A stretch of 64,000 nt of DNA from Pseudomonas rubra. Lineage in GTDB: Bacteria > Pseudomonadota > Gammaproteobacteria > Pseudomonadales > Pseudomonadaceae. The stretch lies in contig NZ_JAMDGZ010000035.1 in the NCBI RefSeq assembly GCF_028656935.1, positions 62,001-126,000 on the forward strand, given 5' to 3'. Shown here piece after piece: positions 1-64,000 of the stretch (position 1 is the stretch's first letter; the number at the start of each line of letters is the position of its first letter). The notes beneath the pieces are model-generated. The model had not been told where the DNA came from, made no database searches, and worked only from the letters and a program-made list of their open reading frames with translations. Position numbers and translations under genes: made by a program.

Positions 1-2516
<2,516 letters not shown>

Positions 2517-2642
2517 TCAAACTGCCGTTGTACCTCGCTGACATCTGAACACCGCGCCGCGACTGGTCCCCACCGTCGCGGCGTTGTTCCATCTCAAGTG
2601 CCGGTAATCTCGACCCGGTGCATTTTTTCTAGGAGCGCTTTC

Positions 2643-3860
2643 ATGGCTGTTGGTCTTGGTCCTTTGCCAACGTTGCACCCGGTTCCAGGTTTCGAACTCG
2701 GCATCGCCTCCGCGGGCATCAAGCGTCTGGGGCGCAAGGACGTGGTGGTGATGCGCTGCGCCGAAGGCGCAAGCGTCGCTGGCGTGTTCACCCTGAACGC
2801 CTTCTGCGCCGCCCCGGTCATCCTCGCCAAGCAGCGCGTGCAGGGCAGCGTGCGCTACCTGCTGACCAATACCGGCAACGCCAACGCCGGCACCGGCGCG
2901 CCGGGCCTGGCTGCGGCCGAACGCACCTGTGCCAAACTGGCCGAGCTGACCGGCGTTGATGCCAGTGCCGTAGTGCCATTCTCCACCGGTGTAATCGGTG
3001 AACCGCTGCCGGTCGAGAAGATCGAAGGCGCCCTGCAGGCAGCCCTGGACGATCTGTCGGAAAACAACTGGGCCGCTGCCGCCACCGGCATCATGACCAC
3101 CGATACCTTGCCCAAGGGCGCCAGCCGTCAGTTCCAGCATGATGGCGTGACCATTACCGTTACGGGTATCAGCAAGGGCGCAGGCATGATCCGCCCGAAC
3201 ATGGCGACCATGCTCGGTTACATCGCCACCGACGCCAAGGTGGCTCCGGCGGTGCTCAAGGACCTGATCCTCGACGGCGCGAACAAGTCGTTCAATCGCA
3301 TCACCATCGACGGCGATACCTCGACCAACGACTGCTGCATGCTCATTGCCACCGGCAAGGCCGATGTCGCTGAAGTCACTGAGGCCAGCGGCCCGTTGTT
3401 CGAAGCGCTGAAAAAGGCCGTGTTCGAAGTGTGCATGGAAGTGGCGCAGGCCATCGTGCGTGACGGCGAAGGCGCGACCAAGTTCGTCACCGTTGCAGTC
3501 AATGGCGGCGGCAACCATCAGGAGTGCCTGGACGTCGGCTACGCCGTGGCCCATTCGCCGCTGATCAAGACCGCACTGTTTGCCTCGGACCCGAACTGGG
3601 GCCGAATCCTCGCCGCCGTTGGCCGTGCTGGTGTACCGGACCTGGACGTCAGCCTGATCGACGTCTACCTGGGCGATGTGTGCATCGCCAGCAAAGGCGG
3701 GCGCAGCGCCAGCTACACCGAAGCCCAGGGCTCGGCGGTGATGGCCGAGCAAGAGATCACCATCCGTATCGAGTTGGGCCGTGGCCAGTGCAGCGAAACC
3801 ATCTGGACCACCGACCTGTCCCACGAGTACGTGAAAATCAACGCCGAATACCGTACCTGA
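2643..3860 (+). CDS. argJ: Bifunctional glutamate N-acetyltransferase / amino-acid acetyltransferase ArgJ
   Basis: ArgJ moves the acetyl group from N-acetylornithine to glutamate, closing the cyclic arginine pathway; some members also make N-acetylglutamate from acetyl-CoA. The product has 405 residues, the usual size for pseudomonads. The autoproteolysis motif is present as GAGMIRPNMATMLGY; cleavage before the Thr of MATML would yield alpha and beta chains with Thr as nucleophile. The C-terminal half has SDPNWGR and the tail ends YVKINAEYRT, both ArgJ-typical. I chose the ATG at 2643 because AGGAGCG lies about 6 bases upstream; an in-frame GTG at 2598 would add 15 residues that do not resemble ArgJ. 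A REP element follows the stop. Confidence 0.97.
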   Translation: MAVGLGPLPTLHPVPGFELGIASAGIKRLGRKDVVVMRCAEGASVAGVFTLNAFCAAPVILAKQRVQGSVRYLLTNTGNANAGTGAPGLAAAERTCAKLAELTGVDASAVVPFSTGVIGEPLPVEKIEGALQAALDDLSENNWAAAATGIMTTDTLPKGASRQFQHDGVTITVTGISKGAGMIRPNMATMLGYIATDAKVAPAVLKDLILDGANKSFNRITIDGDTSTNDCCMLIATGKADVAEVTEASGPLFEALKKAVFEVCMEVAQAIVRDGEGATKFVTVAVNGGGNHQECLDVGYAVAHSPLIKTALFASDPNWGRILAAVGRAGVPDLDVSLIDVYLGDVCIASKGGRSASYTEAQGSAVMAEQEITIRIELGRGQCSETIWTTDLSHEYVKINAEYRT

Positions 3861-3864
3861 CCTT

Positions 3865-3912
3865 ATCGCGGGGCAAGCCCGCTCCTACTGTGGGAGCGGG
3901 CTTGAGCCGCGA
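3865..3912. repeat. REP palindrome
   Basis: This is a Pseudomonas-type REP unit between argJ and the GST gene. ATCGCGGGGCAAGCCCGCTCC is followed by a short spacer and the inverted arm GGGAGCGGGCTTGAGCCGCG. The distal arm is imperfect (GAGCC where other copies have GCCCC). It can fold as a hairpin. Confidence 0.85.
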
Positions 3913-3935
3913 AAAGTCCCTGATGGAGCCGAACC

Positions 3936-4568
3936 ATGCGCTACCAACTGATCATCGGCGACAAGCTGTATTCCTCCTGGTCGCTGCGCGGCGCCCTGGC
4001 CCTTGAACTGGCCGGCGTCGACTATGACGAAACCCTGATCAAACTCAACCAGCCCGATACCCGCGCCCGCCTGCTCGAACACTCGCCTAGCGGCAAGGTG
4101 CCGCTGCTCAAGAGCGAGCACGGGGTGATCGCCGACTCCCTGGCCATCGCCGAGTATCTGGCTGAGCGTCACCCGCACGCCAACCTATGGCCCGCCGACA
4201 TCGCCGCCCGTGCTCAGGCCCGTTCGGCCTGTGCGCAGATGCACAGTGGCTTTTTCGCCCTGCGCGGCAACATGCCGTTCGACCTGTCCCGCGATGAAGC
4301 GCTGGAAACCGTGCCGCTGGACGTGCAGGTCGACATCGACCGTATCGTCGCGCTCTGGTCCGAATGCCGCCTGACAGCCAAAGAGGCAGGTCCGTACTTG
4401 TTCGGCCGCCTGAGTCTGGCCGACGCCTTCTTTGCCCCGATTGCCGTGCGTCTGCGCACCTATCGGGTTGAAGTGCCGGCAGACGCTGCGGCCTACATTG
4501 AAACCATTTACCAGTGGCCAGCCTTCCAGGCTTGGCAAAAAGCTGGCCTGGCGGAGCGTGAAGGGTGA
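3936..4568 (+). CDS. Glutathione S-transferase family protein
   Basis: This is a 210-residue cytosolic GST-fold protein. The N-terminal thioredoxin-like domain (about 1-80) contains YSSWSLRGALALELAG with the Ser/Arg contact region, then GKVPLLKSEHGVIADSLAIAEYL, the cis-Pro and SNAIL-like glutathione-binding segment. The all-helical C-terminal domain follows and includes LSLADAFFAPIAVRL. The substrate is not deducible; the nearest grouping is the zeta/maleylacetoacetate-isomerase-like set, with no catabolic neighbours to support that. The start ATG has GGAG upstream. The stop overlaps the GTG of the next gene by 4 bases, so the two are probably co-translated. Confidence 0.9.
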   Translation: MRYQLIIGDKLYSSWSLRGALALELAGVDYDETLIKLNQPDTRARLLEHSPSGKVPLLKSEHGVIADSLAIAEYLAERHPHANLWPADIAARAQARSACAQMHSGFFALRGNMPFDLSRDEALETVPLDVQVDIDRIVALWSECRLTAKEAGPYLFGRLSLADAFFAPIAVRLRTYRVEVPADAAAYIETIYQWPAFQAWQKAGLAEREG

Positions 4569-5509
4569 AACGTGTACATGTAGCCGCCGCAGTCATTCGC
4601 GGCAGCGACGGACGAGTGCTGATTGCTCGCCGCGCCGACAAGCAACATCAGGGCGGCCTGTGGGAGTTCCCTGGCGGTAAGGTCGAAGACGGCGAAGCGG
4701 TCGAAGTGGCCCTGGGCCGTGAACTGCAGGAAGAGCTGGGCATCGTCGTCACGGCGGCGCGGCCGCTGATCAAGGTCAAGCACGATTACCCCGACAAGCA
4801 GGTGCTGCTGGATGTCTGGGAGGTCAACGGTTTTACCGGCGAACCCCATGGCGCCGAAGGCCAGCCGCTGGCCTGGGTCAGCGCGCGGGAGCTGCCGCAA
4901 TATGACTTTCCCGCCGCCAACCAGCCGATCGTTGCCGCCGCGCGTCTGCCGGCTGAGTACCTTATCACCCCCGAAGGCCTGGAAGTCCCGCAGATGTTGC
5001 GTGGTATCCAGAAAGCCATTGCTGGCGGGATCAAGCTGGTGCAACTGCGTGCACCGAACATGTACGACCCCAAGTACCGCGATGTGGCGGTGGATGCGGT
5101 CGGGCTGTGTGCCGGCAAGGCGCAGTTGATGCTCAAGGGCCCGCTGGAGTGGCTGGGTGATTTCCCGGCGGCTGGCTGGCACTTGACCAGCGAGCAACTG
5201 CGCAAATACGCCAGCAAGGGTCGGCCGTTCCCCAAGGAGCGCTGGCTGGCGGCGTCCTGCCACAACGCTGAAGAGCTGGCACTGGCCGAACAGATGGACG
5301 TGGATTTTGTCACCCTGTCGCCAGTGCTGGCGACACAGACCCATCCCGAGGCCGTACCGTTGGGTTGGGGGCGGGTGCAGCAATTGATCCAAGGCTTCAA
5401 CAAGCCGGTGTATGTACTCGGTGGCGTCGGCCCGGCAGAGCGTGAGCTTGCCTGGCAGCATGGCGCCCAAGGTGTGGCGGGGATCCGCGCGTTCTGGCCC
5501 GAGGCCTGA
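4565..5509 (+). CDS. Nudix hydrolase (MutT-like) fused to a ThiE/TenI-like domain
   Basis: A 314-residue fusion. The N-terminal MutT domain (about 1-130) has a complete Nudix box from GGKVEDGE to REL-QEELGI, consistent with sanitising 8-oxo-dGTP. The C-terminal half (about 140-314) has a thiamine-phosphate-synthase-like TIM barrel with IKLVQLRAPN, WHLTSEQL, ASCHNAEE, LSPVLATQTHP and VLGGVGPAE segments. The ThiE lysine expected after QLR is replaced (QLRAPN), so real thiamine phosphate synthase activity is doubtful. Start is a GTG overlapping the GST stop (GTGA). This domain arrangement is common in gammaproteobacteria; MutT activity is the safe call. Confidence 0.93.
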   Translation: MKRVHVAAAVIRGSDGRVLIARRADKQHQGGLWEFPGGKVEDGEAVEVALGRELQEELGIVVTAARPLIKVKHDYPDKQVLLDVWEVNGFTGEPHGAEGQPLAWVSARELPQYDFPAANQPIVAAARLPAEYLITPEGLEVPQMLRGIQKAIAGGIKLVQLRAPNMYDPKYRDVAVDAVGLCAGKAQLMLKGPLEWLGDFPAAGWHLTSEQLRKYASKGRPFPKERWLAASCHNAEELALAEQMDVDFVTLSPVLATQTHPEAVPLGWGRVQQLIQGFNKPVYVLGGVGPAERELAWQHGAQGVAGIRAFWPEA

Positions 5510-5513
5510 GTCA

Positions 5514-5569
5514 ATCGCGGGTCAAGCCTGTTCCCACATGAACCTGTGGGAGCGGGCTTGCCCCGCGAT
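5514..5569. repeat. REP palindrome
   Basis: REP unit in the convergent gap between the Nudix gene and the adenosyltransferase gene. The left arm ATCGCGGGTCAAGCCTGTTCCC is diverged; the right arm GGGAGCGGGCTTGCCCCGCGAT is canonical. As a strong hairpin between convergent genes it may also help transcript ends. Confidence 0.85.
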
Positions 5570-5576
5570 GAGGCCC

Positions 5577-6137
5577 TCAAGGTTTAGCCGCAGCCTGCCA
5601 TAACACCTCGGCCACCCCCTGGCGCCGCGCAATCAACCGCGCCGCCACAAACAGCAAATCCGACAACCGATTGATATACGAAAGTCCCACCCCGGCCAAT
5701 GGCTCGACACTGTTCAATTGCTGGCAACGCCGCTCGGCACTGCGCGCCAGGCTACGGCACACATGGGCCTGGGCAATCAGCAGCGAACCACTGGGCAGGA
5801 TGAAGTTCTCCAGCGGCCCCAGTTCTTCGTTCCAGCGGTCGATGGCCGCCTCCAGGCGCTCCACTTCGGCGTTGTTCAGCGCCTGGTAAGCGGGCATCGC
5901 CAGTTCCCCGCCCAGGTCGAACAAGCGGTGCTGACAAGGCGCCAGGACCTCGCTGAGCTCATCCAGCCCCTGTTCGGCCAGCCCGGCCAGCAACACGCCC
6001 AACTGGCTGTTGAGGCTGTCGACCTCGCCAATGGCTTCGACCCGCGGGTGGTCCTTGGGCACGCGGCGGCCATCGCCCAGGCCGGTTTCACCTTTGTCGC
6101 CAGTGCGGGTGTAGATCTTCGACAAACGAAAACCCAT
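5577..6137 (-). CDS. Corrinoid adenosyltransferase, PduO type (cob(I)yrinic acid a,c-diamide adenosyltransferase)
   Basis: This enzyme transfers the adenosyl group of ATP to Co(I) corrinoid to make coenzyme B12. The 186-residue product begins with SKIYTRTGDKGETGL, the PduO-family ATP-binding signature, and later has RSLARSAERRCQQL and YINRLSDLLFVAAR, which carry the conserved Arg residues and the LSD(L/Y)LF motif. Length and layout match stand-alone PduO enzymes rather than the CobA/CobO fold. I start at the ATG at 6137, where MGFRLSKIYT begins; longer in-frame extensions are shadow of the kinase gene. It lies 2 bases after the sensor kinase stop, suggesting one transcript, though a functional link is not obvious. 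Confidence 0.93.
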   Translation of the reverse strand: MGFRLSKIYTRTGDKGETGLGDGRRVPKDHPRVEAIGEVDSLNSQLGVLLAGLAEQGLDELSEVLAPCQHRLFDLGGELAMPAYQALNNAEVERLEAAIDRWNEELGPLENFILPSGSLLIAQAHVCRSLARSAERRCQQLNSVEPLAGVGLSYINRLSDLLFVAARLIARRQGVAEVLWQAAAKP

Positions 6138-6139
6138 GC

Positions 6140-8152
6140 TCAAGACTCCGTTTTCAGGTGGGCAAGTGGCAGGCGCAAGGTGAAGCAGGTGCCCTGGCCC
6201 GGTGCTGATTGCACCTCCATCTGCCCTTTGTGATTGTTGGTGATGATGAAATACGACACTGACAGGCCAAGGCCGGTGCCCTGGCCGATCTCCTTGGTGG
6301 TGAAGAACGGCTCGAAGGTACGTTTGCGCACCGCCTCGGGCATGCCGATGCCGTTGTCTTCCACTTGGATCTCCGCCCACGGCGGGTTGAGTCGGGTGCG
6401 CAGGGTAATACGCCCAGGTTCGCTGTCGTCCTGGCGCAGGTGAATGGCCTGGGCGGCGTTTTTCAACAGGTTGAGCAGCACTTGCTCAAGCTCGTTGGCG
6501 GTGCAGGGCACCGGCCCGAGGTTGGGGTCGAACTGGCGGACGATGGCCTGGCCCTTGAAGTCGAATCCAATGGTCAGGTCGAAGTCGTTACCGGCAATTT
6601 CCACCGCCTGGTCGATCAGCGCCGGCAGGTCGCAGGGCGCCAGTTGGCGGTTGCTGCGGCGGCTGAAACTGAGCATGTGGGTAACGATCTTGGCGGCGCG
6701 GGCGCCAGCCTGCTGGATGCCGTCGAGCAACTGTGGCACTTCGCGGTTTTGCAGGTAGCGGTTGACGGCGGCCAGATCAATACCGGTCTCATCGGCTTGT
6801 TCGAGGTTTCTTGCCAGGTCCGGTGACAGCCGCCGGCGAATGTTCTGGACGTTATGCAAGATGGCGCCAAGAGGGTTGTTGATCTCATGCGCCATACCCG
6901 CCGCGAGGCCGCCGACCGAGAGCATCTTTTCCGATTGCACCATCATTTCTTCCAGTGATAGGCGCTGAGTGATGTCATCGATACGAATCACCACGCCGCG
7001 GCCGCCGCCACCCATCAACGGGTAGAAGGTCAGGGCGTAGTGGCGAGCGTCATCGTCCTTGGTCCAGGTTACCCGCTCGATCTTCGCCACCCGGTGCTTC
7101 TCGACGCTCTCCTTGAGCTGCGGCAGGAACGGCTTGAGTGGTTCGAAGGCGAGGAAGATCGGCTGGTTCAGTGCTTCGTCCAAGGGCGTCCCGGAGAGTG
7201 CGCTGGCTTCCTGGTTCCACTGGGTGACATAGAGCTGCTCATCGAGGGCGATCAGTGCCGAGGGCATGGAGTCGATGATGCTGTTGAGGTAATTCTGAAA
7301 ACCGGTGAGTTTTTTCTCGATCTTGCTGCGTACCTGGACTTCCAGCTCCAGTTTGCGGTTGGTGTGACGGGTTTCCTCGGCCAGGCCCTGGGCCTGGTCG
7401 TAGGCGTCCTGGAATTCGTCGCGGGTGCGCTTGAGCTGCTGTTCGCGGGCTTCGATGCGCGAGAGCATGGTATTGAAGGCGTCGGCCAGGCTGCCGATCT
7501 CGTCATCGTTGCCGCGTTTGGCGCGCAGGGCGTAGTTTTCTTCGCGGGTGACCTGGCGCGAGAGCTCTTCGAGCTGGTGGATTGGCTGGGTAATCAGGCG
7601 CTTGATCTGCCGGGCGATGATCATCCACAGCAAAATACTGAACACCAGGATACCCAGGCTGGCCGTCAGGGTGCCGGTGTAGAAGGCCATCGGCAATTCG
7701 CTGCTGGCCACCAGCAACAGGTGGCCGGGCGGGCCGCCGGCGCGTGGCAGGCTCACCAGTTGCGTGCTGCGAAATTCGGTCAGGCGCCAGTTGTCGATGT
7801 TGCGGTAGCGTTTGGGCAGCGGCAGGGCCTCTCCATGCTGCACCTGCGCCAGAATCTTGCCGTCGCTGCCGTACAGGGCGGCGGCGCGCAACGGGGTGTA
7901 GCTGTCGAGTTCCTTGAGCAGGGCCTTGGCGGCTTCGGGCGAGTCGCTGGCCTGTTGCGCCAGTTGCGGATTGGATACCAGCCGGCCAATGGTCTGCAGG
8001 GCCTGCGGGGCCATGCTCTCCTGGGAAATCCAGTAGGCGGCGCTGATGAAGGTCAGGTTGGCCACCAGCAAGATGGTAATCAGCAGCACCAGCAGGGCGG
8101 CCAGCAGTTTCTGGCCGACAGGCAGGTTCTCCAGGCGTTCGCGCAAGGTCAT
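6140..8152 (-). CDS. Membrane sensor histidine kinase (HAMP-PAS-HisKA-HATPase), orphan
   Basis: A 670-residue sensor kinase. Membrane segments lie at about 15-40 and 160-180 and flank a periplasmic sensing region of about 120 residues. A HAMP segment (about 180-235) and a coiled coil lead into a PAS domain (about 285-400). The H-box [18 protein letters not shown] puts the phosphorylated His at residue 422. The catalytic domain shows [18 protein letters not shown] (N box), VEDNGIGMP (G1) and [10 protein letters not shown] (G2). No response regulator gene is adjacent; the next gene downstream is the corrinoid adenosyltransferase. The ligand and partner are unknown. The H-box resembles NtrB/DctB-like kinases that often pair with sigma54 activators, which is inference only. 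Confidence 0.93.
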
Positions 8153-8203
8153 GTGAAAGACGTAGTCCTGGTCTGAAGGTGAAGGGGCAGGGTAGCGCCG
8201 CGC

Positions 8204-9190
<987 letters not shown>

Positions 9191-9234
9191 TCAAGCAGAG
9201 CCGCGAGGGTGCCTTTATTTTTTGGAGAAAAGGT

Positions 9235-9720
9235 ATGCCGTCGTTCGACGTGGTATCGGAACTGGATAAACACGAAGTCACCAACGCCGTGGAAAACGCG
9301 GTCAAGGAACTGGACCGCCGCTATGACCTCAAGGGCAAGGGTAGCTTCGAGTTCAAGGAAAAGGAACTGACCGTCAACCTGACCGCTGAAGCCGAATTCC
9401 AGCTCGAGGCGATGATCGACATCCTCAAGCTGGCCCTGGTCAAGCGCAAGATCGACGTGCAGTGCCTGGAAGTGAAGGACGCCTTCGCTTCGGGCAAGGT
9501 CATGAAGCAGGAAGCGGTGCTCAAAGAGGGTATCGACAAAGAACTGGCGAAGAAGATCGTCGCTCACATCAAGGACGCCAAACTCAAGGTCCAGGCTGCC
9601 ATCCAGGGCGAGCAGGTGCGTGTCACCGGCAAGAAACGCGACGACCTGCAAGAAGCGATCGCTGCCTTGCGCGCCAAAGAGTTCGGAATGCCCCTGCAAT
9701 TCAACAATTTCCGCGACTGA
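9235..9720 (+). CDS. yajQ: YajQ family nucleotide-binding protein
   Basis: A 161-residue protein with two RNP-like half domains, beginning [19 protein letters not shown] and ending [12 protein letters not shown], both highly characteristic of YajQ. E. coli YajQ binds nucleotides; a Xanthomonas homologue binds cyclic di-GMP and a P. fluorescens homologue affects phage phi6 transcription. Whether this copy binds c-di-GMP cannot be read from sequence. A good Shine-Dalgarno (GGAGAAAAGG) precedes the ATG. Confidence 0.96.
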
Positions 9721-9836
9721 CGTCACGGAGCCTGGAACCTTGGCGCCTTTTTGGCGTCCGAGGGCCCAGGCGCCGCTGAAACGTTTGCGGCAGGTCTTTT
9801 TCAGCTCTTTGCCGCTCGGCATCAGGAGAACATACG

Positions 9837-10679
9837 ATGGATTTAAACGCTGAGGTCGACCAACTGGTCAAGGCTTCGCAAACCTGGCTTCCGTTGATGA
9901 TGGAGTACGGCAGCCGCCTATTGCTGGCGCTGCTGACCTTGGCCATCGGCTGGTGGGTGATCAACAAGGTCACTTATCGTCTGGGCAAACTGCTGGCCCT
10001 GCGCAATGCCGACCTGGCCCTGCAAGGCTTCATCAGCAGCCTGGCCAACATCATTTTGAAGATCCTGCTGATTGTCAGCGTAGCCTCGATGATCGGCATC
10101 GAGACCACCTCGTTCGTCGCTGCCATCGGTGCCGCAGGCCTGGCTATCGGTCTGGCCCTGCAGGGCAGCCTGGCCAACTTCGCAGGTGGTGTGTTGATCC
10201 TGCTGTTCCGTCCGTTTCGTATCGGCGACTGGATTGAAGCCCAGGGTGTGGCGGGTACCGTCGACAGCATCCAGATTTTCCACACCGTGCTGCGTACCGG
10301 CGACAACAAGACGGTGATCATGCCGAACGGCAGCCTGTCCAACGGCATCATCACCAACACCAACCGCCAGCCGACGCGCAAGGTGGTGTTCGATGTGGGC
10401 GTTGACTATGACGCTGACCTGCAAAAGGCCCGCAACGTACTGCTGGAGCTGGCCCAGGACCCAAGGGTGCATCAGGACCCGGCGCCACAAGCGGTGATTT
10501 CGACGTTGGGCGACAGCTCGATCACCGTATCGCTGCGCATCTGGGTCAACACCGCCGACTACTGGGATGTGATGTTCATGCTCAACGAGCATGCCCGTGA
10601 CCGCCTGAAGGCCGAAGGCATCGACATTCCCTTTCCACAGCGGGTAATCCGCGTGGTGCAGGAAGCGGCGGTGCAATAA
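9837..10679 (+). CDS. Small-conductance mechanosensitive channel, MscS family
   Basis: A 280-residue inner-membrane channel that opens on hypo-osmotic stretch. Three membrane helices are visible (about 20-45, 65-85 and 92-125). The pore-lining TM3 is GAAGLAIGLALQGSLANFAGG, with the alternating Gly/Ala packing of MscS. It is followed by the beta domain LFRPFRIGDWIEAQGVAGTV and the alpha/beta cytosolic vestibule ending PFPQRVIRVV. Length is that of minimal E. coli MscS (286). AGGAGAA lies 6 bases before the ATG. It stands alone, with a REP palindrome downstream. Confidence 0.95.
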   Translation: MDLNAEVDQLVKASQTWLPLMMEYGSRLLLALLTLAIGWWVINKVTYRLGKLLALRNADLALQGFISSLANIILKILLIVSVASMIGIETTSFVAAIGAAGLAIGLALQGSLANFAGGVLILLFRPFRIGDWIEAQGVAGTVDSIQIFHTVLRTGDNKTVIMPNGSLSNGIITNTNRQPTRKVVFDVGVDYDADLQKARNVLLELAQDPRVHQDPAPQAVISTLGDSSITVSLRIWVNTADYWDVMFMLNEHARDRLKAEGIDIPFPQRVIRVVQEAAVQ

Positions 10680-10690
10680 TGACCGACGCA

Positions 10691-10712
10691 ATCGCGGGGC
10701 TTGCCCCGCGAT
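10691..10712. repeat. Compact REP palindrome
   Basis: A perfect 10-base inverted repeat ATCGCGGGGC / GCCCCGCGAT separated by TT, just after the mscS stop. It is a half-length version of the REP found elsewhere in the window. Confidence 0.75.
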
Positions 10713-10740
10713 CTGCATAGGTATCTACACATCTGGCGAA

Positions 10741-10928
10741 TGCGTGTGAGCCGCCAGACTTTTTGGCCTCGACACGCGCTCTCGCCTGGCACCAAGGCCT
10801 GTGAGCGCGGCGTTGCCAGCCTGTTGCACTTCGCCTTGGCGGCGGGTGTGGCAGGCATGCTGGCGCTGTGGCCGCTGAGGATCGTTCTGGGCGCTTCTGT
10901 CGACTTGCCTGAGGCTATCCAGGAGTAA
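10741..10928 (+). CDS. Possible small one-helix membrane protein
   Basis: An open frame of about 62 residues in the mscS-ampG gap: a basic N-terminus (MRVSRQTFWPRHALSPGTKACERG), then a single hydrophobic helix ASLLHFALAAGVAGMLALWP, ending DLPEAIQE. The basic-then-hydrophobic layout is plausible for a small inner-membrane protein. However, there is no good Shine-Dalgarno at the ATG at 10741, and a longer GTG version at 10701 would start inside the REP palindrome. I do not recognise a family. It could be a chance open frame in GC-rich DNA. Confidence 0.35.
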
Positions 10929-10952
10929 CGCCTTCAATAGCCTCAGCGCTGT

Positions 10953-12494
10953 TCAGGGGCGTTCAGCCACCGAGTGCTCGACCGGCTCCGGCCTGCCTCG
11001 CTCCTGACGCCATTGCAAGGCGATCAGGATCAGGGTCGGCACGCCGAGCAGGGCGGTGATCAGGAAGAAGTCGTGGTAGCCGAACTTCTCCACCATGACC
11101 CCCGAATAGCCGCCAATCAATCGTGGCAACAGCAGCATGATCGAGCTCAGCAGGGCGTATTGGGTGGCCGAGAACTTGAGGTTGGTCAGGCTCGACAGGT
11201 AGGCGACAAACGCCGAGGTGGCCAGGCCTGAACTGAAGTTGTCGAGGGAAATGGTCACCACCAGCATCTGCAGGTTGGCGCCCATGTCGGCGAGCATCAG
11301 GAACAGGATGTTGGTCGCCGCCGACGCTACGCCGCCAATGAACAGGATTGGCAGGATGCCGAAACGCACGATCAGCAGGCCACCGAAACCGGCGCCTACC
11401 AGAGTCATGATCAGGCCGAAGATCTTGCTGACGCTGGCGATCTGGTCCTTGGTAAAGCCCTGGTCGATGTAGAACACGTTAGCCATCACACCCATGACCG
11501 TATCGGACATCCGGTAGGTGGCGATCAGCCCGAGCAGCAGCAGCGCCTGCCAGCGATAGCGGGTGATGAAGTCGTTGACCGGTGTCAGCACCGGCGCAAG
11601 GCCGCGGCGGCCCATGGACGACAGGCACAGGGCGGTGAGGGTGATGTAGAGGATCGCACGCAAGAAAGCGCGGTCTTCGAGCAACAGGTCGAGCAGGCTC
11701 ACGCCTTCGAACAGCACGCTGGCAAAGTCGGTGTTGTACAGCTGGGTGAAGGTCGCCGGTACCGACACCAGCAGGATGATCAGCACGAACACCGACGCCA
11801 ACTGATGGGCCAGGCCGTAGCGTGCGGCCGACAGCTGGGTACGCAACGGTACCGGGGGTTCACGCATCAGCAAGGTGGTGATGAGCGCAGGCAGCATCAG
11901 CACGCCGAACAGCACGTAGGTGCCGGTCCAGGCCTTGTGCAGGTAACTGAAGCCGGTGGAGCCGAAGCCTTCGGCGAAGAACAGCGCACCGGCGGTGGCC
12001 AGCAGCGCGGCAACCCGGTAGCCGGCCATGTAGCTGGCAGCGAGGGCCGCCTGGCGCTGGTCGTCGGCGATTTCCAGGCGGTAGGCGTCAACCGCAATGT
12101 CCTGGGTCGCCGAGGCAAAGGCCACCAGCACCGCCAGGGCGATCAGCCACGACAGGTGCTTTTGCGGGTCGCAGAAGCCCATGCCGACCAGGCCGATAAC
12201 CACCAGGATCTGTGACAGCACCAGCCAGGAACGGCGGCGCCCGAGTTTGCCAAGCAATGGCAGGCGCCATTGGTCGAGCAGAGGCGACCACACCCACTTG
12301 AAGGCATAAGCCAAGCCGATCAAGCTGGCATAACCGATGGTTTCACGGGCTACGCCCGCTTCGCGTAACCATACTGACAGGGTCGAAAACACCAGCATGT
12401 AAGGCAAGCCGGCGGCAAAGCCAAGCAACAACAGCACCAGTGTCGACGGGCTGGCATAGGCAGCGAGCGCAGCGCGCCAGGTTTTACGGGGCAT
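10953..12494 (-). CDS. ampG: AmpG-type muropeptide permease (MFS)
   Basis: AmpG imports GlcNAc-anhMurNAc-peptides from the periplasm for cell-wall recycling, and so supplies the signal for AmpC beta-lactamase induction. The 513-residue protein has about 14 hydrophobic segments. Diagnostic stretches are LLLGFAAGLPYMLVFSTLSVWLREAGV, FKWVWSPLLDQW, QDIAVDAYRLEI, and the C-terminal FVAYLSSLTNLKFSATQYALLSS with LPRLIGGYSG. These closely follow AmpG and not general MFS drug pumps. The start ATG opens MPRKTWRAALAAY. Pseudomonads can carry a second homologue (AmpP); the length and position next to mscS and yajQ fit AmpG. Confidence 0.9.
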   Translation of the reverse strand: MPRKTWRAALAAYASPSTLVLLLLGFAAGLPYMLVFSTLSVWLREAGVARETIGYASLIGLAYAFKWVWSPLLDQWRLPLLGKLGRRRSWLVLSQILVVIGLVGMGFCDPQKHLSWLIALAVLVAFASATQDIAVDAYRLEIADDQRQAALAASYMAGYRVAALLATAGALFFAEGFGSTGFSYLHKAWTGTYVLFGVLMLPALITTLLMREPPVPLRTQLSAARYGLAHQLASVFVLIILLVSVPATFTQLYNTDFASVLFEGVSLLDLLLEDRAFLRAILYITLTALCLSSMGRRGLAPVLTPVNDFITRYRWQALLLLGLIATYRMSDTVMGVMANVFYIDQGFTKDQIASVSKIFGLIMTLVGAGFGGLLIVRFGILPILFIGGVASAATNILFLMLADMGANLQMLVVTISLDNFSSGLATSAFVAYLSSLTNLKFSATQYALLSSIMLLLPRLIGGYSGVMVEKFGYHDFFLITALLGVPTLILIALQWRQERGRPEPVEHSVAERP

Positions 12495-12537
12495 GGGCCA
12501 ACATCTGCCTCAAGTTTACGAAAACAAAGCGCGCACT

Positions 12538-12891
12538 CTAACCGCTGTGCTCCATTGGGCGCCAGCCATGGCGCGACATATCCACACGATTATTGTGCAA
12601 GGTGACGCCTTCTGCCCGTAACCTCGCACGCTGTTCGTCGCCGGAGGGGGTTCCCAGGGCCAGGCTCAGGCGGCCTCCCGCACCCAGCACCCGGTGCCAG
12701 GGCAGTTGGGTATCGCCGGGTAGCTGGCTCAGGGTACGCCCGACCCAGCGCGCTGCGCGGCCAAGGCCGGCCAACTGGGCCAGCTCGCCATAGCTGATGA
12801 CCTTGCCTGCAGGGACTTGCCCGAGCACCAGATACAGTGCCATTCGTCGGGCTTCGCTGCTGGCGGTCGGATCGCCAGGCGTCCCGTTCAT
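12538..12891 (-). CDS. Alkyltransferase-like protein (ATL), MGMT family without the active-site Cys
   Basis: A 117-residue DNA-binding-domain-only relative of O6-alkylguanine-DNA alkyltransferase. The usual PCHRV active site reads PWHRVLGAGGRL: Trp replaces the acceptor Cys. The GKVISYGELAQLAGLGRAARWVG recognition helix with its Arg finger region is intact. ATLs with Trp (as in E. coli YbaZ) bind O6-alkylguanine and hand the lesion to nucleotide excision repair instead of reversing it. The ATG at 12891 is preferred over a TTG one codon earlier. It is divergent from the DUF481 gene. Confidence 0.93.
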   Translation of the reverse strand: MNGTPGDPTASSEARRMALYLVLGQVPAGKVISYGELAQLAGLGRAARWVGRTLSQLPGDTQLPWHRVLGAGGRLSLALGTPSGDEQRARLRAEGVTLHNNRVDMSRHGWRPMEHSG

Positions 12892-13043
12892 CAACGGATG
12901 CGCCCGTGTGGTGCGGGGAACGCCGGGTCAGGCCGGCAAATAAGAATTGAACTCATCGACATGGTTGCTGGTCAGTCCTTGCTCTGATGGCGGGTATCTG
13001 GATAATGCCCGACTTTTTCGCCAACCCGAGTCCGTTGCTGCTT

Positions 13044-14051
13044 ATGTTTTCTAGAGCCCTGCTGTGCGTTGCCCTCGCTGCTGCCTGTTCCCCAGCCCTT
13101 GCCGACACCGTATGGATGAAGAACGGTGACAAGCTCAGTGGCAAGATCAAGGTCTTCGATGGCGGCAAACTGTTGCTCGAAACATCCTACGGCGGCTCCA
13201 TTGCCCTGGACTGGAAGCAGGTGAAAACCCTGGAGAGCGATCAGGAACTGCTGGTCAAGCAGGACGCCTATACCGGTGAGAAAGCCAAGTCGCTGCAGGC
13301 GGCCGACAACGGCAAGGTCATCCTGGCCAATGGTGATGTGCCCAAAACCGTCGAGCTGGCCAGTATCCAGCAGATCATGAAGCCCAAGCCTGTGGTTGAA
13401 GACCTGTCGTGGAAGGGCAACGTCGACCTGGCGCTGGACTACAAGCGCGCCGAGACCGACAGCGACGACTACGACATCGACTTCAAGACTTCAGCGCGCC
13501 ATGGCCGCTGGCGGCACCAGGCCGAAGGCGAGTACAACCGCGAGAGCAAGGACGAGGTCACCACCACCAACAACTGGAGTGCCGAGTACGCGCTGGACCG
13601 GTTCATCACCGAGAAATGGTTCTGGCAGGGCCGCCTGGAGTTCAAGCGTGACCATGTCGAAGACCTGGCCCGCCAGCGCACCGTGGGTACCGGCCCGGGT
13701 TACCAGTTCTGGGATGACGAACTGGGCGCGTTCTCCCTCGGCTCCCTGGTCAACCGCACTGACTATGAATATGCCGACGGTGGCAAAGACAACTTCTACG
13801 CACTGGCCATGAAGTGGGACTACAACCGTTACCTGATTGGCAAGCGCGTCGAGTTCTTCACCAACGGCGAAGTTGGCAAGCCACTGGGCGGCGTCGCCGA
13901 GTATGCTCTGGATGCAGAGATGGGCCTGCGCTACAAGGTCACCGAATGGGCCTCGCTCAACCTCAAGGCCGAGAAAGACATCATCAGCGGCACCCGTGAC
14001 AGCGACCTGGACAAGACCCGCTATACCGCAGGTTTCGGCGTCGCCTGGTAA
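13044..14051 (+). CDS. DUF481 family outer-membrane beta-barrel protein
   Basis: A 335-residue exported protein. The N-terminus FSRALLCVALAAACSPALADT is a signal peptide with an ALA-D cleavage site. The next 100 residues (TVWMKNGDKLSGKIKVFDGGKLLLE) resemble an SH3-like or YMGG-type lead-in. The rest is a string of alternating hydrophobic/charged strands such as GNVDLALDYKRAETDSDDYD and FWQGRLEFKRDHVEDLARQR. It ends in a terminal aromatic residue (YTAGFGVAW), the usual outer-membrane barrel signature. Start could instead be the ATG at 13005; neither has a strong Shine-Dalgarno. DUF481 proteins are often described as salt-stress-induced YdiY relatives; the function is unknown. Confidence 0.88.
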   Translation: MFSRALLCVALAAACSPALADTVWMKNGDKLSGKIKVFDGGKLLLETSYGGSIALDWKQVKTLESDQELLVKQDAYTGEKAKSLQAADNGKVILANGDVPKTVELASIQQIMKPKPVVEDLSWKGNVDLALDYKRAETDSDDYDIDFKTSARHGRWRHQAEGEYNRESKDEVTTTNNWSAEYALDRFITEKWFWQGRLEFKRDHVEDLARQRTVGTGPGYQFWDDELGAFSLGSLVNRTDYEYADGGKDNFYALAMKWDYNRYLIGKRVEFFTNGEVGKPLGGVAEYALDAEMGLRYKVTEWASLNLKAEKDIISGTRDSDLDKTRYTAGFGVAW

Positions 14052-14071
14052 GCGCGCTGGCAACCCCGGGC

Positions 14072-14144
14072 GATAATGATTATTTTGTCGGTTAACTGAC
14101 CTGGTCGAGTGCTTGCACATACGGCCAGCATTACGATGATTATC
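14072..14144. promoter_or_regulatory. Two Fur-box-like sites upstream of the HugZ gene
   Basis: GATAATGATTATTTT at 14072-14086 matches the first nine bases of the Fur consensus GATAATGATAATCATTATC exactly. A second ATGATTATC lies at 14136-14144, close to the start codon at 14162. Placement before a haem-utilisation-type gene fits iron repression. Binding is inferred. Confidence 0.5.
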
Positions 14145-14161
14145 GAGCGGGGAGTCATACA

Positions 14162-14890
14162 GTGAGCGCTAAAGCCGCAACACAGGCACGGGAGCTGCTG
14201 CTCAAGGAATACCGTGGGGTGCTGTCGACCCATTCCAAGTCGATGCCGGGCTTTCCCTTCGGCTCGGTGGTGCCCTACTGCCTGGACGCGGAGGGCAACC
14301 CGATGATCCTTATCAGCCGTATTGCCCAGCATACCCACAACTTGCAAAAAGACCCCAAGTGCTCTTTGCTGGTAGGCGAGCGTGACGCCGAAGATGTCCA
14401 GGCCGTGGGCCGCCTGACGGTACTGGCCGAGGCACACAAACTGGTCGATCCTGAAGCGGTGGACGCTGCGGCAGAACGTTACTATCGCTACTTTCCCGAT
14501 TCGGCCAACTATCATAAAGCCCACGATTTTGACTTCTGGGTGCTCAAACCGGTACGCCATCGCTACATTGGCGGTTTCGGCGCGATCCACTGGATCGATC
14601 ACCTGAACCTGGCCAACCCCTTTGCCGGCAAGGCCGAGCTGAGCATGATCGAACACATGAACAGCGATCATGCCAACGCCATTGAACATTACGTCCAGCT
14701 CAGTGGCTTGCCACAGGGGGCGGCGCAGATGGTCGGTATCGACAGCGAGGGCATGCACCTGCGCATTGGCCAGGGGCTGTACTGGTTGCCCTTCGCGGCG
14801 CCTTGCAATACGCCGATACAAGTGCGCGAAGCCCTGGTTTTTCTGGCTCGCGCCGATCAATGGCCGGCGCGTGAAACTACCGAGGCTTGA
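14162..14890 (+). CDS. HugZ-family haem utilisation protein (pyridoxamine-5'-phosphate-oxidase fold)
   Basis: A 242-residue cytosolic protein with an N-terminal split-barrel domain (about 10-150: GVLSTHSKSMPGFPFGSVVPY, ILISRIAQHTHNLQKDPKCSLL). The C-terminal DUF2470-like domain (about 160-240) contains MIEHMNSDHANAIEHY, which provides a His-rich putative haem-binding surface. Helicobacter HugZ degrades haem to release iron with this architecture. Start is GTG with a GGGGAG Shine-Dalgarno. Fur-like sites precede it. Activity as a haem oxygenase is family inference; some members lack it. Confidence 0.85.
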   Translation: MSAKAATQARELLLKEYRGVLSTHSKSMPGFPFGSVVPYCLDAEGNPMILISRIAQHTHNLQKDPKCSLLVGERDAEDVQAVGRLTVLAEAHKLVDPEAVDAAAERYYRYFPDSANYHKAHDFDFWVLKPVRHRYIGGFGAIHWIDHLNLANPFAGKAELSMIEHMNSDHANAIEHYVQLSGLPQGAAQMVGIDSEGMHLRIGQGLYWLPFAAPCNTPIQVREALVFLARADQWPARETTEA

Positions 14891-14954
14891 AATGGCGATG
14901 GACCGCATCCATTAAAGGTCTACTGCAAGGACATCTTGCGCAGAGGAACCGTTG

Positions 14955-15458
14955 ATGCGTGCTTTTCTATTGCTGTTTCTGATTTTTCCGGTGCTGGAGT
15001 TGTATGTGTTTTTCAAGGTCAGCACCGCGATCGGCTTTTTCCCGGCGCTGCTGCTGATCATTGCCGGCTCCGCCCTGGGTGTGCTGGTGGTGCGGGTGGC
15101 AGGTCTTGCCACCGCCCTGCGTGCCCGCGAGAGCTTGCAGCGTGGCGAGTTGCCTGCCGAAGACATGTTCCACGGCCTGATGCTGGCACTCGGTGGCGGT
15201 TTGCTGCTGTTGCCGGGCTTTATCAGCGATGTGCTTGGCCTGGTGTGCCTGCTACCATTCACGCGTCGCCTGCTCGGGCGCAAGATGCGCGAGCGCGCCG
15301 AAGCCCAGGCCATGCACCAGCGTGCCTTTGGTGACGAGCCGTTCATGACGCGCCCCGGCCCAACAGGTCGTGGCCACCAGCCAACGGTGATTGAAGGCGA
15401 GGTGGTGGGCCGTGACGACCCCGATCAGCCCAACCTGCGGGGCCCGCGAGATCTGTAA
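14955..15458 (+). CDS. FxsA family membrane protein
   Basis: A 167-residue inner-membrane protein. The N-terminal part (about 1-105) has the FxsA pattern: FLIFPVLELYVFFKV, LLIIAGSALGVLVVRVAG, RGELPAEDMFHGLMLALGGGLLLLPGFISDVLGL. A charged cytosolic tail follows. E. coli FxsA suppresses F-plasmid exclusion of phage T7 when overexpressed; its normal role is unknown. I use the ATG at 14955, with AGAGGA about 8 bases upstream; a TTG one codon earlier is less likely. Adjacent groESL is probably a separate unit because it has its own heat-shock promoter. Confidence 0.92.
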   Translation: MRAFLLLFLIFPVLELYVFFKVSTAIGFFPALLLIIAGSALGVLVVRVAGLATALRARESLQRGELPAEDMFHGLMLALGGGLLLLPGFISDVLGLVCLLPFTRRLLGRKMRERAEAQAMHQRAFGDEPFMTRPGPTGRGHQPTVIEGEVVGRDDPDQPNLRGPRDL

Positions 15459-15543
15459 CAGATACCTGTGGTTTGCCAGCGGTCCCTTGTGGGGCCGTTT
15501 TGCATTGCGCAGGGGCGATCGCTAAAAATTTTCGTCTGCAAGC

Positions 15544-15571
15544 CTTGTAATTGCCCTTGGCGACCTCATGT
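15544..15571 (+). promoter_or_regulatory. Predicted sigma32 (heat-shock) promoter of groESL
   Basis: CTTGTAA at 15544-15550 and CCTCATGT at 15564-15571, separated by 13 bases, match the sigma32 consensus CTTGAAA / CCCCATNT at 6 of 7 and 7 of 8 positions. It lies 145 bases upstream of groES. A vegetative promoter may overlap, as reported for groESL in other pseudomonads, but I cannot place it with confidence. Confidence 0.7.
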
Positions 15572-15715
15572 ATGGGTCACCGCAAGGTTTCTGGTGATTT
15601 GCACCAGACATTACATGTGTGGTCCGCACCGCGGGCTACGAGCGGCCAAGCCGCATGCATCAACCCGCCGGTGTCGATACCGGCCGATGAAAACCACAAT
15701 TAGGAGAGATCGACA

Positions 15716-16009
15716 ATGAAGCTTCGTCCTCTGCATGACCGCGTCGTTATCCGTCGCAGCGAAGAAGAGAAGAAAACCGCTGGCGGTATCGTTCTGCCAG
15801 GTTCGGCTGCCGAAAAAGCCAACAGCGGTGAAGTCCTTGCTGTAGGTACCGGCCGCATCCTGGACAACGGTGAAGTGCGTGCGCTGGCCGTGAAAGTGGG
15901 TGACAAGGTGGTTTTCGGCCCTTACTCGGGCAGCAACACTGTGAAAGTTGACGGCGAAGACCTGCTGGTGATGGCTGAGAACGAGATTCTCGCTGTCATC
16001 GAAGGCTGA
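15716..16009 (+). CDS. groES: Co-chaperonin GroES
   Basis: The 97-residue lid of the GroEL chamber. [31 protein letters not shown] contains the signature and the mobile loop (KTAGGIVL), and [19 protein letters not shown] is typical. AGGAG at 15702-15706 gives an ideal ribosome site. It is followed by groEL after 47 bases with no terminator, so the two are one operon. Confidence 0.99.
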
Positions 16010-16050
16010 TTCCGCTGGTTTCCCGTTACTCCAAAGTATTCAAGGATTAA

Positions 16051-17706
<1,656 letters not shown>

Positions 17707-17728
17707 GTCAGCCTTACCCGTTCGCTAA

Positions 17729-17758
17729 AGAGCCCCGCCTTGTGCGGGGCTTTTTTTT
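17729..17758 (+). terminator. Rho-independent terminator of groESL
   Basis: Perfect 8-base stem AGCCCCGC / GCGGGGCT with a 5-base loop followed by eight T residues, 25 bases after the groEL stop. Confidence 0.93.
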
Positions 17759-17769
17759 ATGCCTGATTT

Positions 17770-18498
17770 TTACACCGTAGGAGCCAGTGCATTCTGCTTC
17801 AGTTCAACAGGCCGGCGGTACAGCACCCAGTAGTAACAACCCAGGCTGATCAGCCAGCAAAACACTGCGGTCCAGACGTTGTGCGAAAAAAAATGCGCGC
17901 CCTGCAGCATGCGCCCGATCGAAAACAGCGTGCCCAGGCCAAATGCGATCAGCAATGCCGCCCGTGCCAGTCGTGGACGACGGTCACGCAGGACAAAGAA
18001 CAGCGCAAATAAGGTGAACCCCGTGGCAGCGTGACCACCTGGCCAGCAGCGACCGGGCTTGTCGGTTGGCGGACGCGGGCTGAGCAACTCGCTGTAGGTT
18101 TGCTTGCCACCGAACTCGCTCAGGCTCCACGGGCATTGCACCGCCGTCACCGCCTTGACCGGTGTGACAAAGCCGGTCGACAGCCCCATGGCCAGGACCA
18201 GGCAACCCAGTTCGCGGCGCCAGCTGAACAGCCGTGGCCAGAAAAAACTGGCGATGAAGGCGACGATAGCTGCCACCCCCATGGCGATCACCACCTGTTT
18301 GGCCCGATCATGCAGGATATCTTCAAGAAAGTAGCTGTGACGGCCAATGAACTCTCCGGCCACCGGGTCGAACGCCAGCTTGGCCAGGTCCATGTCCAGT
18401 GAGGTCAGCTCCAGCAGAATCAAGATCAGCGCAGTGATGGTCGGGATGCCAAGGGCAATCCACATGTTGAGCGGGCGGGAAGGGGCACGTAGGAGCAT
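17770..18498 (-). CDS. PAP2-superfamily membrane phosphatase
   Basis: A 242-residue polytopic inner-membrane protein. It carries PAP2-like motifs: RCWPGGHAATGF for motif 2 (PSGH in the classical form) and GRMLQGAHFFSHNVW for motif 3 (SRx5Hx3D), where the last acidic residue is replaced by His. Such proteins dephosphorylate lipid substrates such as undecaprenyl pyrophosphate, phosphatidylglycerol phosphate or lipid A. Start at 18498 (MLLRAPSRPLNM) is preferred; the frame upstream of it has no membrane or family character. It is divergent from colR with a perfect ColR-box-like site in between, so ColR control is likely. Adjacent genes modify the envelope. Confidence 0.85.
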   Translation of the reverse strand: MLLRAPSRPLNMWIALGIPTITALILILLELTSLDMDLAKLAFDPVAGEFIGRHSYFLEDILHDRAKQVVIAMGVAAIVAFIASFFWPRLFSWRRELGCLVLAMGLSTGFVTPVKAVTAVQCPWSLSEFGGKQTYSELLSPRPPTDKPGRCWPGGHAATGFTLFALFFVLRDRRPRLARAALLIAFGLGTLFSIGRMLQGAHFFSHNVWTAVFCWLISLGCYYWVLYRRPVELKQNALAPTV

Positions 18499-18568
18499 GT
18501 CAGGTCCAGGCAGGTCAGTTCGACCGGTGATTCTCTGGGCTTCGCCATCGCTTGTGCGTGAAGTCTGA

Positions 18569-18584
18569 GTGAAAAAAACGTTAA
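18569..18584 (-). promoter_or_regulatory. ColR-box candidate upstream of the PAP2 gene
   Basis: Read on the minus strand, TTAACGTTTTTTTCAC fits at all 16 positions the ColR-binding consensus I recall from P. putida, (T/C)(T/C)NA(C/G)NN(T/C)TTTTTCAC. It lies 71 bases upstream of the PAP2 start and 95 bases before colR. The consensus is from memory and should be checked. Confidence 0.6.
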
Positions 18585-18678
18585 CCTTCAATAAAGTCGC
18601 CGCGCCCTAGCCGAGCGTGGCTGATGGCCTTAAGCTGCGCCTGCCAAGCGGGCAAAAACGCCGGACAGGAGACACTCC

Positions 18679-19362
18679 ATGCGAATTCTTTTGGTTGAAG
18701 ACAACCGCGATATCCTTGCCAACCTGGCTGACTACCTGGGCCTCAAGGGTTACACCGTCGATTGCGCACAGGATGGCCTGTCCGGCCTGCATCTGGCCGC
18801 CACCGAGCACTATGACCTGATCGTGCTCGATATCATGCTCCCAGGCATTGACGGTTACACCCTGTGCAAGCGCCTGCGCGAAGATGCCCGGCGCGACACC
18901 CCGGTGATCATGCTCACCGCCCGGGACCAGTTGGATGACCGTCTGCAGGGCTTTCGCTCCGGTGCTGACGACTATCTGCTCAAGCCGTTTGCACTGTCGG
19001 AGCTGGCTGCGCGTATCGAGGCGGTACTGCGCAGAGCCCAAGGCGGGGGCCGGCGTACCCTGCAGATCAGCGACCTGATCTACGACCTGGACACCCTGGA
19101 GGTGACCCGCGAAGGCAAGTTGCTCAAGCTCAACCCGGTTGGCCTCAAACTGCTGGCGGTGCTGATGCAGAAGAGCCCACATGTGCTGCGTCGCGAAGTG
19201 CTCGAAGAGGCCCTGTGGGGAGATGATTGTCCCGACAGCGACAGCCTGCGCAGTCATGTTCATCAATTGCGCCAGGTGATCGACAAACCGTTTGAAAAGC
19301 CCTTGCTGCACACCGTCCACGGCGTCGGCTATCGCCTGGCCGAGGGCCGTGATGGAGTTTAA
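18679..19362 (+). CDS. colR: Two-component response regulator ColR
   Basis: A 227-residue OmpR/PhoB-type regulator. The receiver domain (about 1-115) has the acidic pair in VEDN, the phospho-accepting Asp in LIVLDIMLPGIDGY, MLTAR and the Lys in LLKPFAL. The winged-helix domain (about 125-222) ends VHGVGYRLAEG. In pseudomonads ColR with ColS protects membrane integrity against metals (Zn, Fe, Mn), phenol and polymyxin. Assignment rests on overall sequence and on the colS-warA-warB neighbourhood. Its stop overlaps the colS start by 11 bases. Confidence 0.92.
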   Translation: MRILLVEDNRDILANLADYLGLKGYTVDCAQDGLSGLHLAATEHYDLIVLDIMLPGIDGYTLCKRLREDARRDTPVIMLTARDQLDDRLQGFRSGADDYLLKPFALSELAARIEAVLRRAQGGGRRTLQISDLIYDLDTLEVTREGKLLKLNPVGLKLLAVLMQKSPHVLRREVLEEALWGDDCPDSDSLRSHVHQLRQVIDKPFEKPLLHTVHGVGYRLAEGRDGV

Positions 19363-20650
19363 GCAGAGCCTTGCCCAGCGGATCATTATTGCCTTTGCCT
19401 TGATGAGCGCGCTGGTGGCCGGAGCGTTCGCCTTCGGCATCGTCGCCACGGTACACCTGGTTGAAGAGCGGCTGATTTCCGCCGTGCTGGGCGGTGATCT
19501 GCAGCGTTTGCTGCGCATGGACAGCGTCGGCGACTGGAGCCATCGCCCGCGGCCGGACCAATTGTTCTATTTCAGCGGCGGGCGCGACGAATTCGAATTG
19601 CCCAAAGACTTGCGCCATCTTGATCGCGGTTTTCATGAAGTGTTTCGTGAAGACCTGTCTTATCACGCGATGGTCGAGATCGTTGATGGCCGGCGTTACG
19701 TGTTGCTCCAGGACCAGAGTGATTTCGAAGAGCGTGAGCGGGTGCTGTTTGCGGTTGTGGTAGTCGGCTTCGTCCTGAGCCTGGCGCTGGCTGTGTTTCT
19801 GGGTTGGGTTCTGGCGCGACGGGTAATGGCACCGGTTGTTCGCTTGGCTCGCCAGGTCCGTCACCGTGATCAATTGCTTGGCCTGGCGCCACCACTGGCG
19901 CCGGATTATGCGGAGGACGAAGTGGGTCAGTTGGCGGTAGCCTTCGACGACACCCTCGGTCGTTTGCGCGATGCCCTGACCCGAGAACGGCTGTTTACCA
20001 GTGATGTCAGCCATGAGCTGCGTACCCCGCTGATGGTACTGGCCAGCTCCTGTGAGCTGTTGCTGGTCAACCCGAACATCGAGCCCCGGGTGCGCTCGCA
20101 GGTCGAGCGCATTGCCCGGGCTACCGAAGAGATGCAGGAACTGGTGAAAACCTTCCTGATGCTTGCCCGCGCCCAACGCGATGAAGGCGCTGTCGCCTCG
20201 CAAGCGAGCATGAAGGAAGTGGCGGACGACCTGATTGGCGTCTGGCGTGACACCATCGAGCAGAAAGGCCTGACCTTGATGTACGACGCCAACGCCGCCC
20301 CCTCGATGTTGTACAACGCCACCTTTCTCCAGGCGGTCATGGGCAACCTGTTGCGCAACGCTGCACATTACACCGATCGGGGCTTCATACGCTTGACGCT
20401 GGAACCTGCGGGCTTTCTGGTCGAGGACAGTGGTGTAGGGATTCCTGAAGAGCAGCGTGAAGCGATGTTCAGACCGTTCGTACGCGGTGATGAGAGGCGC
20501 GGCGAAGGCCTGGGCCTGGGCTTGTCACTGGTCCAGCGGATTTGCGATGACCAGGGCTGGACCGTCAGCCTAACGGCCATGGTGCCCCACGGGTGCCGTT
20601 TTTATGTGGATCTGAGCCTGGCCCCCGAGCACAGGCCAGAGGGGCAATAG
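19352..20650 (+). CDS. colS: Sensor histidine kinase ColS
   Basis: A 432-residue membrane kinase. Helices at about 10-32 and 130-155 flank a periplasmic domain of roughly 95 residues. The metal-sensing residues I recall for P. putida ColS are present at the same positions: His35, Glu38, His95, His105 and the ExxE pair Glu126/Glu129 (FEERE). HAMP follows; the H-box reads TSDVSHELRTPLMVLAS, then NLLRNAAHYTDR (N), VEDSGVGIP (G1) and GLGLGLSLVQR (G2). The ATG at 19352 lies inside the colR end, implying translational coupling. The kinase phosphorylates ColR in response to excess Zn2+ or Fe3+ in the known system. Confidence 0.92.
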   Translation: MEFKQSLAQRIIIAFALMSALVAGAFAFGIVATVHLVEERLISAVLGGDLQRLLRMDSVGDWSHRPRPDQLFYFSGGRDEFELPKDLRHLDRGFHEVFREDLSYHAMVEIVDGRRYVLLQDQSDFEERERVLFAVVVVGFVLSLALAVFLGWVLARRVMAPVVRLARQVRHRDQLLGLAPPLAPDYAEDEVGQLAVAFDDTLGRLRDALTRERLFTSDVSHELRTPLMVLASSCELLLVNPNIEPRVRSQVERIARATEEMQELVKTFLMLARAQRDEGAVASQASMKEVADDLIGVWRDTIEQKGLTLMYDANAAPSMLYNATFLQAVMGNLLRNAAHYTDRGFIRLTLEPAGFLVEDSGVGIPEEQREAMFRPFVRGDERRGEGLGLGLSLVQRICDDQGWTVSLTAMVPHGCRFYVDLSLAPEHRPEGQ

Positions 20651-20704
20651 GGTGATCGTCCAGCTGTAAATTTCTGTAATTAATTGAAACCTTTGTCACG
20701 GCAA

Positions 20705-20720
20705 TTAACAAATTTTTCAC
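20705..20720 (+). promoter_or_regulatory. ColR-box candidate upstream of warA
   Basis: TTAACAAATTTTTCAC matches 15 of 16 positions of the remembered ColR consensus (one A where T/C is expected). It lies 67 bases before the warA start, in a conspicuously AT-rich 136-base gap after colS. It suggests that warAB can be transcribed separately from colRS under ColR. Confidence 0.5.
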
Positions 20721-20786
20721 ACCGGCATGACCTGACGCCAACGCTTGCCTACCTAAGGTGGGCGCATTGGAGTCAGGAGATGCACC

Positions 20787-21467
20787 ATGCGTAGTCCCAT
20801 CAAACTCGAGTTTTCGGAAAAGTACGACCAACAGCACGCCCAAGAGTATTTCCTCAAGCATCATGATGGTATGGCGCGCAGGATGTCCCATCAGCGTGAC
20901 GAGCAGTTGGCCCGTCGCGCCCTGGCTCTGGCGGGTGAACCCGGGCTGGTCCTTGACCTGCCGTGTGGCGCCGGGCGCTTCTGGCCATTGCTGGCGGAAA
21001 AGCCCAACCGGGTGATCATCGGTGCCGACAACTCCGAAGCCATGCTCGAGACCGCACGGGCCTCGCAACCGGCGCATGTGGTGGAACGGGTACGTACTTT
21101 GCAGACATCTGCGTTCGCCATCGATTTACCGGATAACGCGGTCGACAGTATTTTCTGCATGCGGCTGATGCACCACATCGGCGAAGCAGCCCACCGAAAA
21201 ACATTACTTTCTGAATTTCAACGGGTTACCCGCGACAGCGTGATTGTTTCGCTGTGGGTGGACGGCAATTTCAAAGCCTGGCGACGCAAAAAACTCGAGC
21301 AACAGCGTTCCGCGAAAAATGGGGAGGGCAGTTACCAGAATCGCTTTGTGTTACCAGTTGCTACGGTTGAAGAGGAATTTGAGGCCGCAGGTTTCCGCAT
21401 TCAGGAACGATTGGATTTCCTGCCGTTCTATGCCATGTGGCGAGTCTATCTATTGCGTAAGGGGTAA
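20787..21467 (+). CDS. warA: SAM-dependent methyltransferase, WarA-like
   Basis: A 226-residue class I methyltransferase. PGLVLDLPCGAGRFWPLLAE is the SAM-binding motif I, IIGADNSEAML motif II, and AVDSIFCMRLMHHIG motif IV. In P. aeruginosa the equivalent gene beside colRS is WarA, reported to influence LPS O-antigen chain-length modality together with the kinase WarB. The gene lies between colS and the kinase gene on the same strand, 7 bases ahead of the latter. The substrate is not evident from sequence. Confidence 0.82.
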   Translation: MRSPIKLEFSEKYDQQHAQEYFLKHHDGMARRMSHQRDEQLARRALALAGEPGLVLDLPCGAGRFWPLLAEKPNRVIIGADNSEAMLETARASQPAHVVERVRTLQTSAFAIDLPDNAVDSIFCMRLMHHIGEAAHRKTLLSEFQRVTRDSVIVSLWVDGNFKAWRRKKLEQQRSAKNGEGSYQNRFVLPVATVEEEFEAAGFRIQERLDFLPFYAMWRVYLLRKG

Positions 21468-21474
21468 GCGGGGC

Positions 21475-22185
21475 ATGGGGTTCGAGCGCACAGCAGCAAC
21501 GACGAACAAGGATCAGTTCGATCATTTTTGGCAGCAGCAGGGCGAATGGGTGGAAGAGCCCAACCAGCGCCGCGGCGGCGAGAGTGGTGTACAGCGGCTG
21601 AGCGACGACACTGGCCATACGTTTTATGCCAAGCGCCAGATAGGCCACATCTATCGCAGCCTGTTGCATCCCTTCGGCCGCCCTACCGTGCTGCGCGAAT
21701 ACGATGCCCTGAACAGTTTCGAGCAGCTTGGGGTGCGGGTGCCGCATATTGTCTATTGCGGTGTCGAGCGCGACGCCGAGCACCAGTGGCGGGCATTGCT
21801 GGTCAGCGAGGCACTGGAGGGGTTCGAGGATATCGACAGCTGGTTCGCCGATGGCGCTCGTGAGCGCTATCACCCGGCGCTGCTTGAGCGAGTGCTGCAG
21901 GACCTGGCCGGCAACCTGGCGCGCATGCACCGTGGTCATTGGCAGCACGGTTGTTTGTATGGCAAGCATGTATTCGTCAAAGTCATTGGCGAAGGCGCCC
22001 AAGCCCGTGCTGAAGTGGCGCTACTGGACCTGGAAAAGTGCCGCCGGCGTATCAGTTGCCAGCGCGCTGCCGCCAATGACCTTAAACAATTGCGCCGCCA
22101 CTCGTCTTTCAACGACGCAGAGTGGCAAAAACTGCTCTATTTTTACCAAAAGGCGTTTGGCAGCCCTGTCAAAGGTTTAGAGTAA
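21475..22185 (+). CDS. warB: Lipopolysaccharide kinase, InaA/WapQ family (WarB-like)
   Basis: A 236-residue Kdo/WaaP-type kinase that phosphorylates sugar residues in the LPS core or a related substrate. It carries GHTFYAKRQIGHIYRSLLHPFGRPT near the N-terminus (ATP-binding Lys region), LARMHRGHWQHGCLYGKHVFVK (HGxxxxKH catalytic loop, where the first His/Gly positions replace the usual HGD) and EVALLDLEKCRRR (metal-binding Asp of LLDLEK). Start at ATG 21475. The stop TAA overlaps the next ATG (TAATG), so the small downstream protein is coupled to it. Confidence 0.85.
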   Translation: MGFERTAATTNKDQFDHFWQQQGEWVEEPNQRRGGESGVQRLSDDTGHTFYAKRQIGHIYRSLLHPFGRPTVLREYDALNSFEQLGVRVPHIVYCGVERDAEHQWRALLVSEALEGFEDIDSWFADGARERYHPALLERVLQDLAGNLARMHRGHWQHGCLYGKHVFVKVIGEGAQARAEVALLDLEKCRRRISCQRAAANDLKQLRRHSSFNDAEWQKLLYFYQKAFGSPVKGLE

Positions 22186-22412
22186 TGAAACTAGAAATAG
22201 CTAGAGGTCTGTTTCTGCTCGTCGCCCTGGGCGTGGCAACCGCTGCGGTGGCGGCGTGGGAAGAGCCGCGGCCGCAGATCTTCAGCAAGATCGACGCCGG
22301 CGCGCAATGCCCGTTGCCACGGGTATTAAAGCCCCAGGTCGATGCCAAGCCAGACCACGATCTGCTGTTATTGCTGTTCGGCCTGAGCCAGGGCGTTCGC
22401 GCTAGCGGTTGA
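22185..22412 (+). CDS. Small exported hypothetical protein of the colRS-war locus
   Basis: A 75-residue protein with a clear signal peptide (KLEIARGLFLLVALGVATAAVAAWEE), a short mature part with a single Cys (AGAQCPLPRVLKPQ) and a Leu-rich C-terminus (HDLLLLLFGLSQGVRASG). The ATG shares its A with the warB stop (TAATG), so translation is coupled. Its last 11 bases overlap the 3' end of the convergent RND gene. A gene in this position also exists in P. aeruginosa by my recollection. Function unknown; a periplasmic accessory of the WarAB LPS pathway is a guess from context. Confidence 0.8.
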   Translation: MKLEIARGLFLLVALGVATAAVAAWEEPRPQIFSKIDAGAQCPLPRVLKPQVDAKPDHDLLLLLFGLSQGVRASG

Positions 22413-25400
22413 GCGCTGCAGGAGCGGCCAGCAAGGTGTAGATGCACGGCAGCACGAACAGGGTGAACAGCGTGCCCACCGACATTCCGGTTGCGATCAC
22501 CGTGCCGATATCGAAGCGGCTGACTGCTCCGGCGCCAGTGGCCAGGATCAGCGGCACCATGCCAAAAACCATTGCCGCAGTAGTCATCAACACCGGGCGC
22601 AAGCGGATGGAGGCGGCTTCCTCCACTGCCTCGCGGGCGCTCAGGCCCTTCTGCACACGTAACTGGTTGGCAAACTCGACGATCAGGATACCGTGCTTGC
22701 TGATCAGCCCGATCAGGGTTACCAAGCCCACCTGGGTATAGATGTTCATGCTCGAGATACCCAGGAACAGCGGGATCAATGCCCCGCAGATCGACAGCGG
22801 CACAGTCACCAGAATTACCAGCGGGTCGCGAAAGCTCTCGAATTGGGCGGCCAACACCAAAAAGATGATCGCCAGGGCCAGGCCGAAGGTTACCCACAGG
22901 GCACTGCCCTCCTGGACAAACTGACGCGCCGCGCCGCCATAGTCAAAGCCATAGCCTTCTGGCGCTTCTTCACGGGCGATGGTACGTACGGTATCTAGCG
23001 CCTCACCCATGCTGACCATTGGAAAACCCTGGATGATCGCCGAGTTCAGCTGCTGGAACTGGTTGAGCTGGCGCGGTCGGGCGCGGTCGCTGATGCTGAT
23101 CAGGGTCGATAACGGCAGCATCTGTCCTTGCTGATTCTTCACGTAGTAGTTATTTAGCCAGTCGGGGTTGTCGCGGTAGGGGCGTTCAACCTGGGCAATG
23201 ACCTTGTAGCTGCGCCCATCGATGGTAAAGCGGTTGATCTCCGCTTCACCCAGTAGTGTTGCCAGGGTGCCGCCCAGAGCATCCATGGACACCCCCATCT
23301 GCGCGGCCTTGGCCCGGTCGATATCGACTACCACCTCGGGTTTGTCGAAGGCCAGGTCGATATCGAGGAAGGCGAACTTGCCGGAAGCCTGCGCGCGCGC
23401 TTTGACCCGTTCTGCAACCTCCAGCAATGACGCGTAGTCATTGGCGGTATTGATCACGAAGATGAACGGCAAGCCTTCGCCGGTACCGGGCAGCGAGGGT
23501 AAGTTGAAGCCAAAGATCTGCAGGCCACTGATGGCCTCAAGCTTGGCCTGGACCAGCGGCAGCAGCTCCATCTGGGTGCGCTCGCGTTCGTTCCAGGGTT
23601 TGAGCAGGAAGCCGCCGATGCCCGACTGTACACCATTGAAACCATTGATCTGGAACGACGAGTAGTACTCGGGAAACGCCTTGAATATCTGGACGAACTC
23701 GTCGGTATAGCTGTTCAGGTAGTCGAGGTTGGTCGGCTGCGGGGCGGTAGCCATCATGAAGATGACGCCCTGGTCTTCGTCCGGCGCCAACTCGTTCTTG
23801 GTGAACATCAAAAACACCGGAATCAGGCACAGCACGATCAACGCGAACACCAGCACCACCGGCCGGGTGTTGAGGGTGGCGTGGAGGATTGTCTGGTAGC
23901 GCTGCTTGAGCCGCTCGAACAACACATCCAGGCGGTGGGCCAGGCCCGTGGGGTTCTCTTCGTGACGCAGGAGCAGGGCGCACATCATTGGTGACAGGGT
24001 CAGGGCGACGATGCCAGAGATCACCACGGCGCCGGCCAGGGTCAGGGCGAACTCCTTGAACAGCGCGCCGGTAAGGCCTTCGAGAAAGCCGATTGGCGCA
24101 TAGACGGCGGCCAGGGTAATGGTCATCGACACCACCGGCATGGCGATTTCGCGTGCACCTTCCAGGGCCGCCTGGTGGGGCGATTTGCCTTCTTCGATAT
24201 GCCGGTGGATGTTTTCCACCACGACGATGGCGTCATCGACCACAAGGCCAATGGCCAGCACCATGGCCAGCAGTGTCAGCAGGTTGAGCGAATACCCCAT
24301 CAACTGCATGAAGAACAGTACGCCGATCATCGACAGCGGAATGGTGATCACCGGGATCAGCACCGAACGCAAGGCCCCTAGGAACAGGAAGACCACAACG
24401 ATGACGATCAGCACTGCTTCGACCAGGGTTTTCACCACCTCATCGATCGAGGCCTGGATGAACAGTGTCGCGTCGTAGGCAATCGAGGCTTTGAGGTTCG
24501 ATGGCAGTTGGCTTTCAAGCTCGGGCATGAGCTTGCGCACTTCCTTGATCACTTCCAGCGGGTTGGCTGCCGGGGTGGCTTTGATGCCGATGTACACCGA
24601 TGGCGTGCCATCGAAAGAGCTGACTGTGTCGTAGTTTTCCGCGCCCATTTCGACCCGTGCCACATCGCCGAGCAGCACCCGGCTGTCGCCGTTGGTCTTG
24701 AGCGGGATGTTGGCGAAGGCTTCGGCGGTTTTCAGCTCGGTGGTGGCGTTGATGCTGGTGACAATGTATTCGCCCTTGAGCTCGCCAGCGGCGGAGAGGA
24801 AGTTGTAGCCGCGCACCGCCTGGGTCACGTCATTGGCGCTCAGGCCATAGCCGGCCAGCTTCACCGGGTCGATCCACAGGCGCATGGCGAACAGCTGGTT
24901 GCCAAGGATCTCTGCCTCGGCCATGCCTGGCAGGGTCGCAAGTTTGGGCTGGATCACCCGCGACAGGTAGTCGGTGATCTGCGGGTTGCTCAGCTCGCTG
25001 CTGTAGAAGCTTACGTACATCAGTGCCGAGGCGTCGGCGGCTTCCTTGCTCAACACCGGGTCTTCGGCATCCTGGGGCAGCTTGTTCTTGACCTCGTTGG
25101 CCTTGGCCAGCAGTTCGGTGAACAATCGGTCGCTGTCCGAGCCGATACGCGCGTAGATCGAAATCACCGAGAAGTTCTGCCGGCTCACCGAGGTCATGTA
25201 GTCGATGCCTTCGGCGCTGGCCAGGCTTTGCTGCAGTGGCTGGGTGATATAGCCCTGTATGGTCTCGGCGTTGGCCCCGGGGTAGGCGGTGGTCACGGTG
25301 ATCAGGGCGTTTTCCATCTGTGGGTATTGGCGGATCGGCAGCTTGCTCCAGGCCTGCAAGCCCAGCAGTACGATCAGCAGGCTGACCACACTGGCCAGCA

Positions 25401-25434
25401 CCGGACGGCGGATGAACGGATCGGTAAAGGCCAT
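22402..25434 (-). CDS. mexW: RND efflux permease, MexW-like
   Basis: A 1010-residue proton-driven inner-membrane exporter. It opens FTDPFIRRPVLASVVSLLIVL and has the twin Asp of the proton relay in AIGLVVDDAIVVVENIHRH. It shows the 12-helix layout with two large periplasmic loops and ends FVLPCIYTLLAAPAALNR. Position and sequence fit MexW of the MexVW system (HAE-1 subgroup, multidrug). The adaptor gene precedes it by 13 bases in the same operon and no outer-membrane factor gene is present, as in mexVW, which borrows OprM. Substrates are not deducible. Confidence 0.85.
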   Translation of the reverse strand: MAFTDPFIRRPVLASVVSLLIVLLGLQAWSKLPIRQYPQMENALITVTTAYPGANAETIQGYITQPLQQSLASAEGIDYMTSVSRQNFSVISIYARIGSDSDRLFTELLAKANEVKNKLPQDAEDPVLSKEAADASALMYVSFYSSELSNPQITDYLSRVIQPKLATLPGMAEAEILGNQLFAMRLWIDPVKLAGYGLSANDVTQAVRGYNFLSAAGELKGEYIVTSINATTELKTAEAFANIPLKTNGDSRVLLGDVARVEMGAENYDTVSSFDGTPSVYIGIKATPAANPLEVIKEVRKLMPELESQLPSNLKASIAYDATLFIQASIDEVVKTLVEAVLIVIVVVFLFLGALRSVLIPVITIPLSMIGVLFFMQLMGYSLNLLTLLAMVLAIGLVVDDAIVVVENIHRHIEEGKSPHQAALEGAREIAMPVVSMTITLAAVYAPIGFLEGLTGALFKEFALTLAGAVVISGIVALTLSPMMCALLLRHEENPTGLAHRLDVLFERLKQRYQTILHATLNTRPVVLVFALIVLCLIPVFLMFTKNELAPDEDQGVIFMMATAPQPTNLDYLNSYTDEFVQIFKAFPEYYSSFQINGFNGVQSGIGGFLLKPWNERERTQMELLPLVQAKLEAISGLQIFGFNLPSLPGTGEGLPFIFVINTANDYASLLEVAERVKARAQASGKFAFLDIDLAFDKPEVVVDIDRAKAAQMGVSMDALGGTLATLLGEAEINRFTIDGRSYKVIAQVERPYRDNPDWLNNYYVKNQQGQMLPLSTLISISDRARPRQLNQFQQLNSAIIQGFPMVSMGEALDTVRTIAREEAPEGYGFDYGGAARQFVQEGSALWVTFGLALAIIFLVLAAQFESFRDPLVILVTVPLSICGALIPLFLGISSMNIYTQVGLVTLIGLISKHGILIVEFANQLRVQKGLSAREAVEEAASIRLRPVLMTTAAMVFGMVPLILATGAGAVSRFDIGTVIATGMSVGTLFTLFVLPCIYTLLAAPAALNR

Positions 25435-25447
25435 GACGGTTCCTTGA

Positions 25448-26590
25448 TCAGTTGCCGCGCGGCGGGCTGGTTGGCGCTTGCAGGGCCTTATCCGGGCTGA
25501 TGCTGATCGAGGCGCCCTGGGTCAGTTTCAGTTGGCCAGCGGTGACTACGGTTTCGCCAGCCTTGAGACCTTTGTGGACGACCACCAGGCCATCACGGCG
25601 TTCGCCGGTTTCAACGAAGCGGCGTTCGGCTATGAGGGGCGGCTGGACCTGGGTGTTGTCTTCGGCCTTTTCAGCCTCCTTCGGCACCGCGACATACACC
25701 GAGTTGCCATACAGGGTGTAGGTCACTGCGCTTTCCGGCACCACCACCTGCGGCTGCGGGTCGGGCAACAGCACCTGCAGGCTGGTGAACATGCCCGGTA
25801 GCAGCTTGCCGTCGGGGTTGGCCAGGGTGGCGCGGACCTGCACGTTGCGAGTGCTGTCTTCGACCTTGGGGTTGATAGCGCTGATGCTGCCGGGGAAATG
25901 TTCCTGCGGGTAGGCGGCAACATTGACCAGCACCTGCTGGCCGATGCTTAGCCTGGGGATCGATTGTTCCGGGACGAAAAAGTCGACATAGAGGCTGCTC
26001 AGGTCCTGCAGGGTGGCGATGACCGTACCGCTGGCCAGGTAATCGCCGACGTCCACCTGGCGGATGCCGATGGTGCCGTTGAAAGGCGCATTGATGCTTT
26101 TTTTCGCCAGTGCCGCCTTGAGTTGCTCGACCACCGCCTTGTTGCGCTTGAACTGTGCGCTCAACCGATCGAACTCACCCCTGGAAATGGCCTGGCTGCC
26201 GACCAGTTGGCTGCCGCGGTTGTAGTCGACCTGAGCCAGGCCCAGGTCGGCCAGGGCGGTACCCAGCAGTGCGGTTTCGACATCGCTGTCCAGTTGCAGC
26301 AACTGCTGGCCCTTGCTGACCTTCTGCCCGGACTCGAACAGCAGGGCTTTGACTGTGCCTGCGATTTCCAGACTCAGGTCGACCCCTTGCAGCGCCTTGA
26401 GGCTACCGACTGCAGGCAGACGGTTCTGCCAGACGCGCTCGCTGGCCTCGGTCGCCGCTACACTGATCGCAGGCTTGGGGACCGAGAACAACTGGATTTG
26501 CTGATAGATGGTAAAGGCCTTGTAGCCCCCCAGAATCAGCACGAGCAACAGGACAACACCCAACATGATCAGCATGCGGCGGCGCAGCAT
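25448..26590 (-). CDS. mexV: RND periplasmic adaptor (membrane fusion protein), MexV-like
   Basis: A 380-residue adaptor. The N-terminal anchor is MLIMLGVVLLLVLILGGY. A lipoyl/barrel-sandwich half follows (LSLEIAGTVKALLFESGQKVSKGQQLLQLD), then a short helical hairpin (ADLGLAQVDYNRGSQLVGSQAISRGEFDRL) and the second lipoyl half (INAPFNGTIGIRQVDVGDYL). The beta-barrel and membrane-proximal domains complete it. It lacks a lipobox, so it is anchored by the uncleaved helix. ATG at 26590 has AAGGAA just upstream. It is first gene of a two-gene operon with the permease. Confidence 0.85.
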   Translation of the reverse strand: MLRRRMLIMLGVVLLLVLILGGYKAFTIYQQIQLFSVPKPAISVAATEASERVWQNRLPAVGSLKALQGVDLSLEIAGTVKALLFESGQKVSKGQQLLQLDSDVETALLGTALADLGLAQVDYNRGSQLVGSQAISRGEFDRLSAQFKRNKAVVEQLKAALAKKSINAPFNGTIGIRQVDVGDYLASGTVIATLQDLSSLYVDFFVPEQSIPRLSIGQQVLVNVAAYPQEHFPGSISAINPKVEDSTRNVQVRATLANPDGKLLPGMFTSLQVLLPDPQPQVVVPESAVTYTLYGNSVYVAVPKEAEKAEDNTQVQPPLIAERRFVETGERRDGLVVVHKGLKAGETVVTAGQLKLTQGASISISPDKALQAPTSPPRGN

Positions 26591-26715
26591 AGTCCAGTTC
26601 CTTGGAAACTCGTTATTGTTCGTTTGGCACGACAACGGGCGTTCCTGCCCACGTGCGCTGTAGCCGAATAGTACTCTGTTGACCGGGGCAGGGAAGCCTG
26701 TGTTCCAGGCTATTT

Positions 26716-27813
26716 TCAGGCCAGATGCAGGTGGTTGTCCCAGAGCCCCGAAGGCAGTTGCAGCGGCTGGCCGATCAACTCGCTTTTGCGGCAATCGTAC
26801 AGGCGGCAACGGCCCTGGCCGGAGGTCACGACAAAGCCATCTGCCACGGCGCCGACCCCGGCGCAATCTGGCATAGGGGCGTCCAGGCGTACTTGGCCGC
26901 TGTCCAGGTCCCAGATAAACAGGCGGTTGGCCCGGGGCGCCGTCAGGGCGACCAGGCGTAATTGGTTATGAACGGCGACGCTGGCCGTGTAGTGGGCCAT
27001 TGACTGCAACTGCTGCTCGGGCACCGGGAAGGCTGTGAACGCCTGGCCCGGCCGCTTGATCGCCAGCAGCTCGGCGGTGTCGTGGCTGGCGCCCATGTAC
27101 TGCTGGCCGGCGACGATGGTGCCATCGGCGGCAATTGCCAGGTGGCGCACGCTGTTCATTTGCTGGCTGAGCAGCTCTTTGCTCAGCAGGGTGCCGTCGC
27201 GCTGCATCAGCACCAGGCTTGGCTGCATGGCATCGAGGTTCATCTCCACCCGGCTTTCGGCCTCGGTGCGGATGCCGCCGTTGGCCACCACCAGGGTTTC
27301 GCCGTCAGGCATCCACGACACCTGGTGCGGGCCGATGCCATGGGTGGAGATTTCGCCGGTATGGTTCAGACGCTCGCCGTCGAAGCGGTAGACACCGAGT
27401 ACGCCGCGACCAGGGTCGGTGGTGTCGTTCTCTGTGGCGTACAGCCACTCACCGCTCTTGTGGATCACCGCATGGCCGTAGAAATGCCGGTTCGGCTGCG
27501 AGGCGATGGTCTGCAGCAAGCGTCCGTCGCGCAGGTCGATCAGGTAGCTCTCGGTGCCGGGGCGACGGGCGACGAACAGGGCAATCGGCTGCTCGGGATG
27601 GTTGATGATGTCGTGGCAACGCTGGCCCACCTGGGTGGCGAACACCTGAGTACCGTCCAGGCGGTAGCCAACGGCGTAGTGCCTGCCGTCGCCATCGTCG
27701 CGCGCCGAGAGCAGCAGCGGTGTACCGCTCTTGTTGCGAAACAGGGTCCAGCCGCCGAGGGTGAGGGCGCTGAGCACAACGCTACCGAGTTTGAGAGCCT
27801 GGCGTCGCAACAT
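26716..27813 (-). CDS. DUF1513 exported beta-propeller-like protein
   Basis: A 365-residue protein with an export signal RRQALKLGSVVLSALTLGGW. The RR-x-x-x-L-K start resembles a Tat signal. The body has repeated WD/propeller-like strands such as VGYRLDGTQVFATQVGQRCHDI, HFYGHAVIHKSGEWLYATEND and GPHQVSWMPDGETLVVANGG. The family is uncharacterised but is regularly last in clusters with imelysins and di-heme cytochrome-like proteins, implying a role in periplasmic iron handling. It starts 2 bases after the upstream imelysin stop. Confidence 0.85.
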   Translation of the reverse strand: MLRRQALKLGSVVLSALTLGGWTLFRNKSGTPLLLSARDDGDGRHYAVGYRLDGTQVFATQVGQRCHDIINHPEQPIALFVARRPGTESYLIDLRDGRLLQTIASQPNRHFYGHAVIHKSGEWLYATENDTTDPGRGVLGVYRFDGERLNHTGEISTHGIGPHQVSWMPDGETLVVANGGIRTEAESRVEMNLDAMQPSLVLMQRDGTLLSKELLSQQMNSVRHLAIAADGTIVAGQQYMGASHDTAELLAIKRPGQAFTAFPVPEQQLQSMAHYTASVAVHNQLRLVALTAPRANRLFIWDLDSGQVRLDAPMPDCAGVGAVADGFVVTSGQGRCRLYDCRKSELIGQPLQLPSGLWDNHLHLA

Positions 27814-27815
27814 GA

Positions 27816-28880
27816 TCAGTCACCGTCGTTGGCGTTGAAGCCCAGCTGAATGCCCAGCGCCTTGGCCAGTTCGCCTTCGTGCAGGCGGTGGACGACGTTG
27901 AGGCTGTCGTAAAGAGTGTTGAGCTGCTGGCGACCGGCTTCGTCGTCGAGCAACTCACCCAGGCTCTTCTGGTTGCTGGCCAGCAGCTTGATCGAGTCAG
28001 CGTAGGCGGCGTCGATCTTGTCGGCCAGGGCTTGTTGGTCTTTGCCCAGCAGGCCGCGCAGGCCCTTGTTATCGACCCCGACCCAGACGGTCTGGGCGGC
28101 GATCAGGCTGGCTTCCAGGCTCTTCAGCGAGGTGTGGCTGCGCCAGGCTTCTGCCTGCAGTGGTTGTGGGATGCCCTTGCTCAGGCGGCCCATGGGCGCG
28201 CCAAGCTTCTTCTTCAGGGTGTCCAGGGCGGTGACCTGGGCGCGCAGCAGGTCGGCGATGGCCTCGTGGGAATCGGCATAGCGCTGGTTGGGGAACTTGG
28301 TCATCTGCGCGAGCATGCCGTCGGTGCTGTTCCAGCCCTTGAGGATTTCCTCGGCCAGAGTCTTCTGGTGTTCGCCGATGGCCACCAGCAGTGGGCAGTA
28401 GCGGGCTTTCTGTTCGGCGTTGGCAGTGTCTGGCTTGCTGTCGAAGAGAATGTATTCGTAAGCCGACAGGCCGCGCACAACAACGCTGGATTTGCCCAGG
28501 GTCTGAGCATCGACCGGCGTGTCAGCGTTGACCAGTTGCTCGACCTGGCGGCCAACCAGGTTCTTCTTGTCGGGCCAGAACTGCACCTGCCAGGCGCGGT
28601 TGCCTTCGGCCAGCGGGCCGATCAACAGTGGTTGCAGCTCGGCCCAGGCTTTTTGCGCGTGGAGGTAGTCGGCGCGGGCTGTGGCCAGATCGGCCTTGCC
28701 TTCACAGAAGGCCAGGGCGCTGACGGCCAGTTGCCGGTCAGCTTCGACCCAGCGGCTGTAGGTCGGCAGGATCACCTGTTTGGCGATCGCCGCCGAGGTC
28801 ACCGCTTGTGGGTCTTGCGGCGAGCAGGCGCCAAGGGCGAGGGCGGCAAGGCTGGTGAACAACAGTTTGGGACGGAACAT
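27816..28880 (-). CDS. Imelysin-family lipoprotein with degenerate signature
   Basis: A 354-residue lipoprotein (lipobox LALGACSP). It has the imelysin/EfeO-like fold: SRWVEADRQLAVSALAFC near the N-terminus, then RAWQVQFWPDKKNLVGRQV. The signature helix reads RGLSAYEYILFD, where the family GxHxxE has become GxSAYE: the Glu is kept and the His is lost. Its partner IcmP in the same cluster keeps the motif. Imelysins such as IrpA and EfeO are implicated in iron uptake. It sits 15 bases after the di-heme gene and 2 bases before the DUF1513 gene, so it is operonic. Confidence 0.88.
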   Translation of the reverse strand: MFRPKLLFTSLAALALGACSPQDPQAVTSAAIAKQVILPTYSRWVEADRQLAVSALAFCEGKADLATARADYLHAQKAWAELQPLLIGPLAEGNRAWQVQFWPDKKNLVGRQVEQLVNADTPVDAQTLGKSSVVVRGLSAYEYILFDSKPDTANAEQKARYCPLLVAIGEHQKTLAEEILKGWNSTDGMLAQMTKFPNQRYADSHEAIADLLRAQVTALDTLKKKLGAPMGRLSKGIPQPLQAEAWRSHTSLKSLEASLIAAQTVWVGVDNKGLRGLLGKDQQALADKIDAAYADSIKLLASNQKSLGELLDDEAGRQQLNTLYDSLNVVHRLHEGELAKALGIQLGFNANDGD

Positions 28881-28895
28881 GCCCGGCTCCTTTGC

Positions 28896-30323
28896 TTAAA
28901 GTGAATTCAGAAAGGCCAGCAACGCGGCGCGCTGCTCGGCATTGAAGGTCAGTACATGCTGCTTGGCCGCCTCGGCCTCGCCGCCGTGCCAGAGCACGGC
29001 TTCGAGCAGGTTGCGGGCGCGGCCATCGTGAAGGAACTGGGTGTGACCGCTGACAGTCTCGTTCAAGCCGATGCCCCACAGCGGCGGGGTGCGCCAGTCC
29101 AGGCCGCTAGCGGCGAACTCGCTGCGGTTGTCCGCCAGGCCCGGGCCCATGTCATGCAGCAGCAGGTCGCTGTAGGGGCGAATCAGCTGGTTGGCCAGCT
29201 CCGGCTCGGCGGCGTCGCTGGCCGTGGTGAATTGCGGGGTGTGGCAGCTTTGGCAACCGGCCTGGTGAAACAGGTTCTTGCCCGCCAGCACCTGGGTCGA
29301 GTCGACATCCTTGCGCATCGGCACGGCGAGATTACGGGTGTAGAACAGCACCAGGCGCAGGATGTTGTCACTGACTTCCTGCTCGCCATTGGCACCGTTG
29401 CCATTGGGTGCGTTCAGGCAGTCGGTTTGCGCCTGGGTGCAATCGTCCATAGGCCGAAGGCTGGTGGTCAGGCCCATGTCGCCGGAGAAGGCGTGGACAT
29501 TCTGCTGGTTGAGGTTCGGCTGCCCGGCCTTCCAGCCAAAGCGCCCGAGCACAGTCTTGCCCTGGGCATCGTCCCACACCTGGTTGGCACGGCCACGGAT
29601 GCCATCGCCGTTACGATCATCCGGATCGGCATTGGCCAGGATCGCCGCCTCGGGGATGGCCTCAAGCAGGCCCAGGCCAATCATCGGCGGGGCGATGCGG
29701 GCCGAGAAGCGTGTGTCCGGGTGCATGGCGCCATAGCCTAGCTGCGTGATTTGCAGCCGGGGCTTGCGCAGCTCGACTGTGGTGCCGTCCTTGAAGGTGA
29801 CCTGCCGGGGCTCGTATTCGACCCGGACCTTGCCTTCCGGGGCGACACCGGGCACCGCCATGTCTTGCAACTGACCGCCGTAAACTGGCTCTGGAACGAT
29901 ACCCAGCTGCTCGATGATTTTGGCGTATTGCGGCTGGTCGGGGATCGACAGGCGTACCAGCATGGACACCGCGTTCGTCGCGTTTGGGCCGGGCGGGTGG
30001 CCGCGGCCATCCTTGATGTGGCAGTTCTGGCAGGCGTTGGTATTGAACAACGGGCCGAGGCCGTCGCGGGCGGTGGTGGTCGACGGGGCGATCACCCAGG
30101 GATTGCGGAAGAAGCTGTTACCGACACTGAAGTCCAGGCGTCGGCTCGGCGCCAGGTTGGCCGAGGGCATGGAGTAGGCATTCTGGTCGCGCTTGTTCAC
30201 TGTCGCCTTGCCACCGGCCAGTGCTTCACCGGGCTCGGCCTGGGTGAATCGCGGGGCGTCGTCGCAACCGGCCAGGAACAGGGCCAGAAGCAGGGGACTG
30301 AGGCGGGGAAGCAACGAGGACAT
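28896..30323 (-). CDS. Di-heme cytochrome c peroxidase-like / DUF1111 thiol-oxidoreductase-type lipoprotein
   Basis: A 475-residue lipoprotein (lipobox LFLAGCDD) with two c-type haem sites: NACQNCHIKDGRGHPPG (about residue 97) and AGCQSCHTPQF (about 355). It has the DUF1111 layout, including PWVIAPSTTTARDGLGPLFN and GHTQFLHDGRARNLLEAVLWHGGEAE. It is probably an outer-membrane-anchored or periplasmic electron-transfer protein. It heads the transcription unit with the downstream imelysin and DUF1513 genes. The ATG at 30323 is preferred to a TTG one codon earlier. A link to iron reduction or oxidation is inference from the neighbours. Confidence 0.87.
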   Translation of the reverse strand: MSSLLPRLSPLLLALFLAGCDDAPRFTQAEPGEALAGGKATVNKRDQNAYSMPSANLAPSRRLDFSVGNSFFRNPWVIAPSTTTARDGLGPLFNTNACQNCHIKDGRGHPPGPNATNAVSMLVRLSIPDQPQYAKIIEQLGIVPEPVYGGQLQDMAVPGVAPEGKVRVEYEPRQVTFKDGTTVELRKPRLQITQLGYGAMHPDTRFSARIAPPMIGLGLLEAIPEAAILANADPDDRNGDGIRGRANQVWDDAQGKTVLGRFGWKAGQPNLNQQNVHAFSGDMGLTTSLRPMDDCTQAQTDCLNAPNGNGANGEQEVSDNILRLVLFYTRNLAVPMRKDVDSTQVLAGKNLFHQAGCQSCHTPQFTTASDAAEPELANQLIRPYSDLLLHDMGPGLADNRSEFAASGLDWRTPPLWGIGLNETVSGHTQFLHDGRARNLLEAVLWHGGEAEAAKQHVLTFNAEQRAALLAFLNSL

Positions 30324-30416
30324 CAATGATCCTGGGGCTTGGGCAAAAACCGGCGTGCAAGCTTAGCAGGGTCGGGGTAATTGAATAAGAGGGATTTGCG
30401 TTTGCTTGATGAAATC

Positions 30417-30457
30417 TGTGGGAGCGGCGATGCGTCGACCCGACTTGCCCCGCGATG
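30417..30457. repeat. Diverged REP element
   Basis: TGTGGGAGCGGCGATGCGTC followed by GACTTGCCCCGCGATG: outer arms of the Pseudomonas REP with an altered centre. It lies between icmP and the di-heme gene. Confidence 0.7.
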
Positions 30458-30465
30458 CTGTAAAT

Positions 30466-30494
30466 GAAAAAGGCGACCCGAAGGCCGCCTCTTT
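30466..30494 (-). terminator. Terminator downstream of icmP
   Basis: On the minus strand AGGCG, a short loop, then CGCCT followed by TTTTTC forms a hairpin plus T-run about 15 bases after the icmP stop. It separates icmP from the downstream di-heme operon. Confidence 0.7.
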
Positions 30495-30508
30495 AAACCG
30501 CTGCCGAA

Positions 30509-31843
30509 TCAGAACTCGTGATCAGCGGTGTCCGGTGCCAGATTGGTGATGCCCAGTTTACCTGCGGCTTGTTCGATCGCGCCGGTCTGCTTGACCAGGG
30601 AAGCGATGGCGTCACGCACGATCTGGTTGCCGGCGGTGTTGTCGGCGGCGATCAGTTGGTCGTAGTGCTCACCTTTGGCGGCGTGGTCGACGATCACCTG
30701 GATCTTGGCTTCGGTGGCTTCCAGGTCAGCCTTGAGGGTGCTGTCGGTAGCGGCGTCGACCTTGGCGACCAGCGAGGACAGGCTCGGGCCGGTCAGCTTG
30801 GTGCCGTCGGTGCGGGTGTATTCGCCCAGGTAGACGTTGCGGATGCCCTTGGCGTCGTAGAAGTGCGAGTTGTGGGTGTTGTCGCTGAAGCAGTCATGCT
30901 CGTCTTCAGGCGAGTTGGCTTCCAGGGATACCTTCATGCGCTCACCAGCCAGTTCGCCCAGCGACAGGCTGCCCATGCCGAACAGCATTTTGCGCAGGCC
31001 GTCGGCGACAGGCTCGGCTTCAAGGGTGGCGCGGTAGTTGGTTGCCACGTTTGGCGCCCAGTTGCCGACCATCTCTTCGAGGTCGCTGACCAGCAGTTGG
31101 GTCACGGCCTTGAGGTAGGCACGACGGCGCTCGTTGTGGCCGCCGGTAGCGCCCTGGCCTTCGAGGTAATCGGATGCTGGACGGGCACCGGCGCCTGGGC
31201 CGGTGCCATTGAGGTCCTGGCCCCAGAGCAGGAACTCGATCGCGTGGTAGCCGGTGGCAACGTTGGCTTCGGAACCGCCCAGCTCGTTCAGGCTGGCCAG
31301 TTTCTCCGGGGTGATGTCCTTGACGTCGATCTTGTCTTCGCCGACCTGGATTTGCGTGTTGGCGATGATGTTGGCGGTAGCGCCAGGGTTGCCCAGGGCA
31401 TGCTCGTAGCTCTTGTCGACGTAGTCGATAAGGCCTTCGTCCAGCGGCCAGGCGTTCACCTGACCTTCCCAGTCGTCGATGATGGTGTTGCCGAAGCGGA
31501 ACACTTCACTCTGCAGGTACGGCACGCGGGAGGCGATCCAGGCAGCTTTGGCAGCGTTCAGGGTCTCGGCATTGGGCTTGGCGAGGAAGGCGTCGACAGC
31601 GGTTTGCAGGGTCTTGGCGGTGCTCAGCGAGTCGCTGTAGACCGCATGGACGATATCGGCGTAATGCTTGACCACGGCCTTGGCCGCTGCCTCGTCGACA
31701 GCACCTGCGGCGGCAGGAGCGGCAGCGGAGGTGCTGGCGGCCGGCGTTTGTGGTGCGGCGGCTTTGTCCTTGCTGTCGCCGCAACCGGCGAGAGAGATGG
31801 CGATGGCCAACAGACTGGCGGTGGCCAGAGGCATACGAATCAT
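30509..31843 (-). CDS. icmP: Imelysin-family lipoprotein IcmP (insulin-cleaving metalloproteinase homologue)
   Basis: A 444-residue lipoprotein (ISLAGCGD lipobox, then an Ala/Pro linker). The conserved signature GYHAIEFLLWGQD (GxHxxE) is intact, and a later DNTHNSHFYDAKGIRNVYLG region is typical of the family. The P. aeruginosa homologue was named an insulin-cleaving metalloprotease, but structural work on imelysins favours iron binding or uptake over proteolysis. A Fur-box candidate lies 63 bases upstream. ATG at 31843 gives the cleanest signal peptide (IRMPLATASLLAIAISLAGC). It is followed by its own terminator. Confidence 0.9.
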   Translation of the reverse strand: MIRMPLATASLLAIAISLAGCGDSKDKAAAPQTPAASTSAAAPAAAGAVDEAAAKAVVKHYADIVHAVYSDSLSTAKTLQTAVDAFLAKPNAETLNAAKAAWIASRVPYLQSEVFRFGNTIIDDWEGQVNAWPLDEGLIDYVDKSYEHALGNPGATANIIANTQIQVGEDKIDVKDITPEKLASLNELGGSEANVATGYHAIEFLLWGQDLNGTGPGAGARPASDYLEGQGATGGHNERRRAYLKAVTQLLVSDLEEMVGNWAPNVATNYRATLEAEPVADGLRKMLFGMGSLSLGELAGERMKVSLEANSPEDEHDCFSDNTHNSHFYDAKGIRNVYLGEYTRTDGTKLTGPSLSSLVAKVDAATDSTLKADLEATEAKIQVIVDHAAKGEHYDQLIAADNTAGNQIVRDAIASLVKQTGAIEQAAGKLGITNLAPDTADHEF

Positions 31844-31905
31844 GGCGAATTCCTGCGTCGAGAGGTTGGACAAGCGTACCGGGGCACGCAAAACTGCAAC
31901 ATAAT

Positions 31906-31924
31906 GCGAAAGATTTGCATTTTC
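31906..31924 (-). promoter_or_regulatory. Fur-box candidate upstream of icmP
   Basis: On the minus strand GAAAATGCAAATCTTTCGC agrees with the 19-base Fur consensus at 13 positions. It sits 63-81 bases before the icmP start codon in an AT-rich stretch. Iron repression of the imelysin gene is the prediction. Confidence 0.5.
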
Positions 31925-31991
31925 TGTAAAGAGGCAGTCACGTAAATATTCAAATGCGTGTTTCTGCCTCTTCGGGCCATGCAGACAAGGG

Positions 31992-34043
31992 TTACAGGAT
32001 CGAAACCTGGTTGCGCTGCGCCTGTTTGAGGAACGCGGTCAACTCCCGGGCTGGCAGAGGTTTGCTGTAGTGGTAGCCCTGACCTTCGTGGCAACCCTGG
32101 GCAATGATGTAGGCCTCCTGTTCGGCGGTCTCCACACCTTCGGCGATGACCTGCATGCCCAGGCTCTTGCCCAACTGGATGATGGCGCGAACGATTGTGG
32201 CATCGTCGTCATCATCGAGCAGGTCCTGGACGAAGCTCTTGTCGATCTTGATCTTGTCCAGCGGCAGCGACTTCAGGTAGCTGAGCGAGGAGTAGCCGGT
32301 ACCAAAGTCATCAATGGCAATCAGCGCCCCGGAACGGCGCAGGCTCAACAGGTGCTGGGCAGCGGTACTGATGTCTTCCATCAGGCCGGTCTCGGTGACT
32401 TCCAGCTCCAGGCTGCGTGGGGGCAGGCGGTAGATCTGCAGCAGGTTGTTGACCACCCGCGGCAGTTCGTTGTGGTGCAACTGCACGGTGGACAGGTTGA
32501 CCGCCATGCGCAGTTCGCTGAAGCCCTGGTCGTGCCAGTCGCGCAATTGCCGGCAAGCCTGGTCGAGCACCCACTCGCCGATGCTGATGATGTTGCCGTT
32601 TTGCTCGGCCAGGGGGATGAACTGGTCAGGCGGCACCATGCCCAGCTCCGGATGCTGCCAGCGCAGCAGCGCCTCGACACCGACCACGCGGTGGTCGCGG
32701 TAGCTGATCTGCGGTTGATAGACCAGGAACAGCTGGTTGCGAGACAAGGCTTCGCGCAGGTCCTTTTCCAGTTCGCGACGCCGGCGCATCTCGCTGTCGA
32801 CGCTGGCGATATAGAACTGGTAGCGGTTGCGCGAGCGAGCTTTGGCCAGGGTCATGGTTTGCTCGGCCTTTTGCAGCAGTTTCTCGGTGCTGTCGCCGTC
32901 TTCGGGGAACAGGGTGATGCCGATGGTGGCGCGCAGGCGGATTTCCTGATGGTCGAGGGCAAAGGGCGCTTCGAGGTCATCGAGGATGCTCTGGGCCAGT
33001 TCGGCCGCCTCGTAGGGTTGCTCGATGTCGGCCTGGACCAGGGCGAACTGGTCGCCGCCCAGGCGCGCCAGGGCGCCGAGCCGGCCACTGTGGGCACGCA
33101 GGCGATCGGCCAGGGCCAGCAGCAACTGGTCGCCGGCCTGGTAGCTGAACTGCTCGTTGATGCCCTTGAAGTCGTCCAGACCGACGCACAATACTGCCAC
33201 CCGGCGTTGCAGGCGACCGGCATCGACGAGGATTTTGTCCAGTTGCTGTTGCAACTGCTGACGGTTCGGCAGGCCGGTGAGGAAGTCGTATTGGGCCATG
33301 CGCAACAGGCTGTTCTCGGCCTCGTGGCGCAGGTGGGTGTTGCGCTCGATGGATGCCAGCAACTGGTTGGCGGTGTTCACCCACACGCCCAGTTCGTTCT
33401 TTTCGTGGCCCTTGATCAGCGGCAACTGGTGCTGGCTGGGGCGGTCGGGGTTGATCTGGGTAAGGTGCTCAATGATCTTGGACAGCGGTTTGGTCAGCAT
33501 CCAGTGATAGACCAGGTACAGCACCAGGCCCATGGCCAGGGCGCGCAACACCCCGGAAATGAAGATGATCACCGAGCTGACCAGAAAGCCTTCGCCATAA
33601 GAGGCGGTGTCGAGGGTGATGCTCAGGTCGCCGTAATATTCACTGTAGGGGCCGCGGCCGACCAGTTGGGTGGTGAAGCTGCGCTCCTGGCCCAGAATGA
33701 GGTCGGTCAGCCAGCGACTGGACACTTCCTGCAGCGGGCGGGATTTCTCTGCGAGCATGGTTTCGTTGGGATGGCCGATGGAGGCCATGCGCACGGACTC
33801 GTCCTGGAATAGACCTTCCATGACCTGCATGCCCATTTCCTTGTCCAGGCTATATACCGCCTGGGTCGAAGGATCACGGAACATGTCGAGGATCCGCTGG
33901 GCGTCACTGGCGACGGCTTGGCGGGTCTTGTAAGCATCGAAGACGATCTGCGCACAACTGAGAACTACACCGACGATCAACGCCGAGAGCAGCACTACCC
34001 TGAGCAACTTGACCGATAAGCTGTTCTTGAGTTCCAGCTTCAA
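31992..34043 (-). CDS. bifA: Cyclic-di-GMP phosphodiesterase BifA (degenerate GGDEF + EAL)
   Basis: A 683-residue inner-membrane protein. Helices at about 12-35 and 155-180 bracket a periplasmic domain. A HAMP-like segment leads to a GGDEF domain whose active site is GGDQF (about residue 335), hence inactive as a cyclase. A full EAL domain follows with EALLRWQHP, the metal ligands in EVTETGLMED and DDFGTGYSSLSYL, and the catalytic EGVET. BifA degrades c-di-GMP, lowering biofilm and promoting motility and biofilm dispersal. The GGDQF variant is that of BifA. I choose the TTG at 34043: AAGGAA lies 6 bases upstream and the product opens KLELKNSLSVKLL; an ATG at 34076 would add 11 residues. Confidence 0.92.
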   Translation of the reverse strand: MKLELKNSLSVKLLRVVLLSALIVGVVLSCAQIVFDAYKTRQAVASDAQRILDMFRDPSTQAVYSLDKEMGMQVMEGLFQDESVRMASIGHPNETMLAEKSRPLQEVSSRWLTDLILGQERSFTTQLVGRGPYSEYYGDLSITLDTASYGEGFLVSSVIIFISGVLRALAMGLVLYLVYHWMLTKPLSKIIEHLTQINPDRPSQHQLPLIKGHEKNELGVWVNTANQLLASIERNTHLRHEAENSLLRMAQYDFLTGLPNRQQLQQQLDKILVDAGRLQRRVAVLCVGLDDFKGINEQFSYQAGDQLLLALADRLRAHSGRLGALARLGGDQFALVQADIEQPYEAAELAQSILDDLEAPFALDHQEIRLRATIGITLFPEDGDSTEKLLQKAEQTMTLAKARSRNRYQFYIASVDSEMRRRRELEKDLREALSRNQLFLVYQPQISYRDHRVVGVEALLRWQHPELGMVPPDQFIPLAEQNGNIISIGEWVLDQACRQLRDWHDQGFSELRMAVNLSTVQLHHNELPRVVNNLLQIYRLPPRSLELEVTETGLMEDISTAAQHLLSLRRSGALIAIDDFGTGYSSLSYLKSLPLDKIKIDKSFVQDLLDDDDDATIVRAIIQLGKSLGMQVIAEGVETAEQEAYIIAQGCHEGQGYHYSKPLPARELTAFLKQAQRNQVSIL

Positions 34044-34320
34044 TGGGGTTTCCTTAATCCATGCGCATGGCATCATTTTGCCATCAAACTTGGCAATCCA
34101 CTATCGGCCGTCAACAGGACTTCTCCAGCGCCATCAAGGTGCTGTGGTCCAACTCCAGGCGCAGGATGCATCCCCGCGATCACTGTATCGGTTGCCCGGC
34201 CTTGCGACTTTAATCGGTAGGAACGAGTTTCCCAACGTTTGATGTTAGCGCGCCCTGCGTTCGCGGCAAGATACCTGGCGCGGGAAATAGGATGAAAAAT
34301 GTTGCAGCGCAGTCGCCAAC
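34044..34320. other. Gap upstream of bifA
   Basis: About 280 bases between the bifA start and the sodB terminator. It must hold the bifA promoter; short open frames here have no ribosome site or family character. I see no clear operator or repeat. Confidence 0.5.
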
Positions 34321-34348
34321 AAAAAAGCCCACCGCAAGGGTGGGCTCT
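34321..34348 (-). terminator. Rho-independent terminator of sodB
   Basis: Minus strand AGCCCACC / GGTGGGCT stem with a 5-base loop followed by six T residues, 45 bases beyond the sodB stop. Confidence 0.9.
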
Positions 34349-34392
34349 TCGGGCGCTCGATACGTGCTGAAAAGTTTCGATCAGCAGCCGTC

Positions 34393-34989
34393 TCAGGCAG
34401 TGAAGGCCTTGCCTTCGAACTGCTCGGCGACGAACTTCCAGTTGACCAGGTTCCAGAACGCCTCGACGTATTTCGGACGGACGTTGCGGTAGTCGATGTA
34501 GTAGGCGTGCTCCCAGACGTCGCAGGTCAGCAGCGGGGTGTCGCCATTGGTCAGCGGGTTGCCGGCGCCGATGGTGCTGGCCAGGGCCAGGGAACCGTCA
34601 GCTTTCTTCACCAGCCAGCCCCAACCGGAACCGAAAGTGCCGACCGAGGTCTTGGTGAACTCCTCCTTGAACTTGTCGAAAGAACCGAACGCAGCAGTAA
34701 TGGCTTCAGCCAGGGCGCCGGTTGGTTGACCGCCGGCGTTTGGCGCCAGGCAGTTCCAGTAGAAAGTGTGGTTCCAGACCTGAGCGGCGTTGTTGAAGAT
34801 ACCGCCCGAGGAAGTCTTGACGATCTCTTCCAGGGTCTTGCCTTCGAACTCAGTGCCTGGCACCAGGTTGTTCAGGTTCACGACATAGGTGTTGTGGTGC
34901 TTGTCGTGGTGGTATTCCAGGGTTTCCTTGGAAATGTGCGGCTGCAGGGCGTCGTGGGCGTAAGGCAGCGGCGGCAATTCAAAAGCCAT
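34393..34989 (-). CDS. sodB: Iron superoxide dismutase SodB
   Basis: A 198-residue cytosolic Fe-SOD converting superoxide to peroxide and oxygen. Metal ligands are visible in [24 protein letters not shown] and [13 protein letters not shown]. The FeSOD-type [11 protein letters not shown] and the Gln in FNNAAQ distinguish it from Mn-SOD. ATG at 34989 has AGGAGAATCACC upstream, the kind of leader paired by the iron-responsive PrrF small RNAs in P. aeruginosa (inference). A strong terminator follows. Confidence 0.97.
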
Positions 34990-35178
34990 GGTGATTCTCC
35001 TAATCAGGTCTGTTGCGGTGAGCGCAAGGCCGATCACGGGCGGCCGGAGTGCGTCGGCGAGTCTGTACTCTTTGCGACGCAAGGGCTCGATCATAGCACC
35101 GGGGCCAGTGCTTAACCACGCAACAAGTGTATGGGAAAGAGGTTCCAGAGCCTTTGCCGGTGGCAGACCAGCGGCGTC

Positions 35179-35778
35179 TCAGGTCATGATCAGTTGCGCC
35201 GCCACGGCAAACATCATGACCGCCACCATCAGGTCGAGCAGCCGCCAGGTGCCCGGCCGCGCCAGCCACGGGGCCAGCCACGCCGCGCCCAGAGCCAGGG
35301 TGAAGAACCACAGCAACGAGGCGCTGGCGGCGCCGGCCACATAGGCGCCAGGCACTGTCTGCTGGGCGCCCAGCGAGCCGATCAGCAGCACGGTATCGAG
35401 GTACACGTGGGGGTTGAGCAGGGTTACCGCCAGGGCGCTGAGCAACACTGCCCGGCGTGAGCGCAGGCCCTGGCCTTCGCCCTGTTGCAGGCTTTGTTTG
35501 GAGCAGGCACGCAGCAGGGCCTTGGCGCCGTACCAGAGCAGGAATACCGCGCCGCCCCAACGCGCTACCGCAAGCAGCATCGGGTTTTGTGCCAGCACGG
35601 TGGCCAGTCCGAACACGCCGGCGGCGACCAGCAGGGCATCACAGACCACGCACAGAACCGCCACCGGCAGGTGATGCTCACGACGCAGGCTTTGCGCCAG
35701 GACGAAGGCGTTTTGCGTGCCGATCGCCATGATCAGGCCGAAGGCGACCAGCAGGCCGTTCAGGTAGCTTTGCCACAT
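35179..35778 (-). CDS. argO: Amino-acid exporter, LysE/ArgO family
   Basis: A 199-residue exporter with six hydrophobic segments, opening SYLNGLLVAFGLIMAIGTQNAFVLAQSL, which is the LysE/ArgO signature. LNPHVYLDTVLLIGSLG in the middle is typical of basic amino-acid exporters. It is divergent from an argP-like regulator across 122 bases, the classical argO/argP arrangement, supporting arginine (or lysine/canavanine) export. ATG at 35778 gives MWQSYLNG; upstream extension is not protein-like. Confidence 0.9.
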   Translation of the reverse strand: MWQSYLNGLLVAFGLIMAIGTQNAFVLAQSLRREHHLPVAVLCVVCDALLVAAGVFGLATVLAQNPMLLAVARWGGAVFLLWYGAKALLRACSKQSLQQGEGQGLRSRRAVLLSALAVTLLNPHVYLDTVLLIGSLGAQQTVPGAYVAGAASASLLWFFTLALGAAWLAPWLARPGTWRLLDLMVAVMMFAVAAQLIMT

Positions 35779-35900
35779 AGGGAAGACTCCACGGACGCTC
35801 GCGGGGCGCGGGCGCAAATGCAAAAGAAGATACTGGCCATTGTGGGGATTTCATCTGTATAAGAAAAACAAATAAAGCTGATCAGGCATTAGGAAAAATA

Positions 35901-36791
35901 ATGTTCGATTACAAACTGCTTTCTGCTCTCGCGGCGGTGATCGAGCAGGCCGGTTTTGAGCGGGCCGCCCAGGTACTGGGCTTGTCGCAGTCGGCGATCT
36001 CCCAGCGCATCAAGTTGCTCGAGGCGCGGGTTGGCCAGCCAGTGCTGGTGCGCGCCAATCCGCCGAGCCCCACCGATGTCGGTCGGCGCTTGCTCAACCA
36101 TGTGCAGCAGGTGCGCCTGCTGGAGCGCGACCTGCAGAGCCAGGTGCCGGCGCTGGACGAAGAAGGCATGCCCGAGCGCCTGCGCATCGCCCTCAACGCC
36201 GACAGCCTGGCGACCTGGTGGGCAGGGGCGGTCGGTGAGTTCTGCGCCGATCAACAGGTGCTGCTGGACCTGGTGGTCGAAGACCAGGAGGTTGGCCTCA
36301 AGCGCATGCGTGCGGGTGAAGTGGCAGCGTGCCTGTGTGGCAGTGAGCGTCCGGTGGCCGGTGCTCGTAGCTTGCTGCTCGGGGCCATGCGCTACCGCGC
36401 CCTGGCCAGCCCGGCGTTCATGGCCCGCTACTTTCCAGCAGGTTTCGACGCCGCCCGCTTGTCGCGTACACCGGCGCTGGTGTACGGGCCGGATGATTTT
36501 CTCCAGCACCGGTATTTGGCGTCGCTGGGGATTGAAGATGGTTTCCTGCATCACTTGTGCCCCTCATCCGAGGGTTTCTTGCGCATGACCGAGGCGGGCC
36601 TGGGCTGGGGCCTCGTGCCGGAGCTGCAGGTGCGCGACCAGTTGGCCAGCGGACGGCTGGTAGAAATATCCGCGGATAAACCCATCGATGTGCCCTTGTA
36701 CTGGCATCATTGGCGCAACGGCGGGCAGTTGCTTGGCCAACTGACGGAACACCTGCGCCTCACGGCCGGGCAATGGCTGGTGCCCTTGTAG
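35901..36791 (+). CDS. argP: LysR-type regulator ArgP (IciA)
   Basis: A 296-residue LysR protein. The helix-turn-helix lies at about 4-60 (KLLSALAAVIEQAGFERAAQVLGLSQSAISQRIKLLEARVG). The effector domain includes NADSLATWWAGAVGEF and YGPDDFLQHRYLASLG, as in ArgP. It senses arginine and lysine and activates argO. It is divergent from that exporter, so the 122-base gap should contain its binding site; several A/T tracts are present but I cannot define the box. Confidence 0.92.
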   Translation: MFDYKLLSALAAVIEQAGFERAAQVLGLSQSAISQRIKLLEARVGQPVLVRANPPSPTDVGRRLLNHVQQVRLLERDLQSQVPALDEEGMPERLRIALNADSLATWWAGAVGEFCADQQVLLDLVVEDQEVGLKRMRAGEVAACLCGSERPVAGARSLLLGAMRYRALASPAFMARYFPAGFDAARLSRTPALVYGPDDFLQHRYLASLGIEDGFLHHLCPSSEGFLRMTEAGLGWGLVPELQVRDQLASGRLVEISADKPIDVPLYWHHWRNGGQLLGQLTEHLRLTAGQWLVPL

Positions 36792-36843
36792 GCACCGGCG
36801 GCGTCAGCAGTATCTGAAAAACCTGGTTTAGGCGGAGTGTTAC

Positions 36844-37848
36844 ATGCGAATTCTGGTCACCGGCGCGAGCGGCTTCATTGGCGGGCGCTTTGCGCGCTTT
36901 GCCCTGGAGCAGGGCTTTGACGTCCGGGTCAACGGCCGTCGCGCCGAAGGCGTCGAGCACCTGGTGCGGCGCGGCGCGCAGTTCATCCCCGGTGACCTGA
37001 ACGAACCGGACCTGGCCCGGCGCCTGTGTCAAGGCGTCGAGGCGGTGGTGCATTGTGCGGGGGCGGTGGGCAACTGGGGGCGCTACCAGGATTTCTATCA
37101 AGGCAACGTGGTGGTCACTGAAAACGTGGTCGAGGCCTGCTTGAAGGAGCATGTGCGGCGCCTGGTGCACCTGTCGTCGCCGTCGATCTATTTCAATGGC
37201 CGTTCGCAGTTGGGCATCACTGAAGACCAAGTGCCGCGGCGCTTGCACGACCATTACGGGGCCACCAAGTACCTGGCAGAACAGAAAGTCTTCGGCGCCC
37301 AGGAGTTCGGTCTTGAGGTCCTGGCCCTGCGCCCGCGTTTTGTCACCGGTGCCGGCGACGTCAGCATCTTCCCGCGCTTGCTGCAGATGCAGCGCAAGCG
37401 ACGCCTGGCGATTATCGGCAATGGCCTGAACAAGGTCGACTTCACTAGCGTACAGAACCTCAACGAAGCACTGATCAGCGCTTTGCTCGCTGACAATGCC
37501 GCGTTGGGCCAGGCTTACAACATCAGCAATGGTCAGCCGTTACCGTTGTGGGATGTAGTCAATTACGTGATGCGGCAGATGCAACTGCCACAGGTCACCC
37601 GCTATCGCTCCTACGGCCTGGCCTACAGCCTTGCCGCCTTGAACGAAGGCGCCTGCCTGCTCTGGCCGGGGCGTCCGCAACCAACACTGTCGCGCCTGGG
37701 GATGCAGGTGATGAGCAAGGACTTCACCCTCGACATCAGTCGCGCCCGGCAGTTTCTTGATTACCGCCCCGGCGTCAGCCTGTGGTCGGCGCTGGATGAG
37801 TTTTGCGGTTGGTGGAAAGCCCAGGACTTTGCATCCGGTAAGCACTGA
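36844..37848 (+). CDS. NAD(P)-dependent epimerase/dehydratase (extended SDR)
   Basis: A 334-residue extended short-chain dehydrogenase. MRILVTGASGFIGGRFARFALEQG is the GxxGxxG cofactor site. HLSSPSIYF, then HDHYGATKYLAE provides the YxxxK catalytic pair. The rest resembles sterol or nucleoside-sugar epimerases (FTSVQNLNEALISAL). The substrate is unknown; candidates are hydroxysteroid-like or sugar substrates. A single gene, 52 bases after argP, with no pathway partners beside it. Confidence 0.88.
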   Translation: MRILVTGASGFIGGRFARFALEQGFDVRVNGRRAEGVEHLVRRGAQFIPGDLNEPDLARRLCQGVEAVVHCAGAVGNWGRYQDFYQGNVVVTENVVEACLKEHVRRLVHLSSPSIYFNGRSQLGITEDQVPRRLHDHYGATKYLAEQKVFGAQEFGLEVLALRPRFVTGAGDVSIFPRLLQMQRKRRLAIIGNGLNKVDFTSVQNLNEALISALLADNAALGQAYNISNGQPLPLWDVVNYVMRQMQLPQVTRYRSYGLAYSLAALNEGACLLWPGRPQPTLSRLGMQVMSKDFTLDISRARQFLDYRPGVSLWSALDEFCGWWKAQDFASGKH

Positions 37849-37935
37849 ACTGAAGTCAGACGTTGCGGTCGATCAGTGCGCTGATCAGGCTTTATACTAC
37901 TGACCATTTGCTATCACCGTGGTTGAAGGGATCCC

Positions 37936-38778
37936 ATGCGTAACGATGCTCCAGATGATTTCGATAACGTGCCGACCTTGAGTGCCGGTAACCGTGATGA
38001 CGACGATTTCGTCCCGGTAGCGGGAGTGCGCCGTGGTGGTCCGGCGGCTGCGCATGCTCAACTCAAGGCGGCCAGCACCGGCCCCTTGTGGGCGTTGCTC
38101 GGCGCTTCGTTCATTGCCCTGGCTGGCCTTGGCTGGTGGAGTTTTCAGCAGATATCCCTGATGGAGCAGCAACTGGTTGCCACCCAGGAGAGCTTTGCCC
38201 GCATCAGTGAAGACGCGGCGGGGCGCCTGCAGGCGATCAGTGGCAAGGTTGCCGCCAGTGAGAGCAGTGTCAGCACCGACAGCGAGGCGCTGAAGTTGCA
38301 GATCAGGCAGTTGCAGACGAGTCTTAGCGAGCAGGGCAAGCAACAGCAGGGCGTGGCCGGGCAGACGGGTGATCTGGGCAAACGCCTGGAGCAGGTCCTG
38401 GCCCAGGCCAGCGAGCAACAGGCGGCCAACGCCAAGCTGCAAACGCAGTTGCAGGAGCAGTTGAAAGCGGTGAGCACTGAGCTGGCAGCGTTGAAGGCGG
38501 CGCAGGTGGATGGAGGCAAGCTTGAGGGTGAACTCAAGAGCCTCGGTGGCGATGTCGCGGTGTTGAAGAAACAGGGCAATCCGGCGGCAGCGATTCAGCG
38601 CCTGGAGCAGGACTTGATCGTGCTCAAGAGCGAGCAGGAGAACCGTCCGGCGCCAGCGGCCGGTAGTGGTGCATCGACGGTGGAGTTCGATGCGTTTCGG
38701 GGTCAGGTGACTCGCAACATCAACACCCTGCAAAGCCAGGTGCAGAACCTGCAACAGCAGATCAACGCCCGGCCTTGA
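37936..38778 (+). CDS. Single-pass membrane protein with long coiled coil
   Basis: A 280-residue protein. An acidic cytosolic N-terminus (about 1-50, DDFDNVPTLSAGNRDDDDF) precedes one membrane helix (LWALLGASFIALAGLGWWSF, about 52-72). Some 190 residues of Gln/Ala/Leu/Glu-rich heptads (LQIRQLQTSLSEQGKQQQG, QLQEQLKAVSTELAALKAA) are predicted to be periplasmic coiled coil. It ends LQSQVQNLQQQINARP. I recognise no catalytic domain. It is conserved at this locus in Pseudomonas as a hypothetical protein. The topology resembles divisome or envelope-spacer proteins, which is only an analogy. Confidence 0.82.
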   Translation: MRNDAPDDFDNVPTLSAGNRDDDDFVPVAGVRRGGPAAAHAQLKAASTGPLWALLGASFIALAGLGWWSFQQISLMEQQLVATQESFARISEDAAGRLQAISGKVAASESSVSTDSEALKLQIRQLQTSLSEQGKQQQGVAGQTGDLGKRLEQVLAQASEQQAANAKLQTQLQEQLKAVSTELAALKAAQVDGGKLEGELKSLGGDVAVLKKQGNPAAAIQRLEQDLIVLKSEQENRPAPAAGSGASTVEFDAFRGQVTRNINTLQSQVQNLQQQINARP

Positions 38779-38785
38779 GGGCCTC

Positions 38786-38836
38786 ATCGCGGGGCAAGCC
38801 CGCCCCCACCATGTGGGAGCGGGCTTGCCCCGCGAT
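38786..38836. repeat. Paired REP, perfect 18-base inverted repeat
   Basis: ATCGCGGGGCAAGCCCGC and its exact complement GCGGGCTTGCCCCGCGAT flank a 15-base centre in the convergent gap between the coiled-coil gene and xenB. It is the most perfect REP in the window and could act as a bidirectional terminator. Confidence 0.88.
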
Positions 38837-38847
38837 GCTTTCGGCAC

Positions 38848-39897
38848 TTACAGCCGCGGATAATCGATATAACCCACCGGCCCCTTGGCATAGAAGGTCT
38901 CTGGGTGCGGTTCATTCAGCGGCGCATCCGCCGCCAGCCGCGCCGGCAGGTCCGGGTTGGCAATGAACGGAATACCAAAGGCCACGGCATCAGCTTTGCC
39001 GCTGGCCAGTGACGCGTTGGCGCTGGCTTTGGTAAAGCGCTCATTGACGATGTACGGGCCGCCAAAGGCCTCTTTGATCAGCGCTCCAATGCTGTCGTCG
39101 GCTTCCTTCTCCCGTGAGCAGATAAAGGCGATGCCGCGCTTGCCCAGTTCCCGGGCGACATAGGTAAAGGTCTGGGCACGGTTGGCATCGCCCATGTCAT
39201 GGGCATCGGCCCGTGGTGCCAGGTGTACGCCGACCCGCTGTGCGCCCCAGACCTCAATCACCGCGTCGGTGACTTCCAGCAGCAGCCGTGCGCGGTTCTC
39301 CAGCGAACCACCGTACTGGTCATCGCGCTGGTTGGTGCTGCTCTGCAGGAACTGGTCGAGCAGGTAGCCGTTGGCGGCATGTACTTCAACGCCGTCGAAA
39401 CCGGCTGCCTTGGCATTCTCGGCACCGGTGCGGTAGGCCTCGACGATGTCGGCGATTTCTGCCGTTTCCAGGGCACGGGGTGTCGGGTAGTCGGCCAGTG
39501 GTCGCACCAGGCTGACGTGGCCTTTGGCCGGGATGGCGCTCGGCGCGACCGGGGTTTCACCATTGAGGTAGCTTGAGTGGGAGATACGTCCCACATGCCA
39601 CAGCTGCAGGAAAATCCGCCCGCCGGCGCCATGCACCGCTTTGGTCACGTTGGTCCAGCCGCGCACCTGATCGTTGGACCAGATACCCGGGGTGTCCGGG
39701 TAGCCGACGCCCATGGGCGTCACCGAGGTGGCCTCACTGAGGATCAGCCCGGCGCTGGCCCGTTGTACGTAGTACTCGGCCATCAGCGCGTTGGGTACCC
39801 GGCCTTCGTCGGCGCGGCAGCGGGTCAGCGGGGCCATGATGATGCGGTTCGGCAGTTCAAGGTCGCCGAGGGTGATCGGATCAAAAAGCGTCGTCAT
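38848..39897 (-). CDS. xenB: Xenobiotic reductase XenB (Old Yellow Enzyme family)
   Basis: A 349-residue FMN alkene/nitroester reductase using NADPH. LFDPITLGDLELPNRIIMAPLTRCRAD, QLWHVGRISH, GVEVHAANGYLLDQFLQ (substrate His/Asn) and NQRDDQYGGSLENRARLLLEV are OYE signatures. It is last of the pyeR-pyeM-xenB operon, 17 bases after pyeM. In P. fluorescens and P. putida XenB reduces nitroglycerin and TNT; the natural substrates are probably enones or electrophiles. Confidence 0.92.
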   Translation of the reverse strand: MTTLFDPITLGDLELPNRIIMAPLTRCRADEGRVPNALMAEYYVQRASAGLILSEATSVTPMGVGYPDTPGIWSNDQVRGWTNVTKAVHGAGGRIFLQLWHVGRISHSSYLNGETPVAPSAIPAKGHVSLVRPLADYPTPRALETAEIADIVEAYRTGAENAKAAGFDGVEVHAANGYLLDQFLQSSTNQRDDQYGGSLENRARLLLEVTDAVIEVWGAQRVGVHLAPRADAHDMGDANRAQTFTYVARELGKRGIAFICSREKEADDSIGALIKEAFGGPYIVNERFTKASANASLASGKADAVAFGIPFIANPDLPARLAADAPLNEPHPETFYAKGPVGYIDYPRL

Positions 39898-39914
39898 AAA
39901 TACCTCAAGGCTTA

Positions 39915-41084
39915 TCAGTGAGTGGCAGGTGCCAGTTGGGCTTTATTGCCGCCCTGGCTGAAAGTGATCAGGGTGACGATCAGCGCCAGCACGGCCAGCG
40001 CGGCGGCGGCCAGGGGTACGCGGGTCAGCCCCAGGCCCTGGGCGATGACGGTTCCGCCGACCCAGGCGCCGAGGGCATTGCCCAGGTTGAAAGCGCCGAT
40101 GTTCAAGGTCGAGACCAGGTTGGGGGCCGCCTTGCCGAAGGTCACCACATTGACCTGCAGGGCGGGTACGGCGGCAAAGGCTGCCGTGGCCCAGAGGAAC
40201 AGGGTGATTTCTGCCGGAATCAGTGCGGCGCTGGTCCAGCTCAGTACCGTGGAAACCACCGCCATGCTGGCGAATACACCGATCAGGGTGGCGCTCAGGC
40301 GCTTGTCGGCGAGCTTGCCGCCAAGGATGTTGCCCAGGGTCAGGCCCAGGCCGATCAGCAGCAAGGTCCAGGTCACGCCCTGAGGCGAAACGCCAGTGAC
40401 GTCACCGAGCAGCGGCGCCACGTAGGTGAACAGGGCGAACATCGAGGCTGAGAACAGCACGGTCATCGACAGCGACAGCCAGATGCCGGCGCCTTTGAGT
40501 GCGGCAAGTTCGGCGCGCATGTCGAGTTTTTCTTCGTCATGGCGCAATGGCAGGAAGCGGACCAGGCCGATCAAGGCAATCACGCCGATTACGGTCACCG
40601 CCCAGAAGGTCGAGCGCCAGCCGTATTCTTGTCCCAACGCGGTGCCCAGTGGCACACCCAGAACGTTGGCCAGGGTTAGGCCGGTGAACATCAGCGCCAC
40701 CGCCGAAGCACGACGGTTGGCCGGCACAAGGCTTGCCGCCACCACCGAGCCGATGCCGAAGAAGGCGCCGTGGCACAGGGCTGTCACCACCCGGGCGAAC
40801 ATCAGCAAGTTGTAGTCACTGGCCACCGCGCACAGCAGGTTGCCGACGATAAATACGCCCATCAGCGCAATCAGCGCCGCTTTACGCGGCAGGCGCGAGG
40901 TGGCCAGGGCCATGAACGGCGCACCGATGGCCACGCCCAGGGCGTAACCGGTGACCAGCCAGCCGGCGCCGGGAATCGATACACCCAGGTCTGCCGCCAC
41001 TTCCGGCAACAGACCCATGATGACGAACTCGGTGGTACCGATGGCGAAGGCGCTGAGCGCCAGGATTATCAGTGAAAGGGGCAT
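39915..41084 (-). CDS. pyeM: MFS transporter PyeM
   Basis: A 389-residue, 12-helix drug:H+ antiporter-type MFS protein. It has ALSAFAIGTTEFVIMGLLPEVAADLGVS and GYALGVAIGAPFMALATSRLPRK (motif A region), and GLTLANVLGVPLGTALGQEYGWR (motif C). It resembles AraJ/YdhP-type exporters. It lies between the ArsR gene and xenB, with 13- and 17-base gaps, so one transcript. The exported compound is unknown. Confidence 0.9.
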   Translation of the reverse strand: MPLSLIILALSAFAIGTTEFVIMGLLPEVAADLGVSIPGAGWLVTGYALGVAIGAPFMALATSRLPRKAALIALMGVFIVGNLLCAVASDYNLLMFARVVTALCHGAFFGIGSVVAASLVPANRRASAVALMFTGLTLANVLGVPLGTALGQEYGWRSTFWAVTVIGVIALIGLVRFLPLRHDEEKLDMRAELAALKGAGIWLSLSMTVLFSASMFALFTYVAPLLGDVTGVSPQGVTWTLLLIGLGLTLGNILGGKLADKRLSATLIGVFASMAVVSTVLSWTSAALIPAEITLFLWATAAFAAVPALQVNVVTFGKAAPNLVSTLNIGAFNLGNALGAWVGGTVIAQGLGLTRVPLAAAALAVLALIVTLITFSQGGNKAQLAPATH

Positions 41085-41097
41085 TGCAAGGTCCTTG

Positions 41098-41400
41098 TCA
41101 GAGCTCTTGGCTCATCTGCTGGAGGAAGGCCTGGATGGTCTCCTCGTTGCGTTTGAAGAAATGCCATTGGCCAATCTTCTGGCTGCTGATCAGGCCTGCG
41201 CGCTGCAAGGTGGCCAGGTGGGCAGAGACGGTCGACTGCGACAGGCCGCAGCGTTGATCGATCTGCCCGGCACACACACCGTGTTCGGTGCTGTGGTGCT
41301 GGTCGGGAAACTGCACGTCGGGGTCCTTCAGCCAGTTGAGGATTTCTCGCCGTACTGGGTGGGCCAGGGCTTTTATTATTTCGTCGAGATCGAGAGGCAT
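41098..41400 (-). CDS. pyeR: ArsR-family repressor PyeR
   Basis: A 100-residue winged-helix regulator. LAHPVRREILNWLKDP opens the fold and CGLSQSTVSAHLATLQRAGLI is the recognition helix region. It keeps one Cys in CAGQIDQRCGLS but no clear ArsR metal-binding CxCxxC, so it is unlikely to sense arsenite. In P. aeruginosa PyeR represses its own pyeR-pyeM-xenB operon, which matches the order here. A cluster of palindromes starts 27 bases upstream of the start. Confidence 0.9.
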   Translation of the reverse strand: MPLDLDEIIKALAHPVRREILNWLKDPDVQFPDQHHSTEHGVCAGQIDQRCGLSQSTVSAHLATLQRAGLISSQKIGQWHFFKRNEETIQAFLQQMSQEL

Positions 41401-41426
41401 GGTTGGGCTCGTGGTGTGTGTAGCGT

Positions 41427-41527
41427 TATATCGCGATGTGGCGAAATATAAATCGGTATTTCGCGATATACAAATATGATGTGGTTCTGAGCTCAGCGTA
41501 AATCGCTATATCGGATTATAACGATAT
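41427..41527. promoter_or_regulatory. PyeR operator region: nested palindromes
   Basis: TATATCGCGA (41427-41436) and TCGCGATATA (41461-41470) form a perfect 10-base inverted repeat. Inside it GCGAAATA (41441-41448) and TATTTCGC (41457-41464) form another. Further on, ATCGCTATATCGGATTATAACGATAT contains related half sites (41502-41527). ATAT-rich dyads are typical of ArsR-family operators; multiple dimers probably bind across the pyeR promoter and perhaps that of the divergent acpH-like gene. Confidence 0.7.
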
Positions 41528-41563
41528 GGGTGCCGGGGTGCCGGGGTGCTAGAATCCCTCTCC

Positions 41564-42136
41564 ATGAACTACCTTGCACACCTTCACCTTGGCGGTCAGC
41601 AGCCCGAGCAATTGCTCGGCAGCCTGTATGGCGATTTCGTCAAAGGACCGTTGCAGGGGCACTTTCCCCCGCCGCTGGAAGCGGCCATCCGGCTGCACCG
41701 GCAAATCGATGTCTACACCGACAGCCACCCGCTGGTACTGGCGGCGCTGGCGCGTTTTCCCCGGGAGCGGCGGCGTTATGCCGGGATAATCCTTGATGTG
41801 TTTTTCGATCACTGCCTGGCCTTGCACTGGCAGGATTACGCCGAGCAGCCGCTGGGCCAGTTCACTGACCATGTGTACCGGGTGCTGGCCGCAGAACCGG
41901 CCTTGCCTGGACGTCTGGCGCAGATTGCGCCTTTCATGGCTGCCGATGACTGGCTAGGGTCTTACCGCGAGTTCGCGGTGCTTGAGCAGGTGTTTCGCGG
42001 GATCGCCCGGCGCCTGTCGCGACCCGAAGGCATGGCTGGCGCGGTGGAGGAGGTGGCGGCGCTGTACCAGCCGTTGCTGGAAGACTTTCGTAATTTCTAT
42101 CCAGAGCTGCAGCGCTTTGCCAGGGCCAACACCTAA
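41564..42136 (+). CDS. acpH: Acyl-carrier-protein phosphodiesterase (DUF479)
   Basis: A 190-residue HD-like protein that removes 4'-phosphopantetheine from holo-ACP. MNYLAHLHLGGQQPEQLLGSLYGDFVKG, RLHRQIDVYTDSHP and YAGIILDVFFDHCLALHW contain the Asp and His residues expected for the Mn-dependent site. ATG at 41564; codons upstream are not conserved-like. Its last 4 bases overlap the end of olsA on the other strand. Confidence 0.9.
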   Translation: MNYLAHLHLGGQQPEQLLGSLYGDFVKGPLQGHFPPPLEAAIRLHRQIDVYTDSHPLVLAALARFPRERRRYAGIILDVFFDHCLALHWQDYAEQPLGQFTDHVYRVLAAEPALPGRLAQIAPFMAADDWLGSYREFAVLEQVFRGIARRLSRPEGMAGAVEEVAALYQPLLEDFRNFYPELQRFARANT

Positions 42137-42918
42137 GCAGCCTTGGCCCGACGTTGCGCCTGGACAACCGGCTCGCTGCCGAACAGTGCCAGCTGGATCG
42201 CGTGCTGAGCCTTGAAGGCCAGCGCGGCGCGTTCTTCACCGGTGCTGGCAATCGGTGCGAGCAAATGAATCTCGACCTCGGCGCAATCATTGGCAAACAG
42301 CCGGAACAGGTGCGAGAGCAGATCATCATCCCCGATAAATGGCGCGATCGAGTCGCTTTGGCCGTTGCGCAGGTAACGCAGGGCAACCGGCTGTAGCGGT
42401 GTTTGCGTGTCGATGGCGCTGGCCAGCAGACGGCCATGAAAGGTGCGCAGGCTGCGCCCGTCGGTGGTGGTGCCTTCAGGGAAAATCAGCAGCGCACAGT
42501 CCTGTTGCAGGTGCTGGCTGATCTGTTTGCGCAGTAACTGGCTGTCGTTGCCGCCGCGACGAATGAACAGGGTGCCGGCCTTGAGTGCCAGCCAGCCGGC
42601 CACCGGCCAGGTGCGCACTTCAGCCTTGGACAGAAACGACAGCGGTGCCAGCCTGCCCAGCAGCGGGATGTCGGTCCAGGACACGTGGTTGCTGACCCAC
42701 AGCATTGGCTGCTGCGGCAATTTGCCGACCACCCGTACCTTGAACGGCAGGGCGTTGCTCAGTGTGTTCATGAAAAGTTGCGACCAGCGTTGGCGGCGCT
42801 CGATCGAGGCCGGCACGCGTAAGCGTTCATAGAGGCTGAACAGTGCCGCCATGCCCAGGCCGAACAGCACCACCAACAGCACCCGTGCTACGCGTGCATA
42901 GACGCGCAGGCGCTGCAT
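42133..42918 (-). CDS. olsA: 1-acyl-glycerol-3-phosphate-type acyltransferase OlsA
   Basis: A 261-residue membrane acyltransferase that adds the second acyl chain to lyso-ornithine lipid. The helix VARVLLVVLFGLGMAALFSLY is at the N-terminus, followed by LWVSNHVSWTDIPLLG (NHx4D catalytic motif) and LLIFPEGTTTDG (motif III). The ATG shares one base with the olsB stop (TGATG), giving an olsBA operon. In P. aeruginosa olsBA makes phosphate-free ornithine lipids in phosphate limitation; no Pho box was identified here. Confidence 0.88.
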   Translation of the reverse strand: MQRLRVYARVARVLLVVLFGLGMAALFSLYERLRVPASIERRQRWSQLFMNTLSNALPFKVRVVGKLPQQPMLWVSNHVSWTDIPLLGRLAPLSFLSKAEVRTWPVAGWLALKAGTLFIRRGGNDSQLLRKQISQHLQQDCALLIFPEGTTTDGRSLRTFHGRLLASAIDTQTPLQPVALRYLRNGQSDSIAPFIGDDDLLSHLFRLFANDCAEVEIHLLAPIASTGEERAALAFKAQHAIQLALFGSEPVVQAQRRAKAA

Positions 42919-43673
42919 CAGACTGCCGCCTTGAAGTGACGGGCATAACGCGGGCACAGCTCGTCGCGCTTGAGCAGGATGAACACGTCGGCGACCTGGA
43001 AGTCTTCGTCCCAGCACGGCTCGCCGCAGATTTTCGCTCCCAGGCGCATGTACGCCTTGAGCAGCGGCGGCATTTCGGCGATGACGTTGTTCGGCAGGGC
43101 CAGGCTGGGCAAGGGGTTTTTCGGTTCGGCGCGCAGGTGCTCGGTGCACAGGTAGCGTTCGCGCAGGCGCTGCATGATCGCGTGGGCCTGCACACCGCCA
43201 TCCTGCATGGGAATGCTGGCGCAGCCCATCAGGTAGCTGTAGCGGCCTTCGTTGAGCACTTCGGCCAGTTCCGCCCAGAGCACGGCGATGGTGCCGCCAT
43301 TGCGGTAGGCCGGATCGACGCAGGTGCGGCCAAGCTCCAGGATTGGCCCCTGCAGGTGGCCGAGGCCGTGCAGGCTGAACTCCTCTTCGCTGTAGAAGCG
43401 CCCCAGGCTGTTGGCGGCCTGGTGATCGAGCAAGCGGGTAGTGGCGACCAGACGGCCGTTACTGTGGTCGCGTACGCCGATGTGGCGGCAATGAATGTCG
43501 TAGTCATCCATGTCCAGGCCCAGTTCGGCGCCTTTGAGCTTGGCCTTGAATTCACCGCTGAATACGCTGAAGCGAAGGGCCTGGGCTTCCTGCAGGGCGG
43601 CCGGGCCGACCAGGCGTTCGGCTTGCAGACGGCGTTCAGTGCTGTTGTCGCCAGAGCGAGCGATCCGAGTCAT
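42918..43673 (-). CDS. olsB: L-ornithine N-alpha-acyltransferase OlsB
   Basis: A 251-residue GNAT-type enzyme that transfers a 3-hydroxyacyl group from ACP to ornithine. [36 protein letters not shown] is the OlsB/PlsC-associated GNAT signature, with [23 protein letters not shown] (acyl-CoA/ACP site) and [17 protein letters not shown] at 43673 has GGAGAC 5 bases upstream; an upstream frame extension lacks support. It is first gene of the olsBA unit. Confidence 0.9.
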
Positions 43674-43806
43674 TGCGTGTCTCCATAAGCCAGCCATGGG
43701 GTTGCGGCCGGTCGACTTTGTTGTGCAAGCTCAGCCTAGGTAGATGCGGTGTCACCCCCGTGAAGAATTGGTGATGCTTGTATGACAGCCCCCAAGGAGC
43801 GCTTCG

Positions 43807-44694
43807 ATGGCCTGGTTGCAACGACTCAACGACCGACAACGACACTCACAGGCGGCCACGCTGGCCGACACCTATTCCAGCCTGCTGGCGCGCCTGGGCC
43901 CGGTCAGCCCTTTCGAGCTGGCGGTACTCGGTGGGCGGGCCATGAACACCCCGGGCCTGGCCTTCCTGGTCGGTTACCAGGCGGCGCTGCGGGTGCTGTG
44001 GCCCAGTGCGCCGCAGAGTCTGGGCGCCCTGTGCGCCAGTGAGCGGCGCAGCGTGCGCCCGGCGGACATGCACGTGCGTCTGGATGATCTGCGCCTGACG
44101 GGCAGCAAGGACTTTGTCACCGCCGGGCTCGATGCCGAGTGGCTGCTGGTGGCGGCGCGTTGCGAAGCGCCCGGGCAGCCGGTGGAACTGAGCCTGGCGG
44201 TGGTCTATGCCGGCGAGCCGGGTGTACGCCTGGAAACCCTGCCAGCCTTGCCGTTGATGCCGGAAGTCGGCCATGCCCGCCTGCACCTGGACGGTGCATT
44301 GTGCGAGCGCTTGGCCGGGGACGGCTGGGATGCCTACGTCAAACCCTTCCGCTCGCTGGAGGATCTTTATGTGCTCAGCGCCCTGAGTGCCTGGCTGTAT
44401 GGCGTCGGCCAGGAAAGCGGCTGGCCGCAAAGCTTGCAGTTGCGCCTGATCGGCCTGCTCGGCGGCTGTGCAGAAAGCACTCGCCAGTGCGCTGATGTCG
44501 CGGCCAGCCATTTGTTGTTGGGCGGCCTGTTTGCCCAGTTCAACGCCTTGAAAGAGGAAATCAACCAGGTCCTGCTGGCAGGCCCCGGCGAGTGGGCCAG
44601 CCTCTGGCAACGCGACCAGGGCCTGCTGGAGATCGCCAGCGCTGCCCGTGCCAAGCGCCTGGCCAAGGCCTGGGCCGCCGCCGGATTGTCATGA
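43807..44694 (+). CDS. Acyl-CoA dehydrogenase-like protein (shortened)
   Basis: A 295-residue protein with remote acyl-CoA dehydrogenase character. RLDDLRLTGSKDFVTAGLDAEWLLVAAR corresponds to the FAD-domain barrel (cf. GxKxFITNG...LVxAR), and a helical C-terminal bundle follows. At under 300 residues it is well below the usual 380, and I see no catalytic Glu. It could bind FAD without being a dehydrogenase. AAGGAGC precedes the ATG. A serine hydrolase gene follows closely. Confidence 0.72.
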   Translation: MAWLQRLNDRQRHSQAATLADTYSSLLARLGPVSPFELAVLGGRAMNTPGLAFLVGYQAALRVLWPSAPQSLGALCASERRSVRPADMHVRLDDLRLTGSKDFVTAGLDAEWLLVAARCEAPGQPVELSLAVVYAGEPGVRLETLPALPLMPEVGHARLHLDGALCERLAGDGWDAYVKPFRSLEDLYVLSALSAWLYGVGQESGWPQSLQLRLIGLLGGCAESTRQCADVAASHLLLGGLFAQFNALKEEINQVLLAGPGEWASLWQRDQGLLEIASAARAKRLAKAWAAAGLS

Positions 44695-44736
44695 GCCGCT
44701 GGCAGGCTAGGCGAATCCTGGCCTTGAGTGAGCGGC

Positions 44737-45834
44737 ATGAGCAGAGTGGCGTGGTGGATACTGGCTGTTCTTGCCTTCAGCAAGGCCGTGTCGGCCGCAG
44801 AGTACTGGCCTGTACCTGACTGGCCGGTTGCCGATAATGCCAACCCAGGCGCCTGGCAGGCGGTCGAACGCTATGCCTTCGCGCCACGTGATGATCAACA
44901 ACGCCAGGGCGTGCGTACCGACGCCCTGCTGGTGATCGCCGACGGGCGCATTGTGTATGAGCACTATGCTGCGCCCAACACGGCGCACACCGCGCACCTG
45001 ACCTGGTCAATCAGCAAGAGCGTCCTGGCGACCCTTTTGGGTGTCGCCCACGCCGAGGGCCGCTTTGACCTGCAGGATCCGGTGGCGCGTTTCTACCCGC
45101 CCATGCGCGCCCATCCCCAGATGCGTATCGAAGACCTGCTGCACTGGGCCAGCGGTCTCGACTGGCAGGAAGACTACGAATACGCGCCGCTCAAGTCATC
45201 GGTAGTGGCAATGCTCTATACCCGCGGCCGCGGTGATATGGCTGGCTACACCGCGGCGAGGCCTGAGGCGGCCAGTCCCGGGCAGCGCTTTCTCTACTCC
45301 AGCGGGGACAGCAATGTGCTGGCGGCCGCCTTGCGCGGTATGGTCGGCGAAGCGGGGTATGCGGACTACCCCTGGCATGCTTTGTTCGAGCCCCTGGGCA
45401 TTGGCAGTGCCGTGTGGGAGCGTGATGGCATTGGCACCCTGGTGGGGTCTTCCTACCTGTACCTGAGTGCCCGTGATCTGGCGCGCATCGGGTTGTTGAT
45501 GCTGCGTGAAGGCCGTTGGCAATCACGGCAATTGCTGGCCAGTGATTGGGTTGCGTTCAATCGCCAGCCGTTCGTGCAGGCCACTTCGCAACCTGGCGAA
45601 GCAAACCCGGGTGGGCACTGGTGGCTCAACCAGGCGTTGCCCGGCAGCCCGCAACCCTGGCCGGATGCGCCATCCGACACTTACGCAGCCCTCGGGCACT
45701 GGGGCCAGGCTCTGTATGTACTGCCTGCGCGTAAGTTGGTGATCGTGCGTTTTGCCGATGATCGTGACGATAGCTTCGCCCATAACGAACTACTAAAGCG
45801 GGTACTGGCAGCGACCAGCGAGGCACGACCATGA
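44737..45834 (+). CDS. Serine hydrolase, class C beta-lactamase fold
   Basis: A 365-residue exported protein with signal peptide SRVAWWILAVLAFSKAVSAAEY. SISKSVLATLLGVA supplies the SxxK nucleophile (Ser in LTWSISKS), YSSGDSNVLAAAL occupies the YxN position, and LGHWGQALYVLPARKLVIVRFAD fits the third motif region. It belongs to the EstB/6-aminohexanoate-hydrolase-like group; the substrate is unknown, perhaps an ester or D-amino peptide. I use the ATG at 44737 rather than a GTG three codons earlier. Its TGA overlaps the next ATG (ATGA). Confidence 0.87.
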   Translation: MSRVAWWILAVLAFSKAVSAAEYWPVPDWPVADNANPGAWQAVERYAFAPRDDQQRQGVRTDALLVIADGRIVYEHYAAPNTAHTAHLTWSISKSVLATLLGVAHAEGRFDLQDPVARFYPPMRAHPQMRIEDLLHWASGLDWQEDYEYAPLKSSVVAMLYTRGRGDMAGYTAARPEAASPGQRFLYSSGDSNVLAAALRGMVGEAGYADYPWHALFEPLGIGSAVWERDGIGTLVGSSYLYLSARDLARIGLLMLREGRWQSRQLLASDWVAFNRQPFVQATSQPGEANPGGHWWLNQALPGSPQPWPDAPSDTYAALGHWGQALYVLPARKLVIVRFADDRDDSFAHNELLKRVLAATSEARP

Positions 45835-46127
45835 AGCGCGTAGGGCTGGTGCTGATCCTGCTGGCAGGCGCCTGGGGTTGGTACGAACGTCAGGCGCTGG
45901 CGGATTTCCCCGGTATTCTCAGCGCCTATTCGGCCAAGGAGTATTGCTCGTGCCGCTATGTCATGAATTTCGACCCCCGCTATTGCCGGGGTTATGTGCA
46001 GCAGTACCTGCCGTTGAGTCGCCTGGACGAGGATGCCCAGCAGCGGCTGATCAGCGCTGAAGGGCTGGGAGTAATCAGCCAAGCGCAATGGCAAGGGCCG
46101 CACGTGGGCTGTCGCTTGCTGCCGTGA
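45831..46127 (+). CDS. Small secreted Cys-containing protein
   Basis: A 98-residue protein coupled to the serine hydrolase by an ATGA overlap. KRVGLVLILLAGAWGWYERQ is a short signal or anchor. Four Cys follow (YCSCRY, YCRGY, HVGCRL), suggesting one or two disulfides in the periplasm. I do not recognise a named domain. The operonic overlap makes an accessory or inhibitor role for the hydrolase plausible. Confidence 0.82.
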   Translation: MKRVGLVLILLAGAWGWYERQALADFPGILSAYSAKEYCSCRYVMNFDPRYCRGYVQQYLPLSRLDEDAQQRLISAEGLGVISQAQWQGPHVGCRLLP

Positions 46128-46172
46128 AGGCAGCCGGGTAAGGTTGACGACCATTGTGTTACAGGATTTCAC

Positions 46173-46754
46173 ATGTTCAGTCTGCCGCGTCTTCTGCTTA
46201 CCCTGCTGGTCGTCTTGAGCCTCCCTGCCCAGGCCAATTGGCACCTGGACGGCGAATCGTCGCGCCTGTCGTTTATCTCCAGCAAGAACGGCGAAACGGC
46301 CGAGGTGCATCGCTTCCTCGTCTTGCATGGCAAGGTCGATCGCAAGGGCGCCGCCGAACTGCAGATCGAGATGGACTCCAACAGCAGTGGCGTACCGCTG
46401 CGTGACGAGCGCATGCGCAAAGAGCTGTTCGAGTTCGCCAAGTTTCCCGAGGCCACCGTCAGCGCGCAGATCGACCTGCGCCCGATCAACGACCTGGCCA
46501 ACGGCGCCCAGGTGGAACTGCGCCTGCCGCTGACCGTCGGTCTGCATGGCAAGCAGCACAGTTACAGCGCTCTGTTGCTGGCGACCCGCCTGGACGAGCG
46601 GCGTTTTCAGGTCGTGACCCTGGAGCCGTTGATGCTGCGCGCCGATGATTTCGACTTGCTCCCTGGCCTTGCCACCCTGCGCAAGCTGGCCGGGCTCAAG
46701 TCCATCAGCCCGTCGGTGCCGGTGGCTGCGGTGCTGATTTTCACGGCGCGTTGA
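46173..46754 (+). CDS. YceI family periplasmic protein
   Basis: A 193-residue exported lipocalin-like protein: signal peptide FSLPRLLLTLLVVLSLPAQANW, then the YceI barrel with SRLSFISSKNGETAEVHRFLVLHGKVD, LFEFAKFPEATVSAQID and LRLPLTVGLHGKQHSY. YceI proteins bind isoprenoid or amphiphilic lipids. The next gene begins one base after its stop region (stop 46752-46754, ATG 46756), so co-transcription with the PLD gene is likely. Confidence 0.9.
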   Translation: MFSLPRLLLTLLVVLSLPAQANWHLDGESSRLSFISSKNGETAEVHRFLVLHGKVDRKGAAELQIEMDSNSSGVPLRDERMRKELFEFAKFPEATVSAQIDLRPINDLANGAQVELRLPLTVGLHGKQHSYSALLLATRLDERRFQVVTLEPLMLRADDFDLLPGLATLRKLAGLKSISPSVPVAAVLIFTAR

Positions 46755-46755
46755 T

Positions 46756-47913
46756 ATGGCCGGGCCGGTCTTTCCCTGGCGCGATGGCAATCAGTTCGAG
46801 CTATTGATCGACGGTCCGCAATTCTTTCCGCGCATGCTCACCGCCATCGTGCGTGCCGAACACCAGGTTGACCTGGAGCTGTACCTGGTAGAGGCGGGGG
46901 CCTGCGCCGAAGCCATGGTCCAGGCCCTGGTGCAGGCCGCCGAGCGCGGTGTACAGGTACGTTGCCTATTCGATGACTACGGCTCGCTGGCCTTCACCCT
47001 CAGTCTGCGCCAGCGTTTGCTGGCTGCTGGCGTCGAGCTGCGCTGGTACAACCGCCTGCGTTGGCGTCGGGGCTTGCGCAACCTGTACCGCGATCATCGC
47101 AAGCTGTTGCTGGTCGATCAGCATTGGGCGGTGGTCGGTGGCACTGGCGTCACCGACCAGTTCTGGACCCCGAGTGAAGACGTCAGCGAATGGCACGAAG
47201 TGATGGTGCAGATGCAAGGCCCGCTGGTGGCCGACTGGCAAATGCTCTTCGATCGCCAGTGGCGCGCCAACTTGCGCCGTACCGCCTGGCGGCCACCTAC
47301 CCATTTCGGCCTGCCACGCTTGCCACGGGTTCCTGACAGTGGCGTCGGCATGGGCCGGGTGGCTTATGCCGACGCCCGCCAGCACCGGGACATCCTGCAA
47401 TCGCTGGTGCGCGCGCTGAACAGTGGCCAGCGGCGGATCTGGCTGGCGACACCGTATTTTCTGCCGACCTGGAAGGTCCGTCGCTCGCTGCGCCGCGCTG
47501 CTTCCCGGGGTGTCGACGTGCGGCTGCTGCTGACCGGGCCGCGCACCGATCACCCTTCGGTGCGTTATGCCGGCCATCGCTATTACCCACGGCTGTTGCG
47601 TGCCGGGGTGAAAATTTTCGAGTACCAGCCGTGCTTTCTGCACCTGAAGATGGTGCTGGTCGATGACTGGGTCAGCATCGGCTCGTGCAATTTCGATCAC
47701 TGGAACCTGCGCTTTAACCTTGAAGCCAACGTCGAAGCCATCGACCCGCCATTAACCGCAGACGTGGCAGCCAGTTTTGAGCGCGACTTTGCCCAGAGCC
47801 TGGCCGTTGACCTGGCGCACTGGCATGCGCGGCCATTGTGGAAGCGGGTGCAGCAACGCTTGTGGGGCTGGCTCGACCGGTTGGTGGTCAACCTGCTCGA
47901 TCGTCGAAACTAG
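46756..47913 (+). CDS. Phospholipase D-type cardiolipin synthase (ClsB-like)
   Basis: A 385-residue PLD-superfamily enzyme with two HKD motifs: HRKLLLVDQHWAVVGG (about 115-130) and HLKMVLVDDWVSIGSCN (about 295-310). There is no N-terminal membrane helix pair, which points to the ClsB type rather than ClsA. ClsB-type enzymes make cardiolipin from phosphatidylglycerol and sometimes phosphatidylethanolamine. It joins YceI, olsBA and PAP2 as membrane-lipid genes in the window. Confidence 0.9.
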   Translation: MAGPVFPWRDGNQFELLIDGPQFFPRMLTAIVRAEHQVDLELYLVEAGACAEAMVQALVQAAERGVQVRCLFDDYGSLAFTLSLRQRLLAAGVELRWYNRLRWRRGLRNLYRDHRKLLLVDQHWAVVGGTGVTDQFWTPSEDVSEWHEVMVQMQGPLVADWQMLFDRQWRANLRRTAWRPPTHFGLPRLPRVPDSGVGMGRVAYADARQHRDILQSLVRALNSGQRRIWLATPYFLPTWKVRRSLRRAASRGVDVRLLLTGPRTDHPSVRYAGHRYYPRLLRAGVKIFEYQPCFLHLKMVLVDDWVSIGSCNFDHWNLRFNLEANVEAIDPPLTADVAASFERDFAQSLAVDLAHWHARPLWKRVQQRLWGWLDRLVVNLLDRRN

Positions 47914-47986
47914 TATTTCTGTCAGTTGTTGCGTGTCGTATGACTACGTTCGAATGAGTGCTCCCATGACCCTATGAGTGCATGCA

Positions 47987-49387
47987 ATGAAAACGCAAGT
48001 TAATCACGGAAACATCGATCTTTCATTTGGTGATGAAGGGTATGTCATCACGGACAGCGACAAGGCGGCCGGTGCGGTATGCAGTCTCGCCACAGGCGCT
48101 ATTCGCAATTTCTATCTAGATCATCGCTTGACCGTCAGTGGATTTTATATTCAAGGGCGGTTGGCCAATGGTCAGGTTGATTCCCAGTTTGGTGAAGCAG
48201 GGACCAGGTTCCTGAAAATTGTCAGGCCGGTGGAAGAAAATGTTCGTTATGTGAAACCCCTTTATGCCATGCGCACGGCTGCTGATGATTGTCTGGTCAT
48301 TGGCGTGCTCATCGCGGGTATGACTGCACGAGCATTTGTTTCCAAGGTGCACGCCAATGGTGAGCCAGATCTCGCTTATGGCCAGGCTGGAACGGCGACG
48401 TTCACGCTGGTGGAGGCGAGCAGCGGCAAACTTCAGGTGGACACATCAAAGGCTGTTTCTAAATTGTACGCAGCAGCGACCGAGAGGGTAGGAACAAGGC
48501 CCAGGCTCGGGAGTGTTTCCAATTTCCGGGAGGTCGCAACAGGCCAGGTAGCGCAGGATGGCAGTCTGGTTTTTTCAATCAGGGACGGCTTTTTTTCGTC
48601 CTACGGTGATTTTATTGTCAAGGTCAATGCACGAGGAGAACTGGAGGAGACGTTTCAGGGGGGATATGTGCAGGTCGGCGAGAGTGGCAGGTTGGCAAGA
48701 ATTGGGAGCGTCATCTTCGATGAACAGCAGCGGATTGTCGCGTGTGGCGAGATTGCGAACTACAGCTTTGTGGTAAGGCTGACCGCGCAAGGCGCTGCGG
48801 ACACCAGTTTTGGTGCGCAAGGCAGTGGCTTCTGTATATTCGCGGGCGAACAACCGGACCACAGAATCCGTCTCCATAGCTTACTCTCCAGCAATACTGG
48901 AAGGCTATTGGTCGGTGGTCACATGGACACCTATCCTGCTTTTTTTGGCAGCCTCCTGATCGGCCTTGAAGAGGACGGTCATCTTGACCCGGGATTTGCC
49001 GAAGGTGGTCTGCTGGGGGTACGTCGAGGTGATGGCTTCTATTTTCTCTGTTCAGGACTTCAGGGAAGCGTTTTGGCAACGTGTAGGGATTTAGGTTGGG
49101 ATGGGACAACAATCGGCTATGTGACTGAACTATGGTGTATCACCGCGCAAGGGAACATTGATCCGGCATTCGGCAATGGCAGTAGCCACGGGTTCGCAGG
49201 CAGTCAGCGAACTGCACTGAATCACATCCAGGAAGTCCATGCACAAGCGGATGGCAAGGTGTTGCTGTATGCGTTCCATGGAGGTTTCACGGAGGAGCCG
49301 CTTTCCACCCGATTCTGTCGTGTATTGCCGGACACTCCCGGGCACGTTCGGGCAGCATCGTCGCGGGTGACCTTGTATTCGCGATAA
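47987..49387 (+). CDS. Delta-60-type repeat protein, likely accessory
   Basis: A 466-residue protein without signal peptide. It contains seven copies of a G-x-x-D-x-x-F/Y-G-like unit (NHGNIDLSFGDEG, ANGQVDSQFGEAG, ANGEPDLAYGQAG, ARGELEETFQGGY, AQGAADTSFGAQG, EDGHLDPGFAEGG, AQGNIDPAFGNGS). The units fall at about residues 11, 65, 128, 219, 272, 334 and 392, mostly 53-63 apart, as in delta-60 propeller-like repeats. DNA is more AT-rich and codons less biased than in the flanking genes. There is no clear Shine-Dalgarno at ATG 47987. Function unknown; such proteins are abundant and variable in Pseudomonas. Confidence 0.82.
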   Translation: MKTQVNHGNIDLSFGDEGYVITDSDKAAGAVCSLATGAIRNFYLDHRLTVSGFYIQGRLANGQVDSQFGEAGTRFLKIVRPVEENVRYVKPLYAMRTAADDCLVIGVLIAGMTARAFVSKVHANGEPDLAYGQAGTATFTLVEASSGKLQVDTSKAVSKLYAAATERVGTRPRLGSVSNFREVATGQVAQDGSLVFSIRDGFFSSYGDFIVKVNARGELEETFQGGYVQVGESGRLARIGSVIFDEQQRIVACGEIANYSFVVRLTAQGAADTSFGAQGSGFCIFAGEQPDHRIRLHSLLSSNTGRLLVGGHMDTYPAFFGSLLIGLEEDGHLDPGFAEGGLLGVRRGDGFYFLCSGLQGSVLATCRDLGWDGTTIGYVTELWCITAQGNIDPAFGNGSSHGFAGSQRTALNHIQEVHAQADGKVLLYAFHGGFTEEPLSTRFCRVLPDTPGHVRAASSRVTLYSR

Positions 49388-49428
49388 CGAAAAAGCGGCA
49401 GAGGGTTCAGCCCGCTGCCGCTTTTCTT
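49388..49428. terminator. Bidirectional terminator between the repeat protein gene and fumarase
   Basis: Perfect 11-base stem AAAAGCGGCAG / CTGCCGCTTTT (49391-49401, 49415-49425) with a 13-base loop and T-runs on both strands, in a convergent gap. Confidence 0.9.
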
Positions 49429-49447
49429 CAAGCGCAATCGCAGTAAC

Positions 49448-50971
49448 TTACTTCACTTCCACCGCCAAGCTCTCGGCAATCTTGCTTTGCCAGATCGCGG
49501 GACCTGTGATGTGCACCGACTCGCCGTTGCTGTCGACGGCGACAGTTACCGGCATGTCCTTGACGTCGAACTCGTAAATCGCTTCCATGCCAAGTTCGGC
49601 GAAGGCCAGGACCTTGGACTTCTTGATCGCCTGGGCCACCAGGTAGGCAGCGCCGCCGACGGCCATCAGGTACACGGCCTTGTTGTCCTTGATCGCTTCG
49701 ATAGCGGTAGGGCCGCGCTCGGATTTGCCGATCATGCCCAGCAAACCGGTTTGCTCAAGGATCTGCCGGGTGAACTTGTCCATCCGCGTCGCGGTGGTTG
49801 GGCCGGCTGGGCCAACCACTTCGTCACCGACCGGATCAACCGGGCCTACGTAATAGATGAAGCGACCCTTGAGGTCGACCGGCAGTTCTTCGCCCTTGTT
49901 GAGCATCTCGACCATACGCTTGTGCGCAGCGTCGCGACCGGTGAGCATCTTGCCGTTGAGCAGGATGGTCTCGCCCGGCTTCCAGCTTTGCACGTCTTCC
50001 GGGGTCAGGGTGTCGAGGTTGACGCGGCGGGCCGAAGGGCCTGCTTCCCAGACGATTTCCGGGTAGGCGTCCAGCGATGGCGCTTCAAGGTCTGCCGGGC
50101 CCGAACCGTCGAGCACGAAGTGGGCGTGACGGGTGGCGGCGCAGTTGGGGATCATGCACACCGGCAACGAGGCTGCGTGGGTCGGGTAGTCCATGATCTT
50201 GACGTCGAGCACGGTGGTCAGGCCGCCCAGGCCCTGGGCGCCGATGCCCAACTGGTTGACCTTCTCGAACAGCTCCAGGCGGATCTCTTCGATGCGGTTC
50301 TGCGGGCCACGGGCCTTGAGCTCGTGGATGTCGATGGATTCCATCAACACTTCTTTTGCCATCACCGCGGCTTTCTCGGCGGTGCCGCCGATGCCGATGC
50401 CGAGCATGCCCGGTGGGCACCAGCCAGCGCCCATGGTCGGAACGGTCTTGAGCACCCAGTCGACGATCGAGTCGGACGGGTTGAGCATGGCCATCTTCGA
50501 CTTGTTCTCGGAGCCGCCGCCTTTGGCCGCCACGTCCACTTCCACGGTGTTACCCGGGACGATGGAGTAGTGGATGACCGCTGGGGTGTTGTCCTTGGTG
50601 TTCTTGCGCGCGCCTGCCGGGTCGGCCAGGATGGACGCACGCAGGACGTTTTCCGGCAGGTTGTAGGCGCGGCGCACGCCTTCGTTGATCATGTCGTCCA
50701 GGCTCATGGTTGCGCCATCCCAGCGCACATCCATGCCGACGCGCACGAACACGGTGACGATACCGGTGTCCTGGCAGATCGGCCGGTGGCCGGTGGCGCA
50801 CATGCGCGAGTTGATCAGGATCTGGGCGATGGAATCGCGTGCAGCCGGCGACTCTTCACGCAGATAGGCCTCATGCATGGCCTGGATGAAATCAACGGGG
50901 TGGTAGTACGAAATGAACTGCAGGGCGTCGGCAACGCTCTGAATCAGGTCGTCTTGCTTGATCACGGTCAT
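49448..50971 (-). CDS. fumA: Fumarate hydratase, class I (iron-sulfur)
   Basis: A 507-residue [4Fe-4S] fumarase interconverting fumarate and malate. The alpha part includes SRMCATGHRPICQDTGIVTVFV (cluster Cys and substrate contacts) and GAGWCPPGMLGIGIGG. The beta part has LTGRDAAHKRMVEML and GPTTATRMDKF. It is a single-chain enzyme of the usual length. AGGAG lies 9 bases before the ATG at 50971. Oxidation-sensitive; pseudomonads back it up with class II FumC elsewhere. Confidence 0.96.
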   Translation of the reverse strand: MTVIKQDDLIQSVADALQFISYYHPVDFIQAMHEAYLREESPAARDSIAQILINSRMCATGHRPICQDTGIVTVFVRVGMDVRWDGATMSLDDMINEGVRRAYNLPENVLRASILADPAGARKNTKDNTPAVIHYSIVPGNTVEVDVAAKGGGSENKSKMAMLNPSDSIVDWVLKTVPTMGAGWCPPGMLGIGIGGTAEKAAVMAKEVLMESIDIHELKARGPQNRIEEIRLELFEKVNQLGIGAQGLGGLTTVLDVKIMDYPTHAASLPVCMIPNCAATRHAHFVLDGSGPADLEAPSLDAYPEIVWEAGPSARRVNLDTLTPEDVQSWKPGETILLNGKMLTGRDAAHKRMVEMLNKGEELPVDLKGRFIYYVGPVDPVGDEVVGPAGPTTATRMDKFTRQILEQTGLLGMIGKSERGPTAIEAIKDNKAVYLMAVGGAAYLVAQAIKKSKVLAFAELGMEAIYEFDVKDMPVTVAVDSNGESVHITGPAIWQSKIAESLAVEVK

Positions 50972-51293
50972 GCAGCGCGCTCCTCTTAAAGACGGGAACA
51001 TTCATTAAGGTATTCCGACGCGGACTGGCCGAGGTGTCGAAACGACCTTCAACAGGCGCCAACGCAAGGCTGTCGGCGCAAAAAAGGCGCGGCAGTATAG
51101 CGCGCATCCGCCGCCGGTACACGTACCAAAGGTCCCCACCAAGGTCGGCAAGGCGTGGGCACTGTTCTTGCCTGATCTTGCTTGAGCCTCTTACCGATCC
51201 GGGCGAATAATGGCAATTATTCGCTACAGACCCTAAAGTGGCGGTTGGCCATGCCCCATTTCTCTGCCCTGGCCAGAGCACGGTGAGTCACCT
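50972..51293. other. Divergent gap between fumarase and sadC
   Basis: 322 bases holding two divergent promoters. The visible element is a perfect 9-base inverted repeat GCGAATAAT-GGCA-ATTATTCGC at 51203-51224, 70 bases before sadC, which could be a regulator site. No gene is apparent. Confidence 0.5.
51203..51224. promoter_or_regulatory. Inverted repeat upstream of sadC
   Basis: GCGAATAAT at 51203-51211 and its exact complement ATTATTCGC at 51216-51224 with a 4-base centre. No T-run follows, so it is not a terminator; an operator is more likely. The regulator is unknown. Confidence 0.45.
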
Positions 51294-52406
51294 GTGACCG
51301 AAACAGCGCTGCAGACACTTCTACTCAAACGCTTTCTATTGGCTGCGGGCACTTATGTGCTGGTGTTGGCGCTGGTCTGGGGCGCGCGCTTTAGCGGGCA
51401 CCTGCAAGCCTCCCTGGATGTCTTGCTGCTTGGCGGTGGCCTGTTGCTGTTGTGCCAGGTGGTGCTCGGCTGGGTGTTTGTCAGCGGGCGCAACCTGCGT
51501 TTCAATGACCCGAGCCTGACCCAATTGCAGATTCTGCTGGCGATCGCCTGGCACACCTGGCTGTTGGCCCAGCTTGACCAGAGTCGTGGCACCTTCTTGA
51601 TGTTCTACCCCTTGATTCTGCTGTTCGGCCTGTTTCACCTGAGTAGCCGGGTGTTCGTGCGTTGTGCGTTGCTGGTGCTGTTGAGCTTTGTCGGCCTGAT
51701 GGCCTGGGACGCCTGGCAGGTCCCGCAGCTCGATCCATCGCTGTGGCTGCTGCAGAGCGGCGCGTTGCTGGTGGTGCTGTGCTGGCTGTGCCTGTATGCC
51801 CGCTATGTGCAGGCCGCCCGGCAGCGTATGCGTCAGCGGCGCCATGCCTTGCAGGCCCATCAGGACACCCTGCGCGGCATGATGCGCCAGCTCGAAGGCC
51901 TGGTGGCCACGGACGAGCTGACCGGCCTGTTCAACCGTCGGCATTTCCTGGGCCTAGCCACTGGCGAGCTGGAGCGGATGCGCGCCGATCATTGCCATGG
52001 CCTGGCCCTGATCGACCTTGATCATTTCAAACGTATCAATGACCTGTATGGCCATGCCGCTGGCGATCAGGTGTTGCAGGCCTTTGCCTCGATCGCCAGC
52101 GAATGCTTGGAGGAGCCGGCCGTGTTGGCCCGCTACGGTGGTGAAGAGTTTGTGCTGTTGCTGCCCAATTGCACCGAGGCGCAACTCGCCGACTGTTGCG
52201 AGCGGCTGCGCAAGGCCTTTGCTTTAGCCCAACCTTCAGCGGTCGGCTTGCGTGTCGAGCCGTTGAGCCTGTCGGCCGGAATGACCTTGCTGGGCGCCGG
52301 CGATGACCTCGACGAGGCCCTGCAACGCGCGGATCAGGCGTTGTACCGGGCCAAGCGCTGCGGGCGCAATCGCTGCCTGGCCGCATGGGAGGCTGTCGAT
52401 GCCTGA
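51294..52406 (+). CDS. sadC: Diguanylate cyclase SadC-like
   Basis: A 370-residue membrane diguanylate cyclase. Five to six hydrophobic helices (about 10-160) precede a GGDEF domain (about 205-360) with DELTGLFNRRHF, LIDLDHFKRINDLYGHAAGD and the active site RYGGEEF. The RxxD inhibitory site is absent: the position reads EEPA. By length it is shorter than P. aeruginosa SadC, from which the position and membrane-GGDEF design are inferred. It starts at a GTG. SadC makes c-di-GMP for surface attachment, in opposition to BifA. The last 8 bases overlap the next gene. Confidence 0.87.
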   Translation: MTETALQTLLLKRFLLAAGTYVLVLALVWGARFSGHLQASLDVLLLGGGLLLLCQVVLGWVFVSGRNLRFNDPSLTQLQILLAIAWHTWLLAQLDQSRGTFLMFYPLILLFGLFHLSSRVFVRCALLVLLSFVGLMAWDAWQVPQLDPSLWLLQSGALLVVLCWLCLYARYVQAARQRMRQRRHALQAHQDTLRGMMRQLEGLVATDELTGLFNRRHFLGLATGELERMRADHCHGLALIDLDHFKRINDLYGHAAGDQVLQAFASIASECLEEPAVLARYGGEEFVLLLPNCTEAQLADCCERLRKAFALAQPSAVGLRVEPLSLSAGMTLLGAGDDLDEALQRADQALYRAKRCGRNRCLAAWEAVDA

Positions 52407-53337
52407 ATTGCGAGTGGGGCAGCGGCAATGGCCGGTGGCGCCAGGCAGTAACCTGCTCGACGCCTTGAATGATGCTGGCCTGGCAGTCCCGTACAGTTGC
52501 CGCGCCGGCAGTTGCCATGCCTGCCTGGTGCGTTGCCTGCAAGGCCGGCCGGGGGATGCCAGGCCCGATGCGCTGGCAGCAGACAAGCGTCAGCAAGGCT
52601 GGCGCCTGGCGTGCCAGTGCAGTGTCGATGAAGACTTGCAGGTGGCGTTGTTCGACCCGCTTGAGGACGGCTTGCCGGCGCAGGTTGCCGGCCTGGACTG
52701 GCTGAGCCCCATGGTATTGCGCTTGCGCCTTGCGCCACAAAAGCCGCTGCGTTACCAGGCTGGCCAACACCTGGTGCTGTGGAGCTCGAATGGTGTTGCC
52801 CGGCCATATTCACTGGCCAGTCTGCCGGGGGAGGAGGACTTTCTCGAGTTTCATCTCGATTGCCGGCTACCCGGGGCCTTCTGCGACTTCGCGCGGCAAT
52901 TGTCCAATGCTTCGACCCTGCGCCTGGGTGAGCTACGTGGTGGTGCTTTGCACTACGACCCGGACTGGCAACAGCGGCCGCTGTTGCTGCTGGCTGCGGG
53001 TACCGGCCTTGCACCATTGTGGGGGATTCTGCGCGAGGCGCTGCGCCAGGAGCATCACGGCCCAATTCGCCTGCTGCACCTGGCCCATGACATTCAGGAG
53101 CATTACCTGGCGCAGGCATTGACCGAACTGGCCAGCCGTCACCGGCAATTGCAGGTCGAGCTGCTGACCCCGGCTGAGTTGCCCCAGGCATTGGCAGCGT
53201 TGCACTTGCCGTCACGCCAGACCGTGGCCCTGGCCTGCGGCTCGGCGGCCAGTGTCGAGCAGTTTTCCCGGCGCATGTTCCTCGCCGGCCTGCCGCGCAA
53301 TCAGTTGTTTGCCGATACTTTTGTTGCTCACGCTTGA
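52399..53337 (+). CDS. 2Fe-2S ferredoxin / FAD oxidoreductase
   Basis: A 312-residue reductase. The N-terminal plant-type ferredoxin domain (about 1-85) holds the cluster Cys in YSCRAGSCHACLVRC and LACQC. An FAD domain follows with the RxYS motif (ARPYSLASLPGE) and an NAD domain (LLLAAGTGLAPLWGILREAL) with terminal CGSAASVEQFSRRMFLAG. It resembles CDP-6-deoxy-delta-3,4-glucoseen or phenol-hydroxylase-type reductases. The partner oxygenase is not adjacent. ATG at 52399 lies inside the sadC end, so the two are translationally coupled. Confidence 0.9.
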   Translation: MPELRVGQRQWPVAPGSNLLDALNDAGLAVPYSCRAGSCHACLVRCLQGRPGDARPDALAADKRQQGWRLACQCSVDEDLQVALFDPLEDGLPAQVAGLDWLSPMVLRLRLAPQKPLRYQAGQHLVLWSSNGVARPYSLASLPGEEDFLEFHLDCRLPGAFCDFARQLSNASTLRLGELRGGALHYDPDWQQRPLLLLAAGTGLAPLWGILREALRQEHHGPIRLLHLAHDIQEHYLAQALTELASRHRQLQVELLTPAELPQALAALHLPSRQTVALACGSAASVEQFSRRMFLAGLPRNQLFADTFVAHA

Positions 53338-53352
53338 TTGCGGGCGGGCACA

Positions 53353-53386
53353 AAAAAGCCCCGCAACACAGGCTGCGGGGCTTTGC
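53353..53386 (-). terminator. Terminator of pykA
   Basis: Stem AAAGCCCCGCA / TGCGGGGCTTT (53355-53365, 53374-53384) with an 8-base loop, followed on the minus strand by a T-run. It lies between the convergent reductase and pykA genes. Confidence 0.9.
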
Positions 53387-53403
53387 TCAGCAGGGTCTGC
53401 GGA

Positions 53404-54855
53404 TCAGACCAGCGAATCACCAACGTGCAGGATCTTCATGCCATTGGTGCCACCGATGGTGTGGTAGCTGTCGCCTTTGGTCAGGATCGCCCAGTCACCT
53501 GGCTCGACCGCGCCGCGCTGCAGCAGCTCATCGACCGCCGCCTGGCTGACTTTGTCGGCTGGCAGGGCTGCCGGGTCGAACGCTACCGGGTAGACACCAC
53601 GGAACATCGCGGCGCGGGCCAGGGTGGCGCGGTGCGGCGAGAAGGCGTAGATCGGTACCGACGAACGCAGGCGCGACATGATCAGCGGGGTGTAACCACT
53701 TTCGGTGAGGGCAATGATCGCCTTGACGCCAGGGAAGTGGTTGGCGGTGTACATCGCCGCCAGGGCGATGCTTTCGTCGCAGCGCTCGAAGCGGGTGTGC
53801 AGGCGGTGGCTGGACTTCTGGCTGGTCGGGTGTTTTTCCGCGCCCAGGCAGATACGCGCCATGGCCTGTACTGCTTCGATCGGGTAAGCACCGGCGGCGC
53901 TTTCAGCCGAGAGCATCACCGCATCGGTGTTATCCAATACGGCGTTGGCCACATCGGACACTTCGGCACGGGTTGGCATCGGATTCTGGATCATCGACTC
54001 CATCATCTGGGTCGCCACGATCACTGCTTTGTTGTTGCGACGGGCGTGCTGGATGATCTTCTTCTGGATCGCGATCAGTTCGGCATCGCCGATTTCCACG
54101 CCCAGGTCGCCACGGGCAACCATGACTGCGTCACTGGCGGCGATCAGACCGTCGAGGGTCTCGTCGTCGGCGACCGCTTCGGCGCGTTCGATCTTGGCCA
54201 CCAGCCAGGCGCTGCCGCCCGCTTCGTCGCGCAGGCGACGGGCGTATTCCATGTCGGAGGCATCGCGTGGGAAGGAAACGGCCAGGTAGTCCAGGTCCAT
54301 CTCGGCGGCCAGCTTGATGTCAGCCTTGTCTTTTTCAGTCAGGGCCGGAGCGGTCAGGCCGCCACCGCGACGGTTGATGCCTTTGTGATCGGACAGCGGG
54401 CCGCCGATCAGTACTTCGCAGTGCAGGGCGTCGGCGGTGGCGCTTTCTACGCGCATGACCACGCGGCCGTCGTCGAGCAGCAGTTCGTCACCGACACCGC
54501 AGTCCTTGACCAGGTCCGGGTAGTCGATGCCGACGATATCCTGGGAACCTTCGGTCAGCGGGTGGGCGGTGGAGAAGGTGAAGCGGTCACCGACCTTGAG
54601 TTCGATACGCTTGTTGCTGAATTTGGCGATGCGGATCTTCGGCCCTTGCAGGTCACCGAGCAGCGCCACGTGGCGGCCGAGGCGGGCAGCGATGTCGCGA
54701 ATCAGGCGCGCGCGAGCCTTGTGCTCGTCAGGCGTGCCGTGGGAGAAGTTCAGGCGAGCGACATCCAGGCCTGCGAGGATCAGTTGCTCGATCACTTCCG
54801 GCGAGTTGCTGGCGGGGCCAAGGGTGGCGACGATTTTGGTACGGCGGATGGTCAT
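53404..54855 (-). CDS. pykA: Pyruvate kinase
   Basis: A 483-residue glycolytic enzyme making pyruvate and ATP from PEP and ADP. It opens TIRRTKIVATLGPASNSPEVIEQLI and has LNFSHGTPDEH, LGDLQGPKIRIAKF (substrate Lys/Arg region), VMVARGDLGVEIG and AVIVATQMMESMI with the catalytic loop. The C-terminal regulatory domain is present. Length matches PykA (PykII) type. The terminator follows at 53386. Confidence 0.97.
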   Translation of the reverse strand: MTIRRTKIVATLGPASNSPEVIEQLILAGLDVARLNFSHGTPDEHKARARLIRDIAARLGRHVALLGDLQGPKIRIAKFSNKRIELKVGDRFTFSTAHPLTEGSQDIVGIDYPDLVKDCGVGDELLLDDGRVVMRVESATADALHCEVLIGGPLSDHKGINRRGGGLTAPALTEKDKADIKLAAEMDLDYLAVSFPRDASDMEYARRLRDEAGGSAWLVAKIERAEAVADDETLDGLIAASDAVMVARGDLGVEIGDAELIAIQKKIIQHARRNNKAVIVATQMMESMIQNPMPTRAEVSDVANAVLDNTDAVMLSAESAAGAYPIEAVQAMARICLGAEKHPTSQKSSHRLHTRFERCDESIALAAMYTANHFPGVKAIIALTESGYTPLIMSRLRSSVPIYAFSPHRATLARAAMFRGVYPVAFDPAALPADKVSQAAVDELLQRGAVEPGDWAILTKGDSYHTIGGTNGMKILHVGDSLV

Positions 54856-54974
54856 GCACAGACTCCTATAGTGAAGCGCAGCGAAAGGCTACTCCGGAAA
54901 ATCGCTGTAGTCATTGTTCCTTTGCACTACCTGCCGCTGAGCGGGGGTGGCGTTTGAACGGCTGCTTCGGGTCC

Positions 54975-54997
54975 AGGAGCGGGCTTGCCCCGCGATG
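54975..54997. repeat. Half REP element
   Basis: A single REP arm, AGGAGCGGGCTTGCCCCGCGATG, upstream of the lipoprotein gene; the mate arm is absent. Confidence 0.7.
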
Positions 54998-55071
54998 AGG
55001 CCTCTACAACCTGCACGCTCTACAGATTTCTCAAACAAAGCCGATACACTGCTCAATACAGGAGAACCCCC

Positions 55072-55458
55072 ATGCGAGCCTTGATCGTTTTAGCCCTGGC
55101 GACCAGTGTCGTCGGCTGCACCCGCTGGTCGATGGACCATCATCTGAACAATGCCTACCGCGCCTATGACCGGGGCAATTGCGAACGGGTAATGCTCGAG
55201 CTGTCCCAGGTCGACCGTACCAGCCGTGCACGGCCGTTCATCCAGCCGGAAGTGTCGCTGCTGCGTGGCCAGTGCCTGGAACGCCAGAAGTTGTTCGTCG
55301 ATGCAGCACAGACCTACCAGTTCATCTCCCAGCGTTACCCGCAGAGCGAATACGCCTACCGCGCCCGCGCGCGCCTGCAGACGCTCGAGCAACTGGGGCA
55401 CTTGCGCACTGGCGAGACGGCTATCGCCCGGCCAGCAACGACCACGCCTTGGCGTTAA
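55072..55458 (+). CDS. Small lipoprotein with TPR-like region
   Basis: A 128-residue lipoprotein: signal MRALIVLALATSVVGC with lipobox VVGC. The mature part is helical, with NNAYRAYDRGNCERVMLELSQV and EVSLLRGQCLERQKLFVDAAQTYQFISQRYPQSEYAYRARARLQTL, which matches a tetratricopeptide-type repeat. It is likely a periplasmic protein-interaction lipoprotein. AGGAG lies 7 bases before the ATG at 55072. Adjacent PilZ gene is 62 bases on. Function unknown. Confidence 0.85.
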   Translation: MRALIVLALATSVVGCTRWSMDHHLNNAYRAYDRGNCERVMLELSQVDRTSRARPFIQPEVSLLRGQCLERQKLFVDAAQTYQFISQRYPQSEYAYRARARLQTLEQLGHLRTGETAIARPATTTPWR

Positions 55459-55520
55459 TACTAAAGTGGCCCAGTCTGATTGTGACGCAGGGGGCAGGGT
55501 GAGCTAATCTTGTTGCTGAG

Positions 55521-55943
55521 ATGAATGAAAACAGCAGCCCTAGCGCGGCCCTGCTAAAAGGGTCTTTGACAGCGATCCCGACCATGTTTGACGAGCGCCG
55601 CATCGAGCGTCACCAGCTCCCTTATTTCCTTAAAGTCTTCAACCGCTTCACCGACCAGCCCATTGGCTATCTGGGAAATGTGTCTGAAGATGGCCTGATG
55701 CTGATCAGCCAGCTACCGATGCTGGTCGGCCCGGATTTCGAGTTGCAGCTCAAAGTACCGGGCCAGGAGGGTGCGCTGCACCTGATCAACCTGACCGCCA
55801 GTTGCCTCTGGAGCCATGAAGACCAGACCCCCGGCCATTACGATTCGGGCTTCATGCTGCTGCAAGCTCCGCGCGAATTCGAGCAGTTGGTGCGTGCCTT
55901 GCGCAACTATTTCAGCTTCCATCCGTTGAACGCCTCGGCCTGA
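55521..55943 (+). CDS. PilZ-domain protein
   Basis: A 140-residue single-domain PilZ protein. FDERRIERHQLPYFLKVFN supplies the Arg motif (RxxxR) and GYLGNVSEDGLML the NxSxxG motif that bind c-di-GMP. It ends LVRALRNYFSFHPLNASA. It probably relays c-di-GMP to a target by binding it. SadC and BifA, encoded within 25 kb, give the synthesis and degradation sides. Target unknown. Confidence 0.88.
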   Translation: MNENSSPSAALLKGSLTAIPTMFDERRIERHQLPYFLKVFNRFTDQPIGYLGNVSEDGLMLISQLPMLVGPDFELQLKVPGQEGALHLINLTASCLWSHEDQTPGHYDSGFMLLQAPREFEQLVRALRNYFSFHPLNASA

Positions 55944-56004
55944 CACTGGCCGTGGTGGGCTGCGGGCCCTAGACTCTGGTCGATCTTTTGTTCAGGACGA
56001 CCCC

Positions 56005-57435
56005 GTGAGCTTCAGCATTTTCTGGCACGACTACGAAACCACCGGCATCAATCCGCGCAACGATCGGCCCCTGCAGGTCGCCGGTGTGCGTACTGACCTG
56101 GATCTCAACGAGATCGAGGCGCCGATCAACTTCTATTGCCAGCCCAGCGACGATATCCTGCCGCACCCCAAGGCATGCCTGGTCACCGGCATCACGCCGG
56201 CGCAGTTGGCCAGCCGGGGGCTGAGCGAAGCCGAGTTCATGACCCGCGTGCATGCTGAGCTGGCGCGTCCGGGCACGTGTGGCGCGGGCTATAACAGTTT
56301 GCGTTTCGACGATGAAGTCACCCGCTACAGTCTGTATCGCAACTTCTTCGACCCCTATGCCCGCGAGTGGCAGGGCGGCAACAGTCGATGGGACTTGATC
56401 GATATCGTTCGCAGCGCTTATGCGCTGCGCCCTGAAGGTATTGTCTGGCCGCAACAGGAGGGCAGGACCAGCCTGCGCCTGGAGTTGCTGAGCGCTGCAA
56501 ATGGCATCGACCATGGCCAGGCCCACGAAGCCTTGTCGGATGTGCGGGCAACTATTGCGCTTGCACGATTGATCCGACAGAAACAGCCGAAGCTTTATGA
56601 CTGGTTGTTTCAACTGCGCAGCAAGCAGAAAGTCCTCGACCAGATTCGATTATTACAACCGATGGTGCATATTTCCGGGCGTTTTTCAGCAGCGCGCAAT
56701 TACTTGGGTGTGGTATTGCCTTTGGCCTGGCACCCGCGTAATCGCAACGCCTTGATTGTCTGTGATTTGCATCTCGATACTCGGCCGTTGATCGACGAGG
56801 ATGCTGATTCACTGCGTCAGCGTTTATACACCCGCCGTGAGGAAATGCCTGACGGACAATTGCCGGTGCCGCTGAAATTAATTCATATCAATCGCTGCCC
56901 GGTGGTCGCACCGCTGGGAGTATTGCGGCCCGAAGATCAACAGCGGTTGGAGCTGGATATGGCTGTCTATCAACAGCGAGCGGCCAGCCTGATTACTGCG
57001 GCAGGGCAATGGCAAGACAAACTGCCGGTCATTTATAGTGCCGAGGAATTTGCCCCCTGCGAAGATCCGGAACAGCAGTTGTATGACGGTTTTCTTGGCG
57101 ATCGTGATCGTCGCTTGTGCGAACAAGTGCGCACTGTCGATCCACGGCAGTTGGGCCAGGGCCAGTGGATGTTCGATGATGAACGGCTGGCGGAACTGTT
57201 GTTTCGTTACCGTGCGCGTAATTTTACCGAGACCTTGACTGTCGAGGAGCACCAGCGCTGGCAACGCTTCTGCCGGCAACGCCTGAGCGACCCGTTGATG
57301 GGCGCGCCCAATACCATCGGCGACTTCGAGCGGGCCCTTGAGGGCTGCTGGGCAGAGGCAGATGCCGGTCAACAGGCGGTGCTCGGCCAGTGGCGGGAAC
57401 ATGTGCAGAGCTTGAAGTTACGATTGGCAATGTAA
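56005..57435 (+). CDS. sbcB: Exodeoxyribonuclease I (SbcB)
   Basis: A 476-residue single-strand 3'-5' DNase. The DEDD-type active site begins FWHDYETTGINPRNDRPLQV (Asp/Glu pair), with GYNSLRFDDEVTRYSLYRNF (second Asp) and NGIDHGQAHEALSDVRATIALARLI (His/Asp of DEDDh). The C-terminal ExoI domain ends LEGCWAEADAGQQAVLGQWREHV. GTG start after GACGACCCC, weak Shine-Dalgarno. Mid-gene codons are somewhat more AT-rich than neighbours. Confidence 0.95.
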   Translation: MSFSIFWHDYETTGINPRNDRPLQVAGVRTDLDLNEIEAPINFYCQPSDDILPHPKACLVTGITPAQLASRGLSEAEFMTRVHAELARPGTCGAGYNSLRFDDEVTRYSLYRNFFDPYAREWQGGNSRWDLIDIVRSAYALRPEGIVWPQQEGRTSLRLELLSAANGIDHGQAHEALSDVRATIALARLIRQKQPKLYDWLFQLRSKQKVLDQIRLLQPMVHISGRFSAARNYLGVVLPLAWHPRNRNALIVCDLHLDTRPLIDEDADSLRQRLYTRREEMPDGQLPVPLKLIHINRCPVVAPLGVLRPEDQQRLELDMAVYQQRAASLITAAGQWQDKLPVIYSAEEFAPCEDPEQQLYDGFLGDRDRRLCEQVRTVDPRQLGQGQWMFDDERLAELLFRYRARNFTETLTVEEHQRWQRFCRQRLSDPLMGAPNTIGDFERALEGCWAEADAGQQAVLGQWREHVQSLKLRLAM

Positions 57436-57450
57436 GCAATCGTTGAAAAT

Positions 57451-57482
57451 AAAAAACGCCAGCTAAGCTGGCGTTTGTTTTA
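57451..57482. terminator. Bidirectional terminator between sbcB and mvaT
   Basis: AAACGCCAGCT / AGCTGGCGTTT stem with a 1-2 base centre and flanking A and T runs, in the convergent gap. Confidence 0.85.
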
Positions 57483-57512
57483 GCGAGTAACACAAGGTTA
57501 CCAGCGGGCTTA

Positions 57513-57890
57513 TTAACCCAGCAGGGTTGCCCAGCCTTCAACCACATCGCCACCCCATTTGGCTTTCCATTCTTTCAGGGTTTTGTGGTTGCCGCCCTTG
57601 GTTTCGATCACTTCACCGTTGTGCGGGTTTTTGTATTGCTTGACCTTGCGCGCACGCTTGGTGCCGGTGGCTTTTACCGCGCCGCGAGGTGCTTTGCTCA
57701 GTTTGGCTTCTGGATCCAGCAGCGCAATGATGTCACGCAGGGACTTCGAATATTCGCCCATCAGTGCACGCAGTTTGCCTTCGAACTCGAGCTCGGTTTT
57801 CAGCTTGTCGTCTTGCGACAGGTTCTGCAAACGGGCCTGCAGTTCTTTGATGGCTTCTTCGGTAGCGCGATATTCGTTGATCAGGGACAT
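57513..57890 (-). CDS. mvaT: H-NS-like xenogeneic silencer MvaT/TurA
   Basis: A 125-residue nucleoid protein. The N-terminal coiled coil NEYRATEEAIKELQARLQNL mediates dimers and filaments. The C-terminal AT-hook-like DNA binding region is KQYKNPHNGEVIETKGGNHKTLKEWKAKWG, where GGNHKTLKEWK is the MvaT-family signature. It silences AT-rich horizontally acquired DNA; in P. putida the copy beside purU is called TurA. A strong candidate to repress AT-rich regions such as the gap before purU and the repeat gene at 48 kb. Confidence 0.95.
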   Translation of the reverse strand: MSLINEYRATEEAIKELQARLQNLSQDDKLKTELEFEGKLRALMGEYSKSLRDIIALLDPEAKLSKAPRGAVKATGTKRARKVKQYKNPHNGEVIETKGGNHKTLKEWKAKWGGDVVEGWATLLG

Positions 57891-58206
57891 GAGGCGTTCC
57901 TTGGAAATGAAGGGTGTTTACAGGGACAGTGTGGCAATAGTAATCAGACGCTCCTGCCAAGTAAACAATATTGCGGGCAATTAGCCCAAATCAATTGTTA
58001 AACACCCCGTGTGATCAGGTTAAGAAAATTTTACAAACTAACTCCGTTGCCAATAATTAACTTAAACCTGGTGCCAGCATGGTCTTCCGGCCGGGCCCAT
58101 GTCTGCGCTGGCGCAGCAGGTGACAGGCCGCGAGCAATCAGTACTGCAGTTTTGCCAGGCACTCGCTAGAATGAGCCCCTTTGCAAAGGTTTATGGAGAC
58201 CCCCTC
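57891..58206. other. AT-rich divergent gap, mvaT-purU
   Basis: 316 bases between mvaT and purU, the most AT-rich stretch I see in the window (around 57950-58060, with runs such as AAGAAAATTTTACAAACTA). It must hold both promoters; MvaT could autoregulate here. No small gene is supported. Confidence 0.55.
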
Positions 58207-59058
58207 ATGCGCACCTACCGACTGGTGATCGCTTGCCCCGACCGCGTTGGCATCGTCGCCAAAGTCAGTAACTTCCTGGCGTCCTATAATGGCTGGATCA
58301 ACGAAGCGAGCCATCACTCCGATGAGCAGAGCGGTTGGTTCTTCATGCGCCACGAAATCCGCGCCGAGACGCTGCCGTTTGGTATTGAAGCGTTCCGTGA
58401 GGCGTTTGCGCCAATCGCCGAAGAGTTCTCGATGGTCTGGCGTATTACCGACACCGACCAGAAGAAGCGCGTGGTGCTGATGGCCAGCCGCGAATCCCAC
58501 TGCCTGGCTGACCTGCTGCACCGCTGGCACGCCAAAGAGCTCGATTGCGACATCCCTTGCGTAATCTCCAACCACAACGACTTGCGCAGCATGGTCGAGT
58601 GGCATGGCATTCCGTTCTTCCACGTGCCGGTCGACCCGCAGAACAAGCAGCCGGCGTTTGCCGAGGTGTCACGCCTGGTCAAGGAACACGGTGCCGATGT
58701 GGTGGTGCTGGCCCGCTACATGCAAATCCTGCCGCCTCAGCTGTGCCAGGAATACGCCCAGCAGGTGATCAACATCCATCACAGCTTCCTGCCCTCGTTT
58801 GTCGGTGCCAAGCCTTACCACCAGGCCTCGCTGCGCGGGGTCAAGCTGATTGGGGCTACCTGCCACTACGTTACCGAAGAACTCGACGCGGGCCCGATCA
58901 TCGAGCAGGACGTGGTGCGTGTCAGCCATAGCGACAGCATCGATGACATGGTGCGCTTCGGTCGTGATGTCGAGAAGATGGTGTTGGCCCGCGGCTTGCG
59001 CTACCACCTGGAAGACCGCGTGCTGGTGCATGGCAACAAGACCGTGGTGTTCAACTAA
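58207..59058 (+). CDS. purU: Formyltetrahydrofolate deformylase
   Basis: A 283-residue enzyme that hydrolyses 10-formyl-THF to formate and THF, balancing one-carbon units and supplying formate for PurT. The N-terminal ACT domain (about 4-80) starts YRLVIACPDRVGIVAKVSNFLA. The formyltransferase domain has ISNHNDL, INIHHSFLPSFVGAKPYHQA and ELDAGPIIEQD, holding the catalytic Asn/His/Asp. ATG at 58207 (MRTYRL); longer in-frame starts lie in the promoter region. Confidence 0.95.
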   Translation: MRTYRLVIACPDRVGIVAKVSNFLASYNGWINEASHHSDEQSGWFFMRHEIRAETLPFGIEAFREAFAPIAEEFSMVWRITDTDQKKRVVLMASRESHCLADLLHRWHAKELDCDIPCVISNHNDLRSMVEWHGIPFFHVPVDPQNKQPAFAEVSRLVKEHGADVVVLARYMQILPPQLCQEYAQQVINIHHSFLPSFVGAKPYHQASLRGVKLIGATCHYVTEELDAGPIIEQDVVRVSHSDSIDDMVRFGRDVEKMVLARGLRYHLEDRVLVHGNKTVVFN

Positions 59059-59081
59059 GGCGTTGCGCAGGAGGTTGCAGC

Positions 59082-59255
59082 ATGGCCGATCCCCTCGACA
59101 AGGCAACCTCCAAGGCTCCACCGACCCTCGGCGAGGGTTGCTTGAGCCGTTACGACCCGGATGCCTTGGGTGGCGACGACGGCACCGACTTCCCTGGTGC
59201 CGCCGAGCTCTGGGCGCTGCTCAGGTCGACTAGCGGCGAGCCCACGCCTGACTGA
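59082..59255 (+). CDS. Small conserved-looking cytosolic protein
   Basis: A 57-residue protein beginning MADPLDKATSKAPPTLG and ending LRSTSGEPTPD, too short for most ORF searches. AGGAGG at 59069-59074, the ideal ribosome site, lies 7 bases before the ATG, and codon use matches the neighbours, which argues it is real. It follows purU by 23 bases and may be co-transcribed. Composition is acidic, with a single Cys in LGEGCLSRYDPDALGGDDG. I recognise no family; function unknown. Confidence 0.72.
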   Translation: MADPLDKATSKAPPTLGEGCLSRYDPDALGGDDGTDFPGAAELWALLRSTSGEPTPD

Positions 59256-59307
59256 GGCGCAGCGCTCTCTATGAAGGATAGTTTGTGCGCTTGGGAGGCG
59301 GGAGTTT

Positions 59308-59378
59308 CAAGCTGCAAGAAAGAGCGGATCCGTACGCGGCCTGCTTTTTCTTGCAGCTTGAGGCTTGCAGCTGCTTTT
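59308..59378. repeat. Inverted-repeat element next to the MCP gene
   Basis: CAAGCTGCAAGAAA (59308-59321) has its perfect complement TTTCTTGCAGCTTG at 59347-59360, followed by related AGGCTTGCAGCTGC and a T-run. The CTTGCAGCTTG motif recurs within the arm. It may be a mobile Pseudomonas repeat and, with its T-run, a terminator on the plus strand. Confidence 0.7.
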
Positions 59379-61258
59379 TAGATGCGGAAGCTGCCCACCA
59401 GTTGTTTCAGGCGGCTGGCCTGTTGCTCCAGGTCCGCGCAGGCGCGCAGGGTCGACTGCAGGTTCTCCACGCCTTCCTGATTGAGCATGTTGATTTCGTT
59501 GATGTCCATGTTGATCGAATCGACCACGGCAGTCTGTTCCTCGGTAGCAGTGGCCACCGACTGGTTCATGCCGTCGATCTCGCCAATACGCAGGGTCACG
59601 CTGCCCAGGCGCTCACCCGCCTGGTTGGCGATCTCGACGCTGTCCTGGCTATGGCGCTGGCTCTGGCCCATGGTGTCGACCGACTCACGGGCGCCGACCT
59701 GCAGCTCTTCGATCATTTTCTGCACCTGCTGCGCCGACTCCTGGGTGCGATGTGCAAGGTTGCGCACCTCGTCGGCCACCACGGCAAACCCACGACCCGC
59801 TTCACCGGCCCGTGCTGCCTCGATGGCGGCGTTGAGGGCGAGCAGGTTGGTTTGCTGAGAGATACTGGTGATCACCTCAAGGATCTGCCCGATGTTCACC
59901 GTCTTGCTGTTGAGGGTTTCGATATGCGAACTGGAGGTGCAGATCAGGTCCGACAGACGGTTCATCGCTTGGATGCTGCGGTCAACCACCTGCTGGCCTT
60001 CTTCGGCCAGGTGCCGGGCCGAGCTTGCCTGTTGCGAGGCTTGGGCGGCGTTGTGAGCGATTTCCTGGGCCGCAGCTCCCAACTGGTTGATCGCCGCGGC
60101 AACGCTGTTGGTGCGGTTGGACTGCTCGTCGGAGTTGACCATCGACGAGTTGGAGGCGCTGACCACCCGCAGGGCGACTTCATTGACTTGCTCGGTGGCT
60201 GAAGACACTTCGCGGATCGAGCCATGAATACGCTCGACGAAACGGTTGAAGGCAGTGCCGAGGATGCCAAATTCGTCATGATTGTGAATGGCCAGGCGCT
60301 TGGTCAGGTCGCCTTCACCTTCAGCGATGTCGGCCATGGCCCGGCTCATGGTGTGCAGGGGTTGCATCAGCACGCGGATCAACAAGCCGAGCAGGGCAAT
60401 GATGATGACCACGGCTACCAGGGTGGCAATCACTGCGGACGTACGGAACTTGCTCAGCATCGAGTAGGCCTCGTCCTTGTCTACCGACAGGCCGATGTAC
60501 CAGTTGGCCGAGGGCAGGCCTTTGACCGGGGCGAAGCTGAGGATGCGGGTCTTGCCATCAAGCTCGACTTCGCTCGGTTCCTTGCTGATGCGCGGAGTGT
60601 TTTGCGGGAACAGGTCCGACAGCGATTTCATCACCAGGTTCTTGTCCGGGTGCACGAGAATCTTGCCTTGATCGTTGACCAGGAAGGCATAACCCATGCC
60701 GCCGAAATTCAGTGAGTTGATGATCTCGGTGAGGCCGTCCAGCGCCAGGTCGCCGCCTACCACGCCGACGTTGCGCGCAGCAGTCGCCACCACTGAGATG
60801 ACCATCTTGCCAGTGCTGACATCGATATAGGGTTCGGTGAGGATCGGCCCGTTGGCGGCCAGACCATCCTTGTACCAGGGGCGTGCACGCGGGTCATAAC
60901 CGTCCGGCATCTTGGTCTGCGGACGAATGGTGAAACCGCCGTTGACGTCACCCAGGTAAATCGTCAGAAAACTTGAGACCAAGGCTTGTTGGCCAAGCAG
61001 CGTGCCAACTTTGTCGGCTTCGGGAAACGCGGCAATGTTTTGTGCAACGTTTTGCACCAGCAGAATACGACCGTCAAACAGGTTCTTGATATTGGTCGAA
61101 GTGGTCTCGCCCATTTCTTCAAGATAGTTTTCCAGATCCTCGCGAATGGCATTACGCTGCAAGAAATCGTTGTACAAGGTAAACAGGGTGAAGGCGATCA
61201 TGACGATCAGCGAGGCGGCCAATAGAATCTTGTGGCTGAATCGGAGGCTTTTGTTCAT
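59378..61258 (-). CDS. Amino-acid chemoreceptor, PctA-like methyl-accepting chemotaxis protein
   Basis: A 626-residue receptor with dCache sensor (about 35-275), helix at about 277-300, HAMP and signalling domain. The amino-acid-binding residues described for PctA lie at the same numbers here: Tyr121, Arg126, Trp128, Tyr129, Tyr144, Asp146; the following Asp is in GGDL. The tip hairpin [23 protein letters not shown] is canonical, and it lacks a C-terminal pentapeptide. It should sense several L-amino acids. ATG at 61258 ([10 protein letters not shown]) is favoured over a longer frame. Confidence 0.93.
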
Positions 61259-61427
61259 AACGTGTCTATCCGCTAAGGTCTTGTTGTCCGGGTCGTTCGC
61301 ACAAAGAACAGCGTGAAAGCAGTGCAGGTCCCAAGTCCTTGTCGGGCAATTCCTGTCTTTCTGGTGGTCTATCACTATTTAATATCGGCCGTTTCAAGCC
61401 AAAGCTTTAAACAGAGGGTGAAAAAAC

Positions 61428-62906
61428 ATGCCTGACTCTTCGCAATTCGTTCTCGGTGCCGACCTCGCCGGTCAGCCGGTGGCCCAGGCCATGCGCTTGG
61501 CTAACCGTCACGGGCTGGTGGCCGGGGCGACAGGTACCGGCAAGACCGTGACCCTGCAGCACATGGCTGAAGCCTTCAGCGATGCTGGGGTTGCGGTGTT
61601 TGCCGCCGACGTCAAAGGTGACCTGTGTGGCTTGGGCGCAGTGGGCAATCCCCAGGGCAAGGTGGCCGAGCGTATTGCCGGGATGCCTTGGCTTAACCAC
61701 CGACCACAGGCTTATCCGGTCAGCCTGTGGGATATTCACGGTCAGTCCGGTCATCCTTTGCGCACGACCCTCAGTGAAATGGGCCCGCTGCTGCTGGGTA
61801 ACCTGTTGGAGCTGACCGACAGCCAGCAGGCGGCGCTCTACGCGGCGTTCAAGGTTGCCGACCGCGAAGGCTTGTTGTTGCTTGATATAAAAGACCTCAA
61901 GGCGCTGCTGGCGCACCTCAAGGACAACCCGCAGCTGCTCGGTGAAGACAGCGCGTTGATGACCACAGGTTCCAGCCAGGCGCTGTTGCGGCGCCTGGCG
62001 ACCCTGGAGCAGCAGGGCGCTGAGGCCCTGTTTGGCGAGCCAGCCTTGCAACTGGAAGACATCCTGCAACCGGACGCCGATGGTCGCGGGCGTATTCACC
62101 TGCTCGACGCCAGCCGCTTGGTGCATGAGGCGCCGAAGGTCTACGCGACTTTCCTGTTGTGGCTGCTGGCCGAGCTGTTCGAGCAACTGCCTGAGCGCGG
62201 TGATGCCGACAAACCGTTGCTGGCGCTGTTCTTCGATGAGGCGCACCTGCTGTTCAATGGCACGCCCAAGGCCCTGCAGGATCGCCTGGAGCAAGTGGTG
62301 CGGCTGATTCGCTCCAAAGGGGTGGGGGTGTACTTCGTTACCCAGTCGCCGGGCGATCTGCCGGACGATGTCCTGGCGCAACTGGGCTTGCGCGTCCAGC
62401 ACGGCCTGCGGGCCTTTACTGCCAAGGAGCAGAAATCACTCAAGGCCGTGGCCGATGGCTTCCGCCCCAACCCGCAGTTCGACACTCTTAGCGTGCTGAC
62501 CGAGTTGGGCATTGGTGAGGCGCTGGTCGGCACTCTGCAGGAAAAAGGTACGCCGGGCATGGTCCAGCGTGTGTTGATCGCGCCACCGCAGTCGCGAATC
62601 GGGCCGCTGAGCGCCGCTGAACGGGCAGCGTTGATTGCCGCATCACCTTTGGTCGGGCGTTATGACAAGCCGGTAGATCGTGAATCGGCCTATGAAATGC
62701 TCAGCGCCCGCAAGGGCGATGCGGGGCAAGCGGAACAAGCGCCAGCGGCGACGGAAGAAAGTTTTGCCGACAAGGCCGGCGAGTTCCTGCAAAGCGCGGC
62801 GGGGCAGGCGATCAAGTCGGCGGTACGCCAGGCGGCCAACCAGTTCGGTCGTCAGTTGGTGCGCGGTTTGATGGGGTCGTTGCTCGGAGGCAACAAGCGG
62901 CGTTAG
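61428..62906 (+). CDS. HerA/YjgR-type DNA-translocase ATPase (DUF853)
   Basis: A 492-residue P-loop ATPase. VAGATGTGKTVTLQHMAE is Walker A, LLALFFDEAHLLF Walker B, and IRSKGVGVYFVTQSPGDLPDDV sensor-like. It ends with a Gly/Asn-rich tail RGLMGSLLGGNKRR. The YjgR subfamily lacks a defined function; HerA relatives pump DNA and can act with NurA nucleases, but no nuclease gene is beside it. It is divergent from the chemoreceptor. Treat DNA translocation as inference. Confidence 0.9.
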   Translation: MPDSSQFVLGADLAGQPVAQAMRLANRHGLVAGATGTGKTVTLQHMAEAFSDAGVAVFAADVKGDLCGLGAVGNPQGKVAERIAGMPWLNHRPQAYPVSLWDIHGQSGHPLRTTLSEMGPLLLGNLLELTDSQQAALYAAFKVADREGLLLLDIKDLKALLAHLKDNPQLLGEDSALMTTGSSQALLRRLATLEQQGAEALFGEPALQLEDILQPDADGRGRIHLLDASRLVHEAPKVYATFLLWLLAELFEQLPERGDADKPLLALFFDEAHLLFNGTPKALQDRLEQVVRLIRSKGVGVYFVTQSPGDLPDDVLAQLGLRVQHGLRAFTAKEQKSLKAVADGFRPNPQFDTLSVLTELGIGEALVGTLQEKGTPGMVQRVLIAPPQSRIGPLSAAERAALIAASPLVGRYDKPVDRESAYEMLSARKGDAGQAEQAPAATEESFADKAGEFLQSAAGQAIKSAVRQAANQFGRQLVRGLMGSLLGGNKRR

Positions 62907-62919
62907 TTCGTAGACATGA

Positions 62920-62945
62920 AAAAGGCGCCCGAAGGCGCCTTTTTC
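62920..62945. terminator. Bidirectional terminator, herA-like/pit
   Basis: Perfect stem AAAAGGCGCC / GGCGCCTTTT with a CGAA loop between the two convergent genes. Confidence 0.9.
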
Positions 62946-62958
62946 AATGCGGAACAGT

Positions 62959-64000
62959 TCAGACGATGAACTTGGTCGCCAACCAGAACAAGGCTGCCGA
63001 CAGGCCTACGGTTGCAGGCAGGGTCAGGATCCAGGCCAGCAGGATGGTCTTGACGGTGCCGCCTTGCAGGCCGCTCTTGTTCGCCACCATGGTCCCGGCT
63101 ACCCCCGAAGACAGCACGTGGGTGGTCGAGACCGGCAGGCTGAAGATGTTGGCCATGCCGATGGCACAGGCTGCAGTGATCTGCGCCGACATGCCCTGGG
63201 CATAGGTCATGCCCTGCTTGCCGATCTTCTCGCCGATGGTCAGTACCACACGCTTCCAGCCGACCATGGTGCCCAGGCCCAGGGCCAGGGCGACCGCCAG
63301 GATTACCCAGAACGGGGCATATTCGGTGGTGGCCGTCAGGTCTTTGCGCAGTTTGTCCAGATCAGCCTTTTCACGGCCTTGCAGGCCTGGCAGTTTGCCA
63401 ACCTTCTTCGCGGTGTCGTCCAGGCACAGCAGGTAACGACGTACTTCAACGCGTTTCTCCGGCGTCAGCGAGCGGTACTCGGTTACACCTTTGAGCGAGT
63501 CGAGCAAAGCGTTTATGGTCGGTTCGGTCTGCTGCGGGTTGCAGCTGAACTGCTCAGGCAGGTCGCCATTTTGCGCTTTGCCCAGGGCCAGGAACTCGCC
63601 CAGGGTCGCTTGGTTGCGCTGGTAGAACTGGCTCAGGTGCAGGGTGGCGTCGCGCGTGCGTTCGATCTGGTAGGTGGTGCTGTTCAGGTCGAGGACGAAC
63701 TGGGCCGGGACGATACCGATCAGAACCAACATGATCAGGCCGATACCTTTCTGACCGTCGTTGGAGCCGTGCACGAAGCTTACGGCCATGGCCGAAATCA
63801 CCAGGACCAGGCGGTTCCAGAAGGGCGGGTGCTTCTTGTCGTCGAGCTTGCGACGCTGTTCTGGCGTCTTGTGCATCTTCGACAGCGGGCGCCACCACTT
63901 GAGGCCGATCAACACCAGGGCCGCTACGGCAAAGCCGGCCATGGGCGACAGTACCAGCGACATGCCGATGTCGATTGCTTTCTGCCAGTTGACGCCGTCA
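62959..64000 (-). CDS. pit: Inorganic phosphate transporter Pit (5' end outside window)
   Basis: A Pit-family phosphate:H+ (metal-phosphate) symporter; 347 residues are visible and the frame is open beyond 64000. DGVNWQKAIDIGMSLVLSPMAGF and VSFVHGSNDGQKGIGLI are Pit repeats; the mirrored second repeat IFSLPVSTTHVLSSGVAGTMVA follows. A long soluble loop (about 100-210) separates the halves. About 10 hydrophobic segments remain. Low-affinity, constitutive uptake is typical. Confidence 0.95.
   Translation of the reverse strand, partial: DGVNWQKAIDIGMSLVLSPMAGFAVAALVLIGLKWWRPLSKMHKTPEQRRKLDDKKHPPFWNRLVLVISAMAVSFVHGSNDGQKGIGLIMLVLIGIVPAQFVLDLNSTTYQIERTRDATLHLSQFYQRNQATLGEFLALGKAQNGDLPEQFSCNPQQTEPTINALLDSLKGVTEYRSLTPEKRVEVRRYLLCLDDTAKKVGKLPGLQGREKADLDKLRKDLTATTEYAPFWVILAVALALGLGTMVGWKRVVLTIGEKIGKQGMTYAQGMSAQITAACAIGMANIFSLPVSTTHVLSSGVAGTMVANKSGLQGGTVKTILLAWILTLPATVGLSAALFWLATKFIV

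Follow-up and report, generated by a model that had tools for sequence, protein, structure and literature searches.

The window, i.e., the whole stretch of 64,000 nucleotides of Pseudomonas rubra DNA analysed here, carries four genes on the minus strand, which encode the imelysin IcmP, a DHOR/DUF1111 di-haem protein, a second imelysin, and a DUF1513 protein. These are the families that a sequence-only reading of this DNA had named as a cluster, and Pfam matches were obtained for all four. Its count of at least three lipoproteins agrees with the lipobox-like starts seen by eye in IcmP, DHOR, and the second imelysin. Flanking open reading frames resemble RND efflux, GGDEF/EAL, and superoxide dismutase genes (translations read by eye). 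The features of the locus are as follows:

31901..31930, minus strand: promoter-like hexamers TTTACA and CATTAT (spacer 18) around the icmP operator; the sole promoter-like match in 26600-32100, with 0.8 expected in shuffles
31903..31921, no strand assigned: Fur-type operator of icmP, AATGCAAATCTTTCGCATT on the minus strand; rank 1 of 63,982, at least 10 in 47/48 relatives
30509..31843, minus strand: icmP, imelysin with intact GxHxxE (GYHAIE) and lipobox-like LAGC; Pfam Peptidase_M75 E 1.8e-89, 7xrx E 6.5e-198
30467..30490, minus strand: probable icmP terminator, a 12-pair hairpin and T-run downstream of the gene; -20.4 kcal/mol, z -2.89
30384..30402, no strand assigned: second Fur-type operator, before DHOR, AACGCAAATCCCTCTTATT on the minus strand; rank 3 of 63,982, at least 10 in 38/44 relatives
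28896..30326, minus strand: DHOR/DUF1111 di-haem protein, lipobox-like LAGC; Pfam PF06537 E 6.6e-96
30018..30032, minus strand: first haem motif of DHOR, CQNCH; C99, C102, and H103 invariant (31 sequences)
29241..29255, minus strand: second haem motif of DHOR, CQSCH; C358, C361, and H362 invariant (31 sequences)
27816..28880, minus strand: second imelysin of the IPPA type, with the motif His missing and a lipobox-like LGAC; Pfam Peptidase_M75 E 2.5e-60, profile match 3pf0 E 2.3e-47
28455..28472, minus strand: GLSAYE replacing GxHxxE in the second imelysin (alignment)
27819..27827, minus strand: C-terminal Asp-Gly-Asp of the second imelysin; D-G-D end in 161/166 distinct open reading frames
26716..27813, minus strand: DUF1513 protein with twin-arginine start and seven-bladed propeller model; Pfam E 1.8e-117

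For DHOR, translation more likely begins at the ATG at 30323 than at the listed TTG, which lies three bases further upstream at 30326.

This gene set is a module of the PA4370-4373/VC1264-1267 type, the same system as already described; it is a known but poorly understood four-gene iron system, and the copy in the window is ordinary. We take PA4373 and VC1267 to be the DUF1513 members. The present analysis adds a second operator, a separable icmP, the D-G-D tail, predicted folds for DHOR and DUF1513, and a carboxylase homologue in loci without DUF1513 to the account of PMC3143127, where the P. aeruginosa (PA4370-PA4373) and V. cholerae (VC1264-VC1267) modules are stated to be Fur-regulated (Xu et al., 2011). 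As in the window, the DUF1111 protein of those modules is encoded between two imelysin-like proteins, the second being of the IPPA type with GxxxxE (PMC3143127). Each of icmP, DHOR, and the second imelysin was present in 58 of the 59 genomes sampled from the genus, and the exception lacked all four genes; the set is beyond chance and its retention in this sample is all-or-none. Nevertheless, icmP was separable, being at least 3.5 kb away or on another contig in 19/58 genomes (on another contig in 8/58, possibly owing to breaks in the assembly). Every one of the 55 phylum-sample genomes in which DUF1513 scored above the cut-off encodes an imelysin no more than 1 kb from such a match, and in the class sample such a match lay on another contig than the imelysin in two of seven genomes (G010 and G025). 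The named loci discussed below are the best 80 of 593 confirmed relatives, 48 of these 80 carrying Pseudomonas or Stutzerimonas titles as counted by eye.

Operators were scored with a matrix built from 15 other sites of the same genome and ranked over the 63,982 window positions; genes beside the training sites were typical Fur targets in 6 of the 10 tested. The 13/19 Fur-box match proposed for icmP at 31906-31924 does exist, but the conserved 19-mer lies at 31903-31921. In relatives this site was found forward in 29/48 and inverted in 10/48, as expected of a palindrome. A single Fur box had been assumed for the cluster, whereas there are two, before two units, the site at 30384-30402 having been missed. 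The latter scores 11.45 in the window vs 24-32 for the training sites, and upstream of DHOR a score of 10 is not reached in six of 44 relatives; another window site, at 12939, scores 13.0 on the same matrix. Upstream of the two downstream genes, scores of at least 10 occurred in 1/44 and 0/44 relatives. Rows were left out of these comparisons when identity was low, the alignment started late, or the upstream region was short or a duplicate. Shuffle controls, which preserve single-base content only, gave means of 2.75 and 1.31, with single best scores up to 21.9 and 19.2. The idea of a single operator for the whole cluster was rejected on the second operator and the hairpin after icmP, a hairpin that is missing from the terminator scan output. 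By its sequence, a Fur-type operator at the promoter suggests membership of the Fur regulon.

The link to iron proposed earlier is borne out by the two conserved Fur-type operators and by papers reporting that iron or Fur controls related clusters. In an excerpt of PMC4324432, the iron-limitation transcripts common to V. cholerae and A. salmonicida include VC1264 and VC1265, and an excerpt of PMC13066512 describes a Leptospira imelysin/di-haem operon induced by dipyridyl. That putative operon likewise encodes an imelysin (lruB), a di-haem oxidoreductase, and an imelysin, but a TonB receptor gene lies close by and the excerpt does not mention DUF1513 (PMC13066512). Counting against regulation by Fur, the iron response of related Riemerella genes persists in a fur mutant, according to part of PMC5609570. 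The imelysin domain, haem enzyme, and iron link also recall the ferrous iron transporter EfeUOB/M; however, the module here has two imelysins, its haem protein is a DHOR with two c-type haem motifs, and Pfam found no EfeU/Ftr1 permease among the four genes, which sets it apart from EfeUOB. The iron permease not being among the four genes counts against an acquisition role. On balance, the four genes are probably switched on under iron shortage, and we consider it rather likely that they form a Fur-repressed envelope iron-acquisition module, with two operators, two units, and an oxidative di-haem partner.

In IcmP the GxHxxE motif is intact, as first read, and H200 and E203 are invariant among 29 aligned relatives; the M75 domain with this motif places the protein with ICMP/LruB-type imelysins. 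The second imelysin, outside that family by its GLSAYE, lacks the His and keeps the Glu, also as first read. At position 139 its 32 aligned rows show S (11), P (10), T (5), G (4), F (1), and Y (1), and H in none, with G137 in 31/32 and E142 in 29/32. Consequently, recent degeneration was rejected, and the description of this protein as a local degenerate is not borne out, the His loss being family-wide and the protein having its own invariant tail. From its sequence it is a member of the old, described IPPA family, having an M75 domain with GxxxxE and being clustered with an ICMP-type imelysin and DUF1111; NCBIfam returned no family for it. As to the suggestion that one imelysin binds metal while the other became a partner, IcmP does keep the motif and the second protein may be a partner, but its His was lost across the family, and metal binding would be a putative property. 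In thermofluor assays of one GxHxxE and one His-less member, no specific ferric ion or haem binding and no zinc stabilisation were found (Xu et al., PMC3143127).

The D-G-D tail makes up three of the four invariant columns in the 32 rows of the second imelysin. Among the five of 166 rows with another end, L040 and L265 retain the His in GFHT[IM]E, L258 is a fragment, L257 lacks the tail (in a genome without a DUF1513 match), and L248 ends in DGDGS. Since the tail is retained in loci without DUF1513, the latter cannot be its sole partner. His-less imelysins of another type adjoin TonB receptors in all three loci tested (L047, L049, and L261), and at L193 one follows a carboxylase gene.

DHOR, with two CxxCH motifs and a predicted di-haem peroxidase fold, models as a MauG/cytochrome-peroxidase-type protein. 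Its closest structural matches include 5c2v_C (Z 13.9 over 216 residues, 3.2 A), 6e1c, and MauG 3rn0 (Z 12.7 each), a MauG-like copper-homeostasis protein among them, and residues 78-102, including the first haem motif, are poorly modelled. Foldseek alone found nothing at E 0.001 (best 5c2v_C, 4.5e-3); a PDB search with the single sequence found no relative, and by profile only a c555 trimer fragment. The earlier reading had the di-haem protein supplying redox for iron, a function that it may have; the predicted fold is equally compatible with electron transfer and with a role in peroxide removal or oxidative modification. The genome encodes a second DHOR, whose gene comes after those for a TonB-receptor plug and a solute-binding protein.

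Matches of the model to bacterial cytochrome c peroxidases are consistent with DHOR acting mainly as a peroxidase, which would remove peroxide at the iron-capture site and avoid Fenton chemistry while the imelysins hold iron safely instead of importing it. According to excerpts of PMC7567364 and PMC8638851, H2O2 and the double perR mutation both raise the expression of imelysin and peroxidase-like genes in Leptospira; this genus is distant, however, and the operators here are of Fur type, so that we regard this role as possible but unlikely. Another option is that DHOR, like MauG/MbnH, creates a metal site in a partner protein (an imelysin or DUF1513) by oxidising one of its residues, as an iron counterpart of MbnPH, MopE-SACCP, and CorAB. 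In those copper pairs a MauG-like di-haem protein is encoded with exported, metal-linked partners, and a MopE tryptophan is turned to kynurenine, as given in part of PMC3621798. The partner families differ, though, and the module here has Fur-type operators. At E 0.001, the MbnP/MbnH models, TIGR04039/TIGR04052 in that same excerpt, did not appear among the matches of any of the four proteins, a family missing from the VIA-align lists not being thereby excluded. Moreover, the conserved W79 and W183 of the second imelysin align with Trp positions of IcmP and, from the alignment, look structural. We judge such a conversion to be quite doubtful.

The DUF1513 protein begins with MLRRQALKLG; R3 is found in 23/23 and R4 in 22/23 rows covering the start (11/34 rows have a gap there), and both occur in 9/9 rows of alignment A1. 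Its earlier description as propeller-like is in keeping with the predicted model, a seven-bladed propeller with invariant His/Arg, which would form a ring if placed by strand order. All 968 aligned chains match this model at Z of at least 8; as very many propellers are among the matches, its resemblance to hydrazine synthase beta, nitrous oxide reductase, or lactonases was set aside as not specific. Complete named loci with this type of His-less imelysin and without DUF1513 have a vitamin-K-dependent gamma-carboxylase homologue nearby in 5/5 cases, all outside Pseudomonadota, among the matches listed; NCBIfam gave no family for the five carboxylase/DUF4856 proteins. We advance as a speculation, with little confidence, a modified acid-rich iron site on imelysins: the MauG-like di-haem enzyme and, in some other phyla, the carboxylase homologue would act on exported imelysins, the D-G-D (or D-N-D) end being either the part modified or the one that passes iron on to a TonB receptor. 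The carboxylase's job would fall in Pseudomonadota to the DUF1513 propeller, which has a single conserved polar residue at or close to each of its inner strands.

Service to another metal (copper, zinc, or manganese), with incidental Fur-type sites, seems improbable: M75 superfamily relatives bound Cu or Ca in crystals, as quoted in an excerpt of PMC9174327, and MauG-like partners are known in copper systems, but the two operators are conserved across relatives and related clusters respond to iron in the excerpts cited (PMC4324432, PMC13066512). That IcmP is a secreted metallopeptidase, as its original name and a zinc-peptidase claim cited in PMC3143127 would have it, is hardly credible and was rejected, since Xu et al. 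make a structure-based case against imelysins being peptidases (PMC3143127).

Under the iron-acquisition reading, the two operators would define two units, icmP alone and DHOR-second imelysin-DUF1513, and all four proteins would be made and exported when iron is short. IcmP, DHOR, and the second imelysin would leave as lipoproteins and DUF1513 probably folded, via Tat. With its GxHxxE, IcmP would be the iron-binding member and the His-less imelysin an adapter, its D-G-D end serving as a docking or hand-over signal. During capture DHOR may change the redox state of iron or oxidise a partner, and the His/Arg-lined propeller face of DUF1513 may bind iron, an iron chelate, or an acidic partner. 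A transporter encoded at another locus would then receive the iron. Gene content, operators, co-retention, tail, and predicted folds were observed; how the proteins are exported, the binding and delivery of iron, the docking, and the redox step are what we infer.

To our knowledge, the role of bacterial vitamin-K-type carboxylase homologues is uncertain, and the comparison places them beside imelysin/di-haem genes in five loci, among the matches listed. For the module itself, the handles gained are a removable, near-invariant C-terminal tripeptide, two operators, a predicted DHOR fold that points to MauG-type chemistry, and the close neighbourhood of DUF1513 and imelysin.

The four genes constitute a copy of an already known module, the PA4370-PA4373 operon of P. 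aeruginosa, which is described as Fur-regulated and, like the window cluster, combines a DUF1111 protein with two proteins resembling imelysins (PMC3143127). The four-gene make-up proposed by the sequence-only reading was borne out, with every family confirmed by Pfam:

30509-31843, minus strand, icmP (imelysin with GxHxxE)
28896-30326, minus strand, DHOR gene (DUF1111 di-haem protein)
27816-28880, minus strand, second imelysin gene (GLSAYE)
26716-27813, minus strand, DUF1513 gene

Since only 15 nt separate DHOR from the second imelysin gene and 2 nt the latter from the DUF1513 gene, these three form a single unit. The icmP gene lies about 185 nt upstream of the DHOR ATG, and is followed on its 3' side by a T-run hairpin of 12 pairs, which the terminator scan did not flag. 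No third imelysin was found in the genome by Pfam. The window DHOR shared 85% identity with that of a named relative (L146) and 46% with a second DHOR in its own genome (L111:4737-9383, contig C34), located downstream of genes for a TonB-receptor plug and a solute-binding protein; similar copies of the latter DHOR occurred in 4 more genomes of the genus sample, in one as two pieces. In another genome (G147, C1:5620069-5621423, L112) icmP was split into two frames, possibly a sequencing error, with whole matches for DHOR and the second imelysin.

Fur-type operators were scored with a matrix derived from 15 palindromic sites located at other places in the genome (the backward-read control gave 0); ten genes beside these sites were tested, comprising two TonB receptors, four ECF sigma factors, three members of other families and one without any family. 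Among 63,982 window positions, the icmP site (31903-31921) ranked first and a site before DHOR (30384-30402) third. The single Fur box previously placed at 31906-31924 overlaps the icmP site; the second operator had been missed. The second-best match in the window was at 12939-12957 (score 13.0). In relatives, the best upstream score was at least 10 for icmP in 47/48 and for DHOR in 38/44, against 1/44 for the second imelysin and 0/44 for DUF1513; shuffled upstream regions averaged 2.75 (icmP) and 1.31 (DHOR), and individual shuffles reached up to 21.9 and 19.2, respectively. The region gave a single promoter-like match (0.8 expected by chance), and the icmP site falls between its two hexamers, overlapping them in part. 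Among the 48 relatives, the icmP operator was forward in 29 and inverted, as the reverse complement, in 10 (L082, L084, L086, L087, L088, L092, L106, L107, L110, and L112), the pattern expected if a dimer reads a dyad. In relatives with icmP elsewhere, the DHOR operator was retained.

Each of icmP, DHOR, and the second imelysin was present in 58 of 59 sampled genomes of the genus, and the exception, rated 100% complete, also had no DUF1513 match. From icmP to the second imelysin the distance was at most 3.5 kb in 39 of these 58 genomes; in 11 the two genes lay further apart on one contig, and in 8 they were on different contigs; icmP is thus kept without linkage. In the class sample (114 genomes), imelysins occurred in 14, with DHOR close by in 12 (read by eye), and DUF1513 exceeded the cut-off in seven, beside an imelysin in five and on another contig in two (G010 and G025; by eye). 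In the phylum sample (299 genomes), imelysins occurred in 73 and DUF1513 over the cut-off in 55. In all 55, a DUF1513 gene had an imelysin no more than 1 kb away; one of them carried an extra DUF1513 gene lacking such a neighbour. Two genomes that gave no DUF1513 match had a second imelysin that was a fragment (G235, L258) or lacked its tail (G390, L257), as if both genes were decaying together.

The second imelysin matched IPPA in a profile search (3pf0; E 2.3e-47), representative of a family with GxxxxE named by Xu et al. (PMC3143127), where the Vibrio pair is VC1264/VC1266. The sequence-only reading had regarded one imelysin as intact and the other as degenerate; the His is indeed absent from the second, but its loss is old, because six different letters, Ser among them and never H, occupy that position in 32 rows. 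Only four columns of this 32-row alignment are invariant, three of them being the last three residues. Among 166 distinct complete ORFs with the second-imelysin profile as best match, on loci with DHOR, 161 ended in Asp-Gly-Asp (DGD), the other five being two GxHxxE imelysins, one fragment, one with a DGDGS end, and one without the tail. IPPA also ends in DGD; in its crystal structure the final six residues are disordered, and the string DGD is absent from the main text of that article (PMC3143127). C-terminal ends of IcmP relatives differ from DGD. Being short, acidic, nearly unchanging, and disordered in the lone protein, the tail suggests a site for a binding partner or ligand. Five other imelysins, of a different type, His-less by eye and on loci without DHOR, ended in DND (L047, L049, L256, L261, and L262), with TonB receptors (Pfam) beside those of L047, L049, and L261, and a DUF4856 protein also at L049.

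Around DHOR, the 80 named loci (best 80 of 593 relatives) carried an IcmP relative in 72, the second imelysin in 77, and DUF1513 in 71, some misses being contig ends. Five untruncated loci among these best 80 had the second imelysin without DUF1513, and in all five a vitamin-K-dependent gamma-carboxylase homologue was encoded immediately or shortly downstream.

Carboxylase homologues (all except L047 on those five loci)
L150:9622-10986, Deltaproteobacteria, HTTM and VKGC lumenal domain (Pfam)
L172:4037-5338, Planctomycetota, HTTM and VKGC lumenal domain (Pfam)
L193:12265-13641, Agaribacillus, HTTM and VKGC lumenal domain (Pfam)
L190, from 6416, Verrucomicrobiota, 504 bits
L202, from 9332, Myxococcales, 531 bits; no Pfam match in another frame
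L047:8833-10272, class sample; His-less imelysin, carboxylase homologue, and TonB receptor in a row

The bit scores refer to a profile of four homologues, which matched six of the loci searched, its four source loci plus L202 and L190; none of the six carried DUF1513, although G025, the genome from which L047 comes, carries one on a different contig. Among 299 Pseudomonadota genomes the carboxylase domain occurred a single time, in a genome that gave no imelysin match. In Riemerella, TonB receptor, vitamin K-dependent gamma-carboxylase, and imelysin genes carry neighbouring locus tags and are up when iron is restricted, both in the wild type and in the fur mutant (table in PMC5609570), the only article containing both imelysin and this carboxylase in the literature searched, subscription journals being mostly outside it. 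An RCC1-repeat protein gene lies upstream of DHOR in Hyalangium (L205:5079-6848), and in Leptospira an RCC1 gene adjoins a two-haem gene (PMC7567364).

The DUF1513 model (34 sequences) was a seven-bladed propeller with mean pLDDT of 89.8. R65, H67, R83, R84, H114, H163, H224, Y275, D359, and H361 were invariant in 34 rows, R223 and D316 conserved in 33, and each blade placed one of H67, H114, H163, H224, Y275, D316, and H361 in, or within 3 residues of, its inner strand (by the strand assignment made here). This predicted face may bind a metal or anion; lactonase-type propellers carry comparable residues too. The DHOR model (31 sequences; mean pLDDT 84.4) was poor around the first haem motif. 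In a second structural look, its first 39 rows were all di-haem proteins and the next row had Z 3.0. Hydrazine synthase gamma (Z 13.9 over 216 residues at 3.2 A) and a MauG-like protein of copper homeostasis (Z 12.7 over 228 residues at 3.4 A) were among these 39, together with MauG complexes and cytochrome c peroxidases from bacteria.

A less probable reading, for which peroxide induction in Leptospira counts, gives the module a protective peroxidase role. Regarding iron, transcripts of iron limitation common to V. cholerae and A. salmonicida include VC1264 and VC1265 (PMC4324432), and the Leptospira imelysin/di-haem operon is reported as regulated under dipyridyl (PMC13066512). In thermofluor tests, two family members bound neither ferric ion nor haem specifically (PMC3143127), which counts against direct iron binding. 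In the probable iron-acquisition model, whose redox and docking steps we infer, iron shortage would release Fur from both promoters, iron would be bound by IcmP, the His-less imelysin, DHOR, and DUF1513 would act jointly at capture or hand-over, with an oxidative step by DHOR, and the iron may then be taken up by a transporter encoded elsewhere.
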